A DNA stretch of 49,559 nt. It comes from an uncultured Bacteroidales bacterium. GTDB lineage: Bacteria > Bacteroidota > Bacteroidia > Bacteroidales > UBA932. The translations under genes were made by a program, and so were the position numbers. Every line of letters begins with the position of its first letter. Position 1 is the stretch's first letter. The stretch covers positions 1 through 49,559 of the forward strand of contig CASFSL010000020.1 of NCBI GenBank assembly GCA_949297365.1. The letters run 5' to 3'. The notes under the pieces were generated by a model. The model did no database searches, was not told the origin of the DNA, and was given only the letters and a program-made list of their open reading frames with translations. Of this stretch, positions 1 to 49,559 are shown in pieces.

Positions 1-55
1 AGAGGCGACGGCTAAGACTGGCAAGGTTCTCAAGAAACTCGGCCTGAATTTTTAG
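1..55 (+). CDS. C-terminal end of an unidentified protein (cut by window edge)
   Basis: Reading from base 2, an open frame runs to a TAG at 53-55 and gives a lysine-rich tail ending KVLKKLGLNF. It is followed 15 bases later by a strong hairpin, which fits the end of a transcription unit. Only 17 residues are visible, so I do not assign a family. The frame is supported mainly by its position just before the terminator. Confidence 0.45.
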   Translation, partial: EATAKTGKVLKKLGLNF

Positions 56-70
56 TCTCCTTCACAATTG

Positions 71-105
71 AAGGCGAGCCTCCGAAATATCCGGAGCCTC
101 GCCTT
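71..105 (+). terminator. Hairpin terminator after the edge gene
   Basis: The arms 71-84 and 92-105 pair over 14 positions with one C-C mismatch around a 7-base loop. The hairpin lies directly after the stop codon at 53-55 and before the promoter of the next gene. There is no long T run on either side, so it may rely on stem strength alone. Confidence 0.65.
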
Positions 106-149
106 CGTGTATACCGTAAATCATCGGAAGTTACAGTTTAAAAGATTAT

Positions 150-157
150 TAAATTTG
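150..157 (+). promoter_or_regulatory. Bacteroides-type -7 element (TAAATTTG) of the TPR/AraC regulator
   Basis: TAAATTTG matches the TAnnTTTG -7 consensus of Bacteroidota sigma-ABfr. It lies 25 bases before the chosen ATG at 182. No clear TTTG is seen at the usual upstream spacing, so the element may be weak or activator-dependent. Confidence 0.5.
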
Positions 158-181
158 CGACACTTAAGGAAAGTCATTACT

Positions 182-1870
182 ATGAAAGCATTTCTATACA
201 CCACTATATTAACACTGCTCAGTCTCACTGCCGCACTTTCATGCTCAGCCGACAAGACAGTCCATTCAGACACGACCTCAGAATACACCGTATCCGAACA
301 CCTCGATTCGCTTATAACATCTCTCAACCATCTGATATACATAGGTGAACACGACTCGGTCATCTTTAAAGCCCGGCCGACGATGGAGGATGCTCTCAGA
401 GACCACGACACTTTAACCGCCGTCTACGCAGGACTGTTCATGGCTCAGTCATATCTTTTCCTGGAAGATATGGACTCGGTAAAATACTGTACAGACAGAC
501 TCAGTCCCCTGCTTGACTATCCTCTTCCTCCAAACGCCCATATCATGCTGAGCAACATTCTGGGCAGTTACAGCCTGCGTACAAGCCTGGACTACTCCAA
601 GGCACTTAATCATTATATAGAGGGGCTTTCATGGACCGAGCACGAGGAACGTATCAACAACCGCATCGCCCTGCTGTCCAACATAGTCAACATATTCTAC
701 GTGCAGAAAAGTCCGGAAGGGATGAAATTCGCAGAGGAGGCCTACCGGCTGGCGATGAACGACCCCGGTGCCAGCGGATACATCAAGAGCGGAGCCAACA
801 TCACCATGGCGCAGATGCTGTTCGTCCAGCACAACTACGAGGAGGCCCTTACCTATCTGGAAAATGCCGGACTGTATGCAGAGCAGAGCAAATCCATGTC
901 CTTCTATGCCTTCATCAACTCCATGTTCGCCCAGATCTGGCAAAACAGGAAAGACCTGGCAAATGCAGATACTTACTACAGAAAAGCCGTTGAGTACATC
1001 GGCTATGCCGACCCGGGGACAGCCTCCCAGATATACTTGCTCTACGGTGATTTCCTGTCTGATACCGGAGACAAGACTGGTGCGGCCGATATGTACCGCA
1101 AAGGGCTGGACATCTCCGAGACCAGCGGCAACATCGAATACCGTCAGGATCTGCTGGGCCGCATCGCCGCACTCACGTACGAGGCTGGGAAATATTCCGA
1201 ATCGGCCGGATATTCCGTCAGATACATCTACTACTCCGACAGCATCAACAGCATAAGGGAGGCCGAATTCCAGAGCATGATAACGTCCCGGCAGCAGACA
1301 GAAGCCGAGAACATGCTGATGGCCAAGGAACTGGAACGTCAGAAAGCCAACGAGAGATTTCTAAAGCTGCTGTTCATCCTCATTATCGTCATCATACTGG
1401 CCGGTTTCGTACTGATGATGTTCCAACGTCAGAGAAAGATGTACAGGGAACTGGTCAAGAAACACCAGGAATATCTTTCCAAGCTGGACCGGAAGAGCAG
1501 TGCCGGCACAGACAAGGACAACAGCAGGAGAGAACTTTTCGACCGCATCGAGGACCTTATGCGTAACGGAAAGATATACCACCGGAACAATATCTCCAGA
1601 GAGATGCTGGCCGAGCAGCTGGACACCAATCAGAACTACATATCCAAGGCCATCAACACATACGCCGGCATGTCCTTCAACAGATATGTGGACTCCTTCC
1701 GCATAGAAGAGGCGACCAGGCAGATATCACAGTCCCCCGACAACATCCTGTTCAAACAGCTGGCGGATGACCTCGGCTACAACTCCGTAACGGTGTTCTC
1801 CAAAGCATTCCTAAGAGAAATCGGCTGTTCTCCAAGCATATACAGAAAGGAGATTCTCAACAGCAAATAA
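182..1870 (+). CDS. Membrane-spanning TPR sensor with AraC-type DNA-binding domain
   Basis: A 562-residue one-piece regulator. The N-terminus is an export signal with a cysteine in a lipobox-like ALSC context. It is followed by an all-helical region of TPR-like repeats (about residues 60-370), a short coiled linker, one transmembrane helix (about 395-414, LLFILIIVIILAGFVLMMF) and a C-terminal AraC-type double helix-turn-helix (about 465-562, with the typical FNRYVDSFRIEEA and LGYNSVTVFSKAF segments). The architecture places the TPR part in the periplasm and the DNA-binding part in the cytoplasm. The frame extends upstream to 68, but ATG 182 is preferred because the signal peptide starts there and the -7 box at 150-157 would lie inside a longer gene. 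The three lipoproteins downstream are the obvious candidate targets; that is inference. The sensed signal is unknown. Confidence 0.85.
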   Translation: MKAFLYTTILTLLSLTAALSCSADKTVHSDTTSEYTVSEHLDSLITSLNHLIYIGEHDSVIFKARPTMEDALRDHDTLTAVYAGLFMAQSYLFLEDMDSVKYCTDRLSPLLDYPLPPNAHIMLSNILGSYSLRTSLDYSKALNHYIEGLSWTEHEERINNRIALLSNIVNIFYVQKSPEGMKFAEEAYRLAMNDPGASGYIKSGANITMAQMLFVQHNYEEALTYLENAGLYAEQSKSMSFYAFINSMFAQIWQNRKDLANADTYYRKAVEYIGYADPGTASQIYLLYGDFLSDTGDKTGAADMYRKGLDISETSGNIEYRQDLLGRIAALTYEAGKYSESAGYSVRYIYYSDSINSIREAEFQSMITSRQQTEAENMLMAKELERQKANERFLKLLFILIIVIILAGFVLMMFQRQRKMYRELVKKHQEYLSKLDRKSSAGTDKDNSRRELFDRIEDLMRNGKIYHRNNISREMLAEQLDTNQNYISKAINTYAGMSFNRYVDSFRIEEATRQISQSPDNILFKQLADDLGYNSVTVFSKAFLREIGCSPSIYRKEILNSK

Positions 1871-1917
1871 GCGTAAATCGGATAATTTGTAAATTTAGCG
1901 AACTATCAACAGTAAAA

Positions 1918-1949
1918 TTTGGGCAAATTTAAGGACAAAGGTATTTTTG
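1918..1949 (+). promoter_or_regulatory. Consensus promoter of the Big2 lipoprotein array
   Basis: TTTG at 1918-1921 and TATTTTTG at 1942-1949 are separated by 20 bp, the Bacteroides -33/-7 arrangement. The -33 element is half of a perfect 7-bp inverted repeat (AAATTTG 1915-1921, CAAATTT 1924-1930), which could be an operator. Confidence 0.7.
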
Positions 1950-1987
1950 ATTTGCAAAAAGAATATTAACCTTAAATGTTGTCTTTT

Positions 1988-3595
1988 ATGAAAAAATACT
2001 TTCTGGGAACACTGATGTTCCTCGGCATTCTCCTCACGGGATGCACTAAGGATAACGGGCAGCCTGGAGCACCCGGGCTGCAGAAACTCATACTCAGCAC
2101 TTCTTCCGTTACTTTACAGATAGGTGAGAACTGCACTCTTACAGTCACCACCGAACCGGAAGACATAGACGGAGCCGTGCTTACATGGACTTCCTCCGAT
2201 CCGGATATAGCATCCGTAGCGGAAACGTCTGAGAACAGCGCGACAGTAACCGCTCACGCTGCAGGAACCGCCAGCGTGACAGTGAGCTGCGGCGATATCA
2301 ACGCAACCTGCAACATAACCGTTACAGAAGAGACCGACGGCCCCGTCGCTGAAAAAGTAACGGTAACTCCGGAAACGGCATCCGTGGAAGTCGGAGAGAC
2401 CGTACAGCTTGAAGCCGCCGTAGAGCCTGCGAACACCGGGTTCGAGATTGTCTGGACATCCGACAACCCGGATGTGGCGTCCGTGGACGACAACGGACTT
2501 GTCACCGGCATCGCCAACGGTTATGCCGCCATATCCGCCAGTGCAGGCGGCAAGACCGGCTCCTGCAGCATCACCGTTGTCGGTCTGCCGCTTGAATCCA
2601 TTGACCTGGAAGAAGAGAGCCTGGACCTCACCGAAGGTGACGAAGTCTCTCTCACTCTGAATATAATTCCCGAAGGCGCGGCTTACGACAATATCTCGTG
2701 GACCAGTTCCGCTCCGGAGATCGCATCAGTGTCCAACGGTGTCATTTCGGCCCTACGGGAAGGGCAGGCAGTCATTACCGTGGATGTAGACGGCATGACA
2801 GACCGGTGTACTGTCAACGTCAGGCTCAGACCTCTGTCCGTCGGAAGCCTTATATACACAGACGGCTCTTACTCAACCGTCCTTGACCCTGAAAGGGAAC
2901 TGGCCGGTATCGTATTCTACCTCGGCGACATCACCGGGGACGATGAACTCCTCAGAAAGGAGCATCCTGACTGCGTAAGAGGCCTGGCCGTATCGGCAGA
3001 CGAGACAGCTGAGTTCATTCTGCCTGAATTACTGCAGAACAACTACACTGAGTACGGCAGGACCGTGGGAGACTGGGTTGCCGAAAATCCCGGAGACTAT
3101 GTATCGCCCACCACGGCAGCGGACGGAGTCAACTTCGACAAAGCCATGGGATACAACAACACCCGCGCGATGGAAGCCTTCAACGCCGATCCGGCCAACA
3201 GCGGATGGACCATGGCGGCGGCAGAGGCAGTGACCAAGTTCAAAGAGACACATAAGGCTCCGGAAGGCTCCAGCGGATGGTATATCCCCTCGGCAAAAGA
3301 GCTCAGCCTGCTCGTCGGCGGCAGCGACATGACAGCCTCCCTCAACACCAACATAAGCACCGACAATCTGGATATCATAGAGGAAGTGCTGACAGACCTG
3401 GGCAAACCCTGCGTCACATCCTATATGTCCGGTCTCCCGGGACAGCTGCCGGTCTACTTATACTCCAGCACTGAGCCCGAGAACTTTGAGACTGCTTTCT
3501 GCTATTTCTACCTGCCTGCGGTAAATATATCCCAGCTCCAGGAGACACCGAAACAGACAGCCACCACTAAAGTACGCCCCATCTTTGCGTTCTAA
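1988..3595 (+). CDS. Surface lipoprotein with three Big2 Ig-like domains (paralogue 1 of 3)
   Basis: A 535-residue lipoprotein. A signal peptide ends in the lipobox LTGC, followed by three bacterial Ig-like group 2 domains (each about 80 residues, with the typical WTSSDPDIASV and TAHAAGTASVTV segments). A C-terminal domain of about 250 residues is shared with the two genes downstream (YTDGSYSTVLD near its start; FNADPANSGW and GWYIPSAKELSLL near its end). The last motif resembles the DUF1566/FISUMP-type ends of Bacteroidota cell-surface proteins. ATG 1988 is chosen over 1976 because the lysine-rich signal n-region starts there. Big2 domains usually serve as stalks or adhesion modules, so outer-membrane anchoring with the C-terminal domain displayed is likely; no enzymatic motif is seen. 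It is the first gene of a likely three-gene unit. Confidence 0.85.
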   Translation: MKKYFLGTLMFLGILLTGCTKDNGQPGAPGLQKLILSTSSVTLQIGENCTLTVTTEPEDIDGAVLTWTSSDPDIASVAETSENSATVTAHAAGTASVTVSCGDINATCNITVTEETDGPVAEKVTVTPETASVEVGETVQLEAAVEPANTGFEIVWTSDNPDVASVDDNGLVTGIANGYAAISASAGGKTGSCSITVVGLPLESIDLEEESLDLTEGDEVSLTLNIIPEGAAYDNISWTSSAPEIASVSNGVISALREGQAVITVDVDGMTDRCTVNVRLRPLSVGSLIYTDGSYSTVLDPERELAGIVFYLGDITGDDELLRKEHPDCVRGLAVSADETAEFILPELLQNNYTEYGRTVGDWVAENPGDYVSPTTAADGVNFDKAMGYNNTRAMEAFNADPANSGWTMAAAEAVTKFKETHKAPEGSSGWYIPSAKELSLLVGGSDMTASLNTNISTDNLDIIEEVLTDLGKPCVTSYMSGLPGQLPVYLYSSTEPENFETAFCYFYLPAVNISQLQETPKQTATTKVRPIFAF

Positions 3596-3627
3596 GACCA
3601 CAGACCTTAACAGTAAAACATTAATAT

Positions 3628-4965
3628 ATGAAACACTTTTACTTACTTACAGCACCGCTGCTCCTCGGAATGATACTCACGGGCTGTGGGAAAGAGGAGC
3701 ATGAGACCCAGACTCCCGGTCAGGAAGAGCCGGTGCAGGAACAGCTGGAATCCATCACCCTGGATGTCACGGCCCTGGAGCTGACCGTCGGAGAAGAATA
3801 CACCTTTACAGTAACGACCGAGCCTGCGGACATGGAGGCACTCACTCTCGAGTGGACATCCTCCGAGGGCAATGTGGCATCCGTGGACAACGGCACTGTC
3901 ACCGCACTCTCGGCAGGAACGGCTGACATAACGGTAAGCGGGGACGGGAATGTATCCGCCACCTGCAAGGTCACAGTATCCCCGGAGGAGCCTGCCGTGA
4001 TCGAAGCGGATTCCATTACCCTCAGTGCTGTATCCGCCGGGATGCTTATCGGAGAAAGCCTGACCCTGACCGCAACAGTCCTGCCCGAGAATACCACGGA
4101 TAAGACTGTTACCTGGACCAGCTCGGAAAGCAGCATAGCCGGTATCGACGACAACGGCACCGTAACAGCCCTAAGTGCCGGAACAGCGGCCATCACCGCA
4201 TCCACCGTCAACGGCAGGACTGCCGAGTGCAGTATCACAGTACAGGCGGCCCCGGCAATCGGCGACTATTTCTACTCCGACGGTACCTGGTCTACAGAAC
4301 TTGACGAAAACAAAACTCCCGTCGGTCTGGTATTCTACACCGGGGACATCACTGCCGAGGATGAGACTCTTGCCGCAGAATACCCCGGATGTACCCACGG
4401 GCTTGCAGTTGCCCTGAACAACACCAATGCCGACGGCATCACATGGCAGGGGAACTATGAGGCATACGGAAAGACCGTGAACGAGTGGGTAGAGGGCAAT
4501 TCTGACTATACTCCGGTCAATAGTGCCGACAAGGCCAGCGGCTACAACAACACCAAGGCCATCGAGGCGTTCAACGCCGACCCCGCGAACAGCGGATGGC
4601 CTGTGGAAGCCGTGCAGGAGATCGTTAACTTCAGAGGCTCGCATCCGGTCGAGAACACAAGTGACTGGTATCTCCCCTCCGCCAAGGAATGGATGCTGCT
4701 CAGTGCCGGACAGTTCGAGGGAGATGTCATGACCGTCGCCTCGACAGCCAACCTGGATATCATCAACACACTGCTGGGAAATATCTCAGGTGCTGAAAAG
4801 ATAGAAGGCATGGATCTGGGCTTTATCAACATTCCTGCGACACTGTGGTCAAGTACCGAATACGACATGACCACCGCCCTGTCATTCTCCACTTCTGGCA
4901 ATATCGCCACAGATCAGTTCAAGCTGGTGTCTGTCAATAAAGTCCGTCCGATACTGGCATTCTAA
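3628..4965 (+). CDS. Surface lipoprotein with two Big2 Ig-like domains (paralogue 2 of 3)
   Basis: A 445-residue paralogue of the preceding gene, starting 32 bases after its stop. The signal peptide ends in the lipobox LTGC and is followed by an acidic Glu/Gln-rich linker. There are two Big2 domains (about residues 40-120 and 125-210), one fewer than its neighbours. The C-terminal domain opens YFYSDGTWSTELD and contains NNTKAIEAFNADPANSGW and DWYLPSAKEWMLL. The tight spacing without a visible promoter suggests co-transcription with the genes on both sides. The varying domain number within one array points to domain gain or loss by unequal recombination. Function unknown beyond surface display. 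Confidence 0.85.
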   Translation: MKHFYLLTAPLLLGMILTGCGKEEHETQTPGQEEPVQEQLESITLDVTALELTVGEEYTFTVTTEPADMEALTLEWTSSEGNVASVDNGTVTALSAGTADITVSGDGNVSATCKVTVSPEEPAVIEADSITLSAVSAGMLIGESLTLTATVLPENTTDKTVTWTSSESSIAGIDDNGTVTALSAGTAAITASTVNGRTAECSITVQAAPAIGDYFYSDGTWSTELDENKTPVGLVFYTGDITAEDETLAAEYPGCTHGLAVALNNTNADGITWQGNYEAYGKTVNEWVEGNSDYTPVNSADKASGYNNTKAIEAFNADPANSGWPVEAVQEIVNFRGSHPVENTSDWYLPSAKEWMLLSAGQFEGDVMTVASTANLDIINTLLGNISGAEKIEGMDLGFINIPATLWSSTEYDMTTALSFSTSGNIATDQFKLVSVNKVRPILAF

Positions 4966-4996
4966 AGACAATTAAACCATTCATACAATATCTATC

Positions 4997-6613
4997 ATGA
5001 AACGGAAATTACTATTTCTAAGCATACTCGCGCTGCTGGGCGGAGCTCTGGCCGGATGCAGCGGAAAAGACGATACCGTCCGGGAGGTTTCGAGCATATC
5101 CGTCAAGCCCGGAAACATAATTATCAGCCCCGGCCAGATCCACACCCTCTCGGTAGAGACTGTTCCGGCCGGCATTACTGACCTTACCCTGACCTGGAGT
5201 TCCTCAGAACCGGGTGTGGCGACTGTGGACGGCAACGGCACTGTCACCGGTATCGCAGTAGGAGAGACAGTCGTCACAGCTGCAACAGACAACGGTCTGA
5301 GTGCCGTATGCAGAGTTACCGTAGCAGAAGAAAGCTCCGGCATCAGGTCCGTCACCGTCACCCCGGCTACAGGCGAGATTCTGATCGGAGGGACTGTATC
5401 CCTGACAGCCACAGTAGAGCCGTCCGATGCAGATTACACTCTGACGTGGAGTTCTTCGGACGAGAGCATCGCCACTGTGAGTGAGGACGGGACAGTAACC
5501 GGCCTGGCCAAAGGCAATGTAGTCGTCACCGCCGATGCCGGCGGTGTAACAGGCAGTAGCAGAATCGCAGTAGTACAGACACCTGTCGAATCCATCACCA
5601 TCAATCAGGAGGACTTCGGAATGAACGAACTGGACACCCGGACTCTCACTGCCTCTGTCCTGCCTGAGAACGCTGACAACAAGACCATCACCTGGACCTC
5701 ATCCGACGAGAGCGTGGCCACGGTCAACGGTGCGGGGAAAGTGACCGCCCTGTGCGCCGGTGAGACAGTCATCACCGCCAAGGCCGGCAACATGACCGAC
5801 GAGTGCCGCGTCACAGTATCGGCCCTTCCTCTCAAGGTCGGGGATTTCTACTATTCCGACGGCACATGGTCTTCCATGCTTGAAAGCGATAAGGAGTGCA
5901 TCGGAATCGTAGCCTACACTGGCGACATCACGGCCACCGATCCTGTTCTGGTCCGGGAGCATCCCTCATGCAGGCACGGTCTGGTCATCTCCCTGACCGA
6001 GTCCAACAACGAAATGACCGGCAACGGAGTGGCATGGCAGAAGAACGATACTCTGTACAACCGTTTTGTAAGCGACTGGATTGCGGAAAACGCCGGTGAA
6101 TATGAGTCCGTCGCCACCGGTACGGAAGCCTCGGACAACATCAATATCCCCATGGGCTATCACAACACCAGGGCCATCGAGGCATTCAACGCCGATCCGT
6201 CCAACAGTCAGTGGCCCGTGGATGCCGTACAGTGGGTCGTGGACTACAGAGAGACACATCCCGTTCCGGAACACACCAGCGGCTGGTATCTTCCTTCCGT
6301 CAAAGAGATGTCCCTGGTGATGTCCGGCCCTTACGACGGCAACCTCGGTGACGTCACCATGACCACGGGCATCTCGACCGAGAACAAGAACATACTCAAC
6401 GCCAGCCTCGGCCAGGTACCGGGGGCAATGCTCATCGGTACGTTCGGGACAAGCGAGATAATGCCCATCCCCATATCTTACTGGAGCAGTTCAGAATGCG
6501 CTGACGCACAAAGCAACGCCTTTGCGATAGATCATCTGGCCGGAAGTGCGCAGATGGTATTCAAGAATGAAAGCACGAACCTGTGCCGGATAAGACCGGT
6601 ACTTGCCTTCTAA
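4997..6613 (+). CDS. Surface lipoprotein with three Big2 Ig-like domains (paralogue 3 of 3)
   Basis: A 538-residue third paralogue. The signal peptide ends LAGC; three Big2 domains follow (about residues 30-115, 115-195 and 195-275, with repeated TWSSSD/TWTSSDESVATV segments). The shared C-terminal domain contains FYYSDGTWSSML, NNTRAIEAFNADPSNSQWP (H replaces the first N) and GWYLPSVKEMSLV. It starts 31 bases after the previous stop and ends just before a large hairpin that fills the gap to the convergent MFS gene. It is likely the last gene of the regulator-adjacent lipoprotein unit. No catalytic motif was recognised. Confidence 0.85.
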   Translation: MKRKLLFLSILALLGGALAGCSGKDDTVREVSSISVKPGNIIISPGQIHTLSVETVPAGITDLTLTWSSSEPGVATVDGNGTVTGIAVGETVVTAATDNGLSAVCRVTVAEESSGIRSVTVTPATGEILIGGTVSLTATVEPSDADYTLTWSSSDESIATVSEDGTVTGLAKGNVVVTADAGGVTGSSRIAVVQTPVESITINQEDFGMNELDTRTLTASVLPENADNKTITWTSSDESVATVNGAGKVTALCAGETVITAKAGNMTDECRVTVSALPLKVGDFYYSDGTWSSMLESDKECIGIVAYTGDITATDPVLVREHPSCRHGLVISLTESNNEMTGNGVAWQKNDTLYNRFVSDWIAENAGEYESVATGTEASDNINIPMGYHNTRAIEAFNADPSNSQWPVDAVQWVVDYRETHPVPEHTSGWYLPSVKEMSLVMSGPYDGNLGDVTMTTGISTENKNILNASLGQVPGAMLIGTFGTSEIMPIPISYWSSSECADAQSNAFAIDHLAGSAQMVFKNESTNLCRIRPVLAF

Positions 6614-6643
6614 GATGACAGGTCTCTGACTTACAATGCACAC

Positions 6644-6768
6644 AAGAGGGTGACTCACAAGGGCAATTTCTGCGTTACGCTTGATTCGGAAATCCTCATG
6701 TACGCCAGTACACTGCGGTTTCCTCATCTTCGCAAGCCTTGAAATTCCTCCTTGTGAGTCACCCTCTT
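6644..6768. repeat. Large imperfect palindrome between convergent genes
   Basis: The outer arms 6644-6662 (AAGAGGGTGACTCACAAGG) and 6750-6768 are a perfect 19-bp inverted repeat. The pairing continues inward imperfectly (AATTTC with GAAATT, GGAAATCC with GGTTTCC) and ends in a small tip, TGTAC-GCCA-GTACA. The element fills the gap between the lipoprotein stop (6613) and the MFS stop (6767-6769), overlapping the latter. It could act as a bidirectional terminator, or be a copy of a dispersed REP/MITE-like element. Confidence 0.7.
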
Positions 6769-8149
6769 ACTGTTTCGTGCGGAGACGGAGAAATGAGAAG
6801 AGGGCGGCGCAGACAGTGAGGATTCCGGCCAGAAGCATGGCATCGTGGGGAGCCTTGTCCCCGAAGAGATGGAAGAGCAGGGCCACGAGGGAGGCACCGA
6901 CGGCCTGCCCGGTGAGACGGGCTGTGGAGAGCATTCCGCTAGCACTGCCGGCACGGTGATTGGGAGCCGAACTGAGCAGCAGATGATTGTTGGGAGACTG
7001 GAAGAATCCGAATCCGGCCCCGCACATCATCAGCCGCCATGCTATGTCCATATGAGAGGCATCCTCGGGGATGTACGAGAGCAGGCAGCAGCCGGCGCTC
7101 ATCAGCAGCAGCCCGATTCCGCCCAGCAGTCCCGGATGCACCCGCCCGCTGAGCGAACCGGACAGGGGAGCCACGAACATCACGATGAACGGCCAGGAGG
7201 TCATCACCACCCCGGTCTCCACCGCATTCATCCCGAAAGTGTGCAGCAGCAGGAACGGCATACCCACCAGGACCAGCATCTGGGCTGTATAGGAGACTAT
7301 GCTGGTAATCACCGACATCGAGAACATCGGGATACGCAGCAGGTCGAACGGCAGCATCGGGTACCTGCGCCGGAGCTGAGTCCTGACGTAGAACCAGCCG
7401 GACACCAGCAGAAACGCCGCTCCTATAAGCACAGTACTGAGCCGACCGTCATGCGAGTACAGCTCTATGCAGCCTATCAGCAGGCCGAATACGAGCACAT
7501 TGAGCAGCGCGTCCTTGATGTTGAACTTCCGTCCGAGGACATGAGTGGGATTGTCCGGCAGGAAACGCCAGCCCATCAGAAAAGTGACGATGCCCATAGG
7601 GATATTGATCGCAAACAGCCACGGCCAGGATGCCACGGACAGTATGGCGGCCGCTATCGAAGGGCCGGAGACCGCCGACAGGGCCACCACAGTAGCGTTG
7701 AGGCTGACGCCTTTCCCGAGATGCCGCTTGGGAAAGACCAGCTTGGCGATGGAGGTATTGACGCTCATCATCATCGAGGCTCCCAGGCCCTGGAATGCGC
7801 GGGAAGCTATCAGCATCGGCAGACTGTGCGAGAGCGTGCAGAACACCGATGCGACAGTAAAGACCGCCACACCGCCCAGGTAGACCCGCTTGTAGCTGTA
7901 CAGCTCCCCCAGTGTCGAGAATGGCAGCAGGGTCATCATGATCACCAGCTGAAAGGCATTGACCACCCAGATAGAGTCGGCCGAGGAGACACCCAGCTGC
8001 TGCGCGATAGTCGGCAGGGCCACATTGCAGATATTGCCGTCCACCACCGACAGGAAGATGCCGCAGAAGATGGATATCATCGCATAGATGAGCTGAGGCC
8101 GGCGCAGACCGTCCCACTCCAGATTACCGGTGATTCTTTCCTCTTCCAT
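6767..8149 (-). CDS. MFS drug-efflux-type transporter, DHA2 family (copy 1)
   Basis: A 460-residue inner-membrane protein with the profile of 14-helix drug:H+ antiporters of the EmrB/QacA type. Seen near the N-terminus: DGNICNVALPTIAQQLG followed by DSIWVVNAFQLV (TM1-2), a YSYKRVYLGG loop (MFS motif A position), the ASRAFQGLGAS helix, and GPSIAAAIL, corresponding to antiporter motif C. Late in the protein CGAGFGFFQSPNNHLLL is shared with copy 2. The frame is open back to 8221, but ATG 8149 is preferred because it starts the conserved EERITGNLEWDGLRRP segment and lies just below a -7 box at 8160-8167. The substrate is unknown. It is a clear tandem paralogue of the next gene and probably separately transcribed. 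Confidence 0.85.
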   Translation of the reverse strand: MEEERITGNLEWDGLRRPQLIYAMISIFCGIFLSVVDGNICNVALPTIAQQLGVSSADSIWVVNAFQLVIMMTLLPFSTLGELYSYKRVYLGGVAVFTVASVFCTLSHSLPMLIASRAFQGLGASMMMSVNTSIAKLVFPKRHLGKGVSLNATVVALSAVSGPSIAAAILSVASWPWLFAINIPMGIVTFLMGWRFLPDNPTHVLGRKFNIKDALLNVLVFGLLIGCIELYSHDGRLSTVLIGAAFLLVSGWFYVRTQLRRRYPMLPFDLLRIPMFSMSVITSIVSYTAQMLVLVGMPFLLLHTFGMNAVETGVVMTSWPFIVMFVAPLSGSLSGRVHPGLLGGIGLLLMSAGCCLLSYIPEDASHMDIAWRLMMCGAGFGFFQSPNNHLLLSSAPNHRAGSASGMLSTARLTGQAVGASLVALLFHLFGDKAPHDAMLLAGILTVCAALFSFLRLRTKQ

Positions 8150-8159
8150 TTGACTGCAA

Positions 8160-8167
8160 CAAATGTA
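8160..8167 (-). promoter_or_regulatory. -7 element (TACATTTG) of MFS copy 1, near-leaderless
   Basis: On the minus strand TACATTTG matches TAnnTTTG and ends 10 bases before the ATG, so the leader would be only a few bases long. The surrounding 16 bases CAAATGTACGCAAAAT are identical upstream of MFS copy 2. Confidence 0.55.
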
Positions 8168-8342
8168 CGCAAAATAGAGAAACGGCAAGCAAGAGAGCAT
8201 ACTCTTTTTGCAACCTACCAACAGTCAATGGTTTAGCGACACAGTGCGCTCTTTTGGGGGTGTGCGGACTGCTCCGGAAGCGCGCCTTGGTCTGGTAACA
8301 CACTGATCAGCGAGTGGTTACATTTTCGTGGCGCTGCAGTAC

Positions 8343-9770
8343 CTACCGTTCATTCACCGGTGGGCGGAGGCCTAGACGGCTGACCGAGGACAATGCCCCG
8401 CAGATGGTCAGAATACCGGCCAGGAGCATCGCGTCATGGGGAGCACCGTCCCCGAAAAGATGGAAGAACATGGCGACGAGGGCCGCACCGGTGGACTGCC
8501 CCACAAGGCGGGCCGTAGCCAGCATACCGCCCGCGCTTCCGGCACGGTGATTGGGAGAGGAGCTGAGCAGCATGTGGTTGTTGGGCGACTGGAAGAAACC
8601 GAAGCCGGCTCCGCACATCATCAGCCGCCATGCGATATCCAGATGCGAGGCATCCTCGGGGATGAACGAGAGCAGGAAACAGCCCGCACTCATCAGCAGC
8701 AGGCCGAAAAGTCCGAGCAGTCCCGGATGTACCTTGCCGATAAGCGAGCCGGCCAGCGGGGCCACGAACACGATGACCAGCGGCCAGGAGGTCATCAGCA
8801 GCCCGGTCTCCACGGCATTCATTCCGAAAGTGTGCAGCAGCATGAAGGGTATGGCCACCATCGCCATCATCTGCGCCGTAAAGGAGACGATGCTGGTGAC
8901 TACCGACATCGTGAACACTGGGATGCGCAGAAGGTCGAAAGGCAGCATCGGGTACTTCCGGTCAAGCTGGCTCCGTACATAGATATAGCCCAGAACCAGA
9001 AGCAGAGCCACGCCTATGAGCACTACGGTGGGCCTTGCTCCGTGGGAATACATCTCGATGCAGCCTATAAGCAGACCGAAGACGGCGGCATTGAGCAGCG
9101 CGTCCTTGAAATTGAAATGCCGGCCCCGGACATGGGTCGGATTGTCCGGCAGATGCTTCCATGCCATGAAGAAAGTCACTATCCCCACCGGGATGTTGAT
9201 GGCGAAGAGCCAGGGCCATTCGGCAAACGAGAGGATCCCGGCCGCCACCGTCGGGCCGGCAACCGAGGCCAGGGCCACCACCGTGGCATTGAGCCCGACA
9301 CCACGGCCGAGGTATTTCTTCGGATAGGTGATCTTCACCAGAGTGGTATTGACGCTCATCATCATAGCCGCGCCTATGCCCTGAAAGACCCTGGAGGCCA
9401 CCAGCAGGGGCAGGGTATGTGAGAAAGAGCAGAAAAACGAGCCTATGGTGAACAGCACCACTCCTGAGACATACACACGCTTGTAGCTCAGAAGTTCTCC
9501 GAGCGATGAGAATGCCAGCAGGGTCATCATGATCACCAGCTGGAACGAATTGACCACCCAGATAGAATCGGCCGACGACACCCCGAGCTCCTGCGCGATG
9601 GTGGGCAGGGCCACGTTGCAGATATTGCCGTCCATCACCGACAGAAAGATACCGCACCAGAGTGACGCCACGGCATAGTATATCTTCGGGCGGTGCAGCC
9701 CGTCCCACTGCAGATTTCCGACGACGGTCTCCTCCTGTTCCGTACCTGACTTCAATTCCACCTTTTTCAT
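8343..9770 (-). CDS. MFS drug-efflux-type transporter, DHA2 family (copy 2)
   Basis: A 475-residue DHA2-type MFS protein, closely similar to copy 1 along its whole length: DGNICNVALPTIAQELG, DSIWVVNSFQLVIMMTLLA, ASRVFQGIGAAMMMSVN, GPTVAAGIL (motif C), and the same CGAGFGFFQSPNNH segment. It ends in a short polar tail, RPPVNER. ATG 9770 (MKKVELKSG) is preferred over the farther upstream frame opening at 9797 because a -7 box lies between them. A gap of 193 bp with its own promoter separates it from copy 1, so the two are likely independent units despite the tandem arrangement. The substrate cannot be told from sequence. Confidence 0.85.
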   Translation of the reverse strand: MKKVELKSGTEQEETVVGNLQWDGLHRPKIYYAVASLWCGIFLSVMDGNICNVALPTIAQELGVSSADSIWVVNSFQLVIMMTLLAFSSLGELLSYKRVYVSGVVLFTIGSFFCSFSHTLPLLVASRVFQGIGAAMMMSVNTTLVKITYPKKYLGRGVGLNATVVALASVAGPTVAAGILSFAEWPWLFAINIPVGIVTFFMAWKHLPDNPTHVRGRHFNFKDALLNAAVFGLLIGCIEMYSHGARPTVVLIGVALLLVLGYIYVRSQLDRKYPMLPFDLLRIPVFTMSVVTSIVSFTAQMMAMVAIPFMLLHTFGMNAVETGLLMTSWPLVIVFVAPLAGSLIGKVHPGLLGLFGLLLMSAGCFLLSFIPEDASHLDIAWRLMMCGAGFGFFQSPNNHMLLSSSPNHRAGSAGGMLATARLVGQSTGAALVAMFFHLFGDGAPHDAMLLAGILTICGALSSVSRLGLRPPVNER

Positions 9771-9778
9771 ACCGGCGG

Positions 9779-9786
9779 CAAATGTA
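9779..9786 (-). promoter_or_regulatory. -7 element (TACATTTG) of MFS copy 2, near-leaderless
   Basis: TACATTTG on the minus strand ends 8 bases before the ATG at 9770. It lies in the 16-base segment CAAATGTACGCAAAAT shared with MFS copy 1. A clear -33 TTTG is not visible. Confidence 0.5.
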
Positions 9787-9903
9787 CGCAAAATCATACA
9801 GCGCTGTCACTACCGGTTAATCTTCTTCCTATACCGGATTACCATTTTCGTAAATTTATTTTATTGATTATCACCCTTATTCATCATTTTTCAGAATATC
9901 TGC

Positions 9904-9911
9904 TAACTTTG
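9904..9911 (+). promoter_or_regulatory. -7 element (TAACTTTG) before the RhuM remnant
   Basis: TAACTTTG matches TAnnTTTG and lies 28 bases before the ATG at 9940, so the decayed gene still has a plausible promoter. Confidence 0.45.
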
Positions 9912-9939
9912 TTGAACTGACTTTTAAATTACTTGAGAC

Positions 9940-10220
9940 ATGGAGCAGAATGAGAAGATTGTAATTTATCAGACTGCCGACGGGCAGACTAGAATCGATG
10001 TGAAACTGGAGAATGATACCGTATGGCTGTCACAAAGCCAGATGGCTGAACTTTTTCAAAAAGATCAGTCCGTAATAGCGCGGCACACAGTTCCGCATCT
10101 GGGCCAATCAGGTGCTCAACACTCGTTGCTCTCACGCTTATGATAGCAGAGAGCCGTATGGAAGAGATGGACATGATGGTCAAGGTTATTGTCAATCTCA
10201 TTAACAAGAACAATCAATAA
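9940..10220 (+). pseudogene. RhuM-family gene remnant with internal deletions
   Basis: The first 48 residues (EKIVIYQTADGQTRIDVKLE, then VWLSQSQMAELFQKDQSVIARH) are the typical N-terminus of the virulence RhuM family. The same frame then jumps directly to TQFRIWANQVL, which in intact RhuM proteins lies about 60 residues further on, so an internal segment is missing. After a few more residues the frame is lost. A second frame from about 10105 ends at TAA 10218-10220 (MIAESRMEEMDMMVKVIVNL then INKNNQ) and may be the original C-terminus, but I am not sure of that. RhuM genes are often found in mobile or genomic-island settings. This is a dead copy, perhaps left by an older insertion. Confidence 0.75.
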
Positions 10221-10234
10221 TCTATATTTATTGT

Positions 10235-10242
10235 TAAATTTG
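10235..10242 (+). promoter_or_regulatory. -7 element (TAAATTTG) of the M49-like peptidase gene
   Basis: TAAATTTG matches TAnnTTTG and lies 31 bases before ATG 10274. No good -33 TTTG is seen. Confidence 0.5.
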
Positions 10243-10273
10243 CAGGAAGTACTAAACTCAAATATTGCGATAA

Positions 10274-11923
10274 ATGAACATCAACACCACAGCCAAAACC
10301 GTCTGCGCAGCCCTGATCGGAGCTGCGACAGTTGCGGGAATGACCTCCTGCGCAGGAAACCAGACAGAATCAACTATGAAGCAGAAAGTAGAGGAGTACG
10401 CTCCCTTTGAACTGACATCACCGCTGGCCGCCCAGCTGAGCGACAACGAGCGTCAGATCGTGGAACTTTTCTTCCAGATCGGCCAGATCGCCGACGACCT
10501 TTTCTGGCAGCAGACATTCGGGGACAAGAGCCTGATGGACCAGATCGCCGACCCCTATGCCAGACAGTTCGCCTACATCAACTACGGCCCCTGGGACCGT
10601 CTCGATGACAACAAGCCCTTCATCGACGGCTACGGAGCCAAGCCCGACGTATGCACCTACTACCCCGAGGACATCACCCTCGAGGAATTCAACGCCTACG
10701 ATGACCCGAATAAGTCATCCTGGTACACAGTGCTCCGCCGCGATGAGAACGGCAAGCTGAAGACCGTATGGTACCACGAGGAGTACGCCGAGCAGGTGAA
10801 CCGTATGTGTGAGCTCATGCAGCAGGCCGCCGACCTGGCCGAGGATCCGGGCCTGAAGAACTATCTGCTCAAACGCATCGAGTCTTTCAGGACTGACGAT
10901 TACCTCCCCAGCGACCTGGCCTGGATGGACATGAAGGACAGCAGGATAGACTTCGTCATCGGCCCCATCGAGAGCTACGACGACAAGTTCCAGGAGACCA
11001 AGACCTCCTACGAGGCCTTCATCCTGCTCAAGGACACCGAGCGCAGCAAGGACCTGGCCAAGTTCGTAGCCATGCTCCCCGCCCTGCAGAAAGAGCTCCC
11101 CTGCAAGCCCGAGTACAAGACCTTCGTGCCCGGCACCTCCTCCGACCTCAACGTCTATGACGTGGTCTACTACGCCGGAGACTGCAACGCCGGCAGCAAG
11201 ACCATCGCCATCAACCTGCCCAACGACGAGCGCGTTCACGCCATGAAGGGTACCCGCCGTCTCCAGCTGCGCAACTCGATGCAGGCCAAGTTCGACAAGA
11301 TCCTCCTCCCCATCGGTGAGCTGGTACTCGCACCCGAAGACCACGAGCACCTGAAATTCGACGCCTTCTTCTGGAACGTAACCTTCCATGAAGTAGCTCA
11401 CGGCCTGGGCATCAAGGAGACCATCAACGGCAAGGGCAGCGTAGACGCGGCCATGGGCACCGAGAAGACATCCTGGGAAGAGGCCAAGGCCGACATCCTC
11501 GGACTCTTCATGGTTTGCAACCTCATAGAGAAAGGCGAGATCACCGGTATCAGCATTGAGGATGCCGTCACCACCTATATCGCGGGCATCTTCCGCTCGG
11601 TACGTTTCGGAGCCGCATCGTCACACGGCAAGGCCAATATGATGTGCTTCAACTTTATGGAGCAGCAGGGAGCCTTCTCCCGCAATGCCGACGGCCTCTA
11701 CGTAATCGACTTCGAGAAGTCCAAGGCAGCCATCAACGCATGGGCCGACCTGATCCTGACTACCCAGGGCAACGGCGACGTGACATTCGCCACCGAGTTC
11801 CGTGAGAAGAACGGCGGCATCACCCCCGCCCTCCAGGCCGACCTTGACCGCATCAATGCAGCCGGTATTCCCAAGGACATTTTCTTTATACAGGGCCCCG
11901 ATGTACTCTTCGGCACTAAGTAG
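10274..11923 (+). CDS. Lipoprotein metallopeptidase, dipeptidyl-peptidase III (M49)-like
   Basis: 549 residues. A signal peptide ends near MTSC (lipobox-like), so the protein is probably anchored on the periplasmic or outer surface. A zinc site is visible as HEVAH (372-376) and a second motif WEEAKAD (401-407), spaced as in M49 enzymes, where a Glu of the second motif is the third ligand. Classical DPP III has a six-residue HELLGH motif; here it is the normal five-residue HEXXH, as in the Bacteroidota/plant branch of the family. The segment VIGPIESYDDKFQETKTSYE upstream also fits that branch. Expected role: hydrolysis of oligopeptides; the true substrate is unknown. Third codon positions are strongly C-rich, suggesting good expression. 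Its end overlaps the next gene by 23 bases. Confidence 0.8.
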   Translation: MNINTTAKTVCAALIGAATVAGMTSCAGNQTESTMKQKVEEYAPFELTSPLAAQLSDNERQIVELFFQIGQIADDLFWQQTFGDKSLMDQIADPYARQFAYINYGPWDRLDDNKPFIDGYGAKPDVCTYYPEDITLEEFNAYDDPNKSSWYTVLRRDENGKLKTVWYHEEYAEQVNRMCELMQQAADLAEDPGLKNYLLKRIESFRTDDYLPSDLAWMDMKDSRIDFVIGPIESYDDKFQETKTSYEAFILLKDTERSKDLAKFVAMLPALQKELPCKPEYKTFVPGTSSDLNVYDVVYYAGDCNAGSKTIAINLPNDERVHAMKGTRRLQLRNSMQAKFDKILLPIGELVLAPEDHEHLKFDAFFWNVTFHEVAHGLGIKETINGKGSVDAAMGTEKTSWEEAKADILGLFMVCNLIEKGEITGISIEDAVTTYIAGIFRSVRFGAASSHGKANMMCFNFMEQQGAFSRNADGLYVIDFEKSKAAINAWADLILTTQGNGDVTFATEFREKNGGITPALQADLDRINAAGIPKDIFFIQGPDVLFGTK

Positions 11924-12872
11924 ATCCGCAGTGCTGCTGCTCACGTTGGCGGCACTCGCAACAGTTACAGTATCGTCCTGCCGCACCCAAAGCGGCGGGA
12001 CTGATACTTTTATACCCGCAGCTCCCGACTGGTCGGACAAAGCGGCCTGGTATATCTCAGAACCTGCAACGGCCCCGGAAGCGGACATTTTTTACATCCT
12101 GCCCACCTGCGTCTGGGACTGGACCGCTGAGGACGGACTGCTCTGCCGCTATTCGGACTACAGACGTACCGACCACATAGAGGCGTTCATGCCCTCGGTC
12201 GAGCTGGCGGAGAATATTTTCGCCCAGGGACAATACGGTTTCTACTGCCCCTACTACCGGCAGATAACCCTCAACGTCTGGATGGACGGAGAGGCAGCTG
12301 TCGAAGAGCTGTTCCCGCTGTCGATGGAGGATGTCAGAGAGGCATTCGACTATTATCTGGAACATTACAATAACGGCAGGCCCTTCGTCCTGGCCGGATT
12401 CAGTCAGGGCGGCAAGGCAGTGGTGGAACTGGTCAAGCATCTCCCGGCAGAAGCCTATGAACGGATGGCCGCAGCCTACGCCATCGGCTACCGCATCTCG
12501 GACGAGGAGCTGGCGCAATACCCCCGGCTGCTTCCGGCCACGGACTCGACCGGTACCGGCACCATTATCTGCTACAACTCCGTAGCCTACCCCGAAGCCG
12601 CCTGCGGGGTACTTTCCCCCAGCGATGTCTGCATCAACCCGGTGAACTGGACCACTGACGCCACCCCTGCGATCCTCAACGACTCGGTGACCGTCACTGT
12701 AGACACCGTCAGTCATCTGCTGATAGTGGACGGCCTTGACCCGGAGCATTACTACTCACCGTCCCTGGCATCGACATTCCCCCTGGGCAACTATCACCTG
12801 CAGGAGCTTACCCTGTATCAGGAGCACCTGCGCAGAAATACCGCTCTACGGCTATATTATTTTGAAAAATGA
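11901..12872 (+). CDS. DUF3089-family alpha/beta hydrolase, lipoprotein
   Basis: 323 residues. ATG 11901 begins a signal peptide ending TVSSC (lipobox-like); the frame is open back to 11802, but that part lies within the preceding gene and is not signal-like. The early segment ADIFYILPTCVWDW is typical of DUF3089, and GFSQGG (166-171) is the nucleophile elbow with Ser168. A late Asp/His pair for the triad is plausible (VDGLDPEHYY region) but not proven. The 23-bp overlap with the metallopeptidase suggests translational coupling and a joint role in degrading an extracellular or periplasmic substrate; the substrate is unknown. Confidence 0.8.
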   Translation: MYSSALSRSAVLLLTLAALATVTVSSCRTQSGGTDTFIPAAPDWSDKAAWYISEPATAPEADIFYILPTCVWDWTAEDGLLCRYSDYRRTDHIEAFMPSVELAENIFAQGQYGFYCPYYRQITLNVWMDGEAAVEELFPLSMEDVREAFDYYLEHYNNGRPFVLAGFSQGGKAVVELVKHLPAEAYERMAAAYAIGYRISDEELAQYPRLLPATDSTGTGTIICYNSVAYPEAACGVLSPSDVCINPVNWTTDATPAILNDSVTVTVDTVSHLLIVDGLDPEHYYSPSLASTFPLGNYHLQELTLYQEHLRRNTALRLYYFEK

Positions 12873-12874
12873 GT

Positions 12875-12882
12875 TAACTTTG
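12875..12882 (+). promoter_or_regulatory. -7 element (TAACTTTG) of the WG-repeat/caspase gene
   Basis: TAACTTTG matches TAnnTTTG, begins 3 bases after the preceding stop and lies 25 bases before ATG 12908. The gene may therefore be transcribed independently of the hydrolase pair. Confidence 0.5.
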
Positions 12883-12907
12883 CTGTTTACGCTCAAGAAC
12901 TTAAAAT

Positions 12908-14686
12908 ATGAGAAGGATTTTTTCGACAATACTCGGTATCATACTGGGAACAACTTTATTATCTGCACAGAATCTTATTGGACAGCAGGACACTGCATCC
13001 GGATTGTGGGGATTCAAGGACTCCACCGGCAACTGGGTCATTGCCCCTGAGTTCAACTTTGCCAGTCAGTTCTCCGAAGGTCTTGCCGGTGTGTGCATGA
13101 ATGGGAAATGGGGGTATATCAACCCAGAGGGAGAAGTTGCAATCCCTTGCCAGTTCGATGACGCCACATATTTTTCAGAAAAACTTGCGGGCGCATGTAA
13201 AGACGGAAAATGGGGCTTTATCAACCGAAGCGGTGCCATGGTCATCCCGTTCCAATACGAAGAGATTCGGTCGTTCATCGACGGACTCGCCCCTGTAAAG
13301 GAGAACGGCGAGTGGAGCTTTATAGACAGCTGCGGATACCATTACAACAGTAAGAGCGAATATTTCCCGTTTTATGCCAAAAGCATAATAGAGCCGCACG
13401 TCAACAAATGGCAGCAGAAAGGCAGATACGAGAAAACGGAGGACTATCTCGAAAGAGTCAACAGCTCCACCAGACAGAAGTTCATCGACAGCCTTACGCT
13501 CATCGTAAGAAACAGTTTTATCAGCAGAAACACCAAGAACCTGCGTACAGCGCAGAAACTCATCGACTACGATGCCGACAATGAGGTCTTCCTGATAAAT
13601 GACACCCGCTTCGGAGAGATTCTCGTTCCTGTCCCTATTGACAGAGCACCCGAGTTCGAACACCAGTTCTCCTCTCTTAGGAAACAGAGCGAGTACGGTA
13701 TCGCTGACGGCCATCTGGCACTCACTTCAGTGACTTATCTCATGGCCGACGGAAGCACTTTCACTTACAGCGACGACTCTGACATACAGTATGCTGATGT
13801 AAATATCGAATATCAGTTCGATCCCGTGGACATCAATATGGACCGAGGACAGGACACCAGAGACAATTTACGCAGGACTGGTTCCAGAACCCTGACAGTA
13901 GGCCGTTCGGCAGTAGATACGGACATTCCCAGAACCGGCAGGGTTGCCGAAAACACCTTCGCAGTCATCATAGCCAATGAGAATTACGACACGGAATCCA
14001 GCGTAGAGTTTGCCGGAAACGACGGTACTGTATTCAGTCAGTACTGCGAACAGACCCTGGGTATCCCCGAATCCAATATTCACATAGTCTACGACGCGAC
14101 TCTCAACAACATACGCGCACAGGTCAACTGGCTCAGCAATGTGGGCAACGCCTGGAAAGGCGAGGCAAGGCTGATATTCTACTATGCCGGTCACGGTATT
14201 CCGGACGAGTCCTCAAAAGAGGCTTACATCCTGCCTTCTGACGGTTACGGCAGCGATGTCGCCACAGGATACAGACTCAGCGAACTGTACTCCCAACTCT
14301 CATCCATCCCCTCGCAGAGCACCGTGGTCTTTCTGGACGCATGTTTCTCCGGAGCCAGCCGCGATGACGGTATGCTCTCGTCAGTGAGAGGCGTGGCCAT
14401 CAAGGTCAGGAACAACATTCCCGACGGTCGCCTGATAGTGTTCTCCGCTGCCCAGAAAGACGAGACCGCACTGCCGTACAACGAGATGGGACACGGAATG
14501 TTCACCTATTTCCTACTGGATAAACTGCGGGAAACCAAAGGTGACGTTACTTTGGGAGAACTCAGCGACTACATAAAGGAGATGGTGGGCAAGCAGTCCA
14601 TAGTCTCAAAATACCGCAAGCCCCAGACCCCCGGTGTAACCGTCGGCAAAGAACTGGAGAATCTATGGCGCGGGATAAAACTTTAA
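12908..14686 (+). CDS. Secreted WG-repeat protein with C-terminal caspase-like (C14) domain
   Basis: 592 residues. There is a signal peptide (MRRIFSTILGIILGTTLLSA) without a lipobox, so export is likely. Residues about 33-145 hold WG-type repeats (GLWGFKDSTGNWVIAPEF, GKWGYINPEGEVAIPCQF, GKWGFINRSGAMVIPFQY, GEWSFIDSCG). A spacer of about 200 residues with no recognised domain follows. Residues about 350-585 form a caspase/metacaspase fold: FAVIIANENY at the first strand, catalytic His429 in YYAGHG and Cys479 in DACFSG, with FSAAQKDETA after it. Both catalytic residues are present. WG repeats are ligand-binding or scaffold modules. An exported caspase-fold protease fused to them suggests a maturation or sensing protease, perhaps self-processing; no partner gene is evident nearby. 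Confidence 0.85.
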   Translation: MRRIFSTILGIILGTTLLSAQNLIGQQDTASGLWGFKDSTGNWVIAPEFNFASQFSEGLAGVCMNGKWGYINPEGEVAIPCQFDDATYFSEKLAGACKDGKWGFINRSGAMVIPFQYEEIRSFIDGLAPVKENGEWSFIDSCGYHYNSKSEYFPFYAKSIIEPHVNKWQQKGRYEKTEDYLERVNSSTRQKFIDSLTLIVRNSFISRNTKNLRTAQKLIDYDADNEVFLINDTRFGEILVPVPIDRAPEFEHQFSSLRKQSEYGIADGHLALTSVTYLMADGSTFTYSDDSDIQYADVNIEYQFDPVDINMDRGQDTRDNLRRTGSRTLTVGRSAVDTDIPRTGRVAENTFAVIIANENYDTESSVEFAGNDGTVFSQYCEQTLGIPESNIHIVYDATLNNIRAQVNWLSNVGNAWKGEARLIFYYAGHGIPDESSKEAYILPSDGYGSDVATGYRLSELYSQLSSIPSQSTVVFLDACFSGASRDDGMLSSVRGVAIKVRNNIPDGRLIVFSAAQKDETALPYNEMGHGMFTYFLLDKLRETKGDVTLGELSDYIKEMVGKQSIVSKYRKPQTPGVTVGKELENLWRGIKL

Positions 14687-14694
14687 AAAAGAAG

Positions 14695-14768
14695 TGGAGC
14701 ATACCGGAGTCGAACCGGTTACCTCGACACTGCCAGTGTCGCGCTCTAGCCAAATGAGCTAATGCCCC
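14695..14768 (-). tRNA. tRNA-Ala (anticodon GGC)
   Basis: The minus strand folds into a complete 74-nt cloverleaf: acceptor GGGGCAT/ATGCTCC with discriminator A, D-arm GCTC/GAGC, anticodon stem CGACA/TGTCG with loop CTGGCAG, 5-base variable region, T-arm ACCGG/CCGGT with TTCGACT. The anticodon is GGC (Ala). The acceptor contains the G3-U70 wobble that specifies alanine. CCA is not encoded. A run of six T follows on the minus strand. Confidence 0.95.
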
Positions 14769-14794
14769 GTCACCCACTCTCCTAAGTGGGACTG

Positions 14795-14824
14795 CAAAGA
14801 TAAGGCAATTTTTTTATTTACAAA
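14795..14824 (-). promoter_or_regulatory. Promoter of tRNA-Ala
   Basis: On the minus strand TTTG (14824-14821) and TATCTTTG (14802-14795) are 18 bp apart, close to the Bacteroides consensus. The -7 box lies 26 bases upstream of the tRNA, so the tRNA need not depend on read-through from the transporter. Confidence 0.6.
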
Positions 14825-14843
14825 ACTTTTATCCGCCACACTG

Positions 14844-16172
14844 TTACAGCCAGCCGAAAATCATGATGACCGCTATGACTATCGGGGCTACATAGCGCAC
14901 CATATAGAAGATGACATCGTACAGCCGCCTGTTGGGCAGAGTCCCTCCGTTGGAGAGCTCGTCCACAAAGGCCGGACGCTTCATCTTCCAGCCGACGAAG
15001 ACCACCACCAGAAGCCCGCACAGTGGCATCAGGAAATTGGCCGATATCATGTCGAAGAAGTCAAAGAATGTCCTGCCCAGGATACGGATGTCCGAAAGCA
15101 CGCCGCCTGACAGGGCGCAGAGAGTGCAGAGCACCAGACACACTCCTGAAGAGAGCAGGACAGCCGTACGCCGTCTCAGCCGGCACTCTTCGATAAGGAA
15201 AGTCACCGACACCTCCAACAGGGATATGGATGAGGTTATGGCCGCAATGAAGAGTACGAAGAAGAACAGTATCGATATCACGCCTCCTCCTGCCATCTGG
15301 TCAAATATATCGGGCAGCACCACGAAGAGCAGACCGGGCCCCTCGCTCGGAGATATGCCGAAGGCAAATACTGCCGGCATGATGGCGATACCGGCCAGGA
15401 TAGCGAAAAACGTATCGGAAACGGCTGTAAGCGAGGAGAGCTTGACGATCTTCTCGTGCTTCTTGACATACGAGCCGTAAGTCAGGATAGTGGCACACCC
15501 GATACTCAGGGAGAAGAAGGCCTGTCCCAGGGCATTGAGGAAGGTATCCGCCGTCACCTTGGAGAAATCGGGCCTGAAGAGGAACTCCAGTCCGGCACCG
15601 GCTCCCGGCAGGGTGACAGAGCGGACTGCGATGACGATAATCGTGAGAAAGAGCAGCGGCATCATGATCTTCGTGTACCGCTCTATGCCGTCCTTGATGC
15701 CGGCCAGCAGCACGAGGGCAGTAAGCAGCAGGAACACCCAGGTATAGGCGAGTGTCCGCCACGGCGATGAGACGGCAGCGGCGAAGAAGCCCTCAGAAGC
15801 CCCCTGCTCAGGCAGAGAGAACGACACCGAATGTACCAGATAGTCTATGGTCCAGCCTCCCACCACGCAGTAGAACGCGATAAGAGCCACCGATGCCAGT
15901 ACGCCCAGCACGCCGACCAGTCCCCAGCGGCCTTTGGGATGAAGCACCTTGAAGGCCCGGACAGCATTGACCTGACTGCGGCGGCCCACCACGAACTCCG
16001 ACATCATGATAGGCAGGCACAGCAGGAAGACCAGCACCAGATAGATGATGATGAAGGCCGCACCGCCGTTGGTGCCCATCAGATAAGGGAAACGCCACAG
16101 ATTGCCCAGACCGATGGCAGAGCCGGCCATGGCGACCAGAACTCCGAAAGAGGATTTGAAGTTGTCTCTCAT
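14844..16172 (-). CDS. Sodium-dependent symporter, SNF/NSS family
   Basis: A 442-residue multi-helix membrane protein. The opening FGVLVAMAGSAIGLGNLWRF followed by PYLMGTNGGAAF is the TM1 Na+/substrate-binding signature of the neurotransmitter:sodium symporter family (LeuT, MhsT and TnaT are bacterial members). About 11-12 hydrophobic segments follow, ending with a highly hydrophobic helix (YVAPIVIAVIMIFGWL). Likely role: Na+-driven amino-acid uptake across the inner membrane. Its start codon overlaps the folA stop by 4 bases (16169-16172), so it is probably translated with thyA-folA. A diverged copy of its 3' end is found at 48590-48644. Confidence 0.9.
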   Translation of the reverse strand: MRDNFKSSFGVLVAMAGSAIGLGNLWRFPYLMGTNGGAAFIIIYLVLVFLLCLPIMMSEFVVGRRSQVNAVRAFKVLHPKGRWGLVGVLGVLASVALIAFYCVVGGWTIDYLVHSVSFSLPEQGASEGFFAAAVSSPWRTLAYTWVFLLLTALVLLAGIKDGIERYTKIMMPLLFLTIIVIAVRSVTLPGAGAGLEFLFRPDFSKVTADTFLNALGQAFFSLSIGCATILTYGSYVKKHEKIVKLSSLTAVSDTFFAILAGIAIMPAVFAFGISPSEGPGLLFVVLPDIFDQMAGGGVISILFFFVLFIAAITSSISLLEVSVTFLIEECRLRRRTAVLLSSGVCLVLCTLCALSGGVLSDIRILGRTFFDFFDMISANFLMPLCGLLVVVFVGWKMKRPAFVDELSNGGTLPNRRLYDVIFYMVRYVAPIVIAVIMIFGWL

Positions 16173-16672
16173 AATCTGCTATAGGTTACGAATGAATAAT
16201 CATAGCCGGAGCGGTCGTCATGCAGGAGCTCAGAGCGGGTCTCCTCTCTCCAGTGAGCCGGCTCTATCCCGGGGAAGAACACCTCGGCATCACCGATGAC
16301 GGCCTCCACTTCCGTAATATACAGCCTGTCCGCCAGCGACATGGCCTGACTGTAAAGCTGTCCTCCGCCTATGACGAACACTTCCTCCGCACCTGGTCCC
16401 GAGGCCTGAGCTTTGGCCAGAGCCTCTTCCAAAGTGCCGCAGAACTCCGCCTCACAGCCTTCCGGAGCAGTGTGACGGCGGCTCACCACGATATTTTTCC
16501 TACCGGGCAAAGGCCTCTCCCCTATCGAGAGCCAGGTATTGTACCCCATGACGACAGGATGACCCAGGGTAACCCGCTTGAAGTATTTAAGGTCCCCGGA
16601 TATGTGCCAGAGCATCTGATTGCCGCGTCCGATAGCGTTGTTACGCGCTTTTGCTACTATTATCGATATCAT
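16169..16672 (-). CDS. folA: Dihydrofolate reductase
   Basis: 167 residues, normal for bacterial DHFR. ISIIVAKARNNAIGRGNQML is the usual N-terminus, with the catalytic acid Asp27 in LWHISGDLKYFK. VVMGYNTWLSIG is the cofactor-binding helix region and VFVIGGGQLYSQAM the conserved GG motif. It reduces dihydrofolate to tetrahydrofolate with NADPH, regenerating the folate oxidised by ThyA, whose gene ends 21 bases upstream. It overlaps the downstream symporter by 4 bases. The pairing with thyA is a common functional operon. Confidence 0.95.
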   Translation of the reverse strand: MISIIVAKARNNAIGRGNQMLWHISGDLKYFKRVTLGHPVVMGYNTWLSIGERPLPGRKNIVVSRRHTAPEGCEAEFCGTLEEALAKAQASGPGAEEVFVIGGGQLYSQAMSLADRLYITEVEAVIGDAEVFFPGIEPAHWREETRSELLHDDRSGYDYSFVTYSRL

Positions 16673-16693
16673 AGACAGAGTTTTATTTCAAGG

Positions 16694-17488
16694 TTATACG
16701 GCTACCGGAGCCTTTATCGCCGGCCAGGGGTCGTAGCCCTCCAGAGTGAAGTCAGGATAATCAAAGTCGAAGACCGAATGTACGTCCGGATTGAGAATCA
16801 TCCTGGGCAGCGGTCTCGGAGTGCGGGAAAGCTGCTCACGCACCTGGTCGAAATGGTTGAGGTAGATATGCACGTCCCCGAAGGTATGTACGAAATCACC
16901 GGGGGTATATCCGCATTCCTGAGCGATCATCATGGTCAGCAGGGCATACGAGGCGATGTTGAACGGCACTCCCAGAAAGACATCCGCACTGCGCTGGTAG
17001 AGCTGGCAGGAGAGCCGGCCATCGGCCACGTAGAACTGGAAGAGGGTGTGGCAGGGGGGCAGGGCCATCCGGTCCACTTCCGCAGGATTCCAGGCCGAGA
17101 CTATGTGGCGGCGGGAATCCGGATTGCGCTTGAGCGAGTCCAGGACCTGCGAGAGCTGGTCGATGGTCCGTCCGTCGGGAGCGGGCCAGGAGCGCCACTG
17201 ATGACCGTAGACCGGACCGAGATTGCCGTCGGCATCGGCCCATTCGTCCCAGATGGTCACTTTATGGTCGTGCAGGTACTTGATGTTGGTGTCTCCCTTG
17301 ATAAACCACAGCAATTCGTATATAATCGAGCGCAGATGGACTTTCTTCGTCGTCAGAAGGGGAAATCCCTCCGAAAGGTCAAACCTCATCTGATAGCCGA
17401 AAACGGATTTCGTACCTGTGCCCGTCCGATCGGACTTTATATGTCCGTTATCCATGATATGCTGCAAAAGTTCCAGATACTGCTTCAT
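16694..17488 (-). CDS. thyA: Thymidylate synthase
   Basis: 264 residues, the same length as E. coli ThyA. The nucleophile Cys146 lies in [31 protein letters not shown] is the N-terminal phosphate-binding region, and [20 protein letters not shown] and [14 protein letters not shown] are further hallmark segments. It methylates dUMP to dTMP using methylene-tetrahydrofolate. It is the first gene of a likely thyA-folA-symporter unit, with a -7 box at 17510-17517. Confidence 0.97.
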
Positions 17489-17509
17489 GAGAAAATTCTA
17501 AAGTTCCTT

Positions 17510-17517
17510 CAAAGATA
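17510..17517 (-). promoter_or_regulatory. -7 element (TATCTTTG) of thyA
   Basis: On the minus strand TATCTTTG is an exact TAnnTTTG match and ends 21 bases before the thyA ATG. No clear TTTG is found at the expected upstream distance. Confidence 0.5.
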
Positions 17518-17543
17518 GGCAATTTCTTTGAAAACGCCACTTC

Positions 17544-17583
17544 TCCGGCCAAGTGCCACATCAATTTCCGGCCAAGTGCCACA
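17544..17583. repeat. Two 17-bp direct repeats, 23-bp period
   Basis: TCCGGCCAAGTGCCACA occurs exactly at 17544-17560 and 17567-17583. A third GCCAC lies at 17536-17540. The 23-bp period is close to two helical turns, as for protein-binding repeats. The sequence style also recalls the multiple terminal repeats of IS21-type elements, but no transposase is next to it. Confidence 0.6.
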
Positions 17584-17594
17584 ATGAATATTGT

Positions 17595-17631
17595 TAATAT
17601 TTTGAAATTCAAAATATTATCTTTATTTTTG
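17595..17631 (+). promoter_or_regulatory. Promoter of the AAA/DUF4143 gene inside a perfect palindrome
   Basis: -33 TTTG (17601-17604) and -7 TATTTTTG (17624-17631) are 19 bp apart, ideal for Bacteroidota. The -33 element is embedded in a perfect 12-bp inverted repeat with a 1-base centre (TAATATTTTGAA 17595-17606, reverse complement 17608-17619). A dimeric repressor bound there would block the polymerase; this is inference. Confidence 0.65.
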
Positions 17632-17651
17632 CTTCCACTAATTCTAAGCAC

Positions 17652-18931
17652 ATGAATGATTACAAACCCAGAGTTGCCGACAGCCGTCTTACCGACCTTC
17701 TGGACGCTATGGGCGCAGTCCTGATAGAAGGCCCGAAATACTGCGGCAAGACAACCCTTGCCGAACAGCATTCCGGCAGCATCCTGTATATGGCCGATCC
17801 CGAGACCAGGGAACAGAATATCACCATGGCCCAGACTAATATCAGCAGGCTTCTTCAAGGGACTGCACCGAGGCTCATAGATGAATGGCAGATAGCCCCA
17901 CAACTCTGGGACGCGGTCAGAAATGAAGTGGATAAAAGAAAAGACGACGGACAATTTATACTGACAGGCTGGCTGTACCGCCGAAAACCGAAGAAATCTT
18001 TCATACCGGTACGGGCAGGATAGCGTGGCTGAGACTACGGACGATGAGTCTTTGGGAATCCATGGAGTCCACAGGCGATGTAAGTCTCGGAGCACTGTTC
18101 AGATCTGCTGACACTGTGGACGGAGCAAGTAATCTGGACATAGAACAGCTGGCATATATTATCTGCCGGGGCGGCTGGCCGAAGGCAGTATTGAAAAAAA
18201 GCCGGAAAGCCGCATTGATACAGGCTGAAGAATATTTCGAGACTGTAACACGGTTTGATATCTCCAGGGTGGACGATGTGGAGCGCGACCCTGAGACGGC
18301 ACGGCGTCTCATGCGGTCCTACGCCCGCAATCAGGGCAGCCAGGCCAGTGCCGGTACAATACTGGCCGACCTGAAGGCCCATGAGGGCGACACTGTCAAT
18401 GAAAACACTGTCTATTCCTACATCAAAGCCCTGAAGAAGATTTTCGTAATAGAAGACTCGCTCGCATGGAATCCCAACCTCCGCAGCAAGACCGCTGTAC
18501 GTACTTCGGATACACGTTATTTCACCGATCCGTCCATTGCCACAGCCGCTCTGGGCCTCGGTCCGGAAGATCTTCTCAACGACCTCAATACTTTCGGGCT
18601 GCTGTTCGAGACACTGTGCATCAGAGATCTTAGAGTATATGCAGAGGCTATTGGAGGAAAAGTATATCACTACAGAGACAAGAACAACCTTGAATGTGAT
18701 GCCGTCATACACCTCAAGAACGGCAGATACGGCCTCGTAGAGATTAAACTCGGAGGCCACGACCTCATAGAGGAAGGAGCTGTGACTTTATCTGCTCTGG
18801 CAAATAAAATAGATACAGTCAAAATGCCTGCCCCGGCATTTATGATGATTCTGACCGGCACAGGCCAATATGCCTATAAACGTCCGAAAGACGGCATCCT
18901 AGTCGTACCTGTCGGATGTCTGAGAGATTGA
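17652..18931 (+). pseudogene. AAA+ ATPase with DUF4143 domain, broken by a one-base deletion
   Basis: Two frames together make one ordinary protein of about 426 residues. The first (from ATG 17652) has Walker A in EGPKYCGKTTLAEQ and Walker B-like RLIDEWQIAPQLWD, and goes off-frame after GQFILTG. The second frame picks up exactly there (AVPPKTEEIFHTGTGRIAWL) and continues through DUF4143, with a terminal restriction-nuclease-like segment (LECDAVIHLKNGRYGLVEIK). Restoring one base near 17969-17971, as in GGC TCG GCT, joins them. The stop of the first frame is at 18021-18023. It is either a true frameshift or a sequencing error. Family role: poorly defined ATPases, often mobile or linked to toxin or defence loci. 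Its 3' end overlaps the convergent EEP gene by 33 bases. Confidence 0.8.
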
Positions 18932-19897
18932 GGGCAGCAGAAGCACTATGGGCAGATGGTCGCTGGCGCCGCCGTGCCACATCGGACCGTAATAAGAGCG
19001 GCGCGGCTTGACTCCCAGGAATTTGCTGTCCTCCTCCAGGAGCATGGGATGGGAATATATCTCCATGACGGAGCCTTCCATAGCCCCGCTCACGAGAAAA
19101 TGGTCTATCAGTTCCCATCTGCCATTGTACTTCAGGCTCCCCTCTCCTGCTTCATGCAGGTCAAGAGCCAGATTGACCAGACCGGTACCGGAAGCGAGGG
19201 ACAATGCCGGCGGAGAATCAGGAGTGTCATTGAAGTCGCCTGTGACTATCACAGAGGGCAACTTTCCGGTAAGGCTGTCCCTTAACGCCAGCACGGCCCC
19301 CGCCAGGGTGTCAGAGGCAGCCTGCCGGAAAGGCCGGGTATACTCCTCCCCGCCGAACTTTGAAGGCCAGTGATTGACAAACACATGAACAGTGTCCCCG
19401 GTCCCGGTCAGCACGCCCGCAACATACAGAATATCCCTTGTGGGCCTGTCTCCACCTGTCAGCACTCCCAGCGTCCTGGCATCCAGCACCCGGAAGCTGT
19501 CCTGCCTGTAGATCAGAGCTACGTCTATTCCCCGGCGGTCCGGCGAATCCCGATGCACTATACCGTATCCGAGCTTGGCCAGCGGAGTCCGCTCGACCAG
19601 CTGACGCAGCACCATACGGTTCTCAACTTCGGCAAAGGCCACCATGACAGGAAAATCTCCATACCGGTCATGCATGGACAGCAGTGCCTTGGCTATCAGG
19701 TTGCGCTTGTCCAGGAACTTGCTCCACGTCCAGTGCCTGTAGCCGCCAGGGGTAAACTCCTCGTCCACGGTAAGGCTGTCGTCAAAGGGATCAAAATAAT
19801 TCTCCAGATTCCAGAAAACCATATAGGGCCGCTGCCGGGCGCACACGGTTGCGGTCAGAAATACCACAAATATCATCACAATTATCCTTCGCCTCAT
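18899..19897 (-). CDS. Exported endonuclease/exonuclease/phosphatase (EEP) family protein
   Basis: 332 residues. ATG 19897 starts a signal peptide (RRRIIVMIFVVFLTATVCAR). The frame is open back to 20011, but the promoter and the terminator of the upstream gene lie in that extension. EEP-fold motifs are in order: FWNLENYFDP, the metal-binding Glu in AFAEVENR, HWPSKFGG, GDFNDTPDSP and the terminal GGASDHLPIVL His/Asp pair. It is expected to be a metal-dependent phosphodiesterase or nuclease acting outside the cytoplasm, for example in scavenging nucleotides; the substrate is not predictable. Confidence 0.88.
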   Translation of the reverse strand: MRRRIIVMIFVVFLTATVCARQRPYMVFWNLENYFDPFDDSLTVDEEFTPGGYRHWTWSKFLDKRNLIAKALLSMHDRYGDFPVMVAFAEVENRMVLRQLVERTPLAKLGYGIVHRDSPDRRGIDVALIYRQDSFRVLDARTLGVLTGGDRPTRDILYVAGVLTGTGDTVHVFVNHWPSKFGGEEYTRPFRQAASDTLAGAVLALRDSLTGKLPSVIVTGDFNDTPDSPPALSLASGTGLVNLALDLHEAGEGSLKYNGRWELIDHFLVSGAMEGSVMEIYSHPMLLEEDSKFLGVKPRRSYYGPMWHGGASDHLPIVLLLPSISQTSDRYD

Positions 19898-19916
19898 ATC
19901 ATACATAATTTGGATA

Positions 19917-19946
19917 CAAACATACGAAAAACAGCCGGTCCCACAA
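19917..19946 (-). promoter_or_regulatory. Promoter of the EEP gene
   Basis: On the minus strand TTTG (19946-19943) and TATGTTTG (19924-19917) are 18 bp apart, close to consensus. The -33 element lies in the loop of the hairpin terminator of the preceding gene. Confidence 0.55.
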
Positions 19947-19960
19947 AGTGAAACCGGCTG
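19926..19960 (-). terminator. Intrinsic terminator after the PpiD-type foldase gene
   Basis: The arms 19953-19960 and 19932-19939 form a perfect 8-bp stem (CAGCCGGT/ACCGGCTG) with a 13-base loop, followed on the minus strand by five T. It lies 22 bases after the foldase stop codon. Confidence 0.75.
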
Positions 19961-19982
19961 CTGTATCGGAAAGCCTGCTCTC

Positions 19983-22076
19983 CTAGAAGAATCTGGCTCT
20001 GTTGTCCACAATCTTGGCCCTTTCAGTAAAGATGGCGGGGAGGTTGTTGATCTGATAGCTCTCTACCTGAGCTGCCTTGATCTTGGCATCATCCTCAGTA
20101 TAGAAGGCTCCTGTCTCGCGGTTGCCGACCTGAAGCACATACACTCCGATATTGCCTGCCACAGGACCTGCTATCACACCGGGCTCGGCACCTGCCACAG
20201 CACCTATAAATGCAGGCTCAGTAGAGTTGCCGCTCATTGAGCCGAAAGTAATGCCTGTCTTCGTGCTCACTGTCTGGCCGAGAGTATCGGCTATCACATT
20301 GATGTCGGTAAGTCCGGCTATCTTGTCAGCCACCTCATTTCTGACTTTCTCCGCCCTTTTCTCATTGGTCAGACGGTATCTGATCGTAGATGCCACTGTA
20401 TTCACAGGTGTATATCCCTCTTCATGTATCTGCTTGAGAGCAACTACGAAATAGATGTCGTTATTGACAGTAATGATGGGAGATACGTCACCCTCCTTGG
20501 TCTTGTCGTCATAGATCCAGCGGATAACTTCCCTGACATCGTCGTACCTTGACAGCTGACGCGCACTCTCTGCGACTCTGTTGGCAGGGATGACGGGAAG
20601 ATCCTCTTCCATGGTTATCTTGTCAAAGTTCTCTATCTTACCCTCGCAGCGTGAGGCCAGATCGTTGGCCTGAGCGTAGAAGTCCTGGAATGTCTCCTTG
20701 CTCGGAAGAGCCTCCTTGGAAAGGATAGCAAGCTGTACCTTCTTCATCGGTGTCGTCCTGTCTGTAACAGTAACGATGTGCAGACCGTAGTCCGTCTCCA
20801 TCCTGGCTATCGCACCGGGCCTCATGGTCAGGACATCCTGCATTCCGGGAATCATCGAAGTCTGGGTCATCCAGCCTATGTCACCGGGATTTGCCACGTT
20901 GGGATTCTGATCCAGAGAGAAACGGGAAGCCAGGTCAGAGAAGTCTCCACCGTGATTCAGCACGTTGAGCAGACTGTCGGCCAGAGTTCCGTCCTCAAAT
21001 GAGAGAAGGATGTGGCGCACATACGCAGAGTCAGACATATTCTTGACATCATTGACGCGGGCCGCATAGAAAGTATTCTCTTTCTGGAATACGGGGAGCA
21101 CCTTGGGATTACGGCTGAATGCAAACTCGTCCACCTCGGGGAACTGACCTGCAAGCTCGCCTTCCTTATAGTAGTAATCCTGAAGAGGAGTATCGGAGTT
21201 GAACGAGAGGAATGCCTTGAGATTGTCCGTAGCCGCGAACTCATCATACAGAGAGTTTATCTCTTCCTCGGCAGCCTTGATATCAGCCTCGGAAGGCACT
21301 ACCTCATAGGCCACGAACTCCACGTCACGGGAAGCTGTCTGCCTGTAGTTCTCCTTATGGGCATTGTAATAGTCCTGTACCTCTTTGTCGGAGACCTTGA
21401 TGGTAGTATCGCGCTGGAAACCGAAAGGCACGAGTACGAACTCGGCATCTGAAGAAGTATTGTTCTCCTCTATCTGCCTGCGCAGTTCCACAGGTGTGAT
21501 AATATCGCTGGCTGTTATCAGGGATGTATATTTGGTAAAATACTGCTGCGAGGTCATGTTCTGCTGCAGAAAACTCCAGTAAGCGGCCAGATTGCCGGAA
21601 GCGTCTCCGGGAATGGCATGTATGAAATCCAGAAGTTTAGTCCTGCTGAACTCACCGGTAGCATCGAGGAAAACGGGATCCTGCTGCAGTATCGGGGAGA
21701 TCTCCTTTCCCTGACTGAGATCCACAAGCTCGTCGTCTCCTACCCTGATTCCGGCTTTCTGCATCTGAGGTATCACATACCACTCAGATATCAGATTCTG
21801 CCATGCCGACTCGTTTATGGCCTGCATTGCCTCCTCCGATACGGACTGAGACCCGGTAGTGAGGGTATAGATATTGGTGTAATAGTCCACTTCTTTCTGG
21901 AACTCATTGTAACGCACCTTCTTTCCGTCTATCTTACCGACATCGTACTTGGATGAGAAGTAACTGAGAGTGGTTTCCAGAGTACCTGGGTCTATAATAA
22001 ACGATAACAGCGCCACTGCGATGAGCACTGTAATAAGAACACCGAGCTTGACTCGTATTTTCTCTAAAACTGCCAT
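19983..22076 (-). CDS. ppiD: PpiD/SurA-type periplasmic peptidyl-prolyl isomerase
   Basis: 697 residues, with one N-terminal membrane anchor (LGVLITVLIAVALLSFIID) and the rest periplasmic. The SurA-N-like chaperone region covers about residues 40-240. A parvulin-type PPIase domain lies at about 350-440 (YVRHILLSF at its start, GGDFSDLASRFSLD, GDIGWM and DYGLHIVTVTDR). A C-terminal segment resembles a second, degenerate parvulin. The layout matches PpiD of proteobacteria. Role: folding of exported and outer-membrane proteins at the exit of the Sec translocon. It is the last gene of the envelope block mfd-coaX-OMP-TPR-lptC-ppiD, 54 bp after lptC, and is followed by a strong terminator. Confidence 0.9.
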   Translation of the reverse strand: MAVLEKIRVKLGVLITVLIAVALLSFIIDPGTLETTLSYFSSKYDVGKIDGKKVRYNEFQKEVDYYTNIYTLTTGSQSVSEEAMQAINESAWQNLISEWYVIPQMQKAGIRVGDDELVDLSQGKEISPILQQDPVFLDATGEFSRTKLLDFIHAIPGDASGNLAAYWSFLQQNMTSQQYFTKYTSLITASDIITPVELRRQIEENNTSSDAEFVLVPFGFQRDTTIKVSDKEVQDYYNAHKENYRQTASRDVEFVAYEVVPSEADIKAAEEEINSLYDEFAATDNLKAFLSFNSDTPLQDYYYKEGELAGQFPEVDEFAFSRNPKVLPVFQKENTFYAARVNDVKNMSDSAYVRHILLSFEDGTLADSLLNVLNHGGDFSDLASRFSLDQNPNVANPGDIGWMTQTSMIPGMQDVLTMRPGAIARMETDYGLHIVTVTDRTTPMKKVQLAILSKEALPSKETFQDFYAQANDLASRCEGKIENFDKITMEEDLPVIPANRVAESARQLSRYDDVREVIRWIYDDKTKEGDVSPIITVNNDIYFVVALKQIHEEGYTPVNTVASTIRYRLTNEKRAEKVRNEVADKIAGLTDINVIADTLGQTVSTKTGITFGSMSGNSTEPAFIGAVAGAEPGVIAGPVAGNIGVYVLQVGNRETGAFYTEDDAKIKAAQVESYQINNLPAIFTERAKIVDNRARFF

Positions 22077-22130
22077 TGTATATCTATTTATAACATTCTG
22101 AAAATAGGATGCGAAGATAGTAATTTTATT

Positions 22131-22766
22131 TTATCTCCTTACACTGGGGCCGATAAAATTAACAGTGTCCACGTATCCGGAGCCGGTAGAGTCGTCCGAC
22201 AGTATGCCGTAACTGTCAAAAGGGCGCAGCAGCTGGGCATCCCTGGCCATCTCGTCAGACTCCAGTCCATAACCCTGCATGAAGCCCTGAGGAGATGACA
22301 GCCTGACGTAACAGTCAGTATATATCATCTTGTTCTCCCGGTCCCAATACAGTGTGTCCGTCTCTATCTTCTCTCCCTTTATATAGTTGTTGATCACCAC
22401 ATTTCCGTATGCAGACCACTGCTCTTTTCCATCGGTCACTGTATGCAGGGCCTCATCGGAGACAATCCTGGTCTCCAACAGTCCTTCCTCGTTATATGCC
22501 AGTACTCGGAAGCCTTCCGGAAACACCTCGCGGGAGTTATTCTTGTCGCTCTCATACCTCTCCATCCTCTTGGCTTTAAGACGCATCTGGACCTGTCCGT
22601 TCTCTGTCTGGGCAGCATCCATGTCCAGGACTACCTGCGTGGGAGCCTCGGATATCTTGTCGGCATCGATATTCTTCAGCTTATTGCCGCATGATACGAC
22701 AATGGCAGCAGCCGGAAAGACTGCCGCCATCATCATATATCTGTAAATTGCGCTTCTAAAGCCCAT
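22131..22766 (-). CDS. lptC: LPS export periplasmic protein LptC
   Basis: 211 residues. A signal peptide ends AIVVSC, so this LptC is a probable lipoprotein rather than carrying the transmembrane helix of E. coli LptC. The body carries the LptC/OstA-like beta-jellyroll pattern (RMERYESDKN, LETRIVSDEALHTV, WSAYGNVVINNYIKGEKIET, LYWDRENKMIYTDCYVRLSS, YGLESDEM). It receives lipopolysaccharide from the LptFGB pump and hands it to LptA. It starts 2 bases after the TPR gene stop, indicating translational coupling. Confidence 0.9.
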   Translation of the reverse strand: MGFRSAIYRYMMMAAVFPAAAIVVSCGNKLKNIDADKISEAPTQVVLDMDAAQTENGQVQMRLKAKRMERYESDKNNSREVFPEGFRVLAYNEEGLLETRIVSDEALHTVTDGKEQWSAYGNVVINNYIKGEKIETDTLYWDRENKMIYTDCYVRLSSPQGFMQGYGLESDEMARDAQLLRPFDSYGILSDDSTGSGYVDTVNFIGPSVRR

Positions 22767-22768
22767 TA

Positions 22769-24079
22769 CTATTTCTGAGTCCTTACTGTAGTGGATTCAC
22801 TCAGGCCGTTGCAGGATACCTCATATCTGTTACCGTCAACCATGTCATACATAAATGCGGTAGACTGCTCGGGATAGTACTGGCTGTAAGTGGCTATCTG
22901 CTTGTTGGCCTCCTCTGCGAGCTCAGAATCAGCATTTCTGGCCTTGATCATATAATCGGTGGCTACCCAGTAATGGGCACGTGACTCTATCTCGTTGCCG
23001 TCGCACTTAGACACACTCCAGATGGTTCCGATGAGGAAATAAGCCTTGCCGGCATATGCCTGGGAGAGAGAAGCAGCCTGCTTTGCGGCTGCAACAGCAT
23101 CGGGTCTTCTGTCAAGTTTTGAGAACAGATAGGTGGCCAGCTCATAGTAATACTGGGCATCTGTCTCGACATCCGACTCATCGGAGTCAATAGCCTGCTG
23201 CATATACATTATGGCCTTGTCGGCTCCATCGGGATGAGATGAGAAAAGTCTGAAGAGCTGGTATGAGTAATCTACTGAAGGCTCCAGTCTGTTCAGGTCC
23301 TCGAGGGCATTGCTGAACATATCCAGGTCGGTACATCCTGCCGAATGGAACAGAGCCAGCATATTCTTCAGAAGCTCAGCGTCTGAAGCATCGTAACGGG
23401 GCTGGAATACGGCCACGAGGTTATCGCAGCTTGCGACACCGCTCTGTGCGAAGATACTCTCCACATCGCTGATGGCCTTGTCCACCATATTGGAGGGCTT
23501 TGCAGCCTTGACAGCCTCAAGGGTAGAGATACTCTTGTCAAATGCGGCGAACACGTCCTGGTCAACGAGACGGCCGAGCTTGTAGAGCTGCACGGCGTAG
23601 TTCATATACCTTACCGCAATGGTAGTGGAAGTCTTCTCCTTAGCTACGTCCATAGCCTCTCCCAGAGCGTCGAATACCACCTGCTCACTGCCTGCCTCCG
23701 CATAATTCATCATATCCACGGCCCTATTGGTTATAGCCGTAACCGCATACTTGGGATAGTTGTCGATTCGCAGCTGATGCAGCATCATCAGTGTGTCCAC
23801 CAGTTCCTGCTTGCGGATAGGGTTGTTGCGGTACTGATTTATCTCCTTTCTCATGATCTTCATACCGTCGAGAAGCATGTTCTGACTGGCTGTGGGAGGG
23901 CAGTATTTGAGAGCATTACGCCAGCTGGGAGCTGCACCCTCAAGGTCTCCCTGCTTTACATACTGCTGATAGAACGAAAGATATTTGACACATTCGGCAC
24001 TGTCCGCACCGAATCTTCCCTGTCCGAACGCAAGGACAGACACCAATAATGCAAATGCTGTTAAGAGTATACGTTTCAT
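22769..24079 (-). CDS. Exported TPR-like protein of the coaX-lptC block
   Basis: 436 residues with a signal peptide (KRILLTAFALLVSVLAFGQG) and an otherwise helical body of TPR-like repeats. The recognisable units include YLSFYQQYVKQGDLEGAAPS near the start and the AKQAASLSQAYAGKAYFLIG region near the C-terminus. No enzymatic motif is visible. This gene lies between an outer-membrane protein gene and lptC in many Bacteroidales; its conserved position suggests a role in envelope assembly, perhaps as a periplasmic scaffold. That role is inference. Confidence 0.8.
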   Translation of the reverse strand: MKRILLTAFALLVSVLAFGQGRFGADSAECVKYLSFYQQYVKQGDLEGAAPSWRNALKYCPPTASQNMLLDGMKIMRKEINQYRNNPIRKQELVDTLMMLHQLRIDNYPKYAVTAITNRAVDMMNYAEAGSEQVVFDALGEAMDVAKEKTSTTIAVRYMNYAVQLYKLGRLVDQDVFAAFDKSISTLEAVKAAKPSNMVDKAISDVESIFAQSGVASCDNLVAVFQPRYDASDAELLKNMLALFHSAGCTDLDMFSNALEDLNRLEPSVDYSYQLFRLFSSHPDGADKAIMYMQQAIDSDESDVETDAQYYYELATYLFSKLDRRPDAVAAAKQAASLSQAYAGKAYFLIGTIWSVSKCDGNEIESRAHYWVATDYMIKARNADSELAEEANKQIATYSQYYPEQSTAFMYDMVDGNRYEVSCNGLSESTTVRTQK

Positions 24080-24110
24080 GTGTTTAGAATTAATAATTTA
24101 TTGCCGTATT

Positions 24111-25409
24111 TTAATCATATCTGTATTTGACAAACCAAAGGTCGTGAAGGTTTATATTGACTATGAAATTTATGTATCTTTCCCTCACCATATTGTGCCG
24201 GAGCGTTCCGCGCTGTCCCATATCAATGGCCACACTTACTGCATTGTGCCATCTGTATATAGGGAATGAGGCTCCGAAAGTAATACCGAATGAGTTGACC
24301 TGGTGTCCGTTTACCTTGACATACGATTCCTCAAAATATGCTCCCACACGATAGGTCACTCTTTTCATGTAATACCTTATATCGTACATATTGGGCGTTA
24401 TCTCAAAACCGGCCCTGTAGTATCTGGCGTTCTCAGCGGAGAAGTTGCTCCACATACTGTTGTCGGGGAATGAGCTCCCGCGCCAGTTCTGCTGGATGAA
24501 ATCCGCACCGACAGCCCACTTGTCATTGACCCGGTACGACACTCCTACTCCGAACTCATCGGCTATGTCCATGGACGCATGTCCGCCGCTGCTGTAGAGA
24601 ACTGTATCCGCCGCTGAAAAGGCATACTTGGCCACATCGCCCTTAAGGCTGTTGCCGATACGGTATGTTCCGCCTATCACTATCTGGGAATTGTTCCTGG
24701 CTATAGGCTGGATATACTGGAGTCCGAACTTTCCGGAAAAACAGTGAACCTTGTAATCCCACCCGGTGGATATCGTGTTGTACAGCGATGAGGAATTGAA
24801 CAGAATGTCGTTGTGCTTGTTGATATAACCGAAATAATATATGCCCTCGGCTCCTATGGATATCCGGTCAAACAGCATCACCGCTCCGCCGAAAAACAAC
24901 TGGTATATACTGCCCGTTCCGAATTTCTGATACTTTACGTCCCCGATCTGAGAAACTATGTCCGGGTCCGTCTCGGTGGACAGGAACTTATATCCCACAT
25001 TGCTGAACGGAGCAATGCCTACTATGAACGCGGACTTCTTGTATATGGGAAAAGTCAAAGCCACGTTCTGCATATTGAATACATTGTACGCGGCTTTGGT
25101 CACATTGTCGTTGGTATACAGATTCTGCTGATTGATACCGAAATCCAGCATAAATGCGAGTGTATCCCTGGCTGTTATGGCAGCGGGATTGGTATAGTTG
25201 ATGTAACCGTTGTCCCTCATGCCTATGCCTATGCCGCCCATGGCCTGGTTGTAGGCCGTGCCGTCGTAAGCCATACGGCCTATACCGAACACTGAATAAG
25301 GAGAATAGGAACCGAGCGCGTCGATGTTCTGTCCTCCGGCCTGAAAGCCGCTGAGACCTAGAATCAACGCACTTAACGTGACGATCAGGATCTTATTTCC
25401 TTTAAACAT
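24111..25409 (-). CDS. Outer-membrane beta-barrel protein (FadL/PorV-like) next to coaX
   Basis: 432 residues with a signal peptide (ILIVTLSALILGLSGFQAGG). The mature start SYSPYSVFGIGRMAYDGTAY followed by QAMGGIGIG and a YTNPAA motif resembles FadL/OmpP1-like barrels of Bacteroidota. Many alternating amphipathic strands follow, and the protein ends WFVKYRYD, with an aromatic near the terminus as is usual for barrel proteins. It overlaps the coaX 3' end by 8 bases (25402-25409). Transport substrate unknown. Confidence 0.8.
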   Translation of the reverse strand: MFKGNKILIVTLSALILGLSGFQAGGQNIDALGSYSPYSVFGIGRMAYDGTAYNQAMGGIGIGMRDNGYINYTNPAAITARDTLAFMLDFGINQQNLYTNDNVTKAAYNVFNMQNVALTFPIYKKSAFIVGIAPFSNVGYKFLSTETDPDIVSQIGDVKYQKFGTGSIYQLFFGGAVMLFDRISIGAEGIYYFGYINKHNDILFNSSSLYNTISTGWDYKVHCFSGKFGLQYIQPIARNNSQIVIGGTYRIGNSLKGDVAKYAFSAADTVLYSSGGHASMDIADEFGVGVSYRVNDKWAVGADFIQQNWRGSSFPDNSMWSNFSAENARYYRAGFEITPNMYDIRYYMKRVTYRVGAYFEESYVKVNGHQVNSFGITFGASFPIYRWHNAVSVAIDMGQRGTLRHNMVRERYINFIVNINLHDLWFVKYRYD

Positions 25410-26124
25410 TATTTAACTGCGCAATTTTAAACAATCCTTTCAAAACAAGATTGAAAGTTACAAATATCGGGGATTTTAACTTCTTTGCAAAAAAAAGTGA
25501 GTCCCCTCCGGTAAAAATAATCCTGCACTGCGGATTGTTCTCAAGGTACTTTTCCACTTCAAACATTATGCCTAACACGACACCGTTATTGATTGCTTCC
25601 TCAGTATTTCCGCCGTATATCCTTACAGGAGCTGCAGGAGACACAAGCGGAAGCCGCCCTGTATGCTCGTGCAGAGCCTTCAGCCTGAGACTGAGTCCGG
25701 GAGAGATATTGCCCCCCATGAATCTTCTGTCCGATGTCACCAGGTCCACTGTTATAGCCGTTCCGAAATCAAAGATCAGACAGCTCTCGTCCGGAAAAAG
25801 CTCAGCAGCACCCAGGGCGGCCGCAATCCTGTCCGCCCCCAGAGTAGCCGGAGTTTCATAATCCACTTTCAGCGGCATCGGAGTGAAAGCACTGACCATT
25901 ACGAGCTTTCCGCACACCGTTCTCAGTCCGGCCTCCAGAGCCGGGTCGTCCTGAGCCACGGAAGAGACACATACCACATCTATCTCCCCGCCGGTATGCT
26001 CTTTCTCTACGGCAGACAGCAGCTCTGCCTTTTCCAACCTGCGCACACTCAGAATCGAACTGCCGTCCGAGACCGCCAGCTTGCAGTGGGAAGAGTTCCC
26101 TATGTCTATCAGCAGATTCTTCAC
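25402..26124 (-). CDS. coaX: Type III pantothenate kinase
   Basis: About 240 residues. KNLLIDIGNSSHCKLAV is the phosphate-1 motif of the ASKHA fold. PATLGADRIAAALGA and LIFDFGTAITVDLV are the typical CoaX motifs, with GGNISPGLSLRLKALHEHTG later and the IFTGGDS phosphate motif near the end. It phosphorylates pantothenate, the first step of CoA synthesis. No ATG is available. The frame opens at a TTG (26148), but that codon overlaps a -7 box (26146-26153), so I prefer GTG at 26124 just before the conserved core; TTG 26130 is an alternative. The gene follows mfd closely and overlaps the OMP gene. Confidence 0.9.
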   Translation of the reverse strand: MKNLLIDIGNSSHCKLAVSDGSSILSVRRLEKAELLSAVEKEHTGGEIDVVCVSSVAQDDPALEAGLRTVCGKLVMVSAFTPMPLKVDYETPATLGADRIAAALGAAELFPDESCLIFDFGTAITVDLVTSDRRFMGGNISPGLSLRLKALHEHTGRLPLVSPAAPVRIYGGNTEEAINNGVVLGIMFEVEKYLENNPQCRIIFTGGDSLFFAKKLKSPIFVTFNLVLKGLFKIAQLNNV

Positions 26125-26145
26125 AGACAATGACTTTAAGGCCGG

Positions 26146-26153
26146 CAAAGATA
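26146..26153 (-). promoter_or_regulatory. Internal -7 element (TATCTTTG) before coaX
   Basis: On the minus strand an exact TAnnTTTG match lies just inside the junction between the mfd stop (26155-26157) and coaX. It implies that the coaX-ppiD block can be transcribed separately from mfd. Confidence 0.45.
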
Positions 26154-26154
26154 G

Positions 26155-29100
26155 TTACAATTTCTGTATGAGGTTATAAGCACCTTCGATAGTTTTCACA
26201 TTTTTCACCGTTATGTACAGCTTGTCATTGTTCTCCTTAAGCATGTACCTGGACGGATCCCGGTGCTGGATATTCTTGATGATATCCGAGAATCTGCTGC
26301 TGCGGTAGAACGGAGACATGGAGTTGGAGATAAAATACATCACCATCGCACCATTCTTGAGCACTATCTTCTCGAATCCTCTCTCACGGGCGGCCATCCT
26401 GAGCCGAACCACGAATATGAGCTGCTTGAACTCCTCCGGTATGGGACCGAAACGGTCCTCTATATCGGCGATGAAACGCTGCAGCGAGGCCTCGTCCGAG
26501 ATGGAGTCAAGTTCCTTGTAGAGCCTGATCTTCTCCGCCGTTATATTAATATAGGTATCGGGTATCAGTATCTCCAGGTCTGTATCCACAACACAGTCTG
26601 TCACATAGGTCTGGTCTTCCTCCTTCATGCCCGGCAGGTCCGGTACTGTGCCCTTGATCTCCTCAAAGGCCTCGGCCAGGATGCGCTGGTAGGTCTCGAA
26701 GCCCATCTCGGCGATATATCCGCTCTGCTCGGCACCCAGCATATTGCCCATACCGCGGATATCCAGGTCACGCATCGCTATGTTGAATCCGCTGCCAAGG
26801 TCAGAGAAAGCCTCTATGGCATCCAGCCTGCGTTTCGCGTCATCCGAAAGGCTGGTCATCGGAGGCACTATCAGATAGCAGTAGGCCTTGCGGCTGGACC
26901 GCCCTACCCTGCCACGCAGCTGATGCAGGTCGCTCAGACCGTAGTTCTGAGCCTGGTTGATGATTATCGTATTGGTATTCGGAATGTCTATTCCGTTCTC
27001 TATGATGGTGGTGGCTATCAGCACGTCATAGTCTCCGGACATATATTCGATAATCTTGTTCTCCAGTTCCTTCGGCTCCATCTGACCGTGAGCCACGCAG
27101 GTCTTGATGCCTGGCACTATCCTGCGGATGATATCCTCCACCTCGTAGATGTCCTGTACCCGGTTGTGCACGAAGAATACCTGTCCTCCCCTTCCGGTCT
27201 CCTCGTTGATGATATCCCGGATAGTGTCCTCGTTGAAGTCTATGATCTCCGTCTGTATCGGAAGCCGGTTGGGCGGAGGAGTGTTGATGATCGAAAGATC
27301 CCTGGCACCGAGCAGGGAGAACTGAAGTGTCCTGGGTATAGGAGTAGCCGTCAGTGTCAGAGTATCTACCGACAGCTTCAGACGCCGCAGGGCTTCCTTG
27401 GCCGCCACTCCGAACTTCTGCTCCTCGTCGATAATCAGCAGACCCAGATCCTTGAAGGCAATGCTCTTGCCCAAAAGCCTGTGAGTACCTATTATGATGT
27501 CTATCTTACCGTTTTTGAGTCTCTCCGTTATGTCCGCCACTTCCTTGGCAGTCCTCAGACGGCTCAGATAGTCGATCGTACACGGGAAATTACGCAGCCG
27601 GTCCCGGAAAGTATTGTAGTGCTGCAGGGCCAGAATGGTGGTCGGCACCAGCACGGCGACCTGCTTGTTGTCGGCCACGGCCTTGAAAGCCGCCCTCATG
27701 GCCACCTCGGTCTTACCGAATCCCACGTCGCCGCATACCAGACGGTCCATCGGGCAGTCGCTCTCCATGTCTTTCTTCACAGCCTCTACAGCCTTTATCT
27801 GGTCCGGGGTCTCCTCGTACTGGAACGAGGACTCGAACTCCTGCTGCAGAAATGAATCCGCACTGAAAGCGAAACCCTTTGCCACTCTGCGCTGCGAATA
27901 AAGCCGTATAAGGTCCTCGGCTATGTCCTTGACCTTGGACTTCGCGCTGCTCTTGAGCTTCTCCCAGTTGCCCGTACCGAGCTTATTGATCTTGGGAGGC
28001 TTGGTTGAGTCTCCGGAACGGTACTTGGATATGCGGTGCAGCCCGTGTACCGACACGAACAGCACATCATTGTCCCTGTAGATAAGCTTTATGGCCTCCT
28101 GCACCTTACCGTTGATACGGTTCTTGACCAGACCGCCGAAACGTCCTATACCGTGGTCGATATGGACGATATAGTCTCCTTCTTTGAACGAGTTGATATC
28201 GTTCATCGTCAGTCTCTCGCTTCTCTCGACTGTCCTCTTCAGCCTTATACGGCGGTAACGGTCGAATATCTGATGGTCGGTATACAGGCATATCTTAGAG
28301 TCATGGTCTATGAATCCTTCCTGTATCGTGTACTCCATATACTTGAGACTCAGATCAAAAGACGAGAAGATATTGCGCAGACGTTCTATCTGACTGCGGT
28401 TCTCGCTCATGATGTACACTTCATAGCCGTCACTTCTGCGGGACTTTATATCGGAAGCCAGAAGCTCGAAATTCTTGTTGAAAGTCGGCTGTGGAGACGT
28501 GTTGAAGTCTATCTCCACATCCGCTTCAGGCTTGTGCAGAGGAGAAAGGTACACTCTCTTATGCCTTGAATCTCCGTCCTCGGTAAAGTTCTCCACACCC
28601 GAAATCCATATCACTGAATTATCGGGAAGAACACTGTATATGGAACAGAAATCATCATTTCCGTCAGCCTTGGTCGAAGTGATGTTGGGATAGACATTCA
28701 GCACTTCCAGCTCATCTCCCGCAGTATGCTGGGTGTTGACATCGAACATACGGATCGAATCCACCTCGTCCCCGAAGAAATCCAAACGGTACGGCTTGTC
28801 ATTGTTGTAAGAGAAAAGGTCTATGATACCTCCTCTGACAGCATACTCGCCAGGTCTAGATACAAAATCAACTCTGGTAAAACCGAGTCCGTACAGATCA
28901 TCCTGCAGTTTCTCAAACAAAACCGTAGTTCCTTTTACTATCCTAAGCACTGCCGTAGACAGCTCTTTCTGACTGGGAACGTACTCGTCAAACGCATCCT
29001 TATAGCCGGCTATTATCAGAAAGTCACCATTGTACGTCCCTTCCCTGTAATCGGCGAGGGCACTTATTGCAGCAGTACGCTGTACCTTGGCCGACATATC

Positions 29101-29382
29101 CTTCATCGTCCCCTTGACGGTCCTGACATCGGAAGTAGGGAAAAAATAAACATTGCCGTCACCTATTATATTATACAGGTCATTGACACAGGCAGCGGCC
29201 TCGTCCTTTCCCTGGAGCACTACCAGATGGACTCCGCTCTCTACAGTATCAGATATCGCAAAAGCCTTGGCTGACGAATACAACCCATTGACATTAACCG
29301 ACTTAATACTCTTATCCTGTAAAGATTTACGGAGCAGTCCGACACTCTCGCTTTTCAACAATCCTTCTATTTTACGGTTCAT
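26155..29382 (-). CDS. mfd: Transcription-repair coupling factor
   Basis: 1075 residues (E. coli Mfd 1148). An N-terminal UvrB-like region includes DFVSRPGEYAVRGGIIDLF. The CarD-like RNA-polymerase-interacting domain is at about 395-460 (EGDYIVHIDHGIGRFGGL). RecG-like helicase motifs follow: P-loop GDVGFGKTE (551-559), the Walker B variant IIDEEQKFG, TATPIPRTL, and QLRGRVGRS. The C-terminal TRCF domain contains RLYKELDSISDE and FGPIPEEF. It displaces stalled RNA polymerase and recruits nucleotide-excision repair. It is divergent from ruvB across an AT-rich gap and probably heads the coaX-OMP-TPR-lptC-ppiD run. Confidence 0.97.
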   Translation of the reverse strand: MNRKIEGLLKSESVGLLRKSLQDKSIKSVNVNGLYSSAKAFAISDTVESGVHLVVLQGKDEAAACVNDLYNIIGDGNVYFFPTSDVRTVKGTMKDMSAKVQRTAAISALADYREGTYNGDFLIIAGYKDAFDEYVPSQKELSTAVLRIVKGTTVLFEKLQDDLYGLGFTRVDFVSRPGEYAVRGGIIDLFSYNNDKPYRLDFFGDEVDSIRMFDVNTQHTAGDELEVLNVYPNITSTKADGNDDFCSIYSVLPDNSVIWISGVENFTEDGDSRHKRVYLSPLHKPEADVEIDFNTSPQPTFNKNFELLASDIKSRRSDGYEVYIMSENRSQIERLRNIFSSFDLSLKYMEYTIQEGFIDHDSKICLYTDHQIFDRYRRIRLKRTVERSERLTMNDINSFKEGDYIVHIDHGIGRFGGLVKNRINGKVQEAIKLIYRDNDVLFVSVHGLHRISKYRSGDSTKPPKINKLGTGNWEKLKSSAKSKVKDIAEDLIRLYSQRRVAKGFAFSADSFLQQEFESSFQYEETPDQIKAVEAVKKDMESDCPMDRLVCGDVGFGKTEVAMRAAFKAVADNKQVAVLVPTTILALQHYNTFRDRLRNFPCTIDYLSRLRTAKEVADITERLKNGKIDIIIGTHRLLGKSIAFKDLGLLIIDEEQKFGVAAKEALRRLKLSVDTLTLTATPIPRTLQFSLLGARDLSIINTPPPNRLPIQTEIIDFNEDTIRDIINEETGRGGQVFFVHNRVQDIYEVEDIIRRIVPGIKTCVAHGQMEPKELENKIIEYMSGDYDVLIATTIIENGIDIPNTNTIIINQAQNYGLSDLHQLRGRVGRSSRKAYCYLIVPPMTSLSDDAKRRLDAIEAFSDLGSGFNIAMRDLDIRGMGNMLGAEQSGYIAEMGFETYQRILAEAFEEIKGTVPDLPGMKEEDQTYVTDCVVDTDLEILIPDTYINITAEKIRLYKELDSISDEASLQRFIADIEDRFGPIPEEFKQLIFVVRLRMAARERGFEKIVLKNGAMVMYFISNSMSPFYRSSRFSDIIKNIQHRDPSRYMLKENNDKLYITVKNVKTIEGAYNLIQKL

Positions 29383-29659
29383 TTCCTATTGATAACCCTG
29401 TTAATATCTTATGACAAATTTTTTTCTGTTTTTGAAAACATTGTATAATGAACAATTTTTATCAAAATGCTAAAATTTTTTATCAACAACTTTTCATCAC
29501 AGCTTTTTCACATAACAAAAATACCAAGTTTTATTAAAATTACTGATTTTATGAGCGGTTTTTCAAAACTTCGAACATCATTACAGATTTTGTCAACATA
29601 TTGACAAGCATAAAACATAATCAAGAAATTTTTAAAAAACTATATCTATATTTGTATTT
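29383..29659. other. AT-rich divergent intergenic region between mfd and ruvB
   Basis: 277 bp, the longest gene-free stretch of the window and visibly its most AT-rich part, with many runs of A and T. It contains TTTTTCACA (a TTWTNCACA-type DnaA-box match), TTATCAACA (one base from TTATCCACA), and a TATTTTTG on the minus strand that could serve mfd from a distance. The ruvB promoter is at its right end. Whether it is a promoter region only or something more is discussed in the findings. Confidence 0.5.
29647..29654 (+). promoter_or_regulatory. -7 element (TATATTTG) of ruvB; probably leaderless
   Basis: TATATTTG matches TAnnTTTG and ends only 5 bases before ATG 29660, so transcription should start at or next to the start codon. 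No clear -33 TTTG. Confidence 0.55.
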
Positions 29660-30703
29660 ATGTTTACGAGCGGTATGAATAACGGTGATTTTGATGCCAG
29701 GACGCAAAGTGCCGTCAAAGATAGCGATTTTGAAGGAAAGATCAGGCCACAGGACTTCGGAGAGTTTTCCGGCCAGGACAAGATCATCGAGAATCTGAAG
29801 ATTTTCGTAAAGGCCGCCCTGCTCAGGGGAGAGGCCCTGGATCATATTCTTCTGCACGGGCCTCCGGGACTGGGAAAGACCACTCTTGCTCATATAGTAG
29901 CCAATGAGCTGGGAGTCAACATGAAGATAACCTCAGGCCCGATACTGGACAAGCCGGGGGACCTGGCCGGTCTGCTGACTGGACTGGAGACCGGGGACGT
30001 GCTGTTCATAGACGAGATTCACCGTCTGTCGCATGTAGTGGAGGAATATCTGTATTCGGCCATGGAGGACTTCACTATCGACATCATGATAGACAAGGGT
30101 CCCGGTGCGCGTTCCGTGCAGATAGGTCTCAATCATTTTACCCTTATCGGAGCCACTACCCGCAGCGGCCTTATTACCTCTCCGCTCAGGGCCAGATTCG
30201 GCATAACCGCCCATCTGGAGTATTACGATGCTCCGGTATTGAAGAATATTATCAGGCGCAGTGCCTCCATCCTTAACATAGAGATAGAGGACAGGGCCGC
30301 TATGGAGATAGCGATGCGCAGCCGCGGTACACCCCGTATAGCCAATTCGCTTTTGCGCAGGGTCAGGGATTTCGCGCAGGTCAAGGGCTCCGGTTTCATC
30401 GATCTGGAGATAGCCTCCTATGCCCTCGACGCACTGAATATCGACAAGCGCGGACTGGACTCTATAGACAATAAGATACTCAATACCATTATCTACAAGT
30501 TCAAGGGCGGCCCTGTGGGACTGGGTACGATAGCTACTGCCATAGGTGAGGATCCCGGTACTGTGGAAGAGGTGTATGAGCCTTATCTGATAAAAGAAGG
30601 TTTTATCCACCGTACTCCCCGCGGACGTGAGGCCACTGACCTGGCCTATCAGCATCTCGGTGTGGATAAATATGCTCCTGACAGTTTATTCAATACGTTA
30701 TGA
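29660..30703 (+). CDS. ruvB: Holliday junction branch-migration ATPase RuvB
   Basis: 347 residues. [20 protein letters not shown] is the family N-terminus, GPPGLGKTT (67-75) is Walker A, and [16 protein letters not shown] is Walker [21 protein letters not shown] is sensor 1/arginine-finger region, and [20 protein letters not shown] the winged-helix end. It forms the hexameric motor working with RuvA on Holliday junctions; ruvA lies 15 kb away in this window on the opposite strand. Its stop overlaps the start of the glycosyltransferase by 4 bases. Confidence 0.97.
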
Positions 30704-31803
30704 AAGTATTGATTACAGCAGATGCACGCAGTGTCCACACCCGTAGGTGGGCAGTCTCGCTTAAGGCTGAGGGAGTGGATATTGTGCTGTATTCAATATT
30801 TCCGTCTCCTGATGCTTTTTTCGAAGAGCACGGCATAAGGCTTTATGTGTTCGATCTGTTTACGTATAAGCAATTGAAAGGCATAAGGTCTGTTATCTCA
30901 ATGATAAGCAGACACAGGGAGGCAGTCCGTTATCTGAGATCTGTCATAGATTCGGAATCGCCTGATATTCTTCATGCCCATTACGCGACGAGTTTCGGTC
31001 TCATAGCTGCTCTGAGCGGCTTTCATCCTTTTATTATATCCGTGTGGGGCAGTGATGTCTATGAATTTCCCGAAAAATCTTTTTTGAACCGTGAGTCTGT
31101 AAAGTTCATCATGCGCCGTGCTGACAGGATACTTTCTACGAGTCATGTCATGGCCCGCAGGACGGCGTTGTATACGTCCAAGCCGGTTTCGGTTACTCCT
31201 TTTGGAGTAGATACCTCTTTATTCAGGAAGCTTTCCGTAAATCATGCCGGCGATTTTGTCGTAGGAAATGTCAAGACACTTTCTCCCAAGTACGGTATAG
31301 ACGTTCTGATACGGGCTTTCAAGATAGTCATGGAGCGCAATCCACGGCTCCGTATGTCTCTTGTCATAGTAGGTGACGGACCGTGTCGTAAAGAGTATGA
31401 GGATCTTGCGGCCGGACTTGGCATAAGCGGGGATGTCAAGTTCATCGGAAAAGTCCGCAATGATCTTCTGTCTGAATATTACAATTCTTTCTCAGTGGCT
31501 GTGTCTTTGTCTGACAGCGAGAGTTTCGGAGTAGTTGCGGTAGAGGCCATGGCCTGTGAATGTCCTGTAGTAGTGTCGGATGCGGATGGTTTTACCGAGG
31601 TGGTGGAAGACGGCGTTACCGGATTTATAGTTCCAAGGCGCAATCCGGAAGCAGCGGCCGCTGCTATTCAGAAATTTATCGACAATCCTCGGTTGAGGGA
31701 AAAAATGGGAGCAGCCGGACGCGCCAGGGTTTCCGGACTCTATGACTGGAAAGACAATGTGGCTTTAATGATCGATATATATTCGGAGGTGAGCAATGGC
31801 TGA
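30700..31803 (+). CDS. Glycosyltransferase family 4 (GT-B)
   Basis: 367 residues with a two-domain GT-B layout. The N-terminal half contains [14 protein letters not shown] and [14 protein letters not shown] (typical GT4 acceptor-side loops). The C-terminal half contains [20 protein letters not shown] and [16 protein letters not shown], and the nucleotide-sugar E-x7-E motif in [20 protein letters not shown]. It would transfer a sugar from a nucleotide donor to a glycolipid or glycan acceptor on the cytoplasmic face. Start and stop overlap ruvB (4 bases) and the flippase (8 bases), so the three are coupled. Third codon positions are more AT-rich than in the sdhA gene nearby. Confidence 0.88.
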
Positions 31804-33250
31804 TGATCTGAAAACCAAAACGGCGAAGGGAGTGGGCTGGGGATTTGCCGACAATATACTCGGTCTGGGAATCACGGCTGCGGCCAATATTATACTGGCC
31901 AGGATACTCTCACCTGCCGATTTCGGTATCATCGGCATGACGGCTATTTTCATGACATTGTCTACTTCTTTGGTGGACAGTGGTTTTACAAACGCCCTTA
32001 CAAGAAAAAAAGATGCTGTAAAGGCCGACTTTGATACGGTCTTTTATTTTAACTTGACAGTAAGTTGCCTCTTATATTTGTTATTGTTTTTCTGTGCTCC
32101 TTTCATTGCGGCGTTTTTCAATGAGAAGATACTTGTACCTATTTTAAGAATACTTGGTATATCTCTTATAATCAATGCTTTCGGAATAGTACAGAAAATT
32201 ATTCTGATACGAAGGATAGACTTCAGGACTCAGGCTTGGATTTCTCTGGCATCGTCTTTAACGGCGGCTGTTGCGGCTGTTACCGCTGCTTTTTCAGGAC
32301 TTGGAGTCTGGAGTCTGGTGATACTTCAGGTCGGCAAGCTGGCCGTTAACACTGTCCTGTTGTGGTCTGTATCAAAATGGCATCCGGGTCTGTGTTTTTC
32401 ACGAAAGAGCTTCAAGGACATGTTCTCTTTCGGAGGGCGGCTATTGATAACATCCATAATCAGTACGATTTGGAGTGAGATGTATTCGTTTATAATAGGA
32501 AAGATATATTCTTCTTCTGTTCTCGGTCAGTATTCGAGGGCTGATAAGGTCAGGAATATGGTTACTTCCAATGTGAGTTCTGTAATGCAGAAAGTAAGTT
32601 ATCCTGTTCTTGCGTCTATTCAGGATGAGGGGAAAAGACAGGTCAACGTCTACAGAAAAGTCTTGAAAACAACTGTGCTTATATCTTTTACCGCAGTTTT
32701 TGGAGTATGGGCAGTAGCAGGTCCCTTTATACTGACTGTTTTCGGTAATCAGTGGCTTCCTGCCGTAGATTATCTTAGAATAATGTGTTTCTCAGGCCTT
32801 TTTCTGCCTTTGATGATGTGCAGTGCCAATGTTATAAATGCCGACGGACGTTCGGATATAACGCTTAGACTTGAGATACTCAAGACTGTTTTCGGAGTCA
32901 TACCGGTACTGTTCGGTATATTTATCAGCGTCGAGGCGATGCTTTTGAGCATGATAGCGACTTCAGCCGTATTGTATATGATCCATTCATGGTATGTATC
33001 AAGGCTCATATCCTATAGTGTAATGCAGCAGCTTGCGGATATACTTCCGATATTTTTAATATCGCTGTTTATGGCATTGGTGGTCAATCTGTTTAATTAT
33101 ATAAACCTGCAGCCTTGGCTTCTGCTTGTAATACAGATTTCCACAGGGGCATTGATTGTAGTATTCATATACGAGTTCGTGTACCGTTCCGAAGAGTACC
33201 GCGATATCAGGACAGCGATACAAAAGTTTTGCAAAAGTGCTGAAAAGTAA
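31796..33250 (+). CDS. Polysaccharide flippase (Wzx/MOP superfamily)
   Basis: 484 residues with about 12-14 hydrophobic helices. The N-terminus AKGVGWGFADNILGLGITAA then NIILARILSPADFGIIGMTA is the usual start of MOP-superfamily polysaccharide exporters. A middle segment RVDK-like ADKVRNMVTSNVSSVMQKVS with the preceding SSSVLGQYSRADK is common in this family. It moves lipid-linked oligosaccharide across the inner membrane, and the adjacent GT4 may help make the substrate. A flippase after ruvB is a recurring Bacteroidales arrangement. Base composition is AT-rich relative to the flanking genes. Confidence 0.87.
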   Translation: MADDLKTKTAKGVGWGFADNILGLGITAAANIILARILSPADFGIIGMTAIFMTLSTSLVDSGFTNALTRKKDAVKADFDTVFYFNLTVSCLLYLLLFFCAPFIAAFFNEKILVPILRILGISLIINAFGIVQKIILIRRIDFRTQAWISLASSLTAAVAAVTAAFSGLGVWSLVILQVGKLAVNTVLLWSVSKWHPGLCFSRKSFKDMFSFGGRLLITSIISTIWSEMYSFIIGKIYSSSVLGQYSRADKVRNMVTSNVSSVMQKVSYPVLASIQDEGKRQVNVYRKVLKTTVLISFTAVFGVWAVAGPFILTVFGNQWLPAVDYLRIMCFSGLFLPLMMCSANVINADGRSDITLRLEILKTVFGVIPVLFGIFISVEAMLLSMIATSAVLYMIHSWYVSRLISYSVMQQLADILPIFLISLFMALVVNLFNYINLQPWLLLVIQISTGALIVVFIYEFVYRSEEYRDIRTAIQKFCKSAEK

Positions 33251-33259
33251 GTAACATTG
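33228..33259 (+). promoter_or_regulatory. Promoter of sdhA-sdhB
   Basis: TTTG at 33228-33231 and TAACATTG at 33252-33259 (one base off TAnnTTTG) are 20 bp apart. The element lies at the end of the flippase gene and gives a leader of about 20-25 bases before ATG 33288. Confidence 0.55.
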
Positions 33260-33287
33260 CACCAAATTTTAATTCTATTGATACATT

Positions 33288-35234
33288 ATGGAGGATAAGT
33301 TAATTTCCAAAGTACCCGAAGGTCCTTTGGCTGAAAAATGGACTAAGCATAAAGCCGCTATCCGTGTTGTCAGCCCTGCCAATAAGAGAAAGCTGGACAT
33401 CATAGTCATAGGTACCGGCCTTGGCGGAGCCTCAGCAGCTGCCACTCTCGGAGAACTCGGTTATAATGTCAAGATTTTCTGCATCAGCGACTCTCCCCGC
33501 CGTGCGCACTCTATTGCGGCTCAGGGAGGTATCAACGCAGCCAAGAACTATCAGAATGACAACGACTCTGTGTACCGTCTCTTCTATGACACCATCAAGG
33601 GAGGCGACTACCGCAGCCGTGAGGCCAATGTCTACAGGCTTGCAGAGGTCAGCAATCTGATTATCGACCAGTGCGTGGCTCAGGGAGTTCCTTTTGCACG
33701 CGATTACGGCGGACTGCTCGACAACCGCTCCTTCGGCGGTGCTCAGGTAAGCCGTACATTCTACGCCCGAGGTCAAACCGGACAGCAGCTCCTCCTCGGA
33801 GCCTACGCTTCCCTGAACCGTCAGATTGCAAAGGGTACAGTCAAGTCATATCCCCGTCATGAGATGCTCGAGCTCGTGGTCATCAACGGTGAGGCCCGCG
33901 GTATCATCACCCGCAACCTCGTAACCGGTGAGATCGAGCGTTTCGGAGCCCACGCAGTAGTGCTGGCTTCCGGAGGATACGGCAATACTTATTTCCTCTC
34001 GACCAATGCCATGAACTCCAACGGCTCAGCCGCATGGCACTGCTACAAGAAAGGCGCATACTTCGCCAATCCCTGCTTCGCCCAGATTCACCCTACCTGT
34101 ATCCCCGTACACGGTGACCAGCAGTCCAAGCTGACCCTTATGAGTGAGTCCCTCCGTAATGACGGACGCATCTGGGTTCCCAAGAAGATGGAGGATGTCA
34201 AGAAGCTCCGTGCAAAGCAGATCAAGGGCTCTCAGATTCCCGAGGAGGACCGCGACTACTATCTCGAGCGCAGGTATCCCGCTTTCGGTAATCTCGTTCC
34301 CCGTGACGTGGCTTCCCGCGCCGCAAAGGAGAGATGCGATGCCGGCTACGGTGTAAACGAGACAGGTCTGGCGGTGTTCCTGGATTTCTCATCAGCCATT
34401 CAGAGACTCGGAAAGGATGTCATCACAGCCCGTTACGGCAACCTTTTCCAGATGTACGAGAAGATTACAGGCGTCAATCCCTACGAGGAGCCGATGATGA
34501 TATATCCCGCCATCCACTATACCATGGGCGGTATCTGGGTAGACTACAACCTCCAGACCACCATCCCCGGTCTTTACGCCATCGGTGAGGCCAACTTCTC
34601 CGACCACGGCGGCAACCGTCTCGGTGCATCCGCCCTCATGCAGGGTCTTGCAGACGGATATTTTATCCTTCCTTATACCATCGGAGATTACCTTTCTCAC
34701 AAGATTCAGGAGCCCAAGGTCAATACCGACACTCCTGAGTTCGATGAGGCAGAGAAAGCAGTCAAGGAGCGTATCAACTACTTCCTCAACAACAAGGGTA
34801 CTCAGCCTGTGGACTACTACCACAAGAAGCTCGGTCACATCATGTGGGAGAAAGTCGGCATGGCCCGTGACAAGAAAGGTCTTGAGGAGGCTATAAAGGA
34901 GATTCACGAGCTCCGTGCACAGTACATGAAAGACGTATATGTACCCGGTACCAACGAGGAGTTCAACCAGGAGCTGGAGAAAGCTCTCCGTGTGGCTGAC
35001 TTCTTCGAGATCGGTGAGCTGATGGCCCGTGACGCCCTCAACAGGAACGAGTCCTGCGGCGGTCACTTCCGCGTCGAGATGCAGACTCAGGACGGAGAGA
35101 CCCTCCGCGACGACGAGCATTATCAGTATGTAAGCGCATGGGAATATGCAGGCGAGGGCAAGGAGCCTATATTCCACAAGGAAGACCTTGTATTTGAATT
35201 TGTTAAGCCTTCAACACGTAACTATAAAGACTAA
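33288..35234 (+). CDS. sdhA: Succinate dehydrogenase / fumarate reductase flavoprotein subunit
   Basis: 648 residues, the length of Bacteroidota FrdA/SdhA. The dinucleotide-binding [10 protein letters not shown] (42-51) and [12 protein letters not shown], with His74 as the FAD-linking residue, are at the N-terminus. [20 protein letters not shown] is the active-site region, and [19 protein letters not shown] followed by ALMQG is the FAD-binding region near the C-terminal third. It interconverts succinate and fumarate; in anaerobic Bacteroidota the main role is fumarate reduction. Codon use is strongly biased, as for a highly expressed gene. The cytochrome b gene that normally precedes it is absent here. 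Confidence 0.95.
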
Positions 35235-35248
35235 GGAGGGGTATTATT

Positions 35249-36028
35249 ATGAATTTTACTTTGAAAGTATGGCGTCAGCAGAACGCTAAAGCAAAAGGAC
35301 ATTTCGAAACATACAAGGTATCCAATATCTCACCGGATACCTCATTTCTCGAGATGCTCGATATCCTCAACGATCAGTTGATACGTGAGGGCAATGACCC
35401 TGTTGCTGTCAACAAGGGCTGTAAGAATTCAGGACCTATAGCATTTGACCACGACTGCCGCGAGGGTATCTGCGGTATGTGCTCGCTCTATATCAACGGC
35501 CATCCTCATGGACCTGACAGTGAGATTACTACATGCCAGCTCCATATGCGTAAGTTCAAGGACGGCGATACCATCACTATAGAGCCCTGGAGAAGTGCCG
35601 GTTTCCCCATCATCAAGGACCTGGTAGTAAACCGCGGAGCCTTTGACAAGATCCTTCAGGCCGGTGGTTTCATCTCCGTCAATGCCGGTTCTGCTCAGGA
35701 TGCCAACGCGATACCTATTCCCAAGCAGAAAGCCGACGAGAGTATGGATGCGGCTGCCTGCGTAGGTTGCGGTGCTTGTGTGGCTACATGTAAGAACGGT
35801 TCAGCCATGCTTTTCGTCGCAGCCCGTGTAAGTTCACTGGCACTTCTGCCTCAGGGCCGTCCCGAGGCTGCACGCAGGGCAAAGGCCATGGTGGCCAAGA
35901 TGGACGAGCTCGGCTTCGGTGCCTGCACCAACACCCAGGCTTGCCAGAGCGAGTGCCCTAAGGGTATCACTGTCAGCCATATCGCCCGTCTGAACCGCGA
36001 GTTCCTCTGTGCGAAACTGAAAGACTAG
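35249..36028 (+). CDS. sdhB: Succinate dehydrogenase / fumarate reductase iron-sulfur subunit
   Basis: 259 residues. The [2Fe-2S] site is in [16 protein letters not shown] with a later TCQLHM. The ferredoxin-type clusters are in [16 protein letters not shown] and [15 protein letters not shown]. It passes electrons between the flavoprotein and the quinone-binding membrane subunit. It starts 14 bases after sdhA and has the same strong codon bias. Confidence 0.95.
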
Positions 36029-36030
36029 TT

Positions 36031-36822
36031 ATGGAGTACTTTGTCACCTGCAACGGTATACCGGTTCATGTTTCCGAGACTGGAAAGGGTGACAAGGCTA
36101 TAATTTTGCTCCACGGCTATCTGGAGACACTGTATATATGGGAAGAGTTCCGGAGTCTTCTTCCGGACTCTTCCCGTATTGTTTCCATAGACCTGCCCGG
36201 GCTTGGACTGACCGGCTCCGATCCCTATGTCAATTCAATGCAGTTTGACGCCAAGGTTCTACTTGACCTGCTGGACAGGCTGTGCATCATGCGTCCTTAT
36301 ATTATCGGGCATTCCATGGGAGGATATGTCGGTCAGCGTTTTCTGAGGGATTATCCGGGACGCCTCGCAGGTCTGGTCAATATCAACTCTGTCCCGTATG
36401 CCGATGATCCGGCCAAGCAGTCCGACCGGCAGAAGGAGATAGACTTCATTCTCAACGGCAAACTGGTGCAGCTGGCTCAGATAGCGGTGCCCAATATGTA
36501 CTGCAAGGACAATCTCCGCAGGCTGGACGAGAAAATCACCGAGACTCTGGAGATATGCGAGATGCATGACCCTCAGGGAGTAGCAGCCGTTGTCCGGGGC
36601 CTGGTCTCCAGGGATGACAATGTGGACATACTCGCTTCTCCGCAGGTACCCGTGATGTTTATCTACGGCGATTCGGATGTGTATTGTCCTATCGCAAAAA
36701 TAGACCGTATAAAGGCCGATTTACCCGGCTCTAATCACGTCGTTGTTCCCCGGACGGGACACAATACCTTTATCGAGGAACCGGCCTCTACAGCCGCTCT
36801 AATTCTCGATTTTATTCAATAA
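36031..36822 (+). CDS. Alpha/beta hydrolase
   Basis: 263 residues, cytoplasmic (no signal peptide). IILLHGYLETLYIWEEF is the oxyanion-hole HG region, IIGHSMGGYVGQRF the nucleophile elbow (GHSMGG). MFIYGDSDVYCPI holds the catalytic Asp and VPRTGHNTFIEEP the catalytic His. All triad residues are present. The reaction is unknown; esterase or lactonase activity is typical. It starts 2 bases after the sdhB stop, so it is probably co-transcribed. Its end overlaps the convergent hflX end by 7 bases. Confidence 0.87.
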   Translation: MEYFVTCNGIPVHVSETGKGDKAIILLHGYLETLYIWEEFRSLLPDSSRIVSIDLPGLGLTGSDPYVNSMQFDAKVLLDLLDRLCIMRPYIIGHSMGGYVGQRFLRDYPGRLAGLVNINSVPYADDPAKQSDRQKEIDFILNGKLVQLAQIAVPNMYCKDNLRRLDEKITETLEICEMHDPQGVAAVVRGLVSRDDNVDILASPQVPVMFIYGDSDVYCPIAKIDRIKADLPGSNHVVVPRTGHNTFIEEPASTAALILDFIQ

Positions 36823-38000
36823 AGAAGGTTGTTGAAAGGGTATCTTCCTTCGTGTATCGAGCGGACCATCCCATAGAGGTCCTTCCGCAGTTTCTCAATA
36901 TTGATTTTCTGCCTGGCCGATATGAATATGCAGGCAGTATTCTCCTTCGCCACCCACATCTTCTCAAGGCGCTCCAGCGATACATTCTCCGGCTTCTCCT
37001 CCTCAAAGTCAAACTCGCTCTGCTCCCGATAGTTATAGGCATCAATCTTATTGAATATCATGTAGATGGGTTTGTCTTTTGCCCCGATATCCATGAGTGT
37101 CTCATTTACGGCCCTTATCTGCTCTTCAAAGTCGGGGTGGGAGATGTCCACCACGTGCAGCAGTATGTCGGCTTCACGAACTTCATCCAGAGTGCTCTTG
37201 AATGACTCAATCAGCTGCGTGGGCAACTTCCTTATGAAGCCTACCGTATCTGAAAGCAGGAACGGTACGTTGTCTATGACTACTTTCCTGACGGTAGTGT
37301 CGAGGGTGGCGAACAGCTTGTTCTCGGCGAATACGTCGCTCTTCGAAAGCAGGTTCATCAGCGTGCTTTTGCCTGCGTTGGTGTATCCGACGAGAGATAC
37401 GCGCACGAGGGAGCCTCTGTTTCCGCGCTGGGAGGACATCTGGCGGTCTATCTTCTTCAGCTGTTCTTTGAGCAGGCTTATCTTGTTGAGGATTATTCGG
37501 CGGTCAGTCTCGATCTGACTCTCTCCCGGGCCTCTCATGCCGATACCGCCGCGCTGTCTCTCAAGGTGAGTCCACATACGGGTCAGGCGGGGTAGGAGGT
37601 ACTGATACTGAGCCAGTTCAACCTGTGTTTTCGCATAGGCTGTCTTGGCCCTCTGAGCAAATATGTCCAGTATGAGATTAGTCCTGTCCAATATCCTGCA
37701 CTGCAGCTCTCTTTCCAGGTTTCTAAGCTGTGACGGCGACAGCTCGTCGTCAAAGATGACCAGCTTGATCTCATGCTCCTCTATGTAGGATTTGATCTCC
37801 TCCAGCTTTCCAGTGCCTACGTATGTTCTGGAATTGGCCCGTTCGAGTCTCTGCGTGAATCTTTTCTCGCTCCTTGCACCGGCAGTCAGGGCCAGGAACT
37901 CCAGTTCGTCCAGGTTCTCCTTTATCCTGCGTTCGTCTGTGCCTTGCGGGATGACGGATACGACGACTATCCTTTCAAATTCTTGCTCTTCTTTCTTCAT
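36816..38000 (-). CDS. hflX: Ribosome-associated GTPase HflX
   Basis: 394 residues. ATG 38000 is chosen; the frame opens at 38048, but that stretch contains the terminator of tonB. The N-terminal HflX domain includes YVGTGKLEEIKSYIEEHEIK, the glycine-rich linker is RGGIGMRGPGESQIETDRR, the P-loop is GYTNAGKST (205-213), and G3 lies in LLSDTVGFIRKLP with NKID for G4. It splits stalled or stressed ribosomes. It is the first gene transcribed leftward after the tonB terminator and is convergent with the alpha/beta hydrolase. Confidence 0.95.
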   Translation of the reverse strand: MKKEEQEFERIVVVSVIPQGTDERRIKENLDELEFLALTAGARSEKRFTQRLERANSRTYVGTGKLEEIKSYIEEHEIKLVIFDDELSPSQLRNLERELQCRILDRTNLILDIFAQRAKTAYAKTQVELAQYQYLLPRLTRMWTHLERQRGGIGMRGPGESQIETDRRIILNKISLLKEQLKKIDRQMSSQRGNRGSLVRVSLVGYTNAGKSTLMNLLSKSDVFAENKLFATLDTTVRKVVIDNVPFLLSDTVGFIRKLPTQLIESFKSTLDEVREADILLHVVDISHPDFEEQIRAVNETLMDIGAKDKPIYMIFNKIDAYNYREQSEFDFEEEKPENVSLERLEKMWVAKENTACIFISARQKINIEKLRKDLYGMVRSIHEGRYPFNNLLY

Positions 38001-38010
38001 TCTTTGAATC

Positions 38011-38047
38011 AAAAAAATGAGGCTGACTCTTTTCAGGGACAGCCTCA
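38011..38047 (-). terminator. Intrinsic terminator after tonB
   Basis: The arms 38040-38047 and 38018-38025 form a perfect 8-bp stem (TGAGGCTG/CAGCCTCA) with a 14-base loop, followed on the minus strand by seven T. It lies 23 bases after the tonB stop. Confidence 0.8.
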
Positions 38048-38069
38048 CATAATCTTTCTGTGAATTGAT

Positions 38070-38774
38070 TTAGTTTCTCAGCTGGAATACGATAGGGAAG
38101 CTGAATGATACGCGCACCGCCTTGTCCCTCTGCTTTGCAGGAGTCCATTTGGGTGAGCTCTGAACGACTCTGATGGCTTCCTGATCAAGAGCGGGATCCA
38201 CTCCTCTGAGTACTCTCACATTTGTGACAGTTCCGTCTTTCTCTACGGTGAACTGGAGGAATACTCGGCCGGAGATACCGTTCTCACGGGCTACGTCGGG
38301 ATATTCCAACTGTGAGTACACCCATTTCGGGAATTCTTCTTTGGCGTCACCGCCATTGAAAGTAGGACGCTGCTCAAATGAGATGGCATCGAAAGGAACG
38401 GCTTCCTCTATGATGGTCTCCTCAGCGACCTCGGCCACGTAGTCCATAATCTGAACACCCATGTCCGCATCGTCCTCAAGGCTGATAAACAGGTCTGTAT
38501 CAACTACGATATCGTCATCAACGACCTCAATCATGTCTGACAGTTGGGGAACTTTAGGAGCTTCCGGGGGTGGAGGAGGGGCCTCAGTTGTAACAGGTAT
38601 TTCTTCAACTTCTACTATTACGGCTGTCTCCTCCTGTATGACGGACTCAGCTTTCTCTTCTGTGCTCCACTCGAAAGCAGCAAGTATGATTACGAGAGCG
38701 ATGATAAGTCCCAACTCTCTGTAAAACAGCTTCCTGTTTTCAAGATTAGCTTTTTCGGATTTTTTAACTTCCAT
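38070..38774 (-). CDS. tonB: TonB-family energy-transducing protein
   Basis: 234 residues. A cytoplasmic lysine-rich start is followed by one transmembrane helix (GLIIALVIILAAF). A periplasmic linker has a short proline run (EAPPPPPEAPKVP) and an acidic stretch. The C-terminal TonB domain (about 150-234) has YPDVARENGISGRVFLQFTV, VRVLRGVDPALDQEAIRVVQ and WTPAKQRDKAVRVSFSFPI. It carries proton-motive energy to TonB-dependent outer-membrane transporters such as SusC. ExbB/ExbD genes are not in the window. The acidic linker is unlike the Pro/Lys-rich one of E. coli TonB but usual in Bacteroidota. Confidence 0.9.
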   Translation of the reverse strand: MEVKKSEKANLENRKLFYRELGLIIALVIILAAFEWSTEEKAESVIQEETAVIVEVEEIPVTTEAPPPPPEAPKVPQLSDMIEVVDDDIVVDTDLFISLEDDADMGVQIMDYVAEVAEETIIEEAVPFDAISFEQRPTFNGGDAKEEFPKWVYSQLEYPDVARENGISGRVFLQFTVEKDGTVTNVRVLRGVDPALDQEAIRVVQSSPKWTPAKQRDKAVRVSFSFPIVFQLRN

Positions 38775-38864
38775 GCTATTTTAGTATTTTCTAATTTTCC
38801 AACTGTAAAATTAGATATTATTTCCCAAATACAAGCAAAAATTGTTGAAAAATCTGTTAAAAAC

Positions 38865-39806
38865 TTAAATCAGCCCCAGGTCGTGGAGTATCTTGTTGGT
38901 GTTTCTCTGCTTCTCCGCACCTTCGTGGAATCTCTTCTTCTCGTCCTCGGAAAGTTTGATTCTGACGATCTTCTCAACACCTTTTCTGCCGATTACGATG
39001 GGCACTCCGAGGCAGATATCCTCCTCACCGTATTCTCCGTTCTGGGGAACGCTGCAGGGGATGATTCTCTTCTCGTCGTGGAGTATGGCCCTTACGATGC
39101 TTGCAGCACATGCGCCGGGGGCGTAGAATGCAGATGTACCCATGAGTTTGGTGATGGTGGCACCGCCTACCATCGTGTCGGCGATTACCTGCTCTCTCTT
39201 GGCTTTGCTGAGGATCTTCTCCACGTCTCCGCCTTTATACTTTACGCTGCTCATCAGAGGTACCATGGTGGCGTCACCGTGAGCTCCGATAACCATGCCG
39301 TCGATATCGCATACCGGGGCGTTCAGGGCTTTGCTCAGGTAGTAGTTGAACCTGCTGCTGTCAAGCGCGCCGCCCATACCGATGAGGTGGTTCTTCTTGA
39401 TGTTGCAGGTCTTGTATGCCAGATAGGTCATAGTGTCCATGGGGTTGGATACCATAACTATAAAGGCGTTGGGAGAGAATTTCACGATATTGCCTACAAC
39501 TTCGCTGACGATCTTTGCGTTTGTTCCGATGAGGTCTTCCCTGGACATACCGGGCTTGCGGGGCATTCCGGAAGTCACAACCACTACATCTGAACCTGCA
39601 GTGGCCTTGTAGTCGTTCGTTACGCCTGTGATGCGGGAATTGATGCCCATAATTTTAGCTGACTGCTGGAGGTCGATGGCCTTGCCTTCTGCGTAACCCT
39701 CTCTTACATCGAGAAGTACGATTTCCTTTGCAATATTCCAGCCTGCGAGTACGTTGGCGCAGGTAGCTCCTACGTTGCCGACGCCGATAACACTAACTTT
39801 TGACAT
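38865..39806 (-). CDS. mdh: Malate dehydrogenase
   Basis: 313 residues, of the LDH-like type. The NAD-binding GVGNVG (8-13) with Asp33 after the second strand fixes NAD preference. The substrate arginines lie in SGMPRKPGMSREDLIG, and catalytic His176 in MVIGAHGDATMVP. The arginine in place of glutamine before KPGMSR favours malate/oxaloacetate over lactate. It works with SdhAB (reductive or oxidative C4 pathway). Codon bias is strong. It stands alone between tonB and the divergent ybeY. Confidence 0.95.
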   Translation of the reverse strand: MSKVSVIGVGNVGATCANVLAGWNIAKEIVLLDVREGYAEGKAIDLQQSAKIMGINSRITGVTNDYKATAGSDVVVVTSGMPRKPGMSREDLIGTNAKIVSEVVGNIVKFSPNAFIVMVSNPMDTMTYLAYKTCNIKKNHLIGMGGALDSSRFNYYLSKALNAPVCDIDGMVIGAHGDATMVPLMSSVKYKGGDVEKILSKAKREQVIADTMVGGATITKLMGTSAFYAPGACAASIVRAILHDEKRIIPCSVPQNGEYGEEDICLGVPIVIGRKGVEKIVRIKLSEDEKKRFHEGAEKQRNTNKILHDLGLI

Positions 39807-39859
39807 AGTTGTAATTTGTTATTAAATTTACCAAAATTTTTAAGCAAAAATCAGACCGC

Positions 39860-40354
39860 ATGATAAGATTTGAAGTCATAGACGCGACCTTCAATTTGCG
39901 CCACAAAAATGCAATTAAAAATTGGATTAAGGAAATCATTTTGAGCAAAAATCGCAGAGTAGGGGATATCAACTATATTTTCTCAAACGATGAATATGTC
40001 CTCGAGGTCAACCGTAAATATCTTGGCCACGATTACTATACCGACATAATAACGTTTGATACTTCTGAATATGATGAGCAAATAACAGATAACAAGGTAG
40101 ATACAATCTCTGCCGATATCATAATCAGTCTGGATACGGTAGCGGCGAATGCAGTCACTTACGGTGCGGACTTTCCGCAGGAGCTTTACCGCGTCATAAT
40201 ACACGGCATCCTGCATCTGGTTGGGTATGATGACTTGAATGAGGCGGACTCCTGCAGGATGCGCAAGGCCGAGGATGAGACGCTGGCTCTTCTTCCCAAG
40301 TTTGGTATCCTCGGTGATCAGGTTTATATTTGCCGCGCAAAATCCCAAAGTTAA
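39860..40354 (+). CDS. ybeY: Endoribonuclease YbeY (16S rRNA maturation)
   Basis: 164 residues. The metal site is HGILHLVGYDDLNEAD. In E. coli the motif is HGxLHLxGYDH, and here the third ligand position is Asp; this is usual in Bacteroidota. INYIFSNDEYVLEVNRKYLG is the conserved N-terminal substrate groove. It acts in rRNA processing and ribosome quality control. Its stop shares one base with the mnmG start (TAATG), so the two are coupled. Confidence 0.93.
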   Translation: MIRFEVIDATFNLRHKNAIKNWIKEIILSKNRRVGDINYIFSNDEYVLEVNRKYLGHDYYTDIITFDTSEYDEQITDNKVDTISADIIISLDTVAANAVTYGADFPQELYRVIIHGILHLVGYDDLNEADSCRMRKAEDETLALLPKFGILGDQVYICRAKSQS

Positions 40355-42327
40355 TGGACTTCAGGTACGATGTCATAGTAATAGGTGCCGGTCATGCCGG
40401 ATGTGAGGCCGCATCGGCTGCAGCGAGGCTGGGTGTCAAAGTGCTTCTTATCACGATGGACATGAACAAGATTGCCCAGATGTCCTGTAATCCTTCCATT
40501 GGCGGAATAGCTAAAGGTCAGATTGTCAGAGAGATAGATGCTCTGGGGGGGGTTTCAGGAATAGTCACTGACGCTTCTACGCTTCAGTTTCGGATGCTTA
40601 ACCGCTCCAAGGGCCCTGCTATGTGGAGTCCCAGAGCTCAGTGCGACCGTATGGCCTTTTCCATGAACTGGCGCTGGATACTGGAGAATACGCCCAATCT
40701 TGTTTTCTGGCAGGATACCGTTACACATTTCAATTTCTCGCCTTCCGGAGATATAGATTCTCTCGAGACTTCGCTGGGAGGTCATTTTTCAGCGTCGTAT
40801 TATATCCTGACAGCAGGTACTTTTCTCAATGGCAGAATCTTCGTCGGTGACAGGACTACCGAGGGGGGCAGGGTAGCGGAGCCGTCGTCGTATTTCGTCT
40901 CCCGGCAGTTGTGCGAGCGGGGTATAGCAACCGCCAGGATGAAGACAGGTACGCCTCCCCGCGTGGATATCCGCTCAGTCAATACTGCTGAGTTGATCCT
41001 GCAACAGGGAGATGAGAGGCCGGAAAAATTCTCATTCCTGCCCTATCTTTCCTCTGCGCAGCGTTCGGACATTCCCCAAATGGATTGCTATATCGCCCAT
41101 ACCAATGCGACTGTGCATGATATTCTGCGGTCGGCTTTTGATAAGTCGCCCCTGTTCTCAGGCAAGATAACCGGTATCGGGCCGCGCTACTGTCCGAGTA
41201 TCGAGGACAAATTGCGGACATTCGCTGATAAGGACTCACATCAGATATTCCTGGAGCCCGAAGGACGCAATTCGACTGAGTATTATCTGCAGGGCTTCTC
41301 TTCATCGCTCCCTTTTGAGACTCAGATAAACGCTTTGGTGCATGTGCCTGGTTTTGAGCACGTTCATTTGTTGCGTCCTGCTTATGCCATTGAATACGAC
41401 TATTTTGATCCTGTGCAGTTAGACCACACGCTACGTTCCCGCGTAGTGTCCAATCTTTTCCTCGCAGGTCAAGTCAACGGTACGACCGGTTATGAAGAGG
41501 CCGGCGCACAAGGTATCATAGCCGGCATCAATGCTGCGCTCCGTGTTAAGACAGGTCAGGAGTTTACTTTGTCGCGTGATACTTCCTACATCGGAGTCCT
41601 CATAGACGATTTGGTGACTAAAGGTGTGGATGAGCCTTACAGGATGTTTACATCCCGTGCCGAATATCGGATTCTCTTGCGTCAAGACAACACTGATGAG
41701 CGGCTGACGCCACTCTCACATCAGATAGGCTTGGCTTCCGATTACAGGATGAGGGTTCTGGAGTTAAAGAGGAAGATTAAGACGCGGATAAATTCTGCTC
41801 TTTCATCAACTCGGCCTACACTTGATGACCTTAACACCTATTTAGGTACAATCGGATCATCTCCGCTTTCTTCTACTAGACCGTTACTTGATTTAATATC
41901 GCGCCCTGGTGTAACGATAAGTGATTTGTATCGATTTGTTCCACGTGGAACAAAGACGTCTATCACGAAGCGCTCTTATGTATCTACGCAAGAAATATCA
42001 TCAAGTTTACGTGCTGCTCTTCCCGATTATTTCAAAATACTTTTTTCTGACAAATATTGCCTATTAAACGAATCGCTTGATTCGTGTGAGATTGAATTAA
42101 AGTATAGAGGCTATATTGACCGCGAGATTCTGCAGGCGCAAAAACTCAAGCGACTGGAGAACCTCTCTATTCCTGAGGATTTTGATTATGCGTCTTTGGA
42201 GTCGTTGTCAATAGAAGCTCGTATGAAGCTGACTAAGCACAGACCGCGCAATATTGCTGAAGCTTCCCGAATACCGGGTGTCTCACCGTCTGATATATCA
42301 GTTCTCTTGGTTTACTTCGGCCGTTGA
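40354..42327 (+). CDS. mnmG: tRNA uridine-5-carboxymethylaminomethyl modification enzyme MnmG
   Basis: 657 residues, slightly longer than the usual 620-630. FAD binding is in VIVIGAGHAGCEAASAAARL, and MSCNPSIGGIAKGQIVREID, FRMLNRSKGPAMWSPRAQCD and GYEEAGAQGIIAGINAAL are family hallmarks. With MnmE it modifies the wobble uridine of several tRNAs. ATG 40354 is chosen over 40330 because it begins the conserved DFRYDVIVIGAG and is coupled to ybeY. From about 41.7 kb to the stop the coding sequence is clearly more AT-rich than before. A parS-like palindrome at 41937-41952 is embedded in the frame and encodes part of FVPRGT. Confidence 0.95.
   Translation: MDFRYDVIVIGAGHAGCEAASAAARLGVKVLLITMDMNKIAQMSCNPSIGGIAKGQIVREIDALGGVSGIVTDASTLQFRMLNRSKGPAMWSPRAQCDRMAFSMNWRWILENTPNLVFWQDTVTHFNFSPSGDIDSLETSLGGHFSASYYILTAGTFLNGRIFVGDRTTEGGRVAEPSSYFVSRQLCERGIATARMKTGTPPRVDIRSVNTAELILQQGDERPEKFSFLPYLSSAQRSDIPQMDCYIAHTNATVHDILRSAFDKSPLFSGKITGIGPRYCPSIEDKLRTFADKDSHQIFLEPEGRNSTEYYLQGFSSSLPFETQINALVHVPGFEHVHLLRPAYAIEYDYFDPVQLDHTLRSRVVSNLFLAGQVNGTTGYEEAGAQGIIAGINAALRVKTGQEFTLSRDTSYIGVLIDDLVTKGVDEPYRMFTSRAEYRILLRQDNTDERLTPLSHQIGLASDYRMRVLELKRKIKTRINSALSSTRPTLDDLNTYLGTIGSSPLSSTRPLLDLISRPGVTISDLYRFVPRGTKTSITKRSYVSTQEISSSLRAALPDYFKILFSDKYCLLNESLDSCEIELKYRGYIDREILQAQKLKRLENLSIPEDFDYASLESLSIEARMKLTKHRPRNIAEASRIPGVSPSDISVLLVYFGR
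41937..41952. other. parS-like site 1 (inside mnmG)
   Basis: TGTTCCACGTGGAACA, a perfect 16-bp palindrome, extended here to a perfect 20-bp palindrome (41935-41954, TTTGTTCCACGTGGAACAAA). It matches the bacterial parS consensus bound by ParB. Confidence 0.8.
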
Positions 42328-42333
42328 ATGTGT

Positions 42334-42349
42334 TGTTCCACGTGGAACA
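42334..42349. other. parS-like site 2 (mnmG/GNAT convergent gap)
   Basis: The same 16-bp palindrome TGTTCCACGTGGAACA, 397 bp after site 1. It occupies nearly the whole 22-bp gap between the mnmG stop (42325-42327) and the GNAT stop (42350-42352). Confidence 0.8.
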
Positions 42350-43171
42350 TTATTCCATTGTGAATGTAAATAGCGGGTGCTTTCTTGAAAAGAGATCCAG
42401 TCTTGTCTTGCATAGCATATGCGCTTCCTTTTCGTTTCCTGCTGGAGTAGTGATAATAGCTGTGCTGGAGTTCGGATAGATGCCTTTAATCCAGTAGGGG
42501 GTTAGAGAAGAACCGCTGTCCGTGGCTTCTCCGTGCTCTTCACAGATAATAGTTCCGTTGTTCTCTGGATCAGGATAACAGATTACATAACCTTCTCCAT
42601 AGTTTATTGCAAATGCTTTGCCGTTGCAGTATTCGGTATATGAGAGCTGGTATCCGCACATATTCCGACTTGATTCAAACAGCAGGCCGTCGCGGCACTG
42701 TCTGGCTCTGGCCGTATATAGTGTCTGGTCGGAAAGGGGCTCCAGAATGATTTCCGGGGGAATTAATGGCAAGGTTACTTTTTTGACACTACGATATAAA
42801 GTCGTATCATAGCCCTGTTGCCTATAGTACTCAAATAAGGAATGTGAGGCTGGCCTTAGTATCATAAAGTCCAGATCTTTGTCAAGTAACTGCTCCTCTG
42901 CATGTCTCAGCAAGGACACTGCGTGTCTATGTCCGCGATGTTCAGGGTGAGAGCAGACACCGTAAACATATCCTCCTCTGTGTCCTGCATATTTGACAGG
43001 AAATATGCTCAAGGCAGAGACGATGCCATCCCCTGTCTCCATCACGTATGTCCTGGTCAGTCCGTATCCCTTCCCAAAAAACAGGTCTAGAAATGCCCTG
43101 TCTGCATCAAAACACTTTCTCCAAAGCGTCCTTAACTCCGGAACATCATCATCGTTGGAAAGCCTGAACAT
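42350..43171 (-). CDS. GNAT-family N-acetyltransferase
   Basis: 273 residues. The N-terminal GNAT domain is clear: VPELRTLWRKCFDADRAFLD, then the acetyl-CoA loop in YVYGVCSHPEHRGHRHAVSL and the LFEYYRQQGYDTT end of motif B. The C-terminal 130 residues are less conserved and may form a second, degenerate GNAT or lipid-carrier-like domain, as in Eis-type proteins. The acceptor substrate is unknown. The start codon overlaps the stop of the acyl-CoA ligase by one base, so the two are co-translated. Confidence 0.85.
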   Translation of the reverse strand: MFRLSNDDDVPELRTLWRKCFDADRAFLDLFFGKGYGLTRTYVMETGDGIVSALSIFPVKYAGHRGGYVYGVCSHPEHRGHRHAVSLLRHAEEQLLDKDLDFMILRPASHSLFEYYRQQGYDTTLYRSVKKVTLPLIPPEIILEPLSDQTLYTARARQCRDGLLFESSRNMCGYQLSYTEYCNGKAFAINYGEGYVICYPDPENNGTIICEEHGEATDSGSSLTPYWIKGIYPNSSTAIITTPAGNEKEAHMLCKTRLDLFSRKHPLFTFTME

Positions 43172-44952
43172 TATTTGTAGATGTCGTTAACGATGCCGGC
43201 ATATCTGGACATTATCTTGGCCCGTTTCAGTTTAAGGGTCTGGGAAAGCATATTGTTCGCTGTGGTCCATTCATCACAGACAAGTCTTTCCCTCTTTATA
43301 TTCTCGTGGGGAGAGGTCTTGCTGTTTACCTCTTCCACCACGCTGTGTATCTTGGCCAGAACTTTAGGGTCTGTGATAAGTTCTTTGTTGTCTGTGTAGT
43401 TGACACCGTGCTTTGCGGCCCAGAAGTGCAGCCTTTCAAAGTCGGGTACGATGATGGCTGATGCGAATTTCTGATTCTCTCCGATGACTATACAGTTCTG
43501 TATGAACGGGGATTCCTTCAGCATATTCTCAATTACCTGTGGAGCCACGTATTTTCCAAGCGATAGTTTGAATATCTCTTTCTTGCGGTCGGTGATTTTC
43601 AGATATTTCCCGTCTACCAGATGACCGATATCTCCGGTGTGCATGAAGCCCTCGCTGTCGATGACCTCTTTCGTCGCATCCGGATTCTTATAGTATCCCA
43701 GCATCACGTGAGGGCCTTTGGTGAGTATCTCACCGTCCTTGGCGAATTTCAGAGTCGTGCCTTCAAGCGGTGTGCCTACTGTACCGATAACGTTGATGCC
43801 ACCTGCCGGGTTGTTTACGGCTATCACCGGCGAGGTCTCAGTCATTCCGTATCCCTCGAATATATGCAGTCTGGCGGCGTTGAACAAGCGGATGATCCTG
43901 GCTTGAATGGACGAGCCTCCGGATACAATCAGCATTTCGTGGCCGCCCAGATTCTCCCTCCAGCGGCTGTATACGAGGCGGTCATACAGGTTGCGTCTCC
44001 AGTTGTAGAACCGGCCTTTATGATAGTTGTCGTAATTGTTGGCGAAGTTCCAGGCCAGGTTATAGATGATTCTTTTGACACCTTTCAGGTTTTTCCCGGC
44101 TGCCTCCAGTTTGGAGTACATCATCTCAAGCACTCTCGGTACTGAGCAGAATCCGTCAGCATGACAGTCAGCCAGGTCTCTTGCGATAGTACCTAAACTC
44201 TCTGCGTAATAGATACTTATACCGATATACTGGTATTCGTAGTTCATGCTCCTCTCGTAGATGTGGCAGAGAGGCAGGAAACTGAGCATCTTCTGGTCCG
44301 GGCCTACTGTCTGCTTTAGAGCATGTCCGTAAGCATTGAACATCATATTGTGGTGGGAGAGCATTACGCCCTTGGGAGTTCCGGTAGTTCCCGATGTGTA
44401 GATGATGGACGCAAGTGAGTCCGTATCCGTCCCGGCCTTAATCTTCTCAATCAGTGGTCGCATCTTTTCTTCAGAAGCCTCACCGATGCGATATAATTCT
44501 CTGATACACAGTATATTATCCGAATCATCCATAAGGATAATGCGGGCAGGAGAATCCATCTTGGCTATGATCGGCTCCAGTTTCTTATACTGGCTCTGAG
44601 TACCTAGAAAGATGATCCTGGCATCGCTGTGGTTGAAAATGTACAGATACTCGTCCGCGCTCAGAGTGGGGTAGACCGGCACATGCACCATCCCGGCCAT
44701 ATTGAGTCCCATATCTACGAAGTTCCATTCCGGGCGGTTGTTGCAGATCGTTATGGCCTTGTCACCGTTTCCGTAACCCAGTGAGGTCAGCGCGTAGGCT
44801 ATAAGGTGTGAGTTCCGGACATAGTCCTTGACACTGAACTTGATCCAGTCCTTTCCGCTGCGGCGGCAAAGCATGTCCTGTTTGTCGGGGAATCTCTCCT
44901 CCAGCTTCGTCAGGAGGTCAAAAGTGCGGGCAACTTCTTGTATCATAGGCAT
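43171..44952 (-). CDS. Long-chain acyl-CoA synthetase (AMP-binding enzyme)
   Basis: 593 residues. IIYTSGTTGTPKGVMLSHHN is the P-loop A3 motif of ANL enzymes. HIFEGYGMTETSPV is motif A5, GFMHTGDIGHLVDGKYLKIT is A7, and DRKKEIFKLSLGKYVAPQVI is A8 with the hinge. Tyr/Lys residues suit a long-chain fatty acid CoA ligase of the FadD15/FAA type. No signal or membrane helix is seen. ATG 44952 is used; a second ATG lies two codons on. A -7 box at 44963-44970 leaves a very short leader. Confidence 0.92.
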   Translation of the reverse strand: MPMIQEVARTFDLLTKLEERFPDKQDMLCRRSGKDWIKFSVKDYVRNSHLIAYALTSLGYGNGDKAITICNNRPEWNFVDMGLNMAGMVHVPVYPTLSADEYLYIFNHSDARIIFLGTQSQYKKLEPIIAKMDSPARIILMDDSDNILCIRELYRIGEASEEKMRPLIEKIKAGTDTDSLASIIYTSGTTGTPKGVMLSHHNMMFNAYGHALKQTVGPDQKMLSFLPLCHIYERSMNYEYQYIGISIYYAESLGTIARDLADCHADGFCSVPRVLEMMYSKLEAAGKNLKGVKRIIYNLAWNFANNYDNYHKGRFYNWRRNLYDRLVYSRWRENLGGHEMLIVSGGSSIQARIIRLFNAARLHIFEGYGMTETSPVIAVNNPAGGINVIGTVGTPLEGTTLKFAKDGEILTKGPHVMLGYYKNPDATKEVIDSEGFMHTGDIGHLVDGKYLKITDRKKEIFKLSLGKYVAPQVIENMLKESPFIQNCIVIGENQKFASAIIVPDFERLHFWAAKHGVNYTDNKELITDPKVLAKIHSVVEEVNSKTSPHENIKRERLVCDEWTTANNMLSQTLKLKRAKIMSRYAGIVNDIYK

Positions 44953-44962
44953 CGTTTTGGGA

Positions 44963-44970
44963 CAAAGATA
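44963..44970 (-). promoter_or_regulatory. -7 element (TATCTTTG) of the acyl-CoA synthetase gene
   Basis: On the minus strand an exact TAnnTTTG match ends 11 bases before the ATG. It lies just after the T run of the gcvH terminator. Confidence 0.5.
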
Positions 44971-44972
44971 AT

Positions 44973-45008
44973 AAAAAAAGCCGGACAGCTGACAACGGGT
45001 CCGGCTTT
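44973..45008 (-). terminator. Intrinsic terminator after gcvH
   Basis: Perfect 10-bp arms AAAGCCGGAC (44977-44986) and GTCCGGCTTT (44999-45008), with a 12-base loop and seven T on the minus strand. It lies 22 bases after the gcvH stop. Confidence 0.88.
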
Positions 45009-45030
45009 ATCTGTATATGTTCCGAATGGC

Positions 45031-45405
45031 TTAGAGGATGGCTGCGTATGCGTCAGCGTCCATAAGCTCGTTAACCTCGGCGGGGTTGGACATTCTGATC
45101 TTGATCATCCAGCCTTCTCCGTAGGGATCGCTGTTGACAGTCTGGGGAGCCTCCTCCAGAGCTGCGTTGACCTCGATAATCTCACCTGATACAGGCATGA
45201 AGGCGTCCGCAACGGTCTTCACAGCCTCGATGGCTCCGAATACTTCTTCTTTGGCAAGATTCTCGCCCTGAGTCTGGATGTCAACGAAAACGATGTCTCC
45301 GAGCTGGTCCTGAGCGTAGTCAGTGATACCTACAGTAGCGATATCGCCCTCTACTTTGACCCATTCGTGATCTTTTGTGTACTTCAAATTGCTAGGTATA
45401 TTCAT
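45031..45405 (-). CDS. gcvH: Glycine cleavage system H protein
   Basis: 124 residues. The lipoyl-lysine is Lys63 in EVFGAIEAVKTVADAFMPVS, with the flanking GEIIEVNAALEEAPQTVNSD and DPYGEGWMIKI as in other H proteins. YTKDHEWVKVEGDIATVGIT is the family start. It carries the aminomethyl group between the P, T and L proteins; none of those genes is in the window. It has its own promoter and terminator, so is monocistronic. Confidence 0.96.
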   Translation of the reverse strand: MNIPSNLKYTKDHEWVKVEGDIATVGITDYAQDQLGDIVFVDIQTQGENLAKEEVFGAIEAVKTVADAFMPVSGEIIEVNAALEEAPQTVNSDPYGEGWMIKIRMSNPAEVNELMDADAYAAIL

Positions 45406-45435
45406 AACCGGTTATAATTAAATGTTAAACTGCTG

Positions 45436-45467
45436 CAAATGTATTAAAAAGTAAAAGACCCTACAAG
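45436..45467 (-). promoter_or_regulatory. Promoter of gcvH
   Basis: On the minus strand CTTG (45467-45464) and TACATTTG (45443-45436) are separated by 20 bp. The -7 box is an exact TAnnTTTG match and the -33 keeps TTG. It overlaps the ruvA 3' end. Confidence 0.6.
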
Positions 45468-46045
45468 ATTTTTAAGGCTTTTTTGATGATGTCCTCCAGA
45501 CTCAGTCCAGGCTCCTTGCGGACTATGGACGCAACGGCTTTTTCCACAGCGTTTTTGGTAAATCCGAGCATTATCAGGGCCGAGCAGGCCTCCTGTGTAT
45601 TGGCTCCTGTGCCGCCGGATGTCAGGTCCAGTGCCGCTCCGCTGCCGCGGGCAATCTTGTCCTTCAGCTCGATTATGACCTTCTGGGCGGTCTTGAGTCC
45701 GATGCCCTTGACGGCCTTGATGCGGTTGACGTCACCAGAGGCCACAGCTGCCGACACCTCGTCCGGGGTGAGGGACGAGAGCATCATCCTGGCCGTGTTG
45801 GGCCCGATGCCCGATACCGAGATAAGCAGGGTGAATATCCGCCGCTCCTCCTTGTCGAAGAAGCCGTACAGCGTCTCCTCGTCCTCCCTCACGTGATGAT
45901 ATACGTAGAGCCGTGCCTCGCGGGCATCCCGGAGTCTCTCGTAGGTATTCAGAGATATCTGCATCAGATAGCCTATGCCGCAGCATTCTATCACGGCCTC
46001 CGCCGGATTGAGCTCTTCGATGCTGCCTCTTATATAGTCGTACAT
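45461..46045 (-). CDS. ruvA: Holliday junction DNA-binding protein RuvA
   Basis: 194 residues. The N-terminal OB fold is MYDYIRGSIEELNPAEAVIE, followed by DEETLYGFFDKEERRIFTLL. Two helix-hairpin-helix motifs lie in LLISVSGIGPNTARMML and VNRIKAVKGIGLKTAQKVII. The C-terminal RuvB-binding domain ends the protein (LGFTKNAVEKAVASIV). It tetramerises on Holliday junctions and guides RuvB. It is divergent from sufS with overlapping promoter regions. Confidence 0.96.
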   Translation of the reverse strand: MYDYIRGSIEELNPAEAVIECCGIGYLMQISLNTYERLRDAREARLYVYHHVREDEETLYGFFDKEERRIFTLLISVSGIGPNTARMMLSSLTPDEVSAAVASGDVNRIKAVKGIGLKTAQKVIIELKDKIARGSGAALDLTSGGTGANTQEACSALIMLGFTKNAVEKAVASIVRKEPGLSLEDIIKKALKIL

Positions 46046-46071
46046 AATCCTGATACGTAAATATTATTCTG

Positions 46072-46079
46072 CAAAATTA
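46072..46079 (-). promoter_or_regulatory. -7 element (TAATTTTG) of ruvA
   Basis: An exact TAnnTTTG match on the minus strand, 26 bases before the ruvA ATG. Only 2 bp separate it from the sufS -7 box on the other strand. Confidence 0.5.
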
Positions 46080-46081
46080 AT

Positions 46082-46089
46082 TACTTTTG
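46082..46089 (+). promoter_or_regulatory. -7 element (TACTTTTG) of sufS
   Basis: An exact TAnnTTTG match ending 20 bases before ATG 46110. It overlaps the GTG at 46089 that would be the longest possible start, which argues for ATG 46110. Confidence 0.55.
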
Positions 46090-46109
46090 TGAAATTTTTG
46101 AAAGACGGT

Positions 46110-47336
46110 ATGAACGCAGTAATAGAAAATATAAGAGCGCAGTTCCCGTATCTTGAAAGTACGGTGAGGGACGGCAGGCCGCTGGTGTATATGGACAGCG
46201 CGGCCACCTCGCAGAAGCCCCGCAGCGTCATCTCCTGCATGAGTTCATGGCTGGCTGAGGCCAATGCCAACGTACACAGGGCTATATACGGTCTGGCGGC
46301 AGAGGCTACCGACCATTACGAGGCCGGCCGCGAGGCTGTACGCTCTCTGCTCAATGCCGCATCGAAGGACGAGATAGTGCTGACTTCCGGCACTACGGCA
46401 TCGATTAATCTGCTTGCCAATACTTTCGGAGCAAAATACATCAAGGCCGGGGACGAGATCCTGGTCTCGGAGGGCGAGCATCATTCCAACCTGGTGCCCT
46501 GGCAGATGCTCTGTGAGCGCAGCGGTGCCCGCCTGAGATTTATCCCTGTGGAAGAGAATGGCGAATGGGATCTGCGGGAGGCTGAGCGGATACTGTCCGA
46601 AGGCAGGGTCCGGCTGGTCTCCGCCGCTCACATCTCCAACGTCCTGGGCATCGTCAATCCCGTCGAGGAGCTTGTGGCGATGGCGCACAGGCACGGGGCT
46701 GCCGTGCATCTGGACGGAGCGCAGGGGATCGTCCACGAGGAGGTGGATGTAAGGCGCATAGGGTGCGATTTCTACTCGTTTTCGGGACACAAGCTGTATG
46801 CAGCCACCGGCTCGGGCGTGCTCTATGGCCGGAAGGATCTGCTGGAGACTCTGCCGCCCTGGATGGGGGGAGGGGAGATGGTCGATACCGTGACTTTCCA
46901 GAAGACTACGTATGCTCCGGTGCCGCTGAGATTTGAGGCTGGAACTCCAAACTTCATATCGGCAGCCACTTTAAAGCCGGCTATTGATTTCGTTACCTCA
47001 ATACGGATACCTGAAGTCAGGTCCAATGAGAAAGAGATGACCTCCTATCTCATCAGTGAGATGAAGTCTATAGACGGGCTGAGGCTGTACGGCACGGGCG
47101 GCAGGAAATGCCCTCTGCTGTCTTTTACGGTGGACGGGGCGCATCACAGCGATATCGCCACTCTGCTGGACAAGATGAACATCGCGGTGCGCTCGGGCCT
47201 GATGTGCTCGGAGCCGCTTATAGACAAGTTCGGCCGGACCGGCATGGTGCGCGTATCCCTCGGGCCGTACAATACCCTGGAGGAGTGTGAGTATCTTATC
47301 AAGTCACTTAGAAGAACCGTTAAAATGTTACGATAA
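46110..47336 (+). CDS. sufS: Cysteine desulfurase SufS
   Basis: 408 residues. The PLP lysine is Lys228 in FSGHKLYAATGSGVLYG, the persulfide cysteine is Cys366 in AVRSGLMCSEPLIDKFG, and the PLP-site His is in SEGEHHSNLVPWQ. The positions match E. coli SufS (Lys226, Cys364). It removes sulfur from cysteine for Fe-S cluster assembly. ATG 46110 is preferred over GTG 46089 because of the promoter position. The stop shares one base with sufE. The scaffold genes sufBCD, which often precede sufS, are not here. Confidence 0.94.
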   Translation: MNAVIENIRAQFPYLESTVRDGRPLVYMDSAATSQKPRSVISCMSSWLAEANANVHRAIYGLAAEATDHYEAGREAVRSLLNAASKDEIVLTSGTTASINLLANTFGAKYIKAGDEILVSEGEHHSNLVPWQMLCERSGARLRFIPVEENGEWDLREAERILSEGRVRLVSAAHISNVLGIVNPVEELVAMAHRHGAAVHLDGAQGIVHEEVDVRRIGCDFYSFSGHKLYAATGSGVLYGRKDLLETLPPWMGGGEMVDTVTFQKTTYAPVPLRFEAGTPNFISAATLKPAIDFVTSIRIPEVRSNEKEMTSYLISEMKSIDGLRLYGTGGRKCPLLSFTVDGAHHSDIATLLDKMNIAVRSGLMCSEPLIDKFGRTGMVRVSLGPYNTLEECEYLIKSLRRTVKMLR

Positions 47337-47761
47337 TGGAAGCAACAGTACAGGATGTCCAGCAGGAGATAGTGGACGAGTTCTCCGCATTCGACGACTG
47401 GATGGACAAATACGAATATCTCATCGAGCTGGGCAAGTCCCTGCCGGTGATAGACGAGAAAAACAAGCAGGAGGACCGGCTCATCAAGGGCTGTCAGTCC
47501 CGGGTATGGCTCAACACCGAGCTGCGTGACGGACGGCTGTACTTCACGGCAGACAGTGACGCCATCATCACCAAGGGCATAATCTCCCTGCTTATAAGGG
47601 TGTACAACGGACGGACTCCAGAGGAGATACTGGCTGCGGACAACAGCTTCATCGACCGGATCGGTCTCAAGGAGAACCTTTCTCCGACCCGGGCCAACGG
47701 ACTGGTGTCCATGATGGAGCAGATAAGGGAGGACGCTCTCCGCTACAGTAAGGAACAATAG
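47336..47761 (+). CDS. sufE: Sulfur acceptor SufE
   Basis: 141 residues. The acceptor Cys53 lies in LIKGCQSRVWLNTEL, the family hallmark, with DWMDKYEYLIELGKSLP before it. It takes persulfide from SufS and stimulates its activity. The one-base overlap (TAATG) with sufS indicates translational coupling. Confidence 0.94.
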   Translation: MEATVQDVQQEIVDEFSAFDDWMDKYEYLIELGKSLPVIDEKNKQEDRLIKGCQSRVWLNTELRDGRLYFTADSDAIITKGIISLLIRVYNGRTPEEILAADNSFIDRIGLKENLSPTRANGLVSMMEQIREDALRYSKEQ

Positions 47762-47771
47762 ACTGAAGGAT

Positions 47772-48083
47772 ATGGACAAAGCAACGCTTACCCGCGATGT
47801 CGTGCGGGCCCTCAGACAGGTGTACGACCCGGAGATACCGGTCAACATCTACGATCTCGGCCTCATCTATGACATCACTATAGACGATGACCATAAGGTC
47901 TTCATCAAGATGACCATGACCGCTCCCAACTGCCCGATGTCGGACATGCTGCTGGAAGACGTGCATACGGCTGTGGCCGATACGCCGGGAGTTACAGACG
48001 TGGCCATAGAGATAACATTCGATCCGCCATGGGACAAGTCCCGCATGAGTGACGAGGCCTTACTGGAACTGGGACTGCTATGA
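47772..48083 (+). CDS. DUF59/MIP18-family Fe-S assembly protein (SufT-like)
   Basis: 103 residues forming a single DUF59 domain. LRQVYDPEIPVNIYDLGLIY is the family signature, MTAPNCPMSDMLLEDV contains the conserved Cys, and VAIEITFDPPWDKSRMSDEA is the usual end. Proteins of this family help in Fe-S cluster maturation or in carrier steps of phenylacetate-type pathways; next to sufS-sufE the first is expected. It starts 10 bases after sufE and overlaps folK by 4 bases. Confidence 0.88.
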   Translation: MDKATLTRDVVRALRQVYDPEIPVNIYDLGLIYDITIDDDHKVFIKMTMTAPNCPMSDMLLEDVHTAVADTPGVTDVAIEITFDPPWDKSRMSDEALLELGLL

Positions 48084-48541
48084 TACCTGAGAAAGAGCCG
48101 GTAAGAGCCTACCTTATCCTGGGCAGCAACATGGGGGACCGGCGCCGCAACCTCAGCATAGCCGTCTCGTTGCTCGTTACTGAACTGGCCCCCTGGCTTT
48201 TCTCCGACGTGCGCGAGTCCGATGTGCTTGAGACCGAGCCGTGGGGTATGCCTGAGGGGACAGAGCCTTTCATGAACCAGGCGATATCTTTTGAGACCAC
48301 AGTCCCGCCCGAGGATCTGCTGAAAGTCTGCAAATGGGTGGAGCACAAGCTGGGCCGCCCCGACCACGAGCCGGAGTTCGACGGGACCCGCCGCATCTAC
48401 CATCCCCGCATCATCGACATCGACATCGCCCTTTACGGCGACCGTACGGTGAGCACCCCCGAACTCACCATTCCGCATCCACAGGTTGAGGAACGGGCCT
48501 ACGCCAAGCACCTTCTCTCCCAGATTGTGACCGAAAGTTAA
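48080..48541 (+). CDS. folK: HPPK (2-amino-4-hydroxy-6-hydroxymethyldihydropteridine pyrophosphokinase)
   Basis: 153 residues. AYLILGSNMGDRRRNLSIAV is the substrate-binding start. The metal-binding Asp pair is in HPRIIDIDIALYGDR, preceded by the conserved GTRRIYHPRI. It pyrophosphorylates the pterin before fusion with PABA in folate synthesis, linking functionally to folA/thyA 31 kb away. It is the last gene of the sufS unit, coupled to the DUF59 gene by a 4-base overlap. Confidence 0.93.
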   Translation: MIPEKEPVRAYLILGSNMGDRRRNLSIAVSLLVTELAPWLFSDVRESDVLETEPWGMPEGTEPFMNQAISFETTVPPEDLLKVCKWVEHKLGRPDHEPEFDGTRRIYHPRIIDIDIALYGDRTVSTPELTIPHPQVEERAYAKHLLSQIVTES

Positions 48542-48589
48542 TTTCTGACTTCTGTCATCGGCTTCACTGCCTGTTTTCTTTTCCAGCCC

Positions 48590-48713
48590 GGGACCTGTCA
48601 GGCGGCTGTTCGATGTCATCTTCTACATGGTGCGCTACGTGGCATCAGCTCATTTGGCTGGAGCGCGACACTGGCAGTGTCGAGGTTAATCGGTTCGACT
48701 CCGGTATGCTCCA
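48590..48713 (+). pseudogene. Relic: SNF-transporter 3' fragment fused to a damaged tRNA-Ala
   Basis: Bases 48600-48644 read RRLFDVIFYMVRYVA, matching the C-terminal segment of the symporter at 14844-16172 (RRLYDVIFYMVRYVA). At 48639-48713 a tRNA-Ala(GGC)-like sequence follows directly. Its anticodon arm CGACA-CTGGCAG-TGTCG is intact, but there is a U2-C71 mismatch, C at position 8, a 6-base variable region and a weakened T-stem. In the intact locus (minus strand, 14.7-14.9 kb) the two are separated by about 120 bp that are missing here. It is not likely to be a working tRNA. Confidence 0.75.
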
Positions 48714-48723
48714 CAAAGGTGCC

Positions 48724-49398
48724 TTAGAAACTTTGTGTGACGGAGCACTGAAACTGCCTGCTGTCCACACTGACCATCACGGTGAAGGTACACTTGCCTA
48801 TACCTTCGGGTATTTCGGTGAAATGCAGCCAGCATCTTGGCTCTATGGCTTTCAATCCGTCAGTATCTATCTCCGTCCCTACGGTCTCTATCGGATAAAG
48901 ATTTGATTTTGGATAGTCTATCCATGAAGGCATGTCGTATAAGGCAGTATATCCGCTTTGAATGAACTCATACGCCGACAGTGCTCTCAGTACCACTACA
49001 CCGCCAAGGCTCTTGCCGGCCTCTATGCCGAGAAAATCCCTGTCGCAGACGATGTCCACCGAATATACGGTTCCTGCAACGGCACATGCATAATCCGGAG
49101 TGGTCTCTTCTGTATAGGATGTGTCTCCCAATGACTCCGAGAGTTTCCTGAACATAGCGGAATCCTTGTACTGATGCGTGATGTCATCGCCCTTGAATAT
49201 CAGAGTCCAGGTACTGTCTGTGTCAAAGTAGGCATTACCGATGCTTATGCTGTCAGGTATGATATATGTGTTTATGAAATGCCCTGTAACATCTGTACCG
49301 CTTACAGGAAAGACTTTCTCGTCCTTTTGACATCCGCTCGCAAAGAGCAAGGCCACTACGGATAAGACTATGATGTGTCTTGATGATAATGTTCTCAT
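48724..49398 (-). CDS. Small lipoprotein of unknown function
   Basis: About 224 residues (start at ATG 49398; ATG 49410 is four codons longer). The signal peptide ends LFASGC, a good lipobox. The mature part has no motif I recognise; it looks beta-rich, with an acidic early section (DEKVFPVSGTDVTGHFINTY) and a C-terminal segment resembling a transport or adhesin jellyroll (FTEIPEGIGKCTFTVMVSVD). It stands alone, between the tRNA relic and an IS transposase start on the right. I do not assign a function. Confidence 0.75.
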   Translation of the reverse strand: MRTLSSRHIIVLSVVALLFASGCQKDEKVFPVSGTDVTGHFINTYIIPDSISIGNAYFDTDSTWTLIFKGDDITHQYKDSAMFRKLSESLGDTSYTEETTPDYACAVAGTVYSVDIVCDRDFLGIEAGKSLGGVVVLRALSAYEFIQSGYTALYDMPSWIDYPKSNLYPIETVGTEIDTDGLKAIEPRCWLHFTEIPEGIGKCTFTVMVSVDSRQFQCSVTQSF

Positions 49399-49506
49399 AC
49401 TTTGCTTCAATTTAGAATCTGTTTAAATTTATTTATAATTAATTGTAAATCAGTAGGTTAATTGGAATATTTTTCGTAACTTTAAGGTTGTCAAGACATT
49501 AAAGTT

Positions 49507-49559
49507 ATGCATAAGTACCCAACCAACCTGACTGATAAACAGTGGCAAGTTATAAAAAA
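49507..49559 (+). mobile_element. N-terminus of an IS5-type transposase (cut by window edge)
   Basis: The frame from ATG 49507 begins MHKYPTNLTDKQWQVIK, the usual opening of IS5-family (DUF4096-type) transposases, which start with a YP-x-LTD-xQW motif. Only 17 residues are visible. The left end of the element must lie in 49399-49506; AATCTGTTTAAATTT near 49413-49428 is a candidate terminal sequence, with low certainty. Confidence 0.7.

What the first reader, a model, noticed from the sequence alone, without database searches (positions are those of the whole stretch)
41937..42349. Two identical parS-type palindromes at mnmG suggest an origin-proximal centromere region
TGTTCCACGTGGAACA occurs exactly twice, at 41937-41952 within mnmG (in a perfect 20-bp palindrome) and at 42334-42349, filling the mnmG/GNAT gap. 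I saw no other copy in the window. A given 16-bp sequence is expected by chance about once per several billion bases. The sequence matches the known ParB-binding parS consensus. In many bacteria mnmG (gidA) and parS cluster near oriC, so this places the window near the origin. Site 1 also constrains the protein: it encodes part of FVPRGT in a region where the gene otherwise becomes AT-rich.
Basis: partly seen in the sequence, partly recalled or inferred. Interest (0 to 1): 0.78.

Follow-up and report, generated by a model that had tools for sequence, protein, structure and literature searches.

The report
Chromosome centromere sites at mnmG gene
Two identical 16-letter palindromes at the end of the mnmG gene look like the bacterium's chromosome-sorting sites (parS); close relatives keep one of them inside the gene's coding sequence, and the likely start of DNA replication lies about 12 kb away.

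Summary
In detail: TGTTCCACGTGGAACA occurs twice, inside mnmG and in the mnmG/GNAT gap, and nowhere else in the 2.28-Mb draft genome at up to 2 mismatches. The parS reading is strongly supported: a ParA-ParB pair with parS-type DNA-reading residues is present; in 41 of 59 genomes of the order with a hit, 71 of 72 hits lie within 2 kb of mnmG; 71 of 80 named mnmG loci have a parS within 350 bp. The coding copy is held at DNA level: third codon positions 0.959 identical against 0.468 at 133 comparable columns. In complete relatives mnmG/parS lies 0.5-4.5% of the genome from the fitted skew origin in four of five, 12.7% in the fifth; dnaA is far. New here: the 277-bp mfd-ruvB gap (29383-29659), 12.3 kb from parS, is a good oriC candidate. 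In one relative that avoids ACGT, both parS copies lost ACGT by the same change. parS is a known kind; its phylum-wide anchoring to mnmG was not found in the papers searched, but the standard survey was not held. Binding and initiation are untested.

The parts
41937..41952 (.). parS copy 1, inside mnmG (codons GTT CCA CGT GGA ACA = VPRGT; the palindrome begins at a third codon position)
41935..41954 (.). perfect 20-bp palindrome around copy 1
42334..42349 (.). parS copy 2, in the 22-bp gap between the convergent mnmG and GNAT-like genes
40354..42327 (+). mnmG (gidA), TIGR00136 757.5 bits, over its cut-off; an upstream TTG start at 40330 is also open
42350..43171 (-). GNAT-like acetyltransferase gene, convergent with mnmG (its one NCBIfam match is below the cut-off)
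29383..29659 (.). candidate oriC: 277-bp, 22% GC gap between divergent mfd and ruvB; cumulative GC-skew minimum of the window at 29646
29480..29488 (+). DnaA-box-like TTATCAACA
29590..29598 (+). DnaA-box-like TTGTCAACA; the aligned place reads TTATCAACA in 9 of 15 genomes by my reading of the alignment
26155..29382 (-). mfd
29660..30703 (+). ruvB

Best explanation
The two palindromes are the chromosomal parS sites of a Bacteroidales bacterium. ParB, encoded after a ParA-like gene on another contig, is expected to load on them as a CTP clamp, spread over the mnmG region, and let ParA pull the newly copied origin regions apart. They are origin-proximal: replication most likely starts in the AT-rich mfd-ruvB gap about 12.3 kb away. 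In the window's family one parS has come to lie inside the mnmG coding sequence and is held there by selection on DNA, which imposes VPRGT on the protein. Shown by sequence: the sites, their copy number, conservation at mnmG, DNA-level constraint, closeness to the skew switch in relatives, ParB type. Inferred from known ParABS biology: binding, clamp loading, segregation. Inferred from composition and motifs: oriC.
For: Only 2 copies in the draft genome. One ParB gene, directly after a ParA-like gene; best solved relatives are Caulobacter ParB 6t1f and other ParB/Spo0J, with Noc chains further down the same list; R173 and G201 equivalents present (positions from PMC7383237, passages). 71 of 72 hits at 1 mismatch, in 41 of 59 genomes (own included), lie within 2 kb of mnmG (tally); reversed-pattern control 1 hit. 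Of 14 no-match genomes of other families, 9 carry sites of the TGTTTCACGTGAAACA kind at mnmG. 71 of 80 named loci have a site within 350 bp of mnmG: 118 hits in 205,780 bp near against 16 in 783,464 bp far; reversed pattern 0. Coding copy: third positions at the five codons 0.959 identical against a mean of 0.468 and a maximum of 0.85 at 133 other conserved four-fold columns, 20 of 22 aligned genomes (18 genomes, 0.955 against 0.476 at 144 columns). Distance of mnmG/parS from the fitted skew origin 0.5, 0.8, 3.4, 4.5 and 12.7% of the genome (combined P 0.0007).
Against: No binding or segregation data for this organism. The skew fit is coarse (20 samples of 20 kb per genome, R2 0.47-0.90) and G186 fits 0.55 Mb from mnmG, though its AT skew switches near mnmG. 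9 of 80 named loci lack a site within 350 bp; 6 of these 9 genomes were scanned whole: 5 have none at 1 mismatch, one has two sites elsewhere. G113 has a 1-mismatch palindrome but no ParB was found; ParB was found in 27 of 29 family genomes. G035 has mnmG with 286 bp after it and no site. The draft may lack further copies. The structure model places VPRGT in an ordered helix junction, so some protein role is not excluded.
Confidence: 0.92

Rival explanations
1. The palindrome is an operator or bidirectional terminator of mnmG and its neighbour, not a centromere site.
For: One copy is a palindrome between two convergent genes.
Against: The other copy is inside a coding sequence; no run of T follows copy 2; no promoter is expected between convergent genes; sites lie upstream, inside or downstream of mnmG in different genomes; the sequence fits the ParB consensus.
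Confidence: 0.03
2. The inner copy is conserved because VPRGT matters to MnmG, and the DNA match is a by-product.
For: VPRGT stands out as conserved in a variable region and is modelled as ordered.
Against: Synonymous positions are frozen there and at none of 133 comparable columns; G023, G024, G025 and G026, without the inner site, lack VPRGT at that place; G030 has the same palindrome in the same phase at a different place in mnmG.
Confidence: 0.03
3. The sites are Noc-binding sites (NBS) and the ParB-like protein is Noc.
For: NCBIfam's Noc model matches the protein, below its cut-off; Noc chains are among the solved relatives.
Against: The protein has R and G, not Q and R, at the two deciding residues, and the sites carry the parS bases at the two positions that separate parS from NBS (the NBS sequence itself is recalled). 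The gene follows a ParA-like gene.
Confidence: 0.02
4. The skew minimum in the mfd-ruvB gap reflects divergent transcription, and oriC lies elsewhere near mnmG.
For: mfd and ruvB are divergent and most family stretches were cut 2-4 kb beyond the gap, which favours a minimum there. In other families ruvB is about 60 kb, 0.2 Mb and 1.1 Mb from mnmG (G144, G227, G200), and G186, with ruvB 11 kb from mnmG, shows no such minimum.
Against: In the uncut 49.6-kb window the minimum is also in the gap. The whole-genome fit in complete family member G027 puts the origin at 0.01 Mb, next to this gap at 16 kb. DnaA-box-like TTATC[AC]ACA: 18 in 4,274 bp of gaps, in 13 of 15 genomes, against 9 in 313,613 bp elsewhere; shuffled gaps 0.2. 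Complete family member G021 agrees.
Confidence: 0.25

Closest known systems
Chromosomal ParABS with origin-proximal parS (Bacillus subtilis Spo0J, Caulobacter crescentus ParB)
   Same: 16-bp palindrome, few copies, near the origin, ParA-ParB gene pair, ParB with parS-type specificity residues.
   Different: parS is anchored to mnmG, not to parAB (55 kb to 1.7 Mb away in five complete relatives) or dnaA; no SMC of family TIGR02168 over the cut-off in 7 of 7 genomes, against 10 of 14 control genomes (MukB and MksB families not searched). A parS inside a coding sequence is recalled for B. subtilis spo0J, so that feature alone is not new (recalled, no call).
Bacteroidota origins away from dnaA (Prevotella intermedia, PMC4755523; Bacteroides caecimuris and Muribaculum, PMC10197239; passages read)
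   Same: Origin at a skew switch, away from dnaA, with DnaA boxes (P. intermedia) or parS clusters (PMC10197239); no known condensin found in the two Bacteroidetes of PMC10197239.
   Different: Neither main text contains the words mnmG or gidA.

Membership tests
parS centromere site | 16-bp palindrome matching the ParB consensus | tested here: met
   against TGTTTCACGTGAAACA, the consensus quoted in PMC10197239 with 2 mismatches allowed, the site has 2, placed symmetrically
parS centromere site | few copies, clustered near the replication origin | tested here: met
   tested on complete relatives, one of five fits loosely; not testable directly on the draft
parS centromere site | cognate ParB with R173 and G201 | tested here: met
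   the residue tags printed used a wrong offset and were re-read from its alignment rows
parS centromere site | bound by ParB | not testable with these tools
   needs ChIP-seq or a binding assay
ParABS system | ParA ATPase gene next to parB | tested here: met
   255-aa ParA-like protein directly upstream of ParB; its listed NCBIfam matches are below their curated cut-offs
Noc / NBS | Q173 and R201 residues | tested here: not met
oriC | skew minimum, AT-rich stretch, DnaA boxes | tested here: met
   the exact form TTATNCACA is absent from this window's gap, the motif there is TTATCAACA; box type not confirmed for this DnaA
oriC | replication starts there | not testable with these tools
   needs marker frequency or origin mapping

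The most novel reading that the evidence does not exclude
mnmG is the ancestral, fixed centromere locus of Bacteroidota: parS sites persist there by position, turning over between upstream, inside and downstream of the gene, after dnaA and parAB have moved away, in cells without a recognised SMC, so ParB at mnmG must work with ParA alone or with an unknown loader. Restriction avoidance can rewrite these centromeres, as in G006 where both copies lost ACGT by the same change.
Probability: 0.3. Interest if true: 0.7.

Novelty: new member of a known kind. Interest (0 to 1): 0.5.

Why it matters
It gives a sequence-only marker for the origin region of Bacteroidota drafts, where dnaA misleads, and names a short candidate oriC. 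It also makes two open questions testable: what keeps parS clustered at one place over long times, and what ParB-parS does in a phylum without a recognised condensin.

Tried and rejected
Exact DnaA boxes TTATNCACA in the window: one match, chance level and not in the gap; the relaxed motif was then chosen after seeing the alignment of gaps, so part of its enrichment comes from that choice (looser forms: 76-fold and 20-fold). A ParB residue change as cause of altered central bases in G006, G021, G027 and G029: no consistent change seen in the helix-turn-helix rows. Restriction avoidance explains G006 only: G021, G027 and G029 are not so depleted in ACGT. Guess that VPRGT lies in a disordered loop: not supported, block mean pLDDT 92-93 at residues 531-550. 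mfd-ruvB gap as oriC of the whole order: not supported. Paper searches for parS with Bacteroidetes, gidA, mnmG, Bacteroidota or Flavobacterium and for Bacteroides oriC with ruvB: listings seen, only the top rows where more papers matched (12 of 204); no listed title or abstract start reports the link. Livny 2007, the standard parS survey, is not held, so it may already list it.

Full report
Check. TGTTCCACGTGGAACA occurs at 41937-41952 and 42334-42349, with no other match in the window at up to 3 mismatches and none elsewhere in the own draft genome at up to 2. Copy 1 is in mnmG, within a perfect 20-bp palindrome; copy 2 takes 16 of the 22 bases between two convergent genes.

Partners. The genome has one match to the ParB_N family, directly after a ParA-like gene on another contig. 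Its best solved relatives are chromosomal ParBs; Noc chains follow in the list. Aligned with Caulobacter ParB it has R and G at the two residues that PMC7383237 (passages) gives as fixed in ParB and changed in Noc. The rows are, whose printed residue tags used a wrong offset; I re-read the rows by the motif positions in the paper.

Spread in the order. Of 59 genomes (own included), 41 have a hit at 1 mismatch, 72 sites in all; the reversed pattern gave 1. By my tally, 71 of 72 lie within 2 kb of mnmG; the exception is one of two sites in G055. The 18 genomes without a hit were checked for mnmG: three of the own genus have no mnmG in the assembly; the contig of one family member (G025) ends inside mnmG, near its 3' end; of 14 in other families, 9 have TGTTTCACGTGAAACA-like sites at mnmG, 3 have no mnmG over the cut-off, one contig is cut inside mnmG (G050), and one (G035) has no site in the 286 bp left after mnmG.

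Spread in the phylum. 71 of 80 have a site within 350 bp of mnmG, 25 on both sides, 2 inside. Of the 9 without, 6 genomes were scanned whole: 5 have no site at 1 mismatch, one has two elsewhere. B. fragilis has one about 12 bp past the end of its MnmG match and a second about 10 kb further. In ten near-complete genomes of ten families every genome has one or two sites; in the eight whose mnmG place was listed all lie beside it; G113 and G165 were not placed, and no ParB was found in G113.

The inner copy. All 16 own-genus genomes that hold this part of mnmG, and 11 of 16 other family members, carry the palindrome (up to 2 mismatches) in the same reading phase in this region. G030 has one elsewhere in the gene; G023, G024, G025 and G026 have none inside. 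VPRGT (VPCGT in one) aligns in the same five columns in 20 of 22 aligned genomes; the two others are G024 and G026. On those 20, third positions at the five codons are 0.959 identical, against a mean of 0.468 and a maximum of 0.85 at 133 other conserved four-fold columns. A first run used 18, because I had taken an insertion just before the site in G022 and G032 for a misalignment; it gave 0.955 against 0.476. L041, the named locus with the highest MnmG identity (63%), has VPQGT over a palindrome with a changed centre; L033 (59%) has no such site inside.

Origin. Five single-contig relatives from five families were sampled (20 stretches of 20 kb each). The fitted skew origin lies 0.5, 0.8, 4.5, 3.4 and 12.7% of the genome from mnmG/parS in G027, G200, G227, G144 and G186; dnaA is 25-50% away from it. 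Fisher's combined P is 0.0007 for mnmG, 0.96 for dnaA, 0.17 for parB. That oriC in Bacteroidetes is commonly far from dnaA is already stated in PMC4755523 (passages).

oriC candidate. The window's cumulative skew minimum is at 29646, inside the mfd-ruvB gap, which holds its most AT-rich stretch. Of 22 family stretches examined (window, 20, L127), 15 hold the divergent pair; in 15 of 15 the local skew minimum lies inside the gap, whose GC is 0.18-0.30. The other seven: in G005 and G026 ruvB is near the end of the stretch, in G032 the two genes are not divergent, and in G022, G024, G028 and G031 neither was found in the stretch. TTATC[AC]ACA occurs 18 times in 4,274 bp of gaps, in 13 of 15 genomes, and 9 times in 313,613 bp elsewhere. 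G021, complete, agrees; G186, of another family, does not. Divergent transcription and the short flank beyond the gap could help to give a local minimum, so I put this reading at about 0.75.

Mechanism. By known ParABS biology (PMC7333895, passages) ParB loads at parS, spreads, and ParA separates sister origins; SMC is recruited by ParB in many bacteria. No SMC of TIGR02168 passed the cut-off in 7 of 7 genomes, against 10 of 14 controls, in line with PMC10197239, which found no condensin in its two Bacteroidetes (passages). SMC loading is therefore the least certain step here.

Side result. In G006 both have the same change, which removes ACGT, and ACGT is at 0.17 of expectation there (7 against 40.6; 0 against 5.6 on its parB contig). 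Of 27 family genomes counted, the only other one below 0.5 is G004, with 0 against 1.8 in 2 kb. This looks like restriction avoidance reaching the centromere; the enzyme was not looked for.

Noticed in passing
L247 (G006) and L280: ACGT strongly avoided, and both parS copies lost ACGT by the same base change; suggests an ACGT restriction system, gene not looked for.
   Followed up: partly
L263 (G022), L262 (G032), L265 (G031), L264 (G024): Other strong tetramer avoidance: CATG 1 against 52 expected, 6 against 54, 18 against 84; GGCC 3 against 46.
   Followed up: no
parS sites of G021 (L229), G027 (L127), G029 (L233): Both copies in each genome have changes at the A or T of the central ACGT without strong genome-wide ACGT avoidance; unexplained.
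   Followed up: partly
G003, G007, G009: Three genus members have no mnmG in their assemblies; the origin region may assemble poorly.
   Followed up: no
G113: Small genome (1.2 Mb, 5 contigs) with one parS-like palindrome at 1 mismatch but no ParB match.
   Followed up: no
window 14694-14768 and 48639-48714: Two tRNA-Ala(ggc) genes on opposite strands.
   Followed up: no
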